Positions 1 through 64,000 of a stretch of 64,000 nucleotides of DNA are shown here, piece by piece. The translations under genes and the position numbers were made by a program. Within the stretch, counting starts at the first letter, position 1. Every line of letters starts with the position of its first letter. A model generated the notes under the pieces. It did no database searches, was not told the DNA's origin, and saw only the letters and a program-made list of their open reading frames with translations. The DNA is from Halichondria panicea (lineage: Eukaryota; Porifera; Demospongiae; Suberitida; Halichondriidae): NCBI RefSeq assembly GCF_963675165.1, contig NC_087378.1, positions 6,708,573 through 6,772,572 on the forward strand. Reading direction: 5' to 3'.

Positions 1-319
1 GATGTCATTGAGCGTCATGATAAAGAGGCGTGCCTGTGTGCTCTGAAAGCTAGATCTAGTAGCTAGCTAGCTAGCAACGCACCTCCTAATACAAGAGTAA
101 GATGTGTGTGCTCAATAGTTAAGAGCAAAGGTATGAGTTGTGGTTAGAGTATGTTGAGGGATGATTAACCGTTTACCACAGCTAGCTAGCTATTATTCTC
201 TGTACTGTATACACACACGTACACGCCCTTGGTATAGGAGTTTTATTCCAAGAGTTAGATACTCTTATCTACTTTATATTAAACAACTTCTTATTACCAC
301 AGAAATCAGTGTGTTGGTA
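1..319. other. 5' flank of the first XK-related gene
   Basis: No coding region or RNA gene is recognised here. An in-frame open stretch continues upstream of the chosen XK start (from 161) but is rich in Tyr/Arg with no family resemblance. A possible 3' splice site (ttaccacag, ending near 302) sits just before the chosen ATG at 320, so this may be a 5'UTR intron or leader. Confidence 0.4.
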
Positions 320-1951
320 ATGTCTGAAGAAGACGACAAGTGTTGTGACTGTGAGCACAATGCAGGCTGCATTTACTGCTGGGATGACTCTGGAAACAAA
401 TTTCCTCCAATCAGAACTTTCTTCCTGATTGGATCGTTTCTATTCTATATTTCTGACGTTGTACTAGATATTTGGGTTGCATACGAGCACTACCTTTCTG
501 CTCAGAATGGAGACGAAGCTTCAAACTACTACTTTCAAGCTACACTCTTCTTTATTCTTGTTCCGATTGTGATGATTAACTTCCTCTCTTGGGGCCTGTA
601 CGCTTGGGGTTGGATGACATTTCGTATCAGAAAAATCAGAAACTATTGCACAGTACATGCAGTTCCGATGCATACATATCACCTTATCAACTGGCCGTGG
701 TATCATAGGTCAAATTCGGTAAAGAGGCAGCAAAGCAGAGATTGTAGTAACGACATTGAATTAGACGAGATTACCTCTATTCAAAGAGAAGAATCTCCAA
801 GAAGTCCTTCAGTAGACGGTGGCTCTCCCAGACACTTTTTTCCACAACTGAAATACAGAACACACTCTCAAAATGACTCTCAATCCACTCCAATGCTGGA
901 AGATACAGACACTGGTTTGGAGTTCTACCCACTTGACTTCCTCTTCACAAGTGAATTTATAGTTGTCACCATCCTACACATTTTGCAGTTGGGCTATGTA
1001 TTCCGTGTTACTCGACTACTGTACAAACGCAAACAAGACAAGTACTCGTTCGATCGCTATAGGGATCTGTCATTTTTGAGATTAATGGAAGCCTTTCTGG
1101 AATCTGCCCCACAATTTGTTCTGCAGCTCTACATTGCAACAGTGAAGACAGAGATAAGATTACTCTACAGCATTATCACTCCTCTCTCGTTGATAGTTTC
1201 AGTGTGCTCACTCGCACTAGCTGTGGGGGATTACATATCGGCCGCAAAAGACCTCAACTATTATGACCCCCCACCTAATCACAAGAGAACGCCTCGACTC
1301 TCTTGGGCTGGCTACTTCATTATCATATTCTGGCACCTGTTTATGATATCTGGTCGAGGTATCACTTTGGCACTGTTTACTTTCACTTTCGGTAGGTATC
1401 TGTTTTTGATTATTGGGATACACTATTTTGCGATGGTTTACTGGATGTATTGGCAGAATGCTGATGTGTTTATCAAAAGTTCCGATGACTACTACTTGAG
1501 CTACTCAAACAGGAGCAGACGAGGTAGTGGTGTGAGGCACAAAAACCGATTAATTGACAGAAGATCTCTGAGATCATGCTTAGACCCTCGAAACTCCCTC
1601 TGCAAAAACTATGGCATTGAGTTTATTATTGCCGCATTTAATTTGTTTTTCCACTTCAAAATAAAAGACGGAAACAGCATTCAAACATTGGTTCCTTTCT
1701 ATGTTATCACTTTTGTCGAGAATACTTTAATGATACTGCTGTGGTACTTCTCACAAGACTTTGAGCAAAAAGTATGGTATTCTGAAGCTGCTATTGTTAC
1801 GGTGTTTGTTACTTTCCTCCTAGGTGTGGGTCTAGTGGTGGTGTATTATTTATGGTTCCAGCCCAGTGAGCAGAAGGAGGTGGAACGTGAACCTGACCTT
1901 GAGCACCCAACCATGACATGCTCTCTCAATCGATTGTATACGAGAAATTGA
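320..1951 (+). CDS. XK-related multi-pass membrane protein (XKR family)
   Basis: Single coding exon of 543 residues. XK-family proteins are plasma-membrane proteins; some (Xkr8, Xkr4, Xkr9) are phospholipid scramblases switched on by caspase cleavage during cell death. The start at 320 is chosen because MSEEDDKCCDC leads into the first hydrophobic segment (SFLFYISDVVLDIWVAYEHY), the XK-like first helix with acidic residues in the membrane. Further helices follow (FILVPIVMINFLSWGLYAWG, a long polar loop with SPRSPS, then LHILQLGYVFRVTRLLYKRK, FLESAPQFVLQLYIA, and several more to the final LGVGLVVVYYLWFQP). FLESAPQFVLQLYI is a strong family signature. The upstream extension from 161 is in frame but unlike the family. 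Tail-to-tail with BPNT2, 175 bp away. The subfamily and scramblase activity cannot be told from sequence. Confidence 0.85.
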   Translation: MSEEDDKCCDCEHNAGCIYCWDDSGNKFPPIRTFFLIGSFLFYISDVVLDIWVAYEHYLSAQNGDEASNYYFQATLFFILVPIVMINFLSWGLYAWGWMTFRIRKIRNYCTVHAVPMHTYHLINWPWYHRSNSVKRQQSRDCSNDIELDEITSIQREESPRSPSVDGGSPRHFFPQLKYRTHSQNDSQSTPMLEDTDTGLEFYPLDFLFTSEFIVVTILHILQLGYVFRVTRLLYKRKQDKYSFDRYRDLSFLRLMEAFLESAPQFVLQLYIATVKTEIRLLYSIITPLSLIVSVCSLALAVGDYISAAKDLNYYDPPPNHKRTPRLSWAGYFIIIFWHLFMISGRGITLALFTFTFGRYLFLIIGIHYFAMVYWMYWQNADVFIKSSDDYYLSYSNRSRRGSGVRHKNRLIDRRSLRSCLDPRNSLCKNYGIEFIIAAFNLFFHFKIKDGNSIQTLVPFYVITFVENTLMILLWYFSQDFEQKVWYSEAAIVTVFVTFLLGVGLVVVYYLWFQPSEQKEVEREPDLEHPTMTCSLNRLYTRN

Positions 1952-2125
1952 GGAAGGAAGACATTTTCACAAGATTGTATCGACAATTCATAGACAGGTA
2001 GTCACTTATCATTAATTAGTCATTTATTTAGTACATGTACGACAAATAATTTATTCATAATTATAACATTAATATCACTTCAGATTAAAACATGACGAGT
2101 GCACGTGGTGGAAAATGCAATAGGT

Positions 2126-3325
2126 TCACTTAATTCTCAATCTGCTAAGATAGTCATCAAAGTTTGTGTCCAATGCTACCACTAATCCATCAGGGTTTTT
2201 CTCGCTCCCCTTAAAGCTGTAATCAATCTCCACTCCTTTTCTTGTGGTCATCTTCCCACCCCCAGCATTCAAAATAGCGTTCCCAGCACAAATGTCCCAT
2301 TTCTTAATGGCAGTAGTGTGCAGGTAAAGGTCAGCACGATTCTCCATTACCTGCAACACTTTATAGCCGGAACCAGCAGCCACCATATGCTCCACATTTT
2401 TATTAGGAAACGCTTTATCAGCAACCTGTTTGACATCTCCAGAATGTGATCTCGAGGAAATAATTCGAATGTTCGCCGTTTTCCCCTGCTCTGCCTTAAG
2501 ATGTTCTACTTCTAATGATTCAGACACCCCATGACCAACCCACGCCCATTTAGTGATCCCCTCAGTTCTGAGGCCTTTGATCTGCTGATATGGTTGATAA
2601 ATGACTCCAGCAATCGGTCTTCCCTTCACAGCGATACACACCATCACGGTGACGTACATTAATAGGTCAGGGTCATTTCCACCCTCTGTGTACTCCTGGG
2701 TAGCATCTAGTGGGTCAATCCACACTGTGAGGTCATCTGCAGAGGAATACAAAAATCCATGACGACAAAGTGTCCACAAAATATTTGCTTAAAAACTGCG
2801 ACAAGGTATCCACCATAAGTTTATAATGGAATGGGCCACATACCCATAGGCACCGGATCATCTCTGCCTCGAAGCATCTCACTTATTTCTGTGTGAAGCT
2901 CAGACGATATTGGTTCAACTTTCATTGTGGTCAAATCACTCTCTTCGGACTGTATGGGTAAGTTGGGCCACAGCGACTGGAAACCAGACACTATGATCTC
3001 ATGCGACTCCTGTAATAATAGATTGTATCATACTGAGGCTGTGATAAAGAAAACAAACCTTATCACCCAAGGTGACGAATTCATCCTTTCCTTCATTAGT
3101 GCGTCCCTTGGATAGCCTTCCGATTTCGGCATCGGTCATTTTCCGTATCTCTACAATCCTCCGCCCTCCTCTTTCAGCTAATATAATGGAAGCAGAAAGC
3201 ACCTCAGAGATACGAACAGTCTCTCTCGACCAATGCACTCGGTACAAGATGAACAGCATCACTACCAACCCGATGGCAAATAAAATGGGCGCTCCATTGC
3301 GGTTGAATCTGAGATCCGTAGCCAT
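2126..3325 (-). CDS. BPNT2: Golgi-resident PAP phosphatase / inositol monophosphatase 3 (3 exons)
   Basis: Hydrolyses 3'-phosphoadenosine 5'-phosphate, the by-product of Golgi sulfation, and so supports glycosaminoglycan sulfation. Exons: 3059-3325, 2844-3009, 2126-2736, joined in frame to 347 residues (the human protein is about 359). An N-terminal signal-anchor helix (ILFAIGLVVMLFILYRV) gives type II topology with a lumenal catalytic domain. Metal and substrate motifs are present: SEES in exon 2, WIDPLDATQEYTEG at the exon 2/3 junction, and WDICAGNAIL near the C-terminus. The start ATG at 3325 is preferred over an in-frame codon 36 bp upstream because it lies just before the anchor. Head-to-head with the HURP gene across 288 bp. 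The family call is firm. Confidence 0.94.
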
Positions 3326-3613
3326 AGCTTCAGTTGAATTAGCACTGTGAATCACTGGCAACCATAGATAGTAATCTATCTATGATGGCAACTATTAAAG
3401 TAGCGTGTTCGCTGAGGTGTGCAGTAAAAAGAAATTGATTTTACTCTGATGTCATTTGACGTCATAATTTCTGACCAATGAACACTCTGATGAACACTGT
3501 ATTTGAACTTTGAACAGTTTCTTTGAACAAGACGACAGCTATACTACCACCAAGGGATTATAAGCCCTTGCTATCACTACCAGTACAGAAGTTTATAGCT
3601 AGCTATAAGATCG
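3326..3613. promoter_or_regulatory. Divergent promoter region of BPNT2 and HURP with CRE, CCAAT and CHR-like motifs
   Basis: This 288 bp gap separates the two start codons. It contains a perfect CRE palindrome TGACGTCA (3457-3464), a CCAAT box (3475-3479) and three TTTGAA motifs (3502-3507, 3509-3514, 3522-3527). CCAAT plus CHR (TTTGAA) is the typical layout of G2/M cell-cycle promoters bound by NF-Y and the MuvB/DREAM complexes in animals, which suits a mitotic HURP gene. The motifs are seen; their function is inferred. Confidence 0.55.
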
Positions 3614-6600
3614 ATGGCGTCCAGAATGAATAGTAAAGAATCGCTCTACAAGAAGAGGACACTGGGGATGGCTAACAGGGAGGTCAGGGCAAAACTGAAG
3701 TCCCAGCAGAGCAAGACCAAGCGTGATGATCTCCTGGCCTCAAAGAGGAGGATTCCTCTGAGTATCATTCAGGAGGAAAAATCATCTCCCAGTATGTGCT
3801 AGCAAATCTAGTTGTAGTCATACAATCACTTTCTATTCCCTCCATGCAGAGCCCAAGAAGGCGACGACGAAGTCGCAGGAATCAGAGCTACGACTACAGA
3901 AGCTTAGAGAATGGAAGAAAGCAAGAGACGAGGCTAAGAAGAAATCTCAGCAGGCCAAGAAACCGCTTGTACCAACTACAACTAAACCAAAAGCTCATAA
4001 CATCTTCAACCCCAAGCCATGGGTGTCGACGACCACCACAACTAACAACTCATTCGGCAAATCAAAAACAATTCAGAAATCGGAGAAACCTGTTGCTAAG
4101 CCTATGCCCAAGCCAGCTGCTGTGAAAACTGTTCGACCTGCTGTTAAATCGACAAGACTGGCTGTATCTGTAGCCAGCACTAAATCAACTGCTTTGAAGA
4201 CCATCAAGCCAACAACTAAACCACCCACAGCCACAACCAAAGCTCCAAAGAAACTTCCAGTTAAACCAAAAGAAGACACCTCCAAAGCTATGAAATTGCG
4301 CCCTCAAACCAGAAGTATGACAAAATCTGTCGTGTCTAAAGTCAAGGCTGAATCTAAGAAGAGCTGCTCTACAAAAATCCGAACTAACTGTGGAAGCAAG
4401 TTGAAGAGTCCCCCTACCAAGTCGTCAAAAAGGACTGTCACCACTCGTAGCGTTTCTATGGTGGCAACCAAAAACACAGCTGAAATGATGGATATCACAG
4501 TTGAAATGTCTAATCCAGCACCTGAAGATGAATCTCTCTCGCAACAAATCACGCCCCCAAGGACTAGACGCTATGATCCGGTACGCCCCTCCCCTTTACT
4601 ACGCAGCCACTCAGCAAGTGTGAAACGTCGTGAAACACAGCTGTTTTTAGGACCCTCTCCCGTTATAGACCCTGCTTGGATGCCTGGACAAAGAAATAAC
4701 TTCAAGAGTTTTGTGCAGCCCAATTTCGATGACGATTTTCGCAGTTTCAGTCCATTTAAATTCGGAGGTTCCGACAACAATTTTCAATTCACTTTTCGTA
4801 AACAGCTGTCCGAGACGATGGCGGACTCGCTGGAGGATGACTTGATCCAAACACCAGTAACACCAGATTCTCGAATTGTGCGTAAGAGTGTTGGTAGTGG
4901 TCGTAAGGGCTCGGTGAAAAGGAATGTCAGTATGGACGAGGGTGCGATGATTGTGGAGGTGGTCAACGAGGAAGCCAGTGGAGAGGAGATGGAGGCTGGG
5001 GCACCTGCACTTAAGGGTGAGTCCCTTTGTTGTTGTTGTTCCCTCCGCCATAGAAACAGTTTGTAGGGGTCGGGGGTCGGTATACATAGAGCTAAAAGCA
5101 CTGTACAATAATGTATGTCAATGTGCCTACCTTTTAAATACCGTATAGCGGGTAATTTTCGTGGGGTAAAATATTCGTTATTTTCGTGAGCAAGCTGACC
5201 TCCACGAAATTTTAACGTAGGTGTGGCTTACTAGAACATATGAATGCAGTGCAGGCAACAAGACTAAACGAAATTTTTACTCACGAAAACCACTGTTTTA
5301 AAGTTGAACGAATTTTTTACCCCACGAAAATTACATACCTGCTATACGGTAGCTAGCCCTCACACTTTATATTTGTGTTAGCACTGTCATGTGATATTCT
5401 TTGTACCTCCAGACAGCTCCCCTGAGGTGACAGAGCCACACATAGACATTGCGTATTTCAGGAAGCTCCACTCGGATGTTGTGGCCAGTCTGAGCTCTCT
5501 GTGTGAGATGTGGGAGGGTAAAACCAGTGCTCTGGAGGACAACCAACCTGGCCCAAACACGGAGGAAGGTGGGTCACATGATACCAGGGCTATGTCACAT
5601 GATTTAAGAGCTAGTATTATTATAAATGCTAAAACTTGTGTCTTTTGTCTCTTTTAGTGCTGGGTCAGATGCGTACTACTGTGTGCCAGGGTAGACTGCT
5701 GATGAGGAAGAAACTGGCCCAGTACTTGGGCCTGGTGAGCATTGCCGAGACACAAAGTGGAGAGAGGGAGACCACCTCGCAGGACCTACAGGTAAACCAG
5801 CTGTACTTGACTGAACCTAGATCGATTGGAAATCCTTGCATCCTAAGTATGCAAGTCCTAAAGTTTTTATCGCACACTCAAAAATCATTTTATTTTGTGT
5901 AATTATATTACATGCATGGTTTCTTTGTGCAGGGTTTCTGGGACATGGTGTATTTCCAAGTGGAGGATGTCTACAAGAAGTTCCATGATCTAGAGGCTTT
6001 GGAGAATAATGGGTGGACAGTCAAGGCCCCTACCCCTAAGAAGAAGAAGGCCACAAAGGTCAGTTAATTATGCCTCGGTGCTCATGCGCAAGCGAGGTAT
6101 ACGGTAGTGTGTCTGTGTGTGTAGACTGCTACAGCTGCTTAAGGATCAATGAAGTAAGTATGCTTCTAGTCATGTTTTCTTGGGATTTTAATTAGTGGAT
6201 TTGCAAAGTAATGCTTCGTTCTCGAGTTATGCCTAGTTTTGCTTACTTGGAATGCCATTGCAGCTTTTTCAGAAGAGCACGTAGCCAAACTTGTTTACCG
6301 AGTGTTGCTACTCTACTTAGTAGTTAGCTCTGCACTAGAACACTAGGTAGCTGCAAGAGTGAGAAGAGAGTTGCAAGGCTCTGCTGATGCGGCCATTAAT
6401 TTTAGACTTGAACTTTTGGTATTGATCGTTTTTAACAACAATCATGGTCGATCATTACCCACTCTTTGAGTTTGCTTGCAGCAAATGCATGTTCATCATG
6501 TGTATTAGTAGCTTTATTAACCCGAGGCGCGTGGGCGGCCACGGGTTATAGTAGTCTGTCTGTTTGTTTGTCTGTTTGTTTGTTTGTTTGTAACGAGTAT

Positions 6601-8973
6601 ATCTACTCACCTGGATGCCATAGCGCTGCGTTTGCAGCATAGGTAGTCTTCACACAACAATATCTTGGTTTAAATAGTGGCAGATTTTGATGTTAAAGCT
6701 TCTTTGTCGAGTAAAAGCGAGCAAAAGCTAAGAAGCTTAAACTTGCCACGTGGCCTTGAGTCAAGGTACGGGATCACTTCAGCTGAAGATACGTAGTCAA
6801 GGCTTGATTATGTATTTTCAGCTGAAGTGACCCCGTACCAGAAACAATTGAATAGGGTCAAGAAAGTAGAATTATGACTGGTTGTTGACTGACTCTGGAT
6901 CCTATACGTACTCCAGCCTGGAGGAGCCATACTTCTCTTAGTCTAAGACTCCAGGCTTCTTTGCTGTGATCCCAGTCCATAGTGCATGTCTCATGCATGT
7001 ACGTTGTTAGTTTAGTTTTATTGCTCTTGAGTTGCTGTGCTAGCGCATGCTAGTCATACACATGCTACATGCACTGCATTATCACTCATCTGGTTTCTTT
7101 ATTATCATGTCACCAGCCGAGGGTTTGCACTTTAGTGCTCTAGTGTTATTAGCTTTAACATCTCCACCAAGGCATCTTTATTAGCCAATTAATACCAGGT
7201 GCCCATGAATGAGAAAAGGGTTAGGTTCTCTCTATTACGGGCTGTTGAGTTTATGGCATCGGATTAACGAGAGTCTACTGTGGCATGTACATACCGTACC
7301 CTCGCGAAAATAAGCCCATCTTGAATAAACGCCCATCCCCTCTTTTGCTTCGAAGTTCTTGCAGGAGGGTATTTTCACTAGATTATAAGCCCACCCAGAA
7401 TGAAGATTTTGAGCATGCGCAGTAGCTAAATGCCACATGTTGACTATTAATTTACAAGTTTTAGGTAGTACCGTAAGATCTCGATTTAAAGCGACACTTT
7501 TTAATAATTACGAAGCCAGAGGTCGCATCTTTTAGAGGTTGAAAAATTATATTGAAGTCCTGGTGTCGCATATTTAGAGGGTCGCATCTAATTGGAGGTA
7601 ACTTTACAGAGTCTACTTGCCTCGATTTCAGGCCGCTTAAAAACACTGATTTTCCAGTGGGCTACAATCGAGGCTAGGGAGTGGCTACATTTACCTCTAT
7701 TTAGAATGCAACATTAAAAAATAATTGTCAACGCAGCTGTCGCTACTTTTAGAGGTCAGAAAATTGCTGAAGCTCCTGGGTGTCGCATATTTGGAGGGTC
7801 GCCTTAAATCGAGGTCTTACGGTAGCTTAGCTAGTAAGAGTATACTCCTTGCTGGACCAAGATCAGACATATAACTTTCTCTGTATGGATCTGTTTGCCC
7901 CTGAAGATGTATATGCAGGGAACAAGTAGTCCTATATGCAGAGAAAAGAAAACACAAAGTCCAAGAAAGTTATCACACAAGCCAATTTTGCAGGTTACCT
8001 TAATTAACTGCCTTGGTTTTCTGAAACAAAGTACTTGATAGCTGCTCTGTAGGAGTATGACCTACCATCCTTGGGGAAGTTTCTGCTACATCTAACATCA
8101 ACAAGCGCTAAGCAACGAATAGAGTCAGAGTCCACTTCTTCATGCTTATTCTCTTGTCATGCTTTAATGCATTAGTTTATAACATTGTTGTTGTCAATGA
8201 AATGTTCATACTATGTATTAAAATGAAAAAAATTGTCACAGAGCAAAATGTAAACCTCAATTTGAGGCCGCGGGTGGGCGTATATTCAAATGAAAACTGG
8301 GGGTTAGGGATTAAAAGCCCAGTCCCCTAATAAGCCTAGACTTCTTGCAGAAAAGGGTAGGCGTATTTTCGGGAGGGTAGGGTACATGTGTGATCATGTA
8401 CTACTGTCTAGGTGTCTAACCTACTCCTGTCTTGCATACAACATGCAGTAATGAACTTGCTGTTCCTTATTCAGAAACGAGTGGCTAAGAAGACTACTGC
8501 TGCTTCTGCTACCAGCTGTACTGAGGAGAGTGAGCGTTTGCAGGCTGCCAGGGAGAGACGAGAGGCTCAGAGAAACAAATTGAAGGAGATGAGAATGGCT
8601 GCCAAAAGAGCAAGAGAGGAGGCCACTATTGTGCAGGAGGAAGGCCAGCAGGAGGAAGAGAATGTCTTCACCACGCCCAAGAAATCAAGAATTGGTGAGT
8701 TCTGTGTACCTGCTAACACCTTGGCTCCAATTTTTGAGTGGCTATCTTTCATGTGTACATTGAACTATTCCCTCTGTCGAAAGTCATTCCCTTTTATTCT
8801 TTGCTGCAGATAAACTCTCTTCCCCCAAGAGTGGCTCTGCATTTAAGAATGGCCGTAGACGATCTCTCCGTGTCAGAAACAGATCCATCTTCTCCCCGTG
8901 TGTAAGAGAGGAGACTCTTTGTGATGCCCCCTGCAATGACATTCTTATAGCACCTTTGATCTCATTTGACTAA
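3614..8973 (+). CDS. DLGAP5: HURP/DLGAP5-like mitotic spindle protein with GKAP domain (7 exons)
   Basis: HURP is a Ran-regulated, importin-beta-bound protein that stabilises kinetochore microtubules. Exons: 3614-3791, 3850-5016, 5413-5568, 5658-5791, 5933-6058, 8475-8694, 8810-8973, in frame to 714 residues. The N-terminal half is basic, with Lys/Thr/Pro-rich low-complexity sequence, as in HURP microtubule-binding regions. The GKAP domain lies in exons 3-5: helix with YFRKLHSDVV...LCEMWEGK, then GQMRTTVCQGRLLMRKKLAQY, then the hallmark GFWDMVYFQVEDVYKKF. Exon 6 is a charged coiled coil (RLQAARERREAQRNKLKEMR). Intron 6 (2.4 kb) is full of inverted-repeat elements. The GKAP domain alone could also mean a synaptic DLGAP; the short basic N-terminus and lack of a GK-binding repeat region favour HURP. 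Confidence 0.85.
5139..5351. mobile_element. MITE-like element, family A (TACCGTATAGCGGG termini), in HURP intron 2
   Basis: About 213 bp bounded by terminal inverted repeats: left TACCGTATAGCGGGTAATTT and right its near reverse complement ending CTGCTATACGGTA. Internal inverted copies of ttttcgtggggtaaa are also present. No coding capacity. Related copies are at 17285-17478 and 30734-30891, so this is a dispersed non-autonomous DNA transposon family. Confidence 0.8.
6070..7175. mobile_element. MITE-like element, family E (ATGCCTCGGTG termini), copy 1, in HURP intron 6
   Basis: The left end ATGCCTCGGTG and the right end CCACCAAGGCAT form short inverted termini. The body matches the copy at 16661-17180 over long runs (for example gtagccaaacttgtttaccg and gtgttgctactctacttag). 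It is longer than that copy because of insertions, including a (TTTG)n tract at about 6555-6592 with a small cccgaggcgcgtgggcgg segment before it. No coding capacity. Confidence 0.65.
7292..8384. mobile_element. Inverted-repeat element, family D (TACCGTACCCTCGCG termini), host of a nested element
   Basis: The left end TACCGTACCCTCGCGAAAAT is matched at the right by a sequence whose reverse complement reads TACCCTACCCTCCCGAAAAT. A second inner pair (aaacgcccatccc on the left, gggcgtatattca on the right) supports the same inverted structure. A family C element (7469-7824) sits inside it, showing nested insertion. No transposase frame is visible. Confidence 0.6.
7469..7824. mobile_element. MITE-like element, family C (TACCGTAAGATCTCGA termini), nested in family D
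   Basis: A 356 bp unit with near-perfect terminal inverted repeats: left TACCGTAAGATCTCGATTTA, right end gccttaaatcgaggtcttacggta. The interior has repeated blocks around gtcgcat and tttagagg. A second, more diverged copy is at 15784-16102. Confidence 0.85.
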
Positions 8974-9247
8974 ACTCTGTTGTATCGTTTTTTTGTTTTG
9001 TTTCCTTTGTATGTGTACTTGTCTACATTGTATTTACTTTACTTTTATTATGCTGGTGTAAACTTGAAACAAACTACACTCACACATCGATCTATAATTA
9101 ATTTTCATATAATTATACGACGAAAAATCTCTTTATGTATATAATTGTGCATGTGTACAAGTAGAAGTGAGTAAAAGAGGGTATTTGATGGTACAAGAAA
9201 TCAAGGTGCATGCAATCAAAATACCTACACCATGCAGCTATTATATC

Positions 9248-11158
9248 CTAAGATTCATTTGGAAGGCTGACTAACAGAGCTGTGTGTTGCCCTCCAGATG
9301 ACGATGCAATCACTTTTCGATTTATAATATTCTTTCCAGTGATGGGAGTGGGCTTCCAAATGTCGTCCTCTTTACCATTGCCTAATTGCAGGGACGTCCC
9401 CATTCCCCACGAATACACCTGTCCGGAACGCGACACAGCAAACGAACACACAGAGCCGGCAGCCACACTCACAATGTCCGTCAGAGTGGGTAGTCTAGTT
9501 GGCAAAAGAGGCTCAGTTTTTTCCTCCTCCCCCATACCCAGTCTTCCGTATTCCCTTCGCCCCATCACAAACACACTGCCACGGTGACATAACAAAGAAT
9601 GGTGTTGACCTCCGGCTATCTCCAGTTCTTCTCTCGAGCCGTCAGTGTCTTCAGATGTGTCCAGACAATCGCTAGGTAATTGCTCAGGTACATATCGAAT
9701 AACAACATCGTTCACTCCTAGTTGGCCATAATTGTTGAGCCCCCAAGCAAAGAGGTGCCGTGACTGAGTGTAAGCATATGTTGTGTAGCTGCCGCAAAAA
9801 ACATCTGAAAATTTGGTCTTGACTCCACGAGATTTACGAAATCGAACCATCTGAGGATCAAGTAGATATTTCACGCCCTTGCGACCACCACGAGCACTGA
9901 AACATTCGGGAACTCTCCCCAATTGGCCCTGCTCTGCACACCCAAAGCTAAACAAGTCTCCTTCGTTTGTTAGTACCACCACATGGTCACTACCGGAAAC
10001 TACCTTGATAGCTCGGCTTGTGGGGGAGTCATAGACCACAATGGGAGAAGGGGAAGGGGGACCAGGCTGGGCCAATCCAAAGGGACCGTTAGAATCCTGC
10101 ATGAAATAAACAAGAGGAAGGTTTTAAATTGCGATCATTGGCAAATAATCTTAAAACTGCCACAAAGTTCACTACACATAGCTAATAGGCACTCTACTAA
10201 TTTTTGTTCAACTCACCCTGAACACTCCGCAGCAGTAGACCACTCCAGTGTTAGTGAGGGAAGCCGTGTGACAGTCACCTGCCGAGACTTGTACAATGAC
10301 CACATCCTCTAGTCCCACCATCAGACCAGGGCTATACTCCTCCCCCTCTATAGTGGGTCGTCCAAGGGCACCTTCGTCGTTGCAACCCCACGTATACACC
10401 TGGAGGGAAGGGGTTTAAACACAATAAAATTCGTCTTTGCTTGGTTATTCAGAGTAAATGCATACATAGCAAGGCCACACAAACAAATGAGCAAAGTACC
10501 TAAACCTAATCCACACTAAGTACAACATTTAACACCTTTTTGCCCCTCCTGCTACACACATACTTTGCACCACCTCCACCCACACCTTTCCGTCCCGAGT
10601 GAGGGCGACCGTGTGCATCCCCCCACACACCAACTGGACCACCTCCTCTCCCTCTAAGTCTCCACGCACTGGGCTCGGCTTCTTCCTCTCATCAATATCC
10701 TCCCCTAGACCAAGCTGCCCAATGTCTCCTTGACCAAATGTCATCACCTGGGAACAAGCAGAGAACGTTAGCGAAAAAAGAATTATGATTAAATCAGAGA
10801 ATTTCAAAGCATAATTATTGAGTCTGTGTGATTGGAAGTGGAACAATGGACATTCGGGATGAAATGCAATAACTATAAAATAATACTCACACTTATATAA
10901 TCATTCAACACATCCTCGTACAAGCCGTCAAAATGGGGTAAACACATACCCTCCCTACACAGAGCCATTTGTCTAAGATGATGCATACAGTACCCATCCG
11001 TTTACCTCCCCCGGCTCTTGTCTGTGTGAGTGGTGGGAAATTTTGGCACCCGTCTCTCCCCTTTTCTCGGGCTCTGGTTTAGGGGCCTTGACGTTCACAA
11101 ACACAGCCCTGTCAGTTTCTGCATGGAGACAAGAAGGGAGGTGATTGCATGATCACCG

Positions 11159-11198
<40 letters not shown>

Positions 11199-11539
11199 CA
11201 GGAGCTGACAAACCTTCTGTTGCACGGCTGGTGCCGGCCTTTTGTCTCTTGGGCACAGGAACAACCGCTTCTTCTGGTGGTGCAGCATCTGTATATTAAA
11301 AAGATTGGCAGCATTAACCAGAGCAGCATTTTTGAGATGGGGGTGTGTATGCAATCACTTGGTAAAACGAAAATTCTACCTGTAGAAGCGGCAGTCTTGT
11401 ACTTTCTCTTGCTGCCCACTGCTACCTTGCTCTCGCTACTGGCCATTGCTTTGCCTCGACCTCTTGTCCTGCCTGTCCTTCTCTTCGGTTCCTCAATGGT
11501 CGTTGCTTTCTTGGGTTTAGTGGTCTTTCCTCGTGGCAT
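9248..11539 (-). CDS. RCC1: RCC1, Ran guanine-nucleotide exchange factor (6 exons)
   Basis: Chromatin-bound exchange factor that loads Ran with GTP and so sets nuclear transport direction and spindle assembly around chromosomes. Exons: 11380-11539, 11214-11288, 11006-11118, 10586-10747, 10217-10399, 9248-10096, in frame to 513 residues. The N-terminal 110 residues are basic ([22 protein letters not shown], a KRQK patch), as expected for a DNA- and importin-binding tail, and longer than in human. The seven-bladed propeller is complete, with blade motifs such as [60 protein letters not shown] and [11 protein letters not shown]. Divergent from RPA2 (312 bp between starts) and tail-to-tail with HURP. 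Intron 2 carries an (AC)n tract. Confidence 0.97.
11161..11198. repeat. (AC)n microsatellite in RCC1 intron
   Basis: About 19 uninterrupted AC dinucleotides on the + strand between RCC1 exons 2 and 3. The open reading frames across it are repeat artefacts. Confidence 0.95.
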
Positions 11540-11851
11540 CCTGGGCGGTTGTTCAGCCAATCAAATCTCAGGGCTCACTTTTAACTCTCACTGTACTGAT
11601 CATAAACTGCTACACTGATCTGACCCTCAGTGTCTTATACATGTAGCTATCAAGCTGGTTGTGCTAACATGGAAAAACAACCAGATCATGCAGCGCAGTA
11701 AAATCAGGTTTCTGCTGAGAAAAAATTTTCATTTGAAACATGTGGTCTGTCTAATGCGCATGCGTGAAAGCTTGCCCACTTGAAGAGGCCCAAAATACAT
11801 GAGAAAAGAGGATCAACTGCTCATATCAAGACAGTACTGTGTGTAACTACA
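11540..11851. promoter_or_regulatory. Divergent promoter region of RCC1 and RPA2
   Basis: A 312 bp gap between two opposed start codons. It contains a CCAAT box (11557-11561, close to the RCC1 start) and a CHR-like TTTGAA (11733-11738). No TATA box is obvious. Shared control of a Ran exchange factor and a replication protein would make sense for cell-cycle expression, but this is inferred from layout and motifs only. Confidence 0.45.
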
Positions 11852-13617
11852 ATGAGCTATGGTGGTGAGGACATTGCTTACTATTTATTTCATGAATAAA
11901 TAATAATATTGATTCCAATTGTTACCCACCAGGAGGCTATCAGTCTATGGAGCCCTATGGTGGTGGTGGCGGGGGTGGATATGGTGGAGGTGGTGGGGGT
12001 GGATATGGTGGAGGTGGTGGGGGTGGGTACGGTGGAGGTGGCGGAGGATACGGTGGAGGTGGTGGGGGTGGGTACGGTGGAGGTGGTGGGGGTGGTTTCA
12101 TCCAGAACTCTCAGGGATTTTCTTCGTCTCCAGGCATTGGATCATCTCCCAGTGGAGGGAGGGGAGTAAGTGTTCTCAACTGTGGGGTTAACCCTATGAT
12201 TATCCCCTCTATTACACACAGCGAGCGGGGAAACCCCAGGCAGTCAAACCAATGACAGCGGCACAGCTGCAAACGGTTGAGGACACAGGAGAAAACGTGT
12301 TCAAAGTGGACGGCAAAGATATAGGAATGGTGAGCACGACACGTCTTCTTTGAATGTCCAGAATTTACTCCCCCCTTTTTGTAGGTGTCCCTAGTTGGAG
12401 AAGTTATGGAGGTCAAAGAGAGTGCTACTACTATGGTCTACATACTCGATGATCGCACCGGGCCATGGGTCAAAGTTCAGCGATGGATAGAGGATCAGTC
12501 GGCACCTGTTGACCCCACCGAGAGGTCAACATGCAGGGAGGGGATGTACGTGAAGGTCATCGGTAATATAAAGACGTTTAACAACCAGAAGAGTGTGACT
12601 GCATTCTCTGTGTGTCCCATTGAGGACTTCAATGAGGTGACACACCACCTGTCTGAAGTGATGGTGGGTCACTTGGCTGCCACCAAAGGAGCCCCTGTGG
12701 TGAGCCGGTTGTCTACTTTAGACTACAGTACACCAGGTTCATTTAGTGGGGGGCAGGGGTGAGCCCTCCCCCCCCCCCCAAAATGTTGTAGAATAGTATG
12801 ACATCATTTAGTACTGTCTTAGCCTCTTAGTCTCGCATCCAGGCCTACCGAGGCTAGTGCTGCCTATGATACATGTGCAATAATTATGTAGATCTACTGT
12901 AATGCACTGGCATGTAATAGGGGGTGTGGTCAACAAATGTGAGAGTGGCCAAACATTTTGCAGCATGCTTACGCTCACCCAAACCTTCCCCCCTAAACTT
13001 TTAATCTTAGTGTGTAACACTATAATATTATACTACGAGATGTGCTTGAGCCCTGTCAGTCAGAACACCAGTATTGTACAGAGCATGCTGTCAGAATTGC
13101 CTATCTCCCCTCAGCCTGAGCAGTTCAAAGGTCACCAGACCTCTTCGGAGGGGTGGGGGGCACCGATGGCCACTAGCACACAGATGACGACCCCCAACAG
13201 AGGAGGGGGCGGCATGTACTCCGGGGCACAGCAGCACGACTCGGGACTCAATCCAGTGCAACAACAGACGCTCAATGTGATATCGGGTTGCCATAACGAC
13301 CATGGGATAAATATCAAGGAGCTCATCAAGACCATGAGTCAGCACGGCCACGTGGAGGCGCCAGTCAGGTGAGTGGTGTCTAGATTATGTAGATAACTCC
13401 TATGTGAACGTGATCGCCTAAACTGCTTTGAGAGTGGGTATATATAAACGACATGTTGGTTGAGACATTAAGCACGGTCAAGGTTGTTGTTTGTCTAAAG
13501 TTTTGAGGTACCATTTTGTTTTCTTCTGCTCACAGGAATGCAGTTGACTTTCTGTGCAATGAGGGACACATTTACTCTACGGTGGATGATGACCATTACA
13601 AGTCCACGGACGCTTAA
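11852..13617 (+). CDS. RPA2: Replication protein A 32 kDa subunit (6 exons)
   Basis: Middle subunit of the RPA single-strand DNA-binding trimer in replication and repair. Exons: 11852-11864, 11933-12165, 12222-12329, 12385-12699, 13115-13368, 13536-13617, in frame to 334 residues (human about 270). A tiny first exon encodes MSYG, then a Gly/Tyr tract, longer than in human, made of near-identical 24-bp DNA repeats. The OB fold follows ([23 protein letters not shown] through [24 protein letters not shown]). The C-terminal winged helix ends with the highly conserved [19 protein letters not shown]. The first coding exon is only 13 bp and was placed by splice sites and frame. The Gly tract replaces part of the usual Ser/Thr-rich phosphorylated N-terminus. 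Confidence 0.96.
11955..12098 (+). repeat. 24-bp coding tandem repeat (Gly7-Tyr units) in RPA2 exon 2
   Basis: Five to six units of a GGTGGAGGTGGTGGGGGTGG-like sequence plus TAT/TAC encode GGGGGGGY repeats. Near-identical units indicate recent expansion. Two other frames read as Trp/Arg- or Val/Glu-rich repeats and are shadows. Confidence 0.9.
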
Positions 13618-13824
13618 CAAACTCTCTGTATAGTTCTGTAACGGTAATAATAATAATTCTCTTTCGCATTGTTTCAACCTTATGACATGTCACACATTCC
13701 AAAACATTTATGTGCAATTCATACCACGAAATTGTTCCAAGTATATTAAATGTCACTGTTTTTCATCTTTATTTTGAGATTCTTGAAAAATCTGCAAAAA
13801 AATTAATGATCAAAATTTTAATTT

Positions 13825-14946
13825 TTAAATGACTGAATAACTTACCCTGTTCTTGTTGAAGTAGGTCTCTAAGAAGTGCCTCATGTTCTGATCACAGGCC
13901 AGTAATTGTTGGTCCACCTTTTCCAGTGCCGTCTTGTGAGCGGGGACCACAAACGAGTGGGAGTACCTCACAAAATAAAACAACAGTTGCCTGTAGGAAA
14001 GAGATAGTTACAACTTGTTGCTTCCTCATGTTGTGGCCCCAGTTATAGAAACTTCTCGATCAGAAACACAGGGCATTTGTATCAGATTTCGCCATGGCTT
14101 GACACATACATTTGTACGTGACATTGTATCCTAGACATTCAAGCCCCTCAAAGCTAGTCAAACACTCACCTAACCCATAGTAAACAGGCGCACTTGGCCA
14201 TGCAGAGAAAGCTGTTCATAAGTTCCCCCGCTAGCCGAGGGTGACCACACGAGTACAGTCTCTCCATCATAGCCACACAGTCCGCCATACTGACACGCCC
14301 ACTACTGAGCATGGTGAAGGGGTGATGGGGCAGACACAGGGAAGAGGCTGTCTTGAAGCTCACACACAAACATTTCTTGGTGGCTATATCCAGTACTACA
14401 TCTGCATACGAGCTGTGACAGCCGTTGAGGATACAACATTCATGACAGGAGAAGTCAGTTGAACTCTCATGCTTGGGAATAGTTTCTTCTGAAATCAGTG
14501 TGGTTGCTGTAAGTTTGTCTGTCAGTGATACCCAGCTAAAGTATGGTCTAAACAATGTCACAGTTGTCTCCAATATAGAGCCAAGCTCTGTCCAGTCAAA
14601 TCCGTCGGCTGGTCCCTCTGATGAAAACTTCTGACTCAGATCACCGTAGGCAACACTTAGACTCGTCCAATAGTTGAACTGATATCTCTGCTTTAAAGTA
14701 CACTTTTGGAGAGAGACCACTTGAGCTGTAGAAGTACAATAAAGTATTCAGTAATAAATTCAAGCCTTTCTACACACCTTCTGTTTGAGTCAACGCTCCC
14801 TGACAATCTCCTATCAGCTTCCAAGCACTGGAGTCATTCTCATGAGGTGGCTGAACCTGGACAATTGCTTCGGAGTACAATGCCCCGGCCACTCAATAAA
14901 ACACACACACACACACACACCACACGCACACACACACACACACACC

Positions 14947-15009
<63 letters not shown>

Positions 15010-15462
15010 ATACGCACACACACGCACACGCACACACACACACACACACGCACAGGCACACATTGAACTCACCAGTAGACATGCCTTCTCCAATGCCATC
15101 CCCGGCCGCTCCAAGTGTAGCCAGCATCTGGCGAGGGACTCTGTTAACTCTCTCACCACCACACCGTTTGAGGGGGGTACAGACCTCAGGGAGGCCTCGT
15201 ATCCAGGCACAGCTGCAGCATACTGCTTCTGAAGGTACAGCAAATCTGCTCTGAACTTGATCAGCATGAAGTCACCATCACCATCATCATGGGGCTCTGT
15301 AAACCACTGTATAAATGGTATAAATGTATTACAATCTCATTGACAAGTTCCTACACTCACATTGAGCTCGCATCTCTTGGCGTCATACTTGATTTGGCTT
15401 GCGTCAACTCGCTTATCTTCTTCTTTAGAGGCATCCTCAAACAAAGAGTCGTCAAAATGCAT
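13825..15462 (-). CDS. C8orf76-like protein, TPR-like helical repeats (5 exons)
   Basis: Homologue of vertebrate C8orf76, a poorly characterised protein with TPR-like helices; its molecular role is not established. Exons: 15361-15462, 15073-15306, 14778-14856, 14170-14725, 13825-13990, in frame to 378 residues, close to my recollection of the human length (about 380). Matching landmarks in order: FDDSLFED near the N-terminus, CELN/WFTEP at the exon 1/2 junction, KFRADLLYLQKQYAAAVPGYE (TPR-like helix pair), ESLARCWLHLERPGMALEKA, and ENDSSAWKLIGDC. The C-terminal half (FYFVRYSHSFVVPAHKTALEKVDQQLLACDQNMRHFL) is helical. The last exon ends at a TAA after a good GTAAGT donor, so a further 3' exon is possible. 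Divergent from the MDC1-like gene by 192 bp. Confidence 0.8.
14901..15060. repeat. (AC)n microsatellite with CACACGC interruptions in C8orf76-like intron
   Basis: About 160 bp of AC dinucleotides with occasional CC and CG interruptions. It produces several long His/Thr and Cys/Val frames that are not genes. Confidence 0.95.
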
Positions 15463-15654
15463 GCTTCTTGAGAGAAAATCCAATAAATGCCCATTTTTTG
15501 TAGTGCTCTTCAACAAGAACAAAAATTATAGCAAGATCCAGCAAGCCTCTGAGCTTGAGCATGAGCAAGTCTTATCAAGACATCTTTAACAAGAACAGGA
15601 AGATCTAGCGAACCCTTCCCCAGAACAATCAAGAATCAAGACATAAAAAGACAA
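15463..15654. promoter_or_regulatory. Divergent promoter gap between C8orf76-like and MDC1-like genes
   Basis: Only 192 bp separate the opposed start codons, so the two genes almost certainly share a core promoter region. A CCAAT-like ccaata lies near 15480. No TATA box or CHR motif is clear. The region contains short imperfect repeats (caacaagaac/agcaag). Confidence 0.4.
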
Positions 15655-16161
15655 ATGGCAGAGCACTCTGCCACTAACGAGACCAGCCCTGAGCCAGTAA
15701 GCTGCTTGCGCGTGTTCCCTCCGGACACAGACCCCTTTGACTACCCGCTCACAGAGGGTGGGTCAATTGCACGATTCATTATATACCCATACTTGTTCAA
15801 TTTAAGGCGACACATGAAAATAATTACGAAGCCGTTGTTTCTTTTGGAGGTTGAAATTGAAGTTCTGGTGTCGCATATATTTAGAGGGTCGCATCTAATT
15901 GGAGGTTACTCTACTATCCTCGATTACAGGCCGCTTAAATTACTAGCGGCCTGGAATCGAGGCTATAGTTTGACCTCTATTTAGAACGCGACATAAAAAA
16001 ATTTGTTAACGCAGCAGTCGCTACTTTTAGAGGTCAAAAAATTGCCTAAGATCGAGGGTGTCGCATATTTGGAGGGTCGCCTTAAATCGAATAAGTGCGG
16101 TATAGTCCTATGCTATGAGTGCTCTGTGTGTGTGTGTGTGTGTATGTGTGTGTGTGTGTGT

Positions 16162-16219
<58 letters not shown>

Positions 16220-19200
16220 CGCATGTCGGAGCTTGCATATCAGTGTTAGCTTGCGATTCACGATTCATTCTATACTAAATACTACAATTGCTCTATGTCT
16301 GTGTCTGTGTGTGTGCGTACATATCAGCGTTAGGTATTGTTGGTGATATCTGATTTGTTAGTATAGCTTGTACTGTCCCATGCACACACACCACAGGGGA
16401 GAGCTCGATTGGACGGGGGGAGGATTGCGATGTGACTCTCTCCACTGGGTCTCTCTCTCGGAAACATGCAATGATCCTAGTAGAACAGGGCTCACATTTT
16501 GTCATGGACCTTGGAAGTAGGAACAAGACGTTCAGGAAAATGGTGTGTATAATAGATATCGCACACATACAACTAAACGGAGATAGTCTCGGCAGCTATG
16601 AGAAGAGCTCTGTAAGCTATAGTCTAACAATTGATCCCCCACCCAACCATAGACATTGTTATGCCTCGGTGCGCATGCGCAAGCGAGGTATACGGTAGTG
16701 TGTTTGTGTGTCTGTGTGTGTGTGTGTGTAGACTGCTACAGCTGCTCAAGGATGAATCAAGTGCAAGTAAGAGTTTCTATAGGCTTCTAGTCATGTTTAA
16801 TTGGATTTTAATTCGTGGATTTGCAAAATAATGCTTTGTTCTCGAGTTATGCCTAGTTTTGCTTACTTGGAATGCCATTGCAGCCTTTTCAGTAGAGCAC
16901 GTAGCCAAACTTGTTTACCGAGTGTTGCTACTCTACTTAGTAGTTAGCTCTGCACTAGAACGCTGGCTATTGGTAGCTGCAAGAGTGACAAGAGAGCTTC
17001 AAGGCTCTGCTAATGCAGCCATTAATTTTAGACTTGAACTTTTGGCATCGATCGTTTTTAACAACAATCATGGTCGGTCATTACCCACTCTGTGAGTTTT
17101 TGCATGCAACAAAATTAAATTGTTTTATTATGTGTATAAAAGCTTTATGTTATGTAGCTTTGGCATCTCCACCGAGGCATCAGCACCTGTGGTGCTTTCA
17201 TTGTTAAAGTGATTGTTGAACGACAAGAAAATAATGTTGTATATTAAATAATATTATAAAGCATGTTTTTATGTTCTAAAAGCATACCGTATTGCTGGTA
17301 ATTTTCGTGGTTTTCGTGGTTGGAGGTCTGACCACGAATATTTTACCCACGAATGAAGCGACCTTGCCTACCTTTACCTACAATCCAAGCTCCAACCACG
17401 AAAATATTATCCACGAAATGTCTCAATATCGCTGAACCACGAATATTTTGTCCCCCGAAAATTACCCGCTATACGGTATAATAGTGTTGTAATGTATAAC
17501 GTGTATATTTAATGTTCGCGGTTTTCGCTGATCAAGCATGTACCGTGAACATTTATAATACCCACGAATTTATTATCACATGCATGCATGCATGCTGCAG
17601 AAAGGCTGCTATTCCGCTAAAATTAAATTAAATCCGCTAAAACCTTTCTAACGGTCAATCCGCGAAAGTTTATATACCGTATATCTTCTAATTTATCGGA
17701 CACTTCTAATTACCCCGGACACTCTTTTGGGCAATTTTCGTTGTTCTAATACAACGGACACTCCAGTACTTTAATATTACATTTGTTCTAAATATCCGGA
17801 CAATACTTTGAAAAGTTGAGTTACATTCACCATTCACAGACGGCAAGTAAGACAAGACTTAGAGTGCTGCAGTTAGATAGCTTTAAGTAGCTAGTTTTAG
17901 ATAGCTAGTGCAACTATTCAGTCGCACACTGGTCTATTAAACTTAGCTAGCTCGCATGCAGCTGCTTGCTTGTTCTAATTATTCCGGACACTTCGCATGC
18001 TGTATAAAGATCTGTTCCAATTATACCCGGACAATTTCCAAAATAATTATTTTTTGCTGTCCGATAAATTAGAAGATATACGGTACCCTTGAAATATACC
18101 TACTGTACGGTATGTACAGTGAGTGTATGTGTAATACTAGTGTCCTTCCCTCACTCCCAGGTGACCCTCAAGCCCAACATCTACTATGAGCTGACTGATG
18201 GCATAGAGCTGACCTTCGCCAATCTAACTTGTCATTATCTCATACCCGAACCAGAGACAGAGGGTGATGAGGAGGAGACACAAGACTACGGAGCAGGGGA
18301 AGTAACAAAGGACGAAGCAGATGGTGAGGCTTGTCTGTGTTCTTGTGGAGATCTCAGTGCACTACGCATGTTTCGTCTTATTTTTAGAGGAGAGTGAAGG
18401 GAGCACAGTGTGTGACCCCAGTGAGGCTCGTGAAGGTGGTGGAGAGGGTGAGGGTGGGGAGGACGATGAGCCGACTCAGGCGTATGATCTTGACAGTCCT
18501 CGTTCTGACGGTGAAGGAGCTCCAATGGACATTGAGCCTACAGTAGCCTATGGTAACGGTATTGCAATGTTCGTCATTAATACTTATGATTTTTGTAACC
18601 ACTGCAGATCTGCAAGACCTAGAAGAAGGTGACAAAGAGGAAGAGAATGATGACAGTGTGGCGTCCTCCCCACTCCTAGTCGGTGGGCCCAGACTAGTAG
18701 TCTCTGAGGAGAGTGAGTGGCCACTAGCTTTCTTGTTTAGCTCATTTTAAGCTTTCTAAATTTAAGCAGCCATATGAGTGTTAAGCATCCATGCATTCTC
18801 TTTGGTACTATGGGATACCTATAGATGCTTTATGATACCTGTAGGTACCATTGGATACCGTACATGCATTTTGTAGCCCTTTGAAAGGCCTATGTTATAA
18901 TGCAGTGATTGCTTTCGGATTCCAATAAAGATGGCTGTTATAAGGGTGGATCAAAGATTCTCAAAGATTAATTTCCCATTCAGGTCCGTCAAAGAAGACC
19001 GTTTCCTTCATCAAGGTGCCCGATAAACCCGATGAGGCCACACCCACTAGTGACAACGAAGCCACACAGGTGAACACTGATTCCGAGACAGACAATGAGA
19101 GCCCCAAGCCCGGGCCGACGCTAGAGAGAGGTATCACTGAGCAAATGGACACGGCCCCTCCGATTGACCCCACTGTCTTATATGACCTCGATACTGATAC

Positions 19201-21916
19201 GGAAGAAGATGCCATCCCAGATGCTACAAGCTCTGACACAATCCCCAACAAGGATACTACTAGTTCTGAAAACGAAGTTACTAGTTCTGACAAAGGTACT
19301 ACGAGCTCAAATTCTGGTGTTGAAACTAGAGCTTCTGATGTCGAAGATACTGAACCTGTTGTGGAGCCTGCTGCTACTGAACCTACAAACGACTCTGACA
19401 GTACTGATATCGAGGAGGATAGCCCTGTCATAAGGAAACCCGTGGCTGCTAAGAAGAAAGGTGTAGCTCTCAGCTCTGACGAGGATGAAGGGAGTGGGAC
19501 TGAAGAGAACAAGGAGCCTCCATTGAAGCCTCAACCATCAACTGGTGAGTGCTGTACACTAGGAGATACGCAGTCAAATGTGACGTTACTAGTGGAGCTG
19601 TTGTGTGTAGACTGAGTAATGAATTGAGCTACAGCTGTTAGAAAGTTGTTCCACATAATTATTATACACTGTAGTCTATAAATCTGACTATTGCTCAATA
19701 CCAATATCTGCTCCAATTGGGTGGGTCCTTTAATTATGTACAATGTTCACAGTTGGTGGTCTAAGCCTGATGGACTTCTCTGAGCAAGGACCCCCCACAT
19801 TGGGTGCAGGAACGCTCATCCTGCCGAGCTATGAGGAGTCATGTGACCCTGAGGATGGTGAGGATGGTGGGCATGCCCCAACTCTGACAAAGGGGACCAC
19901 CGTAGTGATGGAATCCTACCAGTCAACTTGTGTCCCCTCTGAGGGGGAGACCCCTGTGATTAATGAGGATAGCACTGTGGGGGGTAATAGTGGCGGCACT
20001 ACCACATCGGTTACTAAAGGTGGGTAGTACATGTAGTAACTGAGTTCTGAGCAGAGGCTTCTATGGAAACCCGTGAATAGACTTGTGGATCATTTCAAAG
20101 CTGCTGCCGTAGAAATTGTACGCATAGGACTGTAGCTTTCAGACTTTCTTACAGACTGATAATAATTATTATGCCCTTCCTGTTCCAGATGAAGCTGTCA
20201 GTGATGACGAGCAGCCGATCCCCAAAGTAGAGGTGAGCAAACAACGAACCTTCGCTCTGTCGTCTTTGAGTGGGCGTGGCAAAAGGGGCAGGGCCAAGAA
20301 AGGTACACGAGGACGAAAACCCATCAAACAATCAGAGCCTCCTGAACTAGACACTGAAGCACTGCTAAACTTTGGAAGAGAAGACAGTGGCCCAAAAGTT
20401 GAATGTAAAGATCCACCCCCCTCTATAATAGCAGCCACCCTGTCTGTAGCCATGGACGTTGACAGCACTCTACCAGCTACTCTCAAACTGGATACAACCA
20501 TCACTGAAGATAATATTGACCCACCTCCTAAAGGTCTAAAGGTCAAACGAGGGGGCTCTTCTAAGAGAGGGCGTGGCGGAAGAAGACAGACCTCGAGGAG
20601 TAAAACTAAAGCCTCTGTAGTGGAGTCAAATGATTTGCTTGAGGAATCTCCTGATCTCACAGTAGTAGCTACCACACCCGAAGACAAAGCTCTGGACGAC
20701 CAATCAAATTCAATTTCGGAGCAGTCGTCGAAAGAGTCTACCTCTTCTCAAAGTGGGCGTGGTAAAAGAGGACGTGGGAGAGCAAAGAAGGAAGGCAAGT
20801 GTGAAAGTACAAAACTCTGCATGCTTAATAAATTGTGGACCCTTATATTTTCTCCTGGATAGCCTACTATTGTTTTATCCACAACTGTAAATTCCCTCCA
20901 GCAACACGAACCCCCTCTGTTCGTCGCACCCCCACCTCCAGTCGTAAAGTCTCAGCCTCAGCCACTGAAACACCTCGTGTCATGTTCACTGGTCTTATTG
21001 ACGAGGATGGACAGAGGAGCGTACAAGATTTGGGAGGGGAGATGGTCGACTCTGTCTACCAGTGCACACACCTCATCACGGATAAAGTTCGACGCACCGT
21101 CAAGTTCTTGTGTTGTCTGTCTCGTGGCTGTCTCATTGTGAACAGCAACTGGTTGTCTGAGAGTGCGTTGGCAGGGCAATTCTTACCAGCTGAACCGTTC
21201 ATCATCAAGGACAGAAGCTCTGAGAGACAGTTCAACTTCTCTCTTGTCAAGTGAGTGTACTATGGAGATTTACGGTATCAATGATTATCCTGACAGCTTT
21301 AGTAGCTACTTATATGACATGCATTAGTCAATTGGTTGGGCAGAGTCCAACCAACTAAGTAAGCGTTCAGGGTGGACCATGCCCAACTAGATATTACTTA
21401 TGTCCTTCTGCCCACACCCAGGTCCCACCATAGTGCCAAGCTGTGCAAGGTGCTAGAGGGCTACACAGTTTATCTCACGGCAAATATTAAGCCACAGAGA
21501 GAACAAATGGCCGATATCATCAAGTGCTCAGGAGGAGAGCCACTTGATTACACCCCCTCTGTTACCCCGGGCGACAAAGTCATTGTAATAACGTGTAAAG
21601 AGGATCTGGGTCTAACCTCAGATGCTTGTGTGGCAGGTGTGCCATTGTGCTCCACCGAGCTGGTGCTGGGTGGAGTGTTGAGACAGGAGGTGGACATTGA
21701 CTCGTATCCTATCATGTGTGGGTATCTGTGGTACAGCACTATTAAATGTTAGTGTCACCTTGTCTGGGGGCACATTTTTAGTTTTTTTTCTTGACAAACC
21801 CCCTCCCTAGACACACGATGGAAACAAGTGCTGTTGTTGTAACAACTAAGGGCAGAAAACGAGTAGCAAAAGAGCAATCTACAACCACAGTCCCTGCTAA
21901 GAGACGTCGTAAATAG
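15655..21916 (+). CDS. MDC1: MDC1-like DNA-damage mediator: FHA, acidic TQ/CK2-site region, tandem BRCT (11 exons)
   Basis: In vertebrates MDC1 binds gamma-H2AX through its BRCT pair and recruits NBS1 and RNF8. Exons: 15655-15757, 16397-16542, 18161-18323, 18388-18552, 18608-18712, 18984-19544, 19753-20019, 20189-20794, 20902-21250, 21422-21703, 21811-21916; in frame to 950 residues. The FHA domain spans exons 1-3 with GESSIGRGEDCDVTL, SLSRKHA, DLGSRN and YYELTDGIELTFANL. The middle is acidic and Ser/Thr-rich, with TQDY, TQAYDLD, PTVAY, PTVLYDLDTDTEED and NDSDSTDIEED, resembling RNF8-binding TQxF and CK2/NBS1-binding SDT motifs. A basic Gly-Arg region precedes two C-terminal BRCT repeats (VMFTGLIDEDG...LIVNSNWLSES and GYTVYLTANIKP...). 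The tail ends KRRRK. Exon 8 uses a GC donor; the last intron looks U12-type. Confidence 0.85.
15784..16102. mobile_element. MITE-like element, family C, diverged copy in MDC1-like intron 1
   Basis: It matches the 7469-7824 element block by block (ggtgtcgcatatttggagggtcgcc, ctaattggaggt, taggccgctt). Its ends are decayed: left taccc...tcaatttaaggcgac, right tcgccttaaatcgaataagtgcggta. An internal hairpin is formed by ggccgctt and agcggcc around 15930-15950. Confidence 0.75.
16123..16222. repeat. (TG)n microsatellite ending in (GC)n in MDC1-like intron 1
   Basis: About 100 bp of TG repeats with one TA and one GG interruption, ending in gcgcgcgcgcgc. Non-coding. Confidence 0.95.
16661..17180. 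mobile_element. MITE-like element, family E, reference copy in MDC1-like intron 2
   Basis: A 520 bp unit with inverted termini: left ATGCCTCGGTGCGCATGCGC, right CTCCACCGAGGCAT. It is followed by a small hairpin (gcacctgtggtgc). The interior matches other intronic copies at 6070, 31281, 50588 and 60556. No open frame resembles a transposase. Confidence 0.75.
17285..17478. mobile_element. MITE-like element, family A, copy in MDC1-like intron 2
   Basis: The left end TACCGTATTGCTGGTAATTT and right end attacccgctatacggta are inverted repeats. Internal cgtggtt and accacgaa blocks are also inverted. Same family as 5139-5351. Confidence 0.8.
17675..18085. mobile_element. MITE-like element, family B (TACCGTATATCTTCTAAT termini)
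   Basis: A 411 bp unit with essentially perfect terminal inverted repeats of about 28 bp: left TACCGTATATCTTCTAATTT, right its reverse complement ending agatatacggta. Internal copies of ccggacac and gttctaat repeat several times. It ends 75 bp before MDC1 exon 3, so it contributes part of the intron just upstream of the splice site. Confidence 0.88.
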
Positions 21917-22201
21917 ACTGTTATATTTTTGAACCTTAATTAACCTGTACCCACCCACATAGCTGTTGTTTATCTTATTTGTACACTGTACATATCACGA
22001 CATTGTTGTTTTCTTTCATTATGTACACTGCAAAGTACCTGCTTAAAAACTCAGGTTGACTGTTAATAAGGGCACACACCTATACTAAACACAGCTCTTC
22101 AGACTGAAGGTACAAAGGAAAAACATAAATTTATGGATGCTATAATGGGACAAGTACAAAATGTAACAAACATACAAAACTAACATAATTATTGTAGTGT
22201 T

Positions 22202-25048
<2,847 letters not shown>

Positions 25049-25334
25049 TATCTTCTTGGACTGGTGCTTGATATAGGCTTGAGGAGGCACTGCACTGTAC
25101 TGGTATAGAACACACGAGAGTTAAATAGCGCTTCGTCTACTGCAGAACACGTGACAACTATAGTCTACACACCCGTGCCACACCCAAATATTAATTCACC
25201 ATGGAAACGTTAACTTTGCCTTTGCAGAAAATATTGTTTGCACACACCAGATAAAAACGTTGCATTCTAATTATAAATTACAGAGGGTTAAAAAAAAGCA
25301 TAAAAATGTTTGAAGGTAAGGTTTCTTATGAAAG

Positions 25335-27175
25335 TCAGAGTCCTTTGTTATAATACACTGTGGTTGTGTTAGGGGACACATCGAGAACAGACTCTCTCAC
25401 TTCCGGCTCCAGCTTGGAGATGTGCATGGAACTGCAGAGAGCAATGCTGGGTTAGACTATACAGAAACTGAAATCAACAACTATACCTTCTCTGAGGGAA
25501 TATTGCTAGGCCCATCGGCACAGCCAACCAAAGGCTGTGTGTGTGCGTGCATGTGAATGTTATTAGACCACAAAGCAGCTAACATATTTTCTCCAGCCAC
25601 AAAGGCTGTGCTCCTTATTGAAGAAAATATATAGCAAATGTACCTACATGACATCTGCTTAAACTTTCACTATCATGCAATATCGTAGCAATATAAACAC
25701 TGTGGATACACCATGATCTAATAGCACACCATAGTCCAGTCAAGATCACAGTTAGACTTGCATTCATCCCAGTGTTGCTAACCTGTATGTGAACAAGCAG
25801 ACACAATAGCTATACCCTCAACACACACATCACCCACTCACCACACTAGGGACCATCTTCCCTAATGACTCCATAATAACTGGGGGGATGACTGCAGGAG
25901 GGAAGACATAGCAAGCATACGTATGTTTAGGATTACTACAGGAAGGAAGACTAGCATAGTAGTATAATTACTCACTCAAAATTGGGAAAGCAATTGTGAT
26001 TCTTGACAGAACAGATTGAGCAACACCTGTTCTTGCTGCATTCTGTGAACATTTGTACCAGAGATTGTACAAGCACTGCAGAGAGAAAGGGCACCCTAAA
26101 TTACCTTTGAGACTTTGTCTCCCAGTTTGTTCCCGTCCTGGTCAGTCACGTGAATGCCATTGTTCCACTCCTCCCATCTCATAAGGGGAATGTTTACCAT
26201 GTTAGCCGCTGCTATGGCAACAAAGGGCACAAACCGTCCAATCAGATGAGGCAGGCGCTGCTTGTACTGTGAAAGACAAGTATCATCATCACGGTAAGAA
26301 TCATATGCACACTATTTTTTGGGTTTTACTTTTTTCACAATTTTGTTGAGAGTGAGAGCAGTGGTGGTAGCTACAGCTGTGGCAGCCACTCCACATCCAA
26401 CAACCTGTCTGCAAAATCAAGAAAAACAAATGAATCTGATTTAGAGGAGTCATACATACTTTGTAGGGATGTCTTTGACTCCGCTACGGTTGGTAAAGTT
26501 TGCAAGAGCATTAAACCCCTGATTAGCCGACTGCCAAAAGATTACAGCACCTGTGGTCCTATTGTGCAACAGTAAACAGGTTGGGAGTTAGATAACAGCA
26601 TTGATTAGATCATTAATATTTTCCCACTGCAAATGCATGCATTCACCTGTAGAAGGTTATCATGAGTCCTGTGATGATCATGTTGCCAGGCACTTGGAAC
26701 GACATTCGACCATACACCAACATCTTCTCTCCCGTGTCCGGATGGTAGGCAGAGTCATACAGCCTCTTGGCCTCCCACAGCTGATCCTCCGTAGTGCCCT
26801 GAGGGGTCTGTCCTTCCCTGCATGTGACCAAACACATCGTTAGCTAGACGTACATCTGAATACTGCTGGTATAATTATTTGTACTGCACTTGGGAGCTGA
26901 AACCACAAATGAACCTCATCATAGAAGCCATCCCAGAGCTACTCACTGCTAGTACTGAAAGTAGAGCTACCGGTAGCTATGCAGTAGCTTTATAGCTTGC
27001 TGCAGCTTTACCTGTGAGCTTTGACCATGGTAGCAGCCTCTGCCAGTCTCCTATTACTTGCGAATACGTTCAGTGGACTGGTAGTCTCTAAGAAGTGGTG
27101 GAACCTTGCTCCATAGGTATTGTCTCCATAACGAGGCTTCGATAGGTCAATATTCGTGGTTGGAGACTTGTCCAT
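25335..27175 (-). CDS. Sideroflexin, tandem copy 1 (10 exons)
   Basis: Inner mitochondrial membrane serine transporter family (SFXN1/3-like) supplying one-carbon metabolism. Exons: 27012-27175, 26647-26817, 26460-26558, 26330-26408, 26105-26266, 25976-26042, 25842-25891, 25730-25782, 25487-25534, 25335-25431; in frame to 329 residues (SFXN1 is 322). Family marks: [20 protein letters not shown] at the N-terminus, [92 protein letters not shown] and the C-terminal VYYNKGL. Intron positions are the same as in the neighbouring copy 2, so the pair arose by tandem duplication. Which human paralogue it matches cannot be resolved here. Confidence 0.95.
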
Positions 27176-27346
27176 GGTAGCTGTTTCTTTGAAGATGTGT
27201 TTGTGAGCTTTCTAGTGTCTATGATCGTCTGACACATGTGACATGTTATAATTACACCCCACACACACCCCTGCCACACCTTTTCATTTTTAATCCCAAT
27301 TAAATAAACCCTACAGTGTATAATTATTAATAAAAACAAATAAACC

Positions 27347-29460
27347 CTATAGTCCTTTGTTATAATACACTGTGGTTGTGTTGGGGGACACTTTGAGAAC
27401 AGATTCTCTCACTTCCGGCTCCAGCTTGGAAATGTGCATGGAACTGCAGAGAATACAGAGAATCGTATATAATCACATGTTTGGATTTTAGTATGGACGT
27501 AGCTACAAACATTAGAACCCTTGCATGCTTTTGTAGTGCAACAAATTGCTAACAGCTAGCTACTTCTGCTCCAGCCTTCTTTAAGGACGCTTGTAAATGT
27601 AAGTCTCAATTTTACCTTTGCTGAGGCCACATAGCCAGGCTGAGGGGGACAGCAAACCATAAACTGTGGGAGAGGAGAGGTGAGGTGGTATACAATAACG
27701 AGAGGGTGACACTTACCATAACCCTGCCAGTCCCACTGACAGCAAGGTGCTCATCGCAGGTCCTCTAGTCTGTAGGGGTTAACCCACCATTAGATGTGTC
27801 ATTATTACTGCATCTAAAATGTATTGTACGTGACCCTTAAGATAATTATTTGGCTCATGCACAAAATGTAGTAATTATGCTACGGCCGATTAATTACAAC
27901 ATTAGCACATTTTAACATAATTATTGCTGTGTCTAAAATCAACTGTACGTGAGTGACCCTTATAGTTTTAAGGATATTTAGATCATGCAAAGAATGTAGT
28001 ATATAGACTACGGCTGAATGGTTATTAATTACAACACCAAATAGAGAGAGCTTACTATAGGAAATCTTTTCTCCAGAGAGTTCATAATAATTGGAGGCAC
28101 AACTGAAGAGAAAGAATCGTTCAAATAGTTCATTGTCTCACACACTACATATTATATCCACTTACCCATAACTGGAAGAGCTGTTATAACTCGTGTCAAT
28201 AAGACCTTGAACAACGCTTGATTAGAAGCCGTCTATAAAGGTAATTATAATTATGCTCATGAAATGACACAGAAAACAAAACAAGTTACCTTAGATCGCA
28301 CATCTCCGAGTTTATTTCCCTCTTTATCTGTGACCTGTATGCCGTTGTGAAACTCGTCTAGTCTCATGAGGGGGATGTTGACTGTGTTGGCTGCCACTAT
28401 CGCCATAAACGGCACAAACCGTCCAATCAGAGGAGGGAGACGCTGTACAGACGAATCATGTGACATATTACTATAGCGACATTTAAAAGCGACATTTAAA
28501 GTACCGTTTGAACGACTTTGTTCAATATAAGAGCTGTGGTAGTAGCAGCTGTAGTTGCCGCCAAGCCGCACTTGACCAGCTGACTATAAATAGAAGAAAG
28601 AGAAATCAAAATATCTCGTGCATGACAAGCGTAACTTACTCTGTGGGTATAAACTTGTCTCCACTTCTGTTTGTGAAATTGATGGTAGCCATGTATGCTT
28701 GATTAGTGGCCTGCCAGAACAGCACTGCAGCAGGGTGCCTACAATTGTGTTTAGTGAGGCAATAACAATTATCCTTGAAGTACATACAATAACCAGACAG
28801 TCATCCAATGCACCGTTTAGACTACTAGAAACCAATGTCAGTCACAATTTATAACCAGTACATCATGTACACTCAATCCCAACTGCATGTACAGGTACTT
28901 ACTTGTAGAAGGTGAGCATGAATCCAGTGATAGTCATTTGACCTGGTACCTGGAAAGACATCCTCCCAATAAGCAACATTTTCTCTCCTGTGTCCGGATG
29001 GTAGGCAGAGTCATACAGCCGCTTGGCCTTCCACAGCTGATCCTCCGTAGTGCCTTTAGGAGCAGCCCCTCTCCTGACAAAGGAAGAGGAATATCCTGTT
29101 TATTATCCCTATGTTATTCAGCGTCAGGATAGCGTCAGGATGCAATTTTCTATTGAAAAACTTAGAGGGATCCTAAAATTAAATGTATGTAGCTTATTTT
29201 AATAGGCTGGTGGAGAAATAAATAAGTTTGTGGACGAAGTAACACACACACATGCACACGCCCAATGCAACTCACTTGTGGTCCTTGACAAGCTGAGCAG
29301 CCTCCGCTAGTTTCCTGGTGCTCACAAATAGGTTGAGCGGGTTGGCAGTCTCGTAGAAGTGCCTCGCACGACCTGTGTACGTGTTCTGATCATATCGGGG
29401 CTTGGAGAGATCAATATGAGGCAAAGGAGGGCTGCTCTCAGTAGGATTGGTAGTGGACAT
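27347..29460 (-). CDS. Sideroflexin, tandem copy 2 (10 exons)
   Basis: Same family and intron-exon plan as copy 1, 171 bp upstream of it on the transcribed strand. Exons: 29276-29460, 28903-29073, 28640-28738, 28505-28583, 28290-28442, 28166-28232, 28056-28102, 27717-27769, 27616-27663, 27347-27443; in frame to 332 residues. The N-terminus is longer and Ser/Pro-rich before the [14 protein letters not shown] motif. Exons 3 to 8 are clearly diverged from copy 1, but part of exon 2 and all of exon 10 are almost identical at the DNA level. Head-to-head with PPT1 across 349 bp. Confidence 0.95.
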
Positions 29461-29809
29461 TATGTAGAAGATTGCACTACAAATGAGGACAGAACTTTAG
29501 CTATGATTGGCGGTTTCACTGAAGAGACAGACAAAATCTTGTTAACTGAGAAGTCTTGATAATGTTCACTTTAATAATTGCTTGAGAGAGAAATTCGAAA
29601 GGGAACTTCAGGAAGGACCTTTATGCGTATATGCAGAGATTCCTTGAACAATGGCCATGTGGGCTAGTAGCCACGCCCCTGTCCTATGTGGGCGTGGCTT
29701 GTACACTCTAGAGCAATCATCATGTGACCACCAGTTCCACATGCTTACTTAATTTACTTGCATGCTTGTGTGTGTACTGAACAAGCTAGCTACCTGATCT
29801 GAAAGTACA
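29461..29809. promoter_or_regulatory. Divergent gap between sideroflexin copy 2 and PPT1
   Basis: The 349 bp region between opposed starts. It contains an ccacgcccc/gggcgtgg inverted pair (about 29673-29698), GC-box-like, in the middle. No TATA box is evident. Assigned as promoter by position only. Confidence 0.35.
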
Positions 29810-32800
29810 ATGCGTGTTTTTGCTCTGCTTGTAGCCGTGTTTGCTGCTTCTGCAGTCGCTGGTCCAGAACCTATAGTGTTCTGGCATGGCATGGGTAAGT
29901 AAAGGACGATCAACAACCTCTAATAGTTGAGAATTCATGATAAAATTCTGTCCCAACTTCAGGTGACAGTTGCTGCAATCCACTGAGCCTGGGGAAAATT
30001 GTCGATCAAGTGGTGAAAGAGGTGCCTGGTATCTATGCCAAGTCAATTCAGATCGGACACGATATTGTAGAAGATACAATGAATGGTTTCTTCAAGAATG
30101 TCAACGAGCAGATTGACATGGTCTGTGCTAACCTCACAGCTGACGCTAACCTCAAGGACGGATTCAATGTCATCGGATTCTCTCAGGGAGGACAGTTCTG
30201 GTAAGATGGTGTATATAATTAATTCTCATGTGCGTACAGCTAGGTAGAGGTCTTAGTGTGTAGAAATGTACTGTTATTTATCCCTCCTATCCTTATATGT
30301 AAACTACCCCCCCCCCCCACACATACACACACAGGCGGGCAATTGTCCAGCGCTGCAAGACGGTCAAGGTGTTGAACCTTATCTCTGTGGGTGGTCAGCA
30401 CCAGGGGGTCTTTGGGTTCCCAAAATGCCCTGGCAACAACTCTGACATATGTGAGGCAGTGCGCAGGTTGCTCAACATAGGAGTCTACGTTGCCCCTGTT
30501 CAAGACATGTGAGCGCTAGCTCTTATTGCTACGGTGGTGACACATACCATAATTATATTGGGTTTTGAATGCAAGGTTCTTTCAATTAGTTTTCACGTAA
30601 ATCGAAAGACACGCAAAAAGTAAGCATTCGCATGCAATTTGCAATAGCTAGAAATGTGATCAGGCTTGTACAGCGTCATTCGCAATCAATTAACCTCGGA
30701 TATGTAACCCAATATACTGTAGTTATTTTAGAATATCGTATAGTGGGTAATTTCGTGGTTGAAATCCGGAACAAATATTAATCTGATCATTGACCACCTT
30801 TACCTGCAGTGCACGCAGCCACAAAATTATAACCTTAATATTGCTCAACCACAACTGTTTTGACCCCCAGGAAATTATCCGCTATACAGTGATTGAAAAG
30901 TTTGCTCAGTTGCATTTTTTTAGTCAGTCGTGATGTGCCCAGTATTTTCAAAGGGGTGGCTATTTTAAATCCTCAATCTCAATTTTAAGCATTCATTTTA
31001 ACCTAATGTGGTGAACTAAGCCTAAACGGTGGGGTTTTTAAATTTGGTCTAGTAGTGTATTTTTGTCTAGAGGTGGTTAGAACCACCACCGACCAGTATA
31101 CATTCATATCTGATGCATGTTGCTTGATGCTTATACCGATTCACTCACCACACCCACCCACAGTCTAGTGCAGGCCGAGTACTGGCAGGACCCACTCGAC
31201 ATGAAGGAGTACAGATCCAAGAGTGTGTTCCTGGCTGACATCAACCAAGAAAATGTGAGTCTCCTCTAGTGTTGGTTATTATGCCTGGGTGCGCATGCGC
31301 AGCAAGGCATACGATAGTGTGTTTGTATGTGTGTCTGTGTGAGAGTAAGAGCTTCTATAGGCTTCTAATTACATTCAGGGTTCTGCCCAGAAATTTGAGA
31401 GGTGGTTAAAAATGATGGGGGCAAAGCCGCTTATGCAGGGCAGGGGGTGTACGGGAAGGGGGACACAAATTTGAACATGCATGTGTTGTAAGACATGTAA
31501 GTATAAAAGTTGAAAAAAATATATGCGTTGTTGTTTACTTGCATCAGTACAGTATGGTGCTACTAAGATTTCTTTATTACAGTACTTGAAGCATTAACTA
31601 TAGCCAGTTGCTCACTCTCCTAGCTTGTCTTTCCCTTAGGAGGTGGTCCAACTCCCTGTTTGAAGGCAGAATGTAACTAGCTAGCTACATGTAGCTGCAG
31701 TACTCCTCGAACTCAACAAAGCCATACTGCAGTCTATTAACTGTTCTGGTCATACGCAGTAAAGCTCAATTAATAGTTAGCTCTATATAAGGCACATCAA
31801 GACAGTAAAATCAGGTAGGCTTAGCTAGCTAGCTAGCATGTAGCAGTGGTCGGAAATTTTCCAGTGGATTTGCAAAATTTCTTTCTCTGAAGGCTGTTGC
31901 AGACTCTTCAGACCAAATCTGTTGATATAACTCTTAGTAGTTAGCTCTGCACTAGAACGTTAGCTTTTGGTAGCTGTAAGAGTGAGAAAAGAGCTGCAAA
32001 GCTGCACTGTTTCACGAGCTTACAGCCATAGACTTTGAACTTTCAACATTCTTTTTATCAACGATCATGGTCGATCATTTCCCCTTAAAAAGTATTGTAC
32101 ATGTGTGTATTAATGGTAGTAGCTTCATGCCATAAAGCTTTGGCGCCTCCACTGAGACATCAGCACCCACAGTGCTTTCATTAATGCACGATCCTTACCA
32201 TATCGGTAGCCCTGTATTTATTCGTCTATATTACCCATGTTTGAAGACACTTTTATGACCTATCAATTTCTCATTTTACGTTGCTTAATTATTATACACC
32301 TCCTCCCCTTGTAACTACATGTAAAGTACATCCCACACAATGTTAATACCCACATTGTCTCTCTCTGCTAACACACTCGCATACACTCGCAGACGTTTAA
32401 CCAGGACTACAAGGATCGCTTTTCTCAAATCCGCAACTTTGTGATGGTCAAGTTTGCAAAAGACACAATGGTCCAGCCTAAGGATAGTGAGGTGGGAGAA
32501 ATAGCAACAATTAAAACCAATCTCCTACTTGTAAATTACATAATTATAATGATTGTCTTGTTATGAGAATAATTATAGCACTAGAGGGCCGGCCTCACTT
32601 ATACTAGAGTTGTGGTAACGGAATGGTGGCAATTTGTCTCCCCTATCTACTGTGTTATCTATTGTGTGCAGTGGTTTGGCTTTTACAAGGAGGGCCAGGA
32701 CAAGGACGTGTACTCAATGTACGAAAGCAGGATTTGGAAAGAGGTATATATAATTATGTAATCTTACTACTTGAGCTGCCAATAATATTTGGGTATCATT

Positions 32801-33366
32801 TCAACTGTGCCCCCTATTAAGTTTTATTGAGTTACCTTAGAGCTGTAGGATTTGATGCGGGGTGCATTAAAAATATATTGTAGTTGGTGTCAATCCCAAC
32901 AGGTGCTTAAATTGAGGTTGGGTAGCTGGCGTGTGGTTTCCCAGAGCAGGAACCAGTGGTTTTTGCTTGACAACAAACTGAGTACATCATCAGAATCTTC
33001 CCATCTCCTCTTGTTTAGACTATCTTTGAAGGTCTTGACTGCAGCAGCTGCAGCAGCTGCTTTGAGCTTGCCTATTACAGTTATCATGTTCATACCACCT
33101 TGGCACCTGTAATTTCCTGCATGAATATATACAAATAAGTACACACATTCTGTACCTTTCCTCACTCATGCAAACTCTTATCAATCTCTACCCCTTACAC
33201 ACAGGACCTGCTTGGACTCCAGATACTAAACTCCACTGGCCGTATACACTTCATTGAGGCCCCGGGTGACCACTTGCAGTTCAGTCTGGAGTGGTTTGAC
33301 GCGAACCTAATGCCGTTCATCAAGGTAGACAGCTCTCAAGGGACACTCCCCCTTAAAGTGAACTGA
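29810..33366 (+). CDS. PPT1: Palmitoyl-protein thioesterase 1, lysosomal (7 exons)
   Basis: Removes thioester-linked palmitate from proteins in lysosomes. Exons: 29810-29894, 29963-30200, 30335-30508, 31164-31254, 32393-32491, 32672-32743, 33205-33366; in frame to 306 residues, the same length as human PPT1. A signal peptide ([18 protein letters not shown]) precedes the alpha/beta hydrolase core starting [18 protein letters not shown]. The nucleophile serine is in GFSQGGQF, and the catalytic histidine in [36 protein letters not shown] and FLADINQEN are family signatures. Two N-glycosylation sequons (NLT, NNS) are visible. Introns 3 and 4 hold repeat elements. Confidence 0.97.
30734..30891. 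mobile_element. MITE-like element, family A, decayed copy in PPT1 intron 3
   Basis: The left end tatcgtatagtgggtaattt and right end aattatccgctatacagt are degenerate forms of the family A termini. The centre is shortened relative to 5139-5351. Confidence 0.65.
31281..32160. mobile_element. MITE-like element, family E, long copy in PPT1 intron 4
   Basis: The left end ATGCCTGGGTGCGCATGCGC and right end CTCCACTGAGACAT match the 16661-17180 element. Shared interior blocks include gtagttagctctgcactagaacg and atcatggtcgatcatt. About 350 bp more than the reference copy; the extra block around 31380-31870 has no recognisable coding content. Confidence 0.65.
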
Positions 33367-34516
33367 GCTAGCCGGCTGACTGTTGCTAGGATGTTGTTTT
33401 GTGTGTGTTCCCATGTGTACAATGAGTGCAATGCTGTATTCATGTCCACTGTTATTATTCCCTGTATTCATGATAATCTCCTTAATAATTGCATTGAGTA
33501 CCCGTATACTTGAAGCAAAGCGCCGTAAATTCTCAACGACAGGGGGCGTGGTTGGTCTATGAATATAATTAAAAGACCACGTTTACCACAGGGCTTGTAA
33601 ATGCTACCAGCAATTCTACAAAATCTTGTATTGCTACAAGTACAAGGGGAGCTAGCTGGATACTAGCTGCTGAATTTTGAATTTATGGTCCTAGTCTAAG
33701 CTGTGTGCAGGTGCAGGTGAGTCTAATGCATTCACTTCTATATTGTAGATGTATGCTGCATTGCAATAAATTGCAGGGTAGATTTTTTTATACAATTGTT
33801 TGTGAAATCTAGTTTGGTTTTATAGCTAGCTTGTTTAATAGTCACAAGGCCTCAGCTTCCTACATGCCTATAACTAACAATAGCTTAAGAGTAGAGAAAC
33901 CAGTGACTGAGTGGCTGCCTGTATGAGGCTATGAATTTCTACTGGAGGTTTACGAGCACACTCCCCTTTTTTCAGCCATGCATGACTGGACATAGCTGTA
34001 GATATAATCCCTGCCGTGTAAGTGTACTTAATTCTTTAACATAGCAGTGGATAGCTACACTAGCGGTTTGTCAGATCTTACAGCTTTACATTAGCTAATC
34101 GAGCCTTCTTGCTAAGTTACAAACAATACATTTTGTATATGCCAGTAGATAGTGTTACGATTGGGTGTCCAGATGGGATGGCATCATGTGTATATTGTTC
34201 TCACTTCTGTTCGAAGCTCAGCATGTTTAATGACTGACTTCACCAGTTAGTTATGTCAATGGGTTCAGGATGTCCCCATGCAAACGTCAGCATCATGCTC
34301 TGTAATGTGATTTGTAATTACAATAATAATTGGTATTTGATAATGTACATAGCTATCATTCTGTTTAGTGTCACAACAATCACCTTGTTAAAATTTCTAA
34401 TTCTACAGCTTCTTTGAATTCTCCGGATGAACTGTTCACGGCTGTTAAGCACACCTGTCCCAAGCAACGATTCCACTACCTGTTTTATAATTAACTAAAC
34501 ACTTCTACTTGTTACC
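33367..34516. other. Intergenic region between PPT1 and the second XK-related gene
   Basis: About 1.15 kb that should hold the PPT1 3'UTR and the promoter and 5'UTR of the XK-related gene. I see no further coding exon, RNA gene or clear repeat. A short self-complementary stretch (ggtggtcttttaa-like, around 33550-33595) is present but weak. Confidence 0.5.
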
Positions 34517-37500
34517 ATGATAACATCGGGTGTAATAGAGATCAACTCAGTGGGCTCACAAGAAGACTCTCGTCCAATCGAACTCCCCTCTTTGGGTACG
34601 GACAATCACGGCTGTGGCTGGTCATGTTGGTATCTCTTATCCTGGGTCATCTCTCTCGTACTGTACACCATTGAGTTCTTTGTGACCATCTGGGTGGCGT
34701 ACACCTATGCGACTAGTGACATGTATATTCCATTTGGGATCAGCCTGGCATACCTGGCTATACCGCAGGTGATACTAGTGACCCTCTCCCTCACCTGGTA
34801 CTATAACCTGGACCGTTATCATCGGAAGAGACGAGACAATGATCCACACAATATGGAGTTTATCGAGTATAGAAAGAAGTTTAGTCTGGGTGCGATTCTA
34901 TGTCATGTGATGCTACTGGGGATGGTGTATCGGTGAGTGAGTGTTTGGTACCATGCATGTGGATGTTTACATGCCATGGAGTGGGTGTAAGTATTACAAC
35001 TACTTTTCCCTAAATAGTCCAGAGTTTTGTCTGTGTGTTCACTATGCTAATCATTTGTTGCACCTGCTCAGCGCTTGCCTTACATGATGTGTTGATAGCT
35101 AATGTTTGCTGCAGGCAATAATTGAATCATTTTGGAGAGGTGGTTGTAAACAATACTAATGCAATAGACTACATGTATGTGAAGCCAGTCCAGAGTGAAG
35201 CCAGTCAGCTCGATGGTTGCCACTCAGCATTTTTCACACACAAATTAATAGCTTTTTCATTACCTTGTGGTGCGCTTGGTTAGCCTCATACCAACTCCAT
35301 TTATAAAATGGTAGTAGTTTTAGTTCGAAGATAATTTATCTGTTAAGGTCCTGTATTGTGTAAGGCGAGAATCACATTTGATACGTATAATATGTAGCAT
35401 AATATCGTTCCCTTATAGATAGGGCCTATTTGTAGTGGAGTATTCTGGGTATGTGTGTATAATATCAGTTTGCAGAGATATTGTTCAGTCCAACAAAAAA
35501 CATTCCCTTTTGAGTATGTGTTACCAAGTGCAGCTGCTCTGCACACCTACACATAATACAGCACTGAATGGCCCTGTATGGTATACTCGTACACAGAGTT
35601 CTTTCAGAGGGTAGGCAGTACAGCCATAGTTGCCAAGATGATATCTCCTTTATGTCTAGTTCGCTCCTTTTTGCACATTCTGTAAAGAACCCATGCCAGG
35701 TGATTATTGCAATTAGCTAAATTATCTCACATAAATGTACATTTGTGGTTTGTACCCCCCTAGAGATACTAATCCAATTGAGGTCACCTTGTAACAGGGT
35801 TTGGCATGTCAGAACATCAACACAAGCAAAAAACAAGCTATTTTTTTTCCAAACCGCCCCCTATGCATTTATGCAGCAGTGATCATAAAACTTACATGTC
35901 TGTTCTTGCATGTAGTCTGGCTGATTAGAACGCATCTATAAACTATACTGTTGTCAGTTGTTATGATAGTCCCCGTCTATGGCTGTAGGCAGGTTGATCC
36001 TGTAACTTGGCCCTTGAGGCAGTAGTGACGTTGCGACTTATATTATATGGTCGTATGATTATTATTGTCCTTGTTACATTTCATCTAGTGTATAACATTA
36101 CATGCACTTGTAGTAGTATACTCCCAGCAATACATGCCTACCCCCCTTGTAGCACTTGCTCAGATACATAAGTATACGCGGCATGATTGTAGTTGCTGTG
36201 TGGGTGAGCTGATGAACAAGTAAACATTGAATTTTCTACAAAAGAATCCTTATTGACAACATTTTTTTGCTGGTGTTTGACTATTGTCTCTATCACTGCA
36301 GGTTTGCACAACTCGTTTATCTGGTCATGATTCGAAAGACAAAGAACATTCCGTATTTACGTCGTGACACCACCCTCCTCCGACTCATCCACACCCTACT
36401 AGTGTCCGCTCCTCTCTCAATTCTCCATCTATATGTGCTACTGCAATACGTGTCAGATTGTCTTGCACCTGATACCACGTGCCAAATCTTCAACTATCCC
36501 TCCATCTATGCTGCTTTCGGCTCCAGTCTTGCAACGTTGCTCTACAGTGTGCTAGCGTTTGCAACCAACGATCGATTGTCGGGTAAGAATCGACGAGTGA
36601 TTTTTCCAGCTCACCTGATGCAGATACTGTGGTACGTGTGTGTCCTTGTATCAAGAATGCTCGCAATCACATTGTTTGCATACGCTTATGACTACTACAT
36701 CTTTGCTTTCCTCGGAGGTCATTGGTTGGTGATGTTTTTGTTTCTACTGGTTCAAAAAACGACATTTTGTGCTGACGTAATTCGAGAAACAGACTCTAAC
36801 GTAACAATCAAAAGACGCTGGTGTTTGGAGATTCCATTCGATTTTGTTGCAGCCACAATGTATATTTTTGCCTTCTTTGGTTTCAGGAGAGGAAACACTC
36901 GATACTGGGCAGCTTTCTATCATATTCTCACATATGCTGAAATAGCCACAATGGGCGCTCTGTTCTTCATCAAATTCTCAAGTACAAATCACTTGTTTGT
37001 ATTCTCACTGACTTCCCTCACAATCTCCGCTGGACTTTACCCAGTGGGCCTTCTCTTCATGTTATCCTATTACTTATTCTTCCATCCTAAAAAGACAGAG
37101 AACTGGTATTGGATGGGATTCCCAAAGTCAGCAGCTGGCCCTCGCAGAGAGAGTAGAAATATCGGTAATAGAGGATTCAGAAATCGAACCCCAGAAGGGA
37201 GGGTGGACATTAGTGGACCCACATTGGTGGCTCACAACGGCTTTATCCCACGAACAATGCTACCTGACGATGTACCGAGTTCCCCCGGAGACGAGGGTAT
37301 GATGAACACTAACCCTGCCGATATAATTACCCAATCACAGAGGAGTTCTGAACAGCGGGAGGAGTGGGTGGTCCCACGATCAACTAGTACCGGCACAGGT
37401 CATGAATTTGTAAGCTCTCTCACAATGGTTAGTCCAAACTCCGCCGGACAGTCAACCATTGTTACTTCAGATGCACCACTCTATGTTGGCCACTCACTTG

Positions 37501-39104
37501 TCGGACCACCATCTGATTTCGATACTGGCGTCAGTTCTGGAGTTTTGCACATGCCTCAGGGCGAGATCAAGGGTGATACAGTTATAGACACTCCGTTGTT
37601 TGGGAACACACCCGACCCCATACAACAGTTAAGGTTAAAGGTGGATACCAGCGAACCTGGAACTCTTCGCTCCCTCACAGACACTGTGGATACAGGTATT
37701 GACTTGGGAGCAGACACGCCCCTTACACAAGATCCTCAAGATAATAACGACTTCATAAACGGTGCTGAGTTTTATGGCAATAAAAATCGTGTAGATATGA
37801 ACCTAGGACTTGACATCGATCTGCCCCAATTCAGTGACATTCCTGCAAAGAGGAACAGTTTTCTGGCCAAAAAGAGCCCATTAGAGACACACTATTTTCC
37901 CAGCAGTGAAAGTCATGATAGTCTAACTCCCACGCTCCCTGCCCCCTCCTGGGGGTATCGATCTTCTGGCTCCAGCAAACCCCTTTTCGGTCAAAACAGC
38001 AGTGGGGAATCTGGAGAAGTCTACCAATCCAAAACGAAGAGCTCAGTCGCATCTGGTGGTCAACACCATGTACTGCCTCTGGCCGTGTCTACGCCTGAGA
38101 GAACCAGACGTACTGCACCCCGTTCTCCTAAGGGGGCTCGAGCATTCACAATTAGTTTGGGGGAGGAGAGAAAATCGCCGGTCCTGACCAGGAATCGTGC
38201 CACGTATTCAAATCACAAGACAGCTGAGCCTTATCAACACCACCCCCCCACCAGACCGAGAGCTCCACGATCACCAAAGGGGGCAAGACGATTGCTAATA
38301 ACACAACCAACCACTACAAAACCGAGACCTGATCCCATCGAATTATCCACCAATCGACATTCATTCGTGAATCCAAAATCTCCAGAGAGATTACCTAGAA
38401 GTGTACTGAATTATCAGAGACAATCTACAACAGGGAGTGTGAGCGCTAAAACACCAGATGGACGACGCAGAAACAACGCAAAGCCTCAACTTGTCCAGAA
38501 ATCTCACAGTGTCCACGTTACCACGAGATCCCCCGAGAGACATTCCAGGGGTGCTACTGGTTACAGACCTGAGAACTCCCAGCAGAGACACTCGCAGTAT
38601 ATACAGCAGCAGCAGGAGCAACGTTCTCGATGGGACAAGTGGGCGGCAGAACAGGAGGAGAAAAGGAGAAAAGCAAGCAGCGAGGTCAAGCCCAAAGTGG
38701 TGATAACTCAGAGTCACCCCTCAAAACAGCAGACAGCAAATATTCCACGCAATATGTCCGTAGAATTTGACCATCTTGAGCCTTCAAACGAGCAGAACTC
38801 AACAGATGGGGCCTCTTCTATCGACCAATCAGCGTCAGTGGTCCCCCAGGGATATCCCAGGGCACCGCAGGGAGCACGAGGCAGTGACGTACCGAGACTT
38901 GGTTGGTCCCCCTCTCGAAGCGATAGAATCTCAGCCTCACCACAGAGAAGCATTCACAGTGCTAATGCACCTTTGTTACCACAGAACTCTAGTAACTTGA
39001 GTGCCTCGTATCAAGATGGTCATAGAATGTCTTCACATATTTCAGGTGGAGATTACAATAAGTTTTATGCCCCAACTCGTAGCATGCATCAGTCTGTTGT
39101 ATGA
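34517..39104 (+). CDS. XK-related membrane protein with a very long cytoplasmic tail (2 exons)
   Basis: Exons 34517-34932 and 36302-39104 join in frame to 1072 residues. The first 405 residues are an XK-family membrane domain: first helix SWVISLVLYTIEFFVTIWVAYTY, second AYLAIPQVILVTLSLTWYY, then LLRLIHTLLVSAPLSILHLYVLLQY (the family's SAP-Q/S-x-LQLY-like segment), LMQILWYVCVLVSRMLAITLFAY, and final helices ending GLLFMLSYYLFFHPKK. From about residue 410 the tail is long, disordered, Ser/Pro/Arg-rich, with repeated R/K-S/T-P motifs (SPKGAR twice, SPERLPR, TPDGRRR, SPERHSR, APQGAR) and a short Gln-rich coiled coil. DTVD at residues 599-602 resembles a caspase-3 site. Known XK proteins are usually 350-650 residues, so this tail is unusual. 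Confidence 0.85.
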
Positions 39105-39232
39105 TGATTGTGTGTGTTTGTACAGTCATCGCTCAATAATTAATTACTGTATATATGTGTTCAATAAAAACGTTTGATGACATGATTATTAAATGTTCAT
39201 GTGAATGACACAACACAACACACACAATTAGT

Positions 39233-40538
39233 TCAGACTTTATCATCTGTAAGGGAGGAATAAATTCGGTAAAGAGCATTCAAAAATACTTACCATGAAA
39301 CACCCATCTGGTTCTCTTAGGATTTTTGGTAGCAAATCTAACATAGATTGTGTCATCGGGAGGACGGACCTGCAAAGCAAGCAAATTGCTATGGGTTATT
39401 CAACAGTCGTAGGCCACGTGAGTGAATCAATGGTACTTGAACCCAATTATACCCTCGCTTCGCTCGGAATAATAATGTAAAACAGAAACATGGATGATAG
39501 TATACAAAAATCACATAATATCACAAATACCACCAGTCTACGTTGGTTGCTTATATATAATGATAAGCACACTCGCTCATTGTTCAATTGTGGAGCTGAG
39601 CCGAACAAGCAAACAATGTCTTTATAACATACCTTCTTTGTACAGCTACTCAGCATGCTCTGTATGCTCAGACACACTGACATGACATTCATTGCTGGAC
39701 TCCAGTCCTTGTCCAGAATAGAGAGACAGATGTGCCCATTGCTGTAGATGTGTGGGTGCACTGGAATCTGGTCCCCACAGAACGTTACCTGTGTGCGTGT
39801 GTGAGTCTATATACAATGTACAGGAAAAGGAAACGGAATGGTGCACGTGGTGATGCTTTTACATTGCATCTGCAGTGGAGCATCAAAACTATCCGCTTTT
39901 CTCCCTTTAAACGAAACTATTTTTACTGGGTAACATGCTCAAAATAAGAAAGATGTTTCCTCTATAGTTTCAGCAATTTAAAACACACCTATTCTGTGAG
40001 CCACGTGTAGTACTCCACTGACCACACCAGTTAAGCTTCCAAAGAGTATTTTATTGCTATACCGTGTAAGTGTGCTGGTTACAACTACTAGTATGTACAT
40101 GTGGTTTATTAAGGCACTGCGTGACAGTGTAGAAATAGGCCACACCCATCTACAGCTTTGGCTTGTTAAGATAGCCTCGAATGAACCGCAGGGGAAAGCA
40201 GATGTTTATACTCGAGGGTACCTTCGTTTCCAATCCCTTTTTATGGACTAGCAAATCACATCTTATGTACCTGAGGTGAATCGAAGGGATACTTTGAGCT
40301 AAACTTAAATTGCAGAGTAAAGTGCTCTCCCTCATACAATGTCCCATCGGCTCCAGTGATATGTATCCTCCATCTGAGGGTTTATAGTACACATTAATAG
40401 AGCTAGTGGTAGAGAGATATCTCATGGTACTCACAGATCCACCTCATCCTGCATAGTTCCATCAGCTAGAACGATACCATCAGGTGCTCTCTTTGTCATT
40501 TCCTCATATTCTTTCTTCAATCGCTTCTGAAAGGCCAT
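39233..40538 (-). CDS. UBE2W: Ubiquitin-conjugating enzyme E2 W (5 exons)
   Basis: An E2 that attaches ubiquitin to the alpha-amino group of disordered N-termini. Exons: 40435-40538, 40271-40373, 39633-39788, 39294-39369, 39233-39246; in frame to 150 residues (human 151). The UBC fold is complete: MAFQKRLKKEYEEM helix, GTLYEGEHFTLQFKFSSKYPFDSPQ, catalytic Cys90 in SNGHICLSIL, then DWSPAMNVMSVCLSIQSMLSSC. HPH stands where most E2s have HPN, a hallmark of UBE2W. The last coding exon is only 14 bp (DDKV-stop); it matches the family's short HDD-type C-terminus. Confidence 0.96.
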
Positions 40539-40625
40539 TCTTATTAAAACTTCGTATCGATGAATAACTATGTGGTAAGGGTCGACAAACTATATAATCA
40601 TGTCCTGAACTCCACCCACTCTGAC

Positions 40626-41017
40626 TTTTTTTTTTTTTTTTTTCTTTAAAATTTTTTATGCAAAAAAGCATACAGGGTTTACAACAAATAGCGCTAGGCT
40701 AATAAAACGTTGTCTACGTACCTGGGAACGAACAGACGAACAAGGCAGTAAAAAAAACAAAATGTTATAGGTTTGTTCAGACATATGTTCAGAGCATGCA
40801 TGCAGTAACTACGGAGTGCAGGTATACAAACGGTGCAGGTGGTTTTTAAAAATAAGCGGGGTCTGTGCCGAGATAATTTCATCAGGCAAGGCATTCCAAT
40901 GTTTGATGACATCTATGAAATATAAAAATTTGTGTGAATCTGTTGGTACAAACGGGGTGAAGAGTTGGACTGAGTTTGAACTTCTTGGAGATGGTTGTGG
41001 GTGGGGAGTGGAGGCTG
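40626..41017 (-). mobile_element. 5'-truncated 3' end of a non-LTR retrotransposon
   Basis: Read on the minus strand, a fragment encodes the last ~70 residues of a reverse-transcriptase polyprotein (SNSVQLFTPF, HKFLYFIDVIKHWNALPDEI, FKNHLHRLYTCTP-stop), followed by a 3'UTR and a poly(A) tail (the T run at 40626-40643). It directly abuts the tail of the larger element at 41019. Its C-terminal sequence differs from that element's, so it is a separate insertion or subfamily. Confidence 0.75.
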
Positions 41018-41018
41018 T

Positions 41019-44000
41019 TTTTTTTTTTTTTTTTTTCTTTATAAAATTTAATGCAGAGCATAGGTGCGTACCAACTAGCAACTGAGAGCTAATATTAAGG
41101 TAGCCCTAACAAAAACAGCAAAAGGCAAAACAAAAAAACAACAAAAAAAACAACAAAAACAAACAAAACGAACAAAAAAACACAAGTAACTAAAAAGTGC
41201 AGGCAGTGACAAGGACAGTGAAATACAAATTAATTAACAGACACAAAACTGTAAGTAAGGGCAAGCAGACAATTAATTATAAGTAAGTAATTAATTGAAA
41301 CAATCCCGCACATGAGCCTTAAAACTAAGTAAACTACTTGCAGAGACAGCACTGCTTGGTAGGGATGCATGAGTCTTTTCTTAGGATTTTAAAGCAAAGC
41401 TTCAACTTTTGCATGCGTCTTCGGATAGACAGTGGCTTTAGGTCCAGGGAGGAGCACAGAAACGGGTAGCTTGATGACCAGTCTTGAGTTATAACTCTTC
41501 CCGCAAATTTCTGAACGTTTTCCAGTAATTTTGTGGATTTGAGTTGGTGGGGGTCCCAAACTGCCCCGCAGTAGTCTAGCTTTGGGAGTACAGTGGTTTG
41601 ATATATCTTGTGGCGAAGGTGTTTTGGGGCGTCACGAAAGTTCCCATGTATTCTACCTATATAGCAGTTGTTTGGAAGACTTGGAGATGTTCTCAATGTG
41701 GGTAGACCACGATAAATTTGGTGTTAAGGTGACTCCAAGGTATTTAACTTCACTTGATGGGTTGATAGTCTGACCATTTAAGGAGATGGTGAGCCTTGGG
41801 CCGTTTTTGGATCGAGAGATTGGGAGGTACTGAGTTTTTTGATGGTTAGGGGTGAGACAGTGTCTTTGTATCCAGTTTGTAACTTGGTGAAGGTCTCCCT
41901 GAAAATCCTCCAGCTCGGCATTTGTGTTGATCGGTTTAAAGAGTAAGATGTCGTCGGCATAAAGCATGAGGTGGCAGTCTCTCGAAAGCGAGAGTTTTGA
42001 AATGGAGTTCATGAAGATGTTGAACATGAGGGGTCCCAGAATGGACCCTTGAGGGACGCCTGAGGTCACAGGCACAGTGGATGATGATTTACCGTCAAGG
42101 ACTACTTCTCAAGGTGAGATAGTCCCTGAACCAATTCAGTAGTGGTCCCTGGATTCCAAACGAGTGGAGTGCTTTGATGAGTTGGTTGTACGGTACCGAG
42201 TCGAAAGCTTTCCTGACATCAAGAAATACCGCAGCAATTTGAGAGTGTTTTGCAAGCATGGAGTGCCAGGTGTTAGTGACTTTTAGGAGAGGTTCTTGAG
42301 TGGATGACCTGGGACGGAATCCAAACTGGATGTTTGAGAGCAAGCTGTGCTTGGTTATGAACTTGGAGATATGGACATGAATTAGTCTTTCTAAGATTTT
42401 CGAGGGAAGGGACAGGAGAGATATAGGTCTGTAGTTTGAGCATTTGTCCATGTCTTTAGATTTGGGATGGAGTCAATGATGTTTGATACTTTCCAGGCAT
42501 GAGGGACTTTTTGATGGGTGAGTGACAACTGGAAGATTTTGGTGAGGTCACGAGAAATGGATGATGCAGTGCCTCTAAGCATGTGACCAGAGATTCCATC
42601 TGGGCCAGTTGCAGTGTTGGTTTTTTGCTGAGACAGGAGTTTGTGAACTTCAGTTTCTTCAGGAGTAATGACAGTTAGTATAGGATGACCAGGTGATGTT
42701 TTGATGGGGGATTTGGTTGAGGTGGCAGTTGTGAAACAGGAAGCGAAAAAGCGGTTTAAAAGATTTGCTTTGCCTAGAGAGGTGGATTCCGAATCAGTGC
42801 CAAAAGTGAGATCAACTGGGATTCGACTTCTTTTTAGGGAGGGTTTGTGAAACGACTTCCAAAAGTCCTGGGGGGATTTTAGTTTGGATGTAAGAGAGTC
42901 TAGGAAGCGGGAGCGAGCAGCTTTGAGTGCTGCAGTGGTGTGGTTTCGGATGATTTTATACTTGGACCAAGCTTTGTCGGTTGCAAGGTGACTGGCTTTC
43001 TTGAAGGTTTGGTGTTTCTTATGAATGAGCTTTAGCACTTCAGATGTGAGGTAGGGGAGGTTGTTTGTACGCTTCACAAGTCTTGAGGGGATGGAGTCAG
43101 ACATAACAGACATAAAATGTGTATGCCAGTCATTCCAGGCCGAGTCGATTGGTGTGAAGATTCATCTAAAGAAAAGTTGGTTAGACTGTCATTTGCAGAT
43201 TTGAAGTCAGCTCTTTGGTAAAGCCACATTTTTCTTTTAGGGGTTTTAGCAGGGGGGGGGACTGCATTAGTGAGAGTTAGCAGGATGCATGAGTAGGAGA
43301 GGGGTGACAGAATTGAGTAGGAGTGTGATAGAGTGATCAATTGTGGACGAGGTTGATTTTGAAGACCTGGTAGGATGGGAAACCACTTGGGACATATCGT
43401 GTTTAGCTTGAATTGATGATAAGGACCCGTTTGTCCTGTTTTGAGACACATCGATGTTGAAGTCCTAGTGATTTTGTTTTAGTTGGGGGGAGGGCATCCA
43501 GAGCATCTTCTAGGTTGTGGAGGATAGAGGTGTTTGCTGATGGTGGTCTGTAGAAAAGTGCAAGGGATAGCTTGCGAGAGTTCAGAGTAAGCTCCAGGAT
43601 GAGTAGTTCAATCTGGGGGGGTGGACAGAGAGAACCTTGAAGGGAGTGGAGTCATGGATAAAAATTGCAATACCTCCGCCATGGCGACTTCTATCTCTGC
43701 GAACAAGGGAGAAAGAGGGAATGAAAAGTTCACCGTCCACAATGGTATCGTCAAGCCAAGTTTCACACAGGTAAATTATGTTAGGTAGTTGTTGGGAAGT
43801 TAGGCATCTGAGTTCATTCACTTTGGGAAACAGACTTCTGCAGTTCGTATAGAGAATGTTTAGTGAGTTTTGATTGGGTGTGGAGATCTGCATTGGTCTC
43901 ATGCACTTGCGAGACGGTGATGTAGTGAGAGATGGAAGTGATGAGGTGTCTTGGAAGGGCAGAGTTTCAGAGAGGCGTATCCTGCAGGCCCAGGTGTCAG

Positions 44001-44530
44001 GAGAAGCTTGGAGGGTGGAATACTCTTGGTCAGAGAGACCAATACAGCGGGAATGAAACCAGGTGGTACAGACGTCACAATAGATACCCTTCTGGTTGGA
44101 CTTGACGGGACCCGAGCAAGCTCCACAGGGGTACTTCCAGTTGGGGCCAGGGTTGAGCTCAATATCACCCGCCATCAGGAGAATAATAATCCAAGCGGAT
44201 TTACTTTGGTAATTTGGATAGATCCACTCGACAGAGATAGTTTGATGCACCGAATCGAGTAGTTTGATGGATGGAGGAGTTCACCAGCATTGAGATGTAT
44301 CCTTGGTGGAGCGAATCTAATTGAGTGGGGGGCCTCCCCTGTGACGATGCTTGAGATGGGTCTTCAAGGGGAGGGGCTGAGACAAGACAATAGTGACACT
44401 AGAATGGAGAGATAGTGTGAGTTTCATGATGTTGACAGTTTTTTCAATTTGGGTGTAGGCAGCTGTTAGATTTGTCGAGCGATAATGATCTTGAGTTCTT
44501 GTTCTTGTGCTGTTCTCGTACACTTAGAGG
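41019..44530 (-). mobile_element. Non-LTR retrotransposon (CR1/L2-like) with 2A-like motif, PHD finger, endonuclease and RT; frame-broken
   Basis: Runs on the minus strand from about 44530 to a poly(A) tail (T run 41019-41036). The first frame (44250-43582) has a hydrophobic start, GDIELNPGP (2A-like), a PHD-type zinc finger (CGACSGP, CDVCTTWFHSRC) and the start of an APE-type endonuclease (ILYTNCRSLFPKVNEL, CETWLDD, RRDRSRHGGGIAIF). Later frames hold the reverse transcriptase: TGPDGISG (42.6 kb), NYRPISLLSLPSKILERL, VFLDVRKAFDSV, SGVPQGSILGP, YADDILLF and VKYLGVTL. The frame is shifted at least four times between 43.6 and 41.3 kb, and a segment before the C-terminus (SASSLLSFKAHVRDCFN) is deleted. 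Dead as an autonomous element. CR1 versus L2 placement is not settled by eye. Confidence 0.9.
44143..44166 (-). other. 2A-like ribosome-skipping motif (D-I-E-L-N-P-G-P) in retrotransposon ORF
   Basis: Codons for DIELNPGP match the 2A consensus D-V/I-E-x-N-P-G-P exactly and follow a hydrophobic stretch (IIILLMAG), the normal context. 2A-like sequences at the start of non-LTR retrotransposon polyproteins are known in several invertebrates. Here it would release a ~35-residue hydrophobic leader from the PHD-endonuclease-RT part. Activity is untested. Confidence 0.7.
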
Positions 44531-44798
44531 TGTGAAAAAAAAACCTTGAGAGTCTTGGGGTTTGGGTTCTCTTTTATAAAGTTGGGGCGAAAAACTTGCA
44601 TCAAAATGTAGCTCTAGGCTAGCTAGGTCGATATAGACTCGCAGACGTACTTACGAGAAAGAGAAGCCTGAGAACTGCAGAGAAGCCTGTAAACTGCAGA
44701 GACCGAGAGTATGCAGATAGTTACTTAGCACGTGGTCGAGGGCGGCTGCCTGATCACCTCGTTTTTACACAACATGTGATTTAAACGAGCATGCGCCG
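44531..44798. other. Spacer between the retrotransposon and the inverted-repeat element
   Basis: About 270 bp without coding features. It includes a short A run just outside the retrotransposon and a gagaagcctgagaactgcag / gagaagcctgtaaactgcag tandem pair (about 44660-44700). Confidence 0.5.
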
Positions 44799-44851
44799 TA
44801 TAAAAGGGGCGTAGCAGGCCAGGTATCATGGCGCATAAGAAAAAAATGGCG
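44799..44851 (+). promoter_or_regulatory. TATA box and ATGGCG (YY1-like) element upstream of the transposase-like gene
   Basis: TATAAAAGG at 44799-44807 is a canonical TATA box, followed about 40 bp later by AAAAATGGCGAC, which resembles a YY1/initiator motif and is also the start of an upstream ORF. The mirror copy is at 48331-48382. Promoter role is inferred. Confidence 0.5.
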
Positions 44852-44976
44852 ACTGTTTGCGAGTCTTTACAAAACCGTCTGACAAACCCTTACTTATGCA
44901 GAAATACGCCCCTTTTTGGGCCTGCAGAGCCACATGGGCATTACGCATCAGCTAGGACAAGACTTAGTTTCTAAAA

Positions 44977-47465
44977 ATGGCTAATCGTAGAAAACGACCG
45001 CGCCACAGTTTTGACTGCTATCTTGGCTCTCCTGAAGAGAAACAAGCTCTACAGGCAAGGATAGAGAGAGTGAGGAAGAAGCTATCGCCTGCTGGACGTA
45101 CCATTGACAACCTTTCTCTCATAAACGCCATGCTAGACGCTGTAGAAGAGAAACTAGCTAGTGCTGATGAAGGTACGCCCACAAGTGATCAAGGGTCTGT
45201 TAGGCCCTTCTTGAGAGACAATGGTGAGTGTAATAGCCTTCTTTTTACCTAGTTATACAGTCCTGTTCTATCAGGGATGTACACTGGTGATAACAGTCCT
45301 GATGATCAGACCTTGTTCATCACTGAGAAGCGCTGCTTTGATGATTTGATGACAGGGCTGGCGTCATCGTGCTCGGAGTGTTTGGTTCGAAGTTGTTGGC
45401 GACTGGACTCTGTGATTCAGGTAGTTTGTTTTAGCTTGTTTACACTATATGCGTGATTGTTTTATTAGAAAGGGCACGTCATCAGAGTTTTGTACTCTTG
45501 TCGTCACTGCCGGCACCAGAAGAGATCATGGTCTAGCTCTCGCGTGTTTGGAGGACACTTCCTCGTCAATCAGAAGTAATTATTTGGCCACACCATCACT
45601 ATACTGATTAATTTACTCTTATAGGATGGTACACTCTTTCACTTGTGCTGGGATCATTCCATCCCAGTACATACATCTCTCTATGTTCGCTGGACTGGGC
45701 ACAGTTGGTCATGCTTACATCCGGAGAGGTATATATGGTACAAAGACATGTACTTCACTAACTTTCTCTTTCACAGTATACAATAACAACAGCTACCTAG
45801 AGATTGTGGCCGCGGCAGCTGAACACTCCATGCAGTCGGCTGTAGAGGAAGTCAAGGCTCTGCCACACTACAGCACTAAGGGAGAAGTACGTTGTTGAAT
45901 AATTTGTATTTATTTTATTGATTATTCTATTTCAGTGGGTGATAACTGACGCTAGGCATGATTCCACGGCCAATGCGTATCATACGACTGTGCCTTGCCT
46001 TTCAGGAAGGTATGTTAGTTAGTGTTTAGTACATACATGTACTAAGTGTTGTAATTTTTAGCACTCATAAGATCCTTGGCATCTCCACCATCTCTCGGAC
46101 AGAGCACTCGGTAGCTCAGACCAGAGAATTGCAGTGTACCAAGGTTGTTCTTCCCCAAGTCATTGCTAGAGGTAAATGTAACTAACTAACTACGTAATAA
46201 ATTATTTCATTGTATACTAATGATTGTCTCAGGTCTGAATGTTACTGAGGTTGGGCATGACATGCAAGCTCAGGTTGCTAAGTACGTGACACACACCCTC
46301 AATCTCATCAACTCCTATGACACATGGCACGGTATGCTGCATATTATTGGATACATGTAAACTATATGCATCACTATCAGGTACTAAGAACGTAGCCCGG
46401 GAGCTCAAGAAGATCACAGAGGGTCGGGTCAGAGATCGGAACATAACGTGGTTCCCTGAACTCTCTGATAAACGTAAGTGAAGATGATGTTGAGGTACGT
46501 ATACGTCACTGATAAATGTCTATTCATTTAGGGCGCAGTATCAAGATACACTTGTACTGGGCCATGAAGAACTGTGGTGAGGACCCTAACATTCTACAGC
46601 AGATGGCTCTCAACATCCCCAACCACTACAAGGTAAATGTCATCGCCCATTACTGTACTGACTCCAAACTGCTCGTACAGGGTGATCATTCTAACTGCCA
46701 TGCCTCGTCTCCCTGTCGTATGGCTCCCTATATACCCAGTCGTGCTCAGATTACCAACAAGAAGGCAGAAGAGGAGCTCCTTAGGTGCATCAAGGCTACC
46801 TACGTCTTCAAGAATGCGGATGCTTTCTGTCGGGTAATGATAGTAATTTTATTACCGAAAAAAAACTTGCTGTCATGTAGTGTCGGGACACGTTCTGGGT
46901 AGAGTCATTCAACCACCAGCTGCTGATCTACTTGTCCAAACGTATCCACTATTCTGACGAGACTTTTCTCATGAGAATGAACCTGGCCGTACTTGACTGG
47001 GTAAGATGATTACAAAATTTATTTTAAAATGAATTTGTGTGTTGTCATTAGAACGAGAATGTGAATCGTGCCCACACCAGTAAGAGAAAGGTTAAAGACC
47101 TTCGCCGTCCTGACAGGCGTACTGACATGAAAGCTCTCGTGAGTAAGTCTTATCATTTTGCGGGTATGCTTTGGACAGAGTATGTCGCAAGGAACGGCGT
47201 CGATTTGAGGTATGTGTACGTGTGGAAAAGTTGTGTGTGTGTTCCTAAGCAATCGGGTCACTGGCTCTCATATTGACCCCTCAGCTCAGCAACGGTGGAA
47301 TTTTTAGTAGTGAGCATCTTTTTCAACTTACGTTATTACAGTGAGTTTGAGGATATTGAGCCAGATGGTGACAACGATGAAGACTGGCTCACTGATGGCA
47401 TGTTACCCCCCCTTCTGCCTAGTGATGATATGGAGTCAGATTCAGATAGCGACGACAGAGAATAG
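44977..47465 (+). CDS. DDE-transposase-like protein with zinc-binding N-terminal half (14 exons)
   Basis: Exons: 44977-45223, 45275-45420, 45469-45575, 45625-45728, 45777-45886, 45936-46009, 46062-46171, 46233-46331, 46381-46473, 46532-46632, 46681-46833, 46881-47000, 47052-47209, 47342-47465; 581 residues, frame open throughout. The N-terminus is basic (MANRRKRPRHSF). Cys pairs (SCSECLVRSCW, YSCRHCRH) suggest zinc binding. The core has the order expected of an RNase-H DDE fold: WVITDARHDSTANAYHTT (first Asp), VTEVGHDMQ (second Asp), YDTWHGTKNVARELKK, and FWVESFNHQLLIYLSKRIHYS (Glu). The C-terminus is acidic (DSDSDSDD). It resembles a widespread family of invertebrate and fish transposase-like proteins; Kolobok superfamily is my best guess. 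Twelve of the 13 introns are about 47-62 nt (the last is 132 nt). Mobile, or domesticated, is undecided. Confidence 0.6.
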
Positions 47466-47495
47466 GTATTATAATTAATTACAAAACACAACATT

Positions 47496-48220
47496 CTAAA
47501 GTTCCATATTCTCTGCATCGAATGTCGACAAATAGTCCCTGTAGGTCCCATCGACACTAGGGTATCGCCTTCTTATTTCCTGTGTAATGATAACTGTAAG
47601 CAATTTCCGCAGTAACTAAAATTATACTTACTACAATCACACATTTGGGCATTATGTCCCTTTTGTCATGCCTGACAGTCCGCCTCTCCTTCCTCCTCAG
47701 GTACTCCTCATCTCCCCACAGACCCACGTCCTGGAGCAACCTCCAAAACTTCCGATACAACCGGTGCCTCTTTTCATCATTTGCTGGATGAGGTCCACAG
47801 GCACCGGTTAGGAAGTCTGGAGGAAGAGCAATCACACACGGCCCACAGAGGCAGTGTGGACAGCAGTCCTGCAGTCCCTGTAAGACAGGGACGAGGGCAG
47901 AGTCTCTGTAACCCCGTGGATGACTTGGAGAGAGAGCTGCGGACAAATAAGTTTTAATAAAATATCATTGATTATCATGTTTATTTTCTTACTAATAGGT
48001 GGCATTGGCTGATCTGGGACGGCGTCTGGGACAGCCTCCCACCTAAGCTTCACCGTCTGCCTGAGTCCTGCCTCCCGGAGCTCTTTAACTACTTTATTTA
48101 TTTTACTAACGACCACTTGTGGTGGAGTGTCTTTATATTTAACTGTTACCTGTACATGGTATAATTATGATTGAAATGATGACATTTTATTCTTACCTCG
48201 ATCTCTTCTTTGGAAGCCAT
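47496..48220 (-). CDS. Cys-rich small protein, convergent partner of the transposase-like gene (4 exons)
   Basis: Exons 48197-48220, 47993-48149, 47632-47936, 47496-47579; 189 residues in frame. I do not recognise a named domain. Visible features: a charged N-terminal helix (KINKVVKELREAGLRQTVKLRW), a Cys cluster (DCCPHCLCGPC), GACGPHPANDEKRHRLYRKFW, a Leu/Trp-rich LLQDVGLWGDEEYLRRKE, then DIMPKCVIVEIRRRYPS and a C-terminal DYLSTF. The Cys/His spacing could bind zinc. Proteins of this look are common in invertebrate repeats, as I recall, which fits an accessory protein encoded by the same element. Its stop lies 30 bp from the transposase-like stop. The first exon encodes only eight residues and is placed by splice sites. 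Confidence 0.6.
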
Positions 48221-48490
48221 TGTTATTATAACTTATGGCCATGTGGATATTGCACGTGGCCTGGAATGAGCATGTTTTGTTGGTTTATGTGCGTGTACAA
48301 GAGCTGAGTTCTTATCATTTTCAAACTAGGCGCCATTTTGTTCGCAATGATTTTACTTCCGGCCTGCTACTTTCCTTTTATACCGCAGCGGAGGCTGCAT
48401 GATCGCGATTGCTTGCAACGAACGCGTACTGTTTATAAACGCGACATTCTCGTTTAATTATTATTACAAGATCAGAGAAGAGTAATAGAA
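48221..48490. promoter_or_regulatory. Right terminus and divergent promoter region toward FKBP12
   Basis: Holds the minus-strand TATA box (48374-48382), the minus-strand ATGGCG motif (48331-48336) and the leader of the Cys-rich gene. Only 108 bp separate the TATA end from the FKBP12 start at 48491, so FKBP12 regulation must lie in or beside the element terminus. Confidence 0.5.
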
Positions 48491-49255
48491 ATGGGAGTTG
48501 ATGTTGAAAGCTTATCGCCAGGAGATGGTTTGTTGCTTGCTCTTGTTCACAGCTGATTACATCCTCTTTCTTTCATTGTAGGCAAAACCTTTCCCCAGAA
48601 AGGACAAACCGTAGTAGTGCACTACACAGGTAGAGTTTGCTGACTTTTATATTGTGTCTGGAGGTTGTGCTAATTGTCTTTACTACTTGTCTTTACTACT
48701 CTGTGGGAAATCCCCTTTTGTTCAATCACTATCTCCACTTAAGAATTCTTAACGCTTTCCTATGTGTGCTCCCTTTATCGCTAGAATCATAATGTACTCA
48801 GTATTGTTGTTCCCTACAAGGAGGTGAGTGCAAACGTCCTTTGTCAACTCTCCGTTATCCGAGCACGTCTTCTTGTTTTTCGTCGAGTCCTGTAATTACC
48901 TAATCATTCACACTAGCATTACTGCAGGCACTCTAACAAGCGGCAAGAAGTTTGACTCGTCTCGGGATCGCGGCCGTCCTTTCAAGTTTTCTATTGGTAA
49001 AGGTCAGGTGATTCGTGGCTGGGACGAAGGAGTCGCTCAAATGAGTGTAGGAGAGAAGGCCAAACTCACCTGCTCACCTGACTATGCCTATGGAGAAAAA
49101 GGACACCCAGGAGTATATCCTAACATGTTAATATGTAATTATAGCACTTCATATTTGAATAACAGTGTTGAATTTTGTGTTTTTCTTGACTAAGAGCTAC
49201 TATTCCTCCTAATGCTACCCTGATCTTTGATGTGGAGCTCATTGGACTAGAGTAA
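48491..49255 (+). CDS. FKBP1A: FKBP12 peptidyl-prolyl isomerase (4 exons; last intron is AT-AC type)
   Basis: Cytosolic prolyl isomerase, target of FK506/rapamycin, partner of calcium channels and TGF-beta receptors. Exons: 48491-48527, 48582-48629, 48928-49114, 49201-49255; in frame to 108 residues, the same length as human FKBP12. All core motifs are present: [64 protein letters not shown] and [17 protein letters not shown]. The junction HPGV-IPPN is obtained only if intron 3 starts with AT and ends with AC (49115-49200), with U12-type signals. Short compact gene right beside the inverted-repeat element. Confidence 0.97.
49115..49200 (+). other. U12-type AT-AC intron in FKBP12
   Basis: The donor is /ATATCCTAAC (U12 consensus RTATCCTT), the branch region ttttcttgac has its adenosine at 49189, 11 nt before the intron end, and the intron ends in ...GCTAC/. 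No GT-AG alternative keeps the conserved HPGVIPP frame. Length 86 nt. Confidence 0.9.
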
Positions 49256-49698
49256 AAGAAGAGAAATATGAATATTGAACTAGAGGACAGTACATAATTA
49301 TTATGTTCGTAGTGTACTGACGTTGTATTCTGTTTTTTTATGAGAATTGTATGATTCGGGGTAACTTGAAATGAGATGAAATTCAAAATTTTTTATACCC
49401 CTGCATTCAATGTGGTGCTGCTTATTGAGCGCATGCTCAGTAGAGCAGGCCACGTGTACCTGCATGCTGGATGAACTGAAAAGTAAAAGCTTGCTGAAAC
49501 ACATCGCTAAAGATTGTACGTCCAGGGGTGCCTACAGAGTGAAGGGCATTTGAAAAATAGTTGATGACTTGAGAAGACAGAAAACATCGCAAAGAAAGGT
49601 AGGTATAATAATTCAAATGGTCCACCCTGTCCAAATGATCCACCCCAAACTTAATTTAGTACTCCACCCTCTATAGGTTTGAGAGTATATTTATAGTA

Positions 49699-52600
49699 AT
49701 GGCAGCAGCTCAGTTGGCTGCTCTGAAGCAAGAGCCCCCCGACCTGTCTGAGCCCGGCCCCAGCTCTGATTACCTAGTGTTAGAGGAGAAGATCCTAGCG
49801 TTGTGCGCTGAACACCCAAAGGGGATCACTGATGAGATGCTCGCCAACGATCAACCTAACGTACACACTGAGCTGAGGATGAAGGCACTACAGCGATTAC
49901 TCTCACAGGCATGTAGTGAGTGTCCACTTTCCTACTCCCCTAATTTAGTGGTATGTCTATTTCATATGTAAATGTAATTACAGTGAGTGTGTAATTCAAT
50001 TATGTGTCCTCTCAATTAGTTTTGTTTGCTTACCTTGTAGCTCTTTAACCAGTTAACATGGTTTGCCAAATGCTTATAATTAGTAATTCATTTTACGGGA
50101 CTAGAGGTGCCCATTTCCCAACCAATTAAATAATGAAAGGGTAGTTTAGTGTGTACTTCACATGTGGGTACACCCCTCAGACAGTAAGCTGTGTGGTTAA
50201 CTGAAGCCTGCTTCTAATCAAGGCCCTGACACATGTTGGGCACACACTTGTAAGAGTATACTTAATTATTATTAAATTTTTTTCCGAGCAGGGTAAGGTG
50301 GACCTCTTAAAGCAGGGCACTACTCTGATGTACAGAGCAAGGTCCTCCTCTAGCCAAAGGTAGGCGTGGTACGTGGAGGTGGGACTGTACTTTAACCTCC
50401 CCGATCCATAATGATCTTCATTGCCCTCGTAATTGTAATGTTACTGTAGTATTATTTTGCTTGTACGGTATTTTACACAATGAAAGAGATATTATATGAG
50501 TGTTTACATTGCCATTTGCTTGGTCTCCATCTTCTATTTTGCCAGGTTTGCTGTTGGTAAAGGTGTCTGTGTTGCTTAGCAATAATTATGCCTCGAGGCG
50601 TAACCGCACGAGGGATATGGTAAAGCTGACTGTGTGTGTGTCTGTATGTTCCAGCTGTAACTGCTCAACGGTTGCAATGCAATGAAAACTAACAGCTTCT
50701 ATAGGCTTCTAGCCACGTTCTCTTGGATTTTGGTTCGTGGATTAGCAAACTAAAGCTTCTTTCTCGAGTTATGGCTAGTTTGACTCACGTTGAAGGCTGT
50801 TGCAGTCTCTTCAGAATCTTTCATAGCATCATCTGTTTGCACAAACTTTCTATTCAAGTTAGCCTTGCACTAAAGCGCTAGCTTTTTGTTAGCTACAATA
50901 GTCAAAAAATATCTGTTAAAACAGCTAGCTAGCAGTAGCCATTTGTGAAATTGATCTCTTTGGACACACCCTTTAATTATTCCTGGATGTAATGCGCATG
51001 CGCGCTCATTCCCCACGTGTGAGAAAGTAATATCCAAGATCCTCCTGGCAGAATCATCTTTGTCTTGACGGCCTGGTAAGCCACAAAACACTACCATATA
51101 ACAATATAGATAACAATAAATTATGCATGTACACAGGTCTTTTCTTCTCAATAGATATTATATCACTGAACTAATCCTGGAAGAATCAATTTTCTTTTTT
51201 CTTGAGGTTCTGGTAAGCCACGTAATACAATAAATAGCAACAATAGATGCATGTAAATAAGTCTTTTCTTCTCAGCGAGTTTATATAGATAAGCTAACTT
51301 TAATGTAAAATTCATTAAAGAAACTACTATAACACTAATACTTTTTCAGCGAAAGCATAACATGGCGAGAGGCATTAGCAAGCGCACGCTTTCAACACTC
51401 GTTAGAGGTAGCATCCCCTTACCAAAACGTGTCCACATCTAGTTTGTTCATCCCCAATTTATTTAAGACTTTATTTGCAAAGGTTCGATATCTCATTTCT
51501 ATGTTCCTTGCGCGTTAGTTCGGTGACCGATTTCCTCTGGCTTAGTAAGGTTGTGTGGCTGTGTTGCTTAGCAATAATTAGAGGTAGCCAAAACGTGTCC
51601 ACAGCTAGTTTGTTCATGGTTCGATATCTCATTTCTATGTTCCTTGCGTGTTAGTTCGGCTGACCGATTTCCTCTGGCCTAGTAAGGTTGTGTGGTTTTG
51701 TGGCTGGAAACTAGCAAAGCTGTAATACTTGGTCACAGGTAGTAATGTATAAGTTGACATGGAAACTGTCTTGTTCCTTAGTTGCTAGAAGCAAATTTCC
51801 TAATCTGTATATACAATGTAGGGGAATGTAATTGTGAGGCTTCCTTGTACTGTTTTGGTGGAGCTGATAACAGGTTCATTATAGCACTTCTGTCTGGTCA
51901 GTTGTTACTGTACCTAACAGCCACATGTTGACAAGTGCATTGTGTGTAGATGCTCTGATAATCTTTACAAAGCTGACCAGGTCATTGTGTGAAGATTACC
52001 ACAACTTATATAACATTTTTACAAGGCATTGTCTAACTATATACACAGTTTAAGCTCATTGTCTAACCATGTGCTTCCTCTCTCTCATGCTGTGCAGCAA
52101 GACGAAAGGTTTCGAAAAAGAAGAACGACTTGTGTATCAGATCATCGAAGACTCTAGTAACAAGGGGATCTGGGTTCGAGATATTCGTATCAAGTGCAAC
52201 CTACTGCAGACTCAACTCATGAGAATACTCCGTAGCCTGGAGAGTCGAAAGCTTATCAAATCAGTCAAGTCGGTCCAAGCCAGCAAGCGCAAGGTGTACA
52301 TGCTGTACGAACTCTCACCAGACGAGTCTGTCACTGGTGGAGCGTGGTACAGCGATCAAGACTTTGAAAGTGAATTCGTGAAGGTGCTGAATCAGCAATG
52401 TCACAAGTTCCTCAAGCAAAAGGTGCTACTCATATGTACGTGACCTTTGATGCCTCTTTTATCAGCAAATATCTTGATGGGTGGATCGAGCCTTGCGCTA
52501 AGAGGGTCCATTAGCTGTTGACCACTTGTTGTTTCTTCCTGTGTGTGTGTGGTCTAGGTGGCATGTGCCAGTGCTTTGTGTGTGCTTCCCTGTGGTTGGA

Positions 52601-54906
52601 GCTCTAGTCTATACGCCATAATTGATTGAAGCTATAGTCCATAGTAGCCAATATTGATTGAGGTCTTTGTTTCTCATTGCTCAATAGCATGCAATACTTA
52701 TAATTATAGTATGATATCATTTCCCGTATGATGATGTTACTATTGTGTAAAAATTGAAGTCATTTTGTGTTGAGCAAATCCACCTTCTCTCACCTATTGT
52801 GTAAGTCGTTCTCTATTTGCTAAATCCACTCTCCCTCACCTGATCACTCCTCCCTCAGGCGTTCAAGGCTCAGTCGGACCACAAGGACCCAATCTCACGC
52901 AAGAGTGCATCGTATTCCACTACCGCAGAGGTGTGCAAGTTCATCACTGAGCTGGGCATCAGCAAGGTAGGCCAGACTATACCACCTCCTGCAAGTCTTA
53001 CAGTATGGAAGTAATCGTCCATTGAATAGCTACTTGCAGTAATTCCATAGAGCTGTCGTATATTAAACCCATCCCGTCAGTAGTCAATTTTACTGAATTC
53101 CGTTCAGTCAAAATGTCCTTAAAAATTCCATTTATGCTGTATTTTGAACTCATTGCTTTTGCAGTCAATTATCTTGAACTTTCATTGCCCTAAAAGTTAA
53201 AAGTGTGCACCCTTCATTTTCCACAGGTGAGCCTAACCACAGGCAACATTGAGACCATTCTCAACACTCTACTCTACGATGGCCTGGCAGAGTTCACGCT
53301 CGTGTCTTCAGGGCAAGAAGGGGAGGGGCTGCAGAGGATCTATCGTGCCGTCAATCCCCTCATCGCAAACACGGGGTACAGTAGAGTTCCCTGTGGAGTG
53401 TGTCCAGTAAGTCCGTATTTACCACCCGGTCCTTCATTAGCTACCTCTCTGAGAGTGAATCATCGTCCACTCTCAGTATATTCGTAGCTTATTAATACTG
53501 GAATGTATTATAGCTTTCAAACCTAGGAAACCCATGTAGAGATAATACAAATGACTGGTAGCCTTGTAGTCTAGTGTATGTGTATTAAGTGGTAGACCCC
53601 TTCTTGTGGATTCAATAGGCTTTGATTGAATTACCTCTTAATAGGCAATTGGTTTGCATTGTGCCATGAGTTATTGCCTCTATAGATGGTGGGTTTTTCT
53701 GTTCATTCAAAACTCTTGTGCTCTCTCTCATATTAAACAGCACCTGTGTTATGGGATGGTTATTGTGCTCCAGGGGAGAGCATTAGAGGATATAAACAAT
53801 GTTCCCCCTCCTTCCCATTCTTGGTTTGTGTACCTATATCATGGTGGTTGGGCTCAGTGGCTACTTGATCATTTCAAACTGGCTGAGTGAATATACAAAT
53901 CTTTGTGGCCAGGCTGGTTATCAATTATCAATAGAGTGGCCTTGGGTTGTATGCTCTAGTAAATTTTGGTCAATGTCAAGTTGTAATTGCTCTTCAGTTG
54001 GTTGCTAAAGTTGTGCCTTTGGTTAGAGTTGCTAGGAGTTCTCTTTGCTGTGAGCTTTTGCAATAGTTGATGTCACCTTCTGGTGTGCTTATCTGAACAG
54101 GTTGTGGTTCCCCTCAATAGAAGAGTGACCATAAGTTGGGAATGGGAATATGGCTTCATATGGTAGATTACTGATTATCAGAGTCATTACTTGCATTCTG
54201 GCTGAGGTCAGTATCTCAATGGAGCCCTTTGTGATTTCTCATGTACTCTCCAAGCCCACAAAGGTTATACACTATTACTGTACCCTTACATATGCTCTTA
54301 TAGGTTACAAGTTATTACAGTACCCTCACACACCATCTTGTACTCCCTCACAGGTTACACACCATTACAGTACCCTCACACACCATCTTGTACTCCCTCG
54401 TAGGTTACACACCATTACAGTACCCTCACACATCATCTTGTACTCCCTCGTAGGTTACACACCATTACAGTACCCTCACACACCATCTTGTACTCCCTAC
54501 ACACCATTACAGTACCCTCACACACCATCTTGTACTCCCTACACACCATTACAGTACCCTCACGTATATCCTATACTCCCTCACAAGTTTCACACCATTA
54601 CAGCACCCTCACACACCACCCTGTACTCCCTCACTTACACACACCTCAACAGTACCCTCACACACCATCTTGTACTCCCTCACTTACACACACCTCAACA
54701 GTACCCTCATGTACATCCTGTACTCCCTCACTTACAAACCAACAGTACCCTCACACACCATCTTGTACTCCCTCACAAATTTCACACCATTACAGTACCC
54801 TCACACACCACCCTGTACTCCCTCACAGGTCATCACTCAGTGCTGTGTGGGTGGAGCCATCTCCCCGTCCAAGTGTGCGTACATGAAGGACTGGTTGATT
54901 TTCTGA
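49699..54906 (+). CDS. POLR3F: RNA polymerase III subunit RPC6/RPC39 (6 exons)
   Basis: Winged-helix subunit of the Pol III initiation heterotrimer that contacts TFIIIB. Exons: 49699-49908, 50292-50359, 52098-52422, 52859-52966, 53227-53406, 54829-54906; in frame to 322 residues (human 316). Winged helices are evident: LEEKILALCAEHPKGITDEML, EERLVYQIIEDSSNKGIWVRDIRIKCNL, LRSLESRKLIKSVKSV, and SVTGGAWYSDQDFESEFVKVLNQQC, nearly identical to vertebrates. The C-terminus has the conserved Cys set (PCGVCP, QCC, SKC) that binds a 4Fe-4S cluster in this family, ending CAYMKDWLIF. Exon 1 appears to end at a GC donor (CAG/GCATGT). Intron 5 ends in a minisatellite. Confidence 0.97.
50588..50975. mobile_element. 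MITE-like element, family E, diverged copy in POLR3F intron 2
   Basis: The left end ATGCCTCGAGGCG and the interior (ggcttctagccacgttctcttggatttt, ttagccttgcactaaagcgctagc) match the family E body. The right inverted end is not found; the boundary given is approximate. Confidence 0.55.
51396..51715. repeat. Direct tandem duplication in POLR3F intron 2
   Basis: Two copies of a ~140-180 bp unit (gttagaggtagc...aaaacgtgtccaca...tagtttgttcat...ggttcgatatctcatttcta...gaccgatttcctctggc), separated by gtgttgcttagcaataatta, a 20-mer that also occurs at 50569 just before the family E copy. Confidence 0.8.
54261..54828. repeat. Minisatellite (~45-50 bp unit) containing repeated 3' splice-site sequence, POLR3F intron 5
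   Basis: Ten or more tandem units of about 30-50 bp, consensus tactccctcacaggttacac then accattacagtaccctcac and acaccatcttg. The last unit ends ctgtactccctcacag/GT and is itself the acceptor of exon 6. Earlier units repeat this pyrimidine-cag/gt pattern, so the array is a series of near-copies of the real splice site. Confidence 0.9.
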
Positions 54907-57694
54907 TATTGTCAATTCATATACTCTCTCCTCTTCCTTGCTACAATCACATGCTGGTAAAGATAATTCAATTTTGAGTATACAAGCCAAGTGTATGCAT
55001 TGTGTTGATTCTGGAGTTACTCGTTGGTTTTATAGTGAGCTATATGTAATTATTTAACTCCCTATCTTGTGTAGCTGAAATATAAAAATGATTCTGCTTG
55101 TAGCAGTAATAAATTACAGGATTGTTTTAAATTATGGAATTAAGTAGCTCAAGTTGCTCGTTTGTTTTTTACTGAGCTGAGTAACTCTTCACGTCTCTAT
55201 TTTGTGTTCTGAAATGTAACAATGATGCTACTTGTAGCATTAATAATACAGGATTGTTTTAATTCACAAGTGTTACCAATTCACAAGTGTTACCCTCCCA
55301 AGAACTCTTGCCTTAGCTACACACTGTGCACATTTAGTGACTTGACCCTATGCCACTGGTACTTTGTCAACTATCAAACCACTATCTGTCTATCTACATA
55401 CAGTGCAGATGCCTATACTGATACCAATGAGACAATTAAGTTTGTATGTCTTCCTTGCTTTGGTTTTGGAGCTTTTACTGAAGTCATTTTGTGTGTACAT
55501 CCCCTCCTCTCTCTCTCTCCCCTACCCCCCCCCCCCCAACAGTACTTTTATATGTAGTGTAGTACATATACTTATACATTGTTTGATACATACACTGCTT
55601 GTTTGTGTGTGTGCGCCAGTGTGTAGCAGCTATGATTTGCTGGTGTTAACTCTTGTGCAGTGTGCCTACCATATGCCTGGGGGTAAGGTGTAAAACTGAG
55701 TAAAGCATTCCTGAGCAGCTGTTCTGATCAGAGACTAGAAATGTGACCTTTATCTGTTTTACTGTGTAGCCAGACATGTGTGACTGTTCATTTACACATC
55801 AGCTGTTTCCAAAGAAGCCATCACTGTTGCTCTTGGTTAGCCTAGAGGCAATCTCCTCACCAATCTACTATGTCATTTCTATGGAAGGGAATGTCAGGAG
55901 AGACCCCTTGATGCAAAAGTAGGCTTCCTAATAACATATCACTATGTTAATTATTATGGAACCAATTGACTGTGTGAAGGTAGTTTCTATTCCTTTGGAA
56001 TTCCTGTGTACAGAGGTGCTGATGGAGTTCCATACTCACTTGCATTCTGTGATTTTTGGAGCATTTTTATGACCTTTGGAGCATTGGTGTCACTTGTGGC
56101 GCATTGACATGTTCTAGCTGTACAATTTAGCACATTTTTATGTTTTAACTGATCAAGCTAACCGTTTTAATTAGGTAATCATGCAGTCTTAATTAAGTTG
56201 CCTTTTTCTACTACTCAAAAAAGTATTGGTGGCAAGCGTACTCTCCTGCTATCCCAACTTTATCCCACCAGCTGTAGCTTAAGTTTAATTTGTTTATTCC
56301 CTAGTGTTTCATGTTCAGTGTCCCACCCTAACTAGCTTAGCCTTCTGTTTCACTGGGTCACCTTCAAAGTTGCCCACTAAAGCCTTCACTATACAATCTC
56401 TGGAAGGAAGTATGCAGTTACATTGCATTCAAGGATCCTTTATGGTGGTTTCTAAAACTAGTGGACCCCCATCCACCTGCACTTGTGGTAATGAGTAAGC
56501 ATGTATCTCCTAATCTTGTCTTTCTGTCCTGTCAGAATTCTCAGACTTGTTGTGAAGTGATAGGCACTATGTGTGAACTAGACCATTCTCTGCAGGTGGT
56601 ACCTGCTTTTTGCCCACTCTTATCCCTGTCTTTGTGTTTCTCAATTTTGAGGTGGTAGCTGAACCTGCTTTTTGCCCACTCCATCCCTGTCTTTGTGTTT
56701 CTCAATTTCGCTTTAATTGTATTGCACAATATTTTTACAAAGCACTACAGCTGTGATTTAATTAAACATGCTGTCTTGTAATCTATCAATGATTTTGATC
56801 ATACAATAAATTTTAGACAATGAAAAACTGCAGTCAAATTAAGTTCCCTCCCAAAACCACCTGTTTGGCAAACTTGGGGGGTTAGAGTGGTGTTACAGCT
56901 TTCAAGTGAATCTGGGTCCTCCATGGAGGGTAAGTCCCTGAGCCCTTGCAGTGTAGTTTGCATTGAGCCCACTCAGTTACTTGTTCTGGTGAAGTGAATT
57001 ATTTTACTACTGCACTTGGTAGTTGTGGTGCCTCACAATGGACCTGTGTGTGTATTGGATGTGCTCTTCCTGCCAGCTTTTACATATTTATGTTACATAA
57101 TGTTGGTAATACCCTGCAGGAGTGCAATGGTATATATATATATAATGCAAAGTTCTTTGCATCCCATTATGGCTGCATTGTCCTAGACAGTGGGTGGGTG
57201 CACGTCTCTGAGGGGGCTGTATGACAGTCATTTGTTGGCTTGCTACCAAAGTCATTCACTTTTGTTTATTTTCTCCCTTGCAGGTGCTGTTGGAGGTGTG
57301 CTCACTCCAGAATTCGTCGAACACTAGAATGAACTCAATTTTAACTGGACATTGCATTTGATTTTTAATTTATACTCTACATATAAATTGACACTGTCAC
57401 AAATTGCGTTAACAAAGTTTTTGTTAATATAAATAATTCAATACGAGGACAAAATTATACAAAGCAAAAACATTTGAGTTGGAAGATAAATGATTTGAGT
57501 TGAGGAAAAAGTGGTTTAGACAACCATAAATGATACACGAGACAAACAATCACTAAACAACAAGGGACAAAGGTTGGAAAATTACAAGTGAATATTTGCA
57601 GCACAAAAAGTGTAGTCACTTATTCGAAAAACATTTAAGCTTCAAAAAGTGTTCAAAAAGAAAGAAAAGTTAAAATTGACTCCTAAAATGTTCC
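54907..57694. other. 2.8 kb region with no recognised gene
   Basis: Holds the POLR3F and MYC 3'UTRs. I see a diverged ~120 bp tandem duplication (about 55011-55133 and 55137-55264), a ~60 bp tandem duplication (ctttttgcccactc...tttgtgtttctcaattt at about 56608-56709), a poly(C) run near 55530 and a (TA)n at 57132. A possible terminal exon (cttgcag at 57278-57284, then AVGGVLTPEFVEH-stop) has no visible partner exons. Open frames here resemble nothing I know. Confidence 0.5.
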
Positions 57695-59149
57695 TCAACA
57701 GCGAACAGGCATAGCCTTGAGGAAGGCCAGTCTTTGCCTGAGGCGTGCTTCACGCTTTCTTTCTTTCTCTAGCTCTTGTTCCATTGCGTTACCCTCTAGC
57801 TGGATACGGCGGATATAGTCAGCCGCCTTCCTCAAAATAGTAACCTTGGGTGCTCGTTGGTTGTCCTCTAGTTCTGGCACCTGCTCCCTCAGGATTTGGA
57901 AACTATACTTGAGGTCGTTTCGTCGCTTTCTTTCGAGGATGTTGTGTGAGGCTCTTCGATGTTCATCGTCCGATTCTGTACCATCTCCCACACTCGAGCC
58001 TCCCACACTTGAGCAGTTTGAGTTGATCCTTTGAAGTTTTTTGACACTGTATTTGCGCTTCTTTGGAGAGGAGGGTACGGGAGAGGTCTGTCGGGAACAA
58101 GGGGCTGAGATTGAGAATTGTCGTTTTCTGGTGGCCATGCGTGTGGGTACACGTTCAGTCACCGTGACTACATCGATCTCCTCATCTGCAAGTGGGGAGA
58201 CAAAAAACTTGTTTACTTTGCTTTTTACTACTGCATTGCCTAACAAGGAGTGTTAGCAGAAAAGGTCACCCACAAAGGAACATGTGCATGGACAATAAAG
58301 TGACCTCACAATGCATGTGTAATCCTATGGTTAGTGCTCTTGTAACTTACAGGAAACCTATATGCAAATTGTGGTAGCCTAGGTTACAAGGAGCCACTTA
58401 GTTGGGTGCCAACATTATAGCAACATACCTGATTCTGAGGACATGGCCTGGGGATGTCTGCTCCCCTCACTCTGCACACTGCTAGTGTTAGACCTCGGCT
58501 TGGGTGTCGCTTTAGTACCTTCTTTGTCAGTCACAATGGTGTAGGTGGGGAAGATGTCGCACGGGCTGATACACTCTGATTGGACATCGTCAGGCTCGTC
58601 GTTGATGTCATTACTACCACTCTCGGAACACGCTTCACTGTCTTCCGGCTCCTCCGCTTCCTTTGTCTGATCAGAGATTGGAGGAGGAGAGGGGGCAGGT
58701 GTGTACACACCGTTAACGTTCCCAATGATGCTCCTAGGTTCGTAAGCATGACTGTTCCACATGCAATCTTGTATGAGAAGTTCCACTCCGCGATCTGCAC
58801 ACACAAGCACATCGTCGGAAATTGGGCTGGTCCCAAAGGGTGTTTGACTGCTGGTAAAGCTACCGGTTACATCAAAATTTGGGATTTGGATTTGTTCGCA
58901 CTTAAGTATATGGTCAAGTAGAGCTTCTGCACGCTGGTCCTCGATACTGTTCTCCACTTGGTCCACGACATAAGAGAGACAAGGAGGAGAAGAGTCGATG
59001 TGTTCAGGGCTGAGGGGTGGTGTGGGGAGGGGGCCGGGAACAGATTGGAAGTTGGACATCACTAAGGCATGGACCTCTGAGTCTGCCAACAGGCTGGAGG
59101 TAACAACTGATACTTGGGTCAAATCTTGCATCTCAACTAAGGAAGCCAT
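57695..59149 (-). CDS. MYC: MYC proto-oncoprotein homologue, bHLH-leucine zipper (2 coding exons)
   Basis: Transcription factor that pairs with MAX on E-boxes to drive growth and proliferation. Coding exons 58429-59149 and 57695-58185 join to 403 residues; a 5'UTR exon ending at 59458 is suggested by a gtgaga donor and a cag acceptor two bases before the ATG. Myc box I is present with its phosphodegron LPTPPLSP (residues 41-48, equivalent to Thr58/Ser62), and Myc box II as LIQDCMW (125-131). An acidic stretch (EEPEDSEACSESGSND) follows. The C-terminus has RRASHNILERKRRNDLKYSF, loop, RAPKVTILRKAADYI and a leucine-zipper-like heptad region. The intron before the bHLH exon is at a position like the vertebrate exon 2/3 boundary. 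Confidence 0.94.
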
Positions 59150-59821
59150 CCCTGCAAACAGAGCAGTGAAAAACTTAAGTTTACATTTGCAGTTTTGCAA
59201 AACATATTGAATATGTATGCAAACAGGTACTGTAGCAGCAGCTTTATCTAAAAGCAAGCAGCAAGCATAGCCTGAGCTATTTAGCTATTTAGCTATTTAG
59301 CATGAGCTTATTTAGGAAGCATAGCAAGGAACTAGAGGAACAGTGTTCATATTTTACCACTAGTTTGGATTATCATTGTCTAGCAGCTAGTCAACCATGC
59401 AGAGATGCAAAAGCATACTAATGCTATTAGTATAAAATCCATGCAATGCAGTCTCACCTTGATTATTTTCCTTTCTGATTTCTGCAAGTAGTCTTCAATG
59501 CAATAATTCAGGGACTGGCGGGCTGCAGCGAAAGCTTCTTTATACCCACTCCACAAAAGGCTGGAGCCTCACTCTCCTGCAGCGAAAAAGAAAGACCGGA
59601 AGCGGTTTTTCGCAACTTATAATAACCACTGGGGGTTGTGTAACTCAATCCTGAAAATATCGGGATCCATTGAAATTCTCCCTCGCCAATTGTTTGGATG
59701 AAGATGCCAAATCCAAGGTGTGGCTGGAATTTGGGGGCGGGGCTTGTAATAACAATCTAGCTGCACCTCAGCTTAGTGCTCCTGCTAAAACTAGCGTAGT
59801 AAACACACATTCTACAAGACA
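59150..59821. promoter_or_regulatory. Divergent promoter region of MYC and the protein 4.1 gene
   Basis: A 672 bp interval. For MYC (minus strand) there is a TATAAAG box at 59538-59544, about 80 bp upstream of the 5'UTR donor at 59458. E2F-like tttttcgc/gcgaaaaa sequences lie at 59580-59620. An acceptor (tgcag) directly precedes the MYC start codon. No TATA box is clear for the plus-strand gene. Confidence 0.5.
59538..59544 (-). promoter_or_regulatory. TATA box of MYC
   Basis: TATAAAG on the minus strand (gtgggTATAAAGaagc). The implied start site is near 59510, which gives a ~50 nt first exon ending at the splice donor at 59458. Confidence 0.55.
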
Positions 59822-62800
59822 ATGTCTACAGAAGAAGATAAGAAATTGGAACTTGCTGAGGCCGCCCCCACGGAACAGCCAAGGGAAGACCCTCAACTTG
59901 ATGCTCCCGAGGACTTGCAACCTAAGCCTAAGGCTGAGGCCGATGCAGGCCCTGGAGACAAACAAACTGTAGAGGAGCCTACTGAACCAGAGATACAACA
60001 ATTACCGAAAGATCTAGAAGAAGCAACGGCAGAAAGCACTGGGAAACGTTCACCCACTCCAGAAGCTGCAAAGCCCAAGAGCTCAGGAAAGGGATCATTG
60101 GAGGCTCATGTTGACTTACTGGATGGGGAGGTCCTGCAACTACAGGATCTTGAGGTGTGTAGACACACAATTACTATTATAGCTAGCACCTATAGAAGCT
60201 TGAAAAATTTGCTAATTCTTGGGAAATAGGTGCAAGAATGCACCACACAGAGGTAGCTTATCAGTTTGTAGGCTAGCTTTAGTGAGAGAGGTGTGTCAGC
60301 TACAGTATTGTTGTTATAAGACATTGTTATACAGCGCAAGGTGAAGGGGACACATGTGATTGATCAGGCCCACATCAAGCAAGACACTGAAGAAAGGGAC
60401 TTCTTCTCTGTGTTCTATTACGATGAATACAGTGTTTCCAAGGACAACCAGGAGATCCATCTCCAGCAAAAGGTATGTGTTAACACAGTAGTGTTGTCAT
60501 GACCAGCGTGGGCTTCTTTCTTGCTAATCTCTCATTACGTTCTCGTAACTACATTATGCCTTGAGGCGTAGCCACAGGAGACATACGATAAAGCTGACTG
60601 TGTGTGCTGTAACTCGATGGTTGCAATGCAAGTATAAATGTAAACTTGTAGGCTTATTTATATTCAACACTTCTGCAAGTTGCTTTATTCATTCCTAGGG
60701 ACATTCTAGCAACAATTGGCTCATAGGAAGTTAGCTATAATATACCTATCAACATTTACATTTACCCGGTTTTCATGGTGTCAATTCTTTGTCTCACAGA
60801 TCTTTCTCGATCAATTGAAGCCCCTGAAACCACAGCTACATCCTCCAGGTGAGAGCTACTGTAGCAACCACATTATTTGTTGTTTGAGTATGCTTTCCCC
60901 AGGTTAACATGCTCTGCAGTATAACTCACACTGTCTTTGCTTGTCTGTACAGAGAAACAAGAGTTACCCATCATGCTGACCTATGGAGTCAAGTATTATG
61001 TGCCTGATCCTGCCAAACTGAGGGAGGACTACTCAAGGTATGTGTGTGTGCGTGTGTGTGTTTGTGAAGTGTGCAATCTCTCAGACCCACTAGATGTGGA
61101 ATCTGTAGCTACTGTAATCTGATATTACTCTCATTCGTAGAAGAACATATCTATGCATATCTATGTAGCTCATAATGAGCAATCTGATATAGTTGGTGAT
61201 CTGTATTCCTGGGATTGGCTCCAGTTGCTATGCATAACTACCACCTTCAGTTTACTATGTCACACCTGAATGAATTCCTTTAACTGTGGCATTTTGAAGG
61301 TTTGAAGCAATGGCCTTGTCTATAGTGTACTCAAATATTTGTAGCTGAGAGCCGAGAGCCTGCCTTAAATAGGCACTCAGCTGTCTACTTGGCATGCCTT
61401 CTAGCTATAGAACTTAATGCTGTACTATCCATAAATGCTGTATTGAGTTTACTGTGAAGGGATTTTGAATCTTGAGCTCTGTTCTCATTGTGTGTTTGTA
61501 TGTAGGTACCTCTACTGCGTGCAGCTGTGCGATGACATCCGTCGGAACAGAGTGAGAGTCGATCGAGAGACGGCCATTAGACTAACAGCCCTCATGCTAC
61601 AAGGTACAGGCTGTCTGGTCGGTCATGATGAGCTTTGATTGATACTTTATGACTGTGCATGTGAGAATGGAGAGTGTGTATTGAATGCCACAATAGCTCC
61701 CGTATCACATATCATATCAACTGTGTGCGTGGAGTATTGTTTCAATTCCTGCATTTCCTTGTGGTCACGTTCCATTGCTCATGCACGCAGGCACTCTGGA
61801 CGATTATGACCCAGAACTCCACAAAGATGGCTACACCAAGAAGTTCCCCAACTTTGAGCTTCTCCCTGTCAGCCTCCAGGTGAGCATACACTAGATGTGG
61901 TGGTCACACTGTGTCACTTTGAGAAGTATTATCAGTGTTAATTCTTATTGCACAAAAGATAAATATCAACACCTCATTCAATTGATATAGGAGTTAATGC
62001 ACTAGAATTTGGTATCTGGTTAGTATATTTTGTTTGTTCTGATACTCCTCTCACCCCCCCCCCCCCAGCCGGACAACTATGAGGATCAGGTGATTGAGGT
62101 TCACAAGGCAAAAACTGGCTACACTCCTGCACAGGCAGAGTCCGAGTTCCTAGCCCTCGCCAAAGACCTCCCTCGATACGGTCAACACCTCTTCCTGGCA
62201 ACGGTACGTATGCACTGTATGTTCATGATTCATTGAATGTACATGTACAACAGTGTATGTTATGTTGATGCTTGGTTGGCAGTTATAATGACAACGAATG
62301 GGTTAGCCACTCAAGATGGTATAATACTACTTACCTAACGAAATTTGCTCGCATTGTACTTGCTTGGCTTTCTACACAATAATCAGTGATAGCAATGTTC
62401 TGCTCAATGTTAGACTAATAATACACCCGCCCCCTCCCCAGGATGCTGATGGAAACCCTGTGATGATTGGAAACAGCTGCAAGGGAGTCTCCATCTACCA
62501 CGACTACAACAATGACGCTGAGAGCCAGCTCATTCTGTGGAGGGACATTGTCAAGATCTCTTACAAGAAGCATAAGTTCAGGGTCAAGTACCACCCTCCG
62601 GAGGTGAGTGTGTGTGAGGCTCTATATATGCGACGGAGAGTGCAATGATTATGTTTGCCTATAGATGTGTTTGTTTGTGTCTGAAATTCTTTGGATGTCT
62701 ACAAGTTTAGTTTTGGCAACATGACTCATTCATCTCTCAATTCCCCTGCACACAGAATGCCAATGATGAAGGCAAGCGTCCTGTTCACTACATAAAGTTT

Positions 62801-64000
62801 CGCACTGCAGAGCCCCCTCAGGCTAAGAGGATATGGAAGAACGCAGTCGAGCAGCACGCTTTCTTCAGACTCACCGCTCCCGACCCTCCCTCCTTCATAG
62901 AGAGACTGGCACGTCGAACAAGTTTCCGGTTCAGTGGCAATACCCTCAGGCAATCAATGAGACTACCTCCAAAGAGAGATCATTTCGACTTCAACCGGCG
63001 CACCCTGTCCATGCGAGCTAAGCCCAGGAGGAACTTTGAGATTGCTCAATCGCAGAGTGTGCCCGAGGCTACATGGGTTATCTTGGATCGACCTCCAGCC
63101 GGCGATGCCATAGATCTCGAGAAATTCGAACGCCAGAAAGTGGTTGTTGACTTCCGTCTTGCAGAGAGTGCCGATGACCAAGCCCAGCGCTATGTGCTAC
63201 GCAAGGGCGAACATGGGAGCTACCAGATGTTGGACATCATAGACTTTGCAGATGAGAAGGAGAAAGATTTCCACTTGAGTGAGGTGGACGAGGAGTCGAA
63301 GGCTGCCATGGTGTCTGTCATTCTGAACGTAGAGGCTCCTAGCAATGCAGCCGTCAGCCATGCCCACCACGACTACCATGACCAACCAGTGTTTGATAGC
63401 AAAAGGATGCCAGTTGTCAGGCTGGGGTGAGTGACTACGTTCAATGTATGTACATGGAAATTCGATCATATCCATTGTTGCATGAAATACATAGTGTTTT
63501 GTACACGTATGTGATAGTCACTGTGTGTTGTTTGTTTGTATGCAGAGGTGCAACTCGTGTAGAGACAGCCTCAGTGGTAGAGTCAGAGGGAAGGCCAGTC
63601 ACCTCCGGCAGACACAGCCAGCAGTACCCCCTCGAGGTAAGAGTGAGCCTTACATGTACGTATATGAAGTATCAACCCTTTACTCTCTATTATGAGCGTA
63701 ACTGTGCCTGTTCCGTCTCTCTACATGCAGGTAGTTGCTGATGCTGATCGGTCTGTGAGCAAGAGCACGTATGATTGGCTGGCACCACGGGAACCGACAG
63801 GCGAGGAGATAGAGCCTGTGAAACCAGCCGTTGATGGCTCGGTGGAAGCCCAACAAGTTGACAAATTCCTGGACATGGAGGCACATGTCATGAAGCAGGT
63901 GATGGACGATCAGGTTGAGGCCACACCCACTGGGGATGAAACCACACCCATTGAGATAATAGAGTCACCCCCTGTTGTGGAAGTTGAGGTAGTCAATGAG
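59822..64000 (+). CDS. Protein 4.1 family FERM-domain protein, 3' end outside the window (11 exons seen)
   Basis: Links membrane proteins to the spectrin-actin cortex. Exons: 59822-60154, 60335-60472, 60800-60848, 60953-61037, 61506-61603, 61791-61879, 62069-62203, 62442-62603, 62756-63426, 63546-63636, 63731 to beyond 64000; frame open throughout. Exon 1 is an acidic, Pro-rich leader. The FERM domain runs from exon 1/2 to exon 9: F1 lobe in exons 1-3, F2 with YLYCVQLCDDIRRNRV, TLDDYDPELHKDGY and TPAQAESEFLALAKDLPRYG, F3 with GVSIYHDYNN, LILWRDIVKISYKKHKF and WKNAVEQHAFFRL. An FA-like region follows (RRTSFRFSGNTLRQSMR). Later sequence is acidic and unlike known 4.1 tails so far. Spectrin-actin-binding and CTD domains would lie past the window. 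EPB41 versus EPB41L paralogue is undecided. Confidence 0.9.
60556..60690. mobile_element. Family E fragment in protein 4.1 gene intron 2
   Basis: The left end ATGCCTTGAGGCGTAGCCAC and cgataaagctgactgtgtgtg match the 50588 copy closely. The rest of the element is lost or diverged; only the first ~130 bp are clear. Confidence 0.5.

Follow-up and report, generated by a model that had tools for sequence, protein, structure and literature searches.

The segment 44781-48457 of the window, as we call the whole 64-kb stretch of DNA analysed here, is as a whole best explained as a Kolobok-type DNA transposon that moves by cut-and-paste, and is very probably such an element, Kol0-like by its gene content. 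Its two convergent genes, predicted to encode a transposase and a small cysteine-rich protein that we assign to KolX, are intact as initially described, with 14 and 4 exons, no stop codon or frameshift in either and stops lying 30 bp apart (47466-47495). The preliminary description had presented them as a candidate for an undescribed system. This part of it is not supported, since a transposase together with KolX in a TTAA-targeting Kolobok element has already been published (PMC9587614); the element adds new families to a known kind of animal transposon.

Other copies were found in the genome (131 Mb), the counts from the genome search being lower bounds. The C16 copy differs from that of the window by 2 mismatches over 3677 bp (99.95% identity), and a second C2 copy is 99.0% identical and lacks 9 nt with the frame kept. 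The C9 copy (about 95% identity), which is in two pieces with an insertion and deletions, has a broken transposase gene and an open KolX frame with 3 replacements. Both genes are open in three of these four near-full-length copies (window, C2 and C16), and partial copies occur on C1, C15, C13 and C6. All four near-full-length copies are flanked by TTAA on both sides, and their flanks otherwise share nothing. The flanks of the second C2 copy are repetitive and led to paralogous empty sites at C11:3315473 (78% identity) and C10:5226710 (84% identity), which carry one TTAA where this copy reads TTAA-element-TTAA; a search for an empty site of the C16 copy found none. The end motif TTAAACGAG(A/C)ATG occurs 148 times in the genome (67 + 81), against 3 occurrences of a reversed control. 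The near-identical copies at other TTAA sites, with both genes open in those of C2 and C16, and the empty sites of one of them support the earlier suggestion of a two-gene DNA transposon that is active or has been so recently. From these comparisons, we conclude that the element is a recently active, or recently inserted, transposon that appears to be intact and autonomous.

Comparison with the other copies places the element at 44785-48453, to which the flanking TTAA is added on each side (Table 1). Similarity among copies runs to these TTAA and then stops, TTAAACGAGCATG being common to the copies at the left end and CATTCTCGTTTAA at the right; the left end of the C9 copy is TTAAACAAG, and the ends read TTAA-ACGAG(C/A)ATG. 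The preliminary description had placed the ends at 44799 and 48382, on an inverted repeat. The repeat is real, as TATAAAAGGnnnGTAGCAGGCC is present at 44799 (+) and 48382 (-) and nowhere else in the window, but these positions are ruled out as the true ends by the similarity of the copies extending out to TTAA, and the repeats located there are subterminal boxes. The two components of the boxes, TATAAAAGG and GTAGCAGGCC, have two occurrences each in the window, those of the boxes alone. This outer inverted repeat spans 26 nt with 85% identity, and the best ungapped score between the 200-bp ends, 14, was equalled by none of 200 dinucleotide shuffles (mean 8.0, maximum 12). The further matches announced inside it were also recovered, as a 16-nt repeat with 88% identity at near-equal spacing. 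With TTAA as target-site duplication, the termini are ACGAG...CTCGT (5'-AC...GT-3') and do not follow the 5'-RR...YY-3' of Kolobok. Reading a 2-bp TA duplication would instead give ends AA...TT, which fit RR/YY and contradict the definition by a 4-bp duplication; since both readings give the same letters, the sequence, empty sites included, agrees with one as with the other.

Table 1. Features of the Kolobok-type element, in positions of the window
Feature	Position	Strand	Remarks
Left TTAA target-site duplication	44781-44784	.	Copies diverge outside; two empty sites of a sister copy hold one TTAA
Left terminus ACGAGCATG, terminal inverted repeat	44785-44793	+	Motif with TTAA enriched genome-wide
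Left subterminal box, TATAAAAGG + family-specific GTAGCAGGCC	44795-44820	+	Repeat of the preliminary description
Left inner inverted-repeat arm, with AATGGCG	44839-44854	+	
Transposase gene, 14 exons, 581 aa	44977-47465	+	All 13 introns GT-AG
Transposase exons 1-7	44977-45223, 45275-45420, 45469-45575, 45625-45728, 45777-45886, 45936-46009, 46062-46171	+	
Transposase exons 8-14	46233-46331, 46381-46473, 46532-46632, 46681-46833, 46881-47000, 47052-47209, 47342-47465	+	
KolX gene, 4 exons, 189 aa	47496-48220	-	All 3 introns GT-AG
KolX exons	48220-48197, 48149-47993, 47936-47632, 47579-47496	-	
Right inner inverted-repeat arm	48328-48343	-	
Right subterminal box, TATAAAAGG + GTAGCAGGCC	48361-48386	-	
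Right terminus, ACGAGAATG reading inward	48445-48453	-	Copy and family end comparison
Right TTAA target-site duplication	48454-48457	.	Copies diverge outside

Profile searches, proposed earlier for both proteins, gave a Mutator-like match for the transposase (see below) and, in the small cysteine-rich protein, similarity to P2RX7_C and to the ballast domain of P2X7. The Pfam family P2RX7_C matched the window protein with E 0.0017 and was found in five of six related proteins of this genome (E 0.0007, 0.0009, 0.0013, 0.0017 and 0.2), all under the gathering score, while hhalign of KolX with three P2X7 ballast sequences gave P 2.7e-4 and a probability of 42%. In families A-C, three collinear blocks, CxCxxC, N-x3-RH-x2-Y and (M/I)P-x-C-x5-R-x2-YP, match P2X7 without gaps and are placed on C477-C482, 542-553 and 568-591 (I-x-P-x-C...YP...Y), respectively; in families D and E, the last block alone is the top match. 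The best block was matched by 0, 1, 0, 0 and 1 of 300 shuffles for families A-E. Profile comparison and blocks both reveal similarity to residues 476-595 of human P2X7. PDB searches with KolX, as single sequence and as six-sequence profile (the latter at E up to 10), recovered no P2X7, the best matches being unrelated (E 0.4 or worse), and a single-sequence model of KolX exon 3, with a pLDDT of 42, was unusable.

In the accessible sections of Kojima & Bao (PMC9587614), the KolX of the Kol0 lineage is clearly similar to P2X7 476-595 and has 7 conserved cysteines, and P2X7 is described as having arisen by fusion with a KolX. The 7-Cys zinc-binding set is incomplete here: families A-C match C477, C479, C482, C572 and perhaps C506, not C498/C499, and the only cysteines invariant in six KolX sequences are C25, C28, C33 and C98 (exon-3 numbering). 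Given that the zinc-binding cysteines are strikingly conserved across all the sequences found in the study of Rump 2020 (PMC7016195, accessible part), their loss here is a departure. With four cysteines alone invariant, the small protein is, judging from its sequence, a divergent, P2X7-ballast-like KolX.

The 62 KolX matches in the genome correspond to 45 loci, at least 28 of which have a convergent transposase within 4 kb; pairing used one row per transposase cluster (49 clusters, with 75 of 284 candidates scored, among the matches listed of 173). By tblastn on fetched loci, five pairs were added (L039, L043, L044, L045 and L046), so that a transposase lies in convergent orientation at no fewer than 33 of these 45 loci. 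The pair of genes noted initially is thus linked elsewhere in the genome. Two loci, L026 and L032, have no transposase within 1.5 kb on each side, and 10 of the 45 were counted neither as paired nor as unpaired. In the reverse direction, 21 of the 49 transposase clusters are without a KolX match among the matches listed, 12 of the 21 being in one C1 cluster.

Between families, KolX exon 3 has dN of 0.22-0.66 and dS from 1.2 to saturated in all 15 comparisons, with dN/dS of 0.09-0.29 where the ratio could be formed, and transposase exon 12 follows a similar pattern (6 of 6 comparisons). The low dN against high dS shows that KolX has persisted over repeated cycles of transposition. As selection has preserved it from family to family, it is probably needed for the spread of the element. 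Among the copies of family B, changes in KolX are not skewed to silent ones (1-3 replacement versus 0-1 silent changes), so that selection is visible between families alone.

To describe the ends, one left and one right end were compared for each of families A (that of the window), B, C, D and N, the latter being a D-related group of non-autonomous elements. All ten ends, in five of five families, start with TTAAACGAG, and 13 out of 19 loci in families B-D retain this exact right-end motif at the point where family similarity stops. TATAAAAGG is found at position 19 of each of the five left ends, counted from the first T of TTAA, while in the right ends TATAAAA (TACAAAA in D) starts at 54-87. 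The TATA is followed by a stretch of about 10 nt that the two ends of a family share and that varies from family to family, left-right box scores being 16-26 within a family versus 9-14 across families (20 cross comparisons). We infer that the shared TATA is a putative core promoter for each gene, and that the variable 10-mer is a putative recognition site of the transposase; the 10-mers would be matched because one protein must bind both ends. A literature search found no description of promoter-bearing ends of this kind in Kolobok elements and, within this one limited search, the divergent KolX and the matched promoter-like end boxes appear to be parts not yet met in print.

These features suggest how the element could work. 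As each end would hold a promoter, one would drive the transposase and the other KolX. The transposase would recognise the 10-mer of its own family that follows each TATA box, pair the two matched boxes, cleave at ACGAG.../...CTCGT and insert the element into TTAA, producing the 4-bp duplication; once bound to the box, it could repress both promoters as well. As for KolX, we tentatively propose that it is not an enzyme but a regulatory subunit of the transposase-DNA complex that binds zinc and possibly guanine nucleotides. About as likely is a role outside this complex, in which KolX would counter silencing or promote expression, help nuclear import or control copy number; no physical link between KolX and the transposase emerged here, and the protein is small and of zinc type. 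The C9 copy, with an open KolX and a broken transposase, may point to a separable function or reflect chance, KolX being the shorter target. Against a role outside the complex, the convergent pairing of the two genes and a putative KolX promoter carrying its own box suggest expression matched to that of the transposase.

A more specific version of the subunit proposal, which we regard as unlikely, is that KolX binds both guanine nucleotide and zinc and provides in trans the GTP control that the P-element transposase has built in. The P2X7 ballast domain binds GDP via R546, H547, R574, R578 and K583, of which R546 and R578 alone are kept outside deuterostomes (accessible part of PMC7016195). 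Equivalents of rat P2X7 R546, Y550 and R578 are kept in six of six aligned KolX sequences, the R546/Y550 match of families D and E resting on the KolX alignment, with no direct match to P2X7; H547 has an equivalent in families A-C, and those of R574 and K583 are not kept. The P-element transposase requires GTP for pairing and joining of the ends (PMC7776569, accessible part), and this requirement, together with the kept positions, makes a separate guanine-nucleotide-binding KolX subunit a testable idea. If true, the guanine-nucleotide site of P2X7 would be a leftover of the job of KolX.

The assignment of the element to Kolobok rests in part on the transposase, whose earlier description as DDE-like is supported by the presence of DDE-type residues. 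It possesses D243, D309, DTWH at 329-332, HHCH at 395-404 (H395, H400, C403 and H404) and E456, hence an H2CH-type zinc finger after C/DxxH. The second D and DxxH are also present in families B, C and D, with DIWH in two of four family C copies, and in family D the last H of the finger is replaced by N (HSDCN). Two aspartates, C/DxxH, a zinc finger and then E is the order given for Kolobok in the accessible sections of Kojima & Bao (PMC9587614), and DDE, THAP and H2CH are the usual Kolobok motifs in those of Hikosaka & Konishi (PMC6004289). No THAP domain was found in Pfam at E up to 1, and an NCBIfam search with the transposase gave no match.

The sole Pfam family matching the transposase at E up to 1 is PF20700, Mutator-like transposase (E 6.5e-7, barely over the gathering score). 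This name, the termini other than 5'-RR and the few piggyBac families whose KolX-like protein is without most of the 7 cysteines, as here (PMC9587614, accessible part), would suit an element of a different superfamily, TTAA-targeting or Mutator-like, such as piggyBac or MuDR, having acquired a KolX-like gene. We judge this improbable, as no piggyBac transposase domain was matched in Pfam at E up to 1 and as the motif order, with DxxH and HHCH placed after the second D and ahead of E, is that of Kolobok. Nor can the Mutator-like name be taken literally: MuDR target-site duplications are of 8-11 bp and the flanks share TTAA alone, which rules it out together with the motifs. It is even more improbable that we are dealing with a domesticated host gene pair that retained transposon ends by chance, an option left open by the preliminary description: both frames are open, Kolobok transposases are reported to have been domesticated in Xenopus (PMC6004289) and a domesticated KolX has been proposed for Nanor and for P2X7 (PMC9587614), but the near-identical copies at different TTAA sites, the empty sites of a sister copy and the several families sharing ends lead us to reject domestication of the window copy.

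This one genome offers a young, intact-looking element with near-identical sisters, at least four families related to it and short derivatives that are non-autonomous. A KolX-type protein is the proposed source of the tail of the human P2X7 receptor (PMC9587614). Such an element would allow tests of what KolX does and, through it, of what the P2X7 ballast domain originally did, and the matched TATA and 10-mer boxes provide a ready test of co-evolution between ends and transposase.

Among known systems, piggyBac shares the TTAA target, and a few of its families have a KolX-like protein (accessible part of PMC9587614). It differs in its transposase, of which no match was found here in Pfam at E up to 1. 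In the P element, the transposase binding site overlaps a promoter. The comparison is one of function, as the P-element transposase has internal binding sites of 10 bp at either end (PMC7776569); the C/DxxH motif is common to P element and Kolobok (PMC9587614), while an 8-bp target-site duplication, THAP, a GTP-binding domain built into the transposase and the lack of KolX set the P element apart, according to the accessible parts of these sources. With the P2X7 ballast, ZCD proteins and Nanor (PMC7016195, accessible part), families A-C share CxCxxC, RHxxYR and PxC-x5-R-x2-(F/Y)P in the same order; unlike the ballast, KolX is here transposon-encoded, with no receptor part and no equivalents of C498-C499, R574 and K583. 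The Xenopus XKol Kolobok elements, in the accessible sections of PMC6004289, have the same DDE triad and H2CH zinc-finger motif, but THAP, usual there, is absent here, and their long single ORFs contrast with the 14 exons of the present transposase. The closest comparison is with the Kol0 lineage with KolX (Kolobok-1_XT), reported from sponges, cnidarians, annelids and vertebrates (PMC9587614, accessible part). The element departs from it by its 5'-AC termini in place of 5'-RR under a 4-bp duplication, by the absence of the 7-Cys set (4 cysteines invariant in 6 sequences) and by its 14 exons, and has matched TATA and 10-mer boxes, of which the accessible sections of that source contain no mention. 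Both encode a transposase in which DxxH and a zinc finger come after the second D and before E, together with a KolX related to the P2X7 ballast, and both duplicate TTAA at the target.

The copy on contig C9 (L049) is a sister of the window element, about 95% identical, and its gene for KolX, the small Cys-rich protein encoded convergently to the transposase, carries three replacements that leave the frame open. Immediately adjoining its right side, from about position 5464 of L049, is an inverted repeat, GGTGACATATTTT...AAAATATGTCACC, with TTAA on its flanks, which is perhaps another short TTAA-targeting element.

Copies and relatives of the Kolobok-type element elsewhere in the genome
Feature	Locus	Position	Strand	Content
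Near-full-length copy	L049	C9:3126858-3130762		transposase broken, KolX frame open
12 transposase-only clusters		C1:88148-1001298	all +	
KolX relative	L026	C4:4202035-4202334		
Non-autonomous element	L057	C1:9808570-9810385		family D-like ends, little coding left
Non-autonomous element	L058	C2:3335970-3337760		family D-like ends, little coding left

The transposase-only clusters look like duplicated blocks or a cluster in one orientation. Two of them were compared: both are family D-like, they share about 98% identity across roughly 3 kb, and all that is left of KolX is a weak match to its last exon; among the places listed, the end motif (TTAA plus the element terminus) does not occur on C1 before 5.57 Mb. 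Around the KolX relative on C4, neither a transposase (within 1.5 kb) nor the end motif (allowing up to three mismatches) is present; a TATA box with a 10-mer closely similar to the right box of family B lies at L026:314. This locus is either a remnant or a candidate for a domesticated KolX. The non-autonomous group to which L057 and L058 belong may be numerous, since 13 inward-facing pairs of end motifs spaced 1.73-1.79 kb apart were found among the places listed.

At the window insertion site, the ATG of a reading frame (from window 48491 onwards), which we take to resemble FKBP12, lies 34 bp beyond the element. Given this proximity, the insertion may have displaced the promoter of this putative FKBP12-like gene. 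On C13 (2492000-2500000, L053), a decayed copy is found alongside two tandem left-end fragments about 0.8 kb apart.

For ballast-domain genes, which KolX resembles, the legend of a published figure describes an "ancestral synteny" with two neighbouring markers, extending from sponge to sea urchin (PMC7016195, Figure 6). A simple possible explanation of this synteny is that it reflects the transposase that accompanies KolX.
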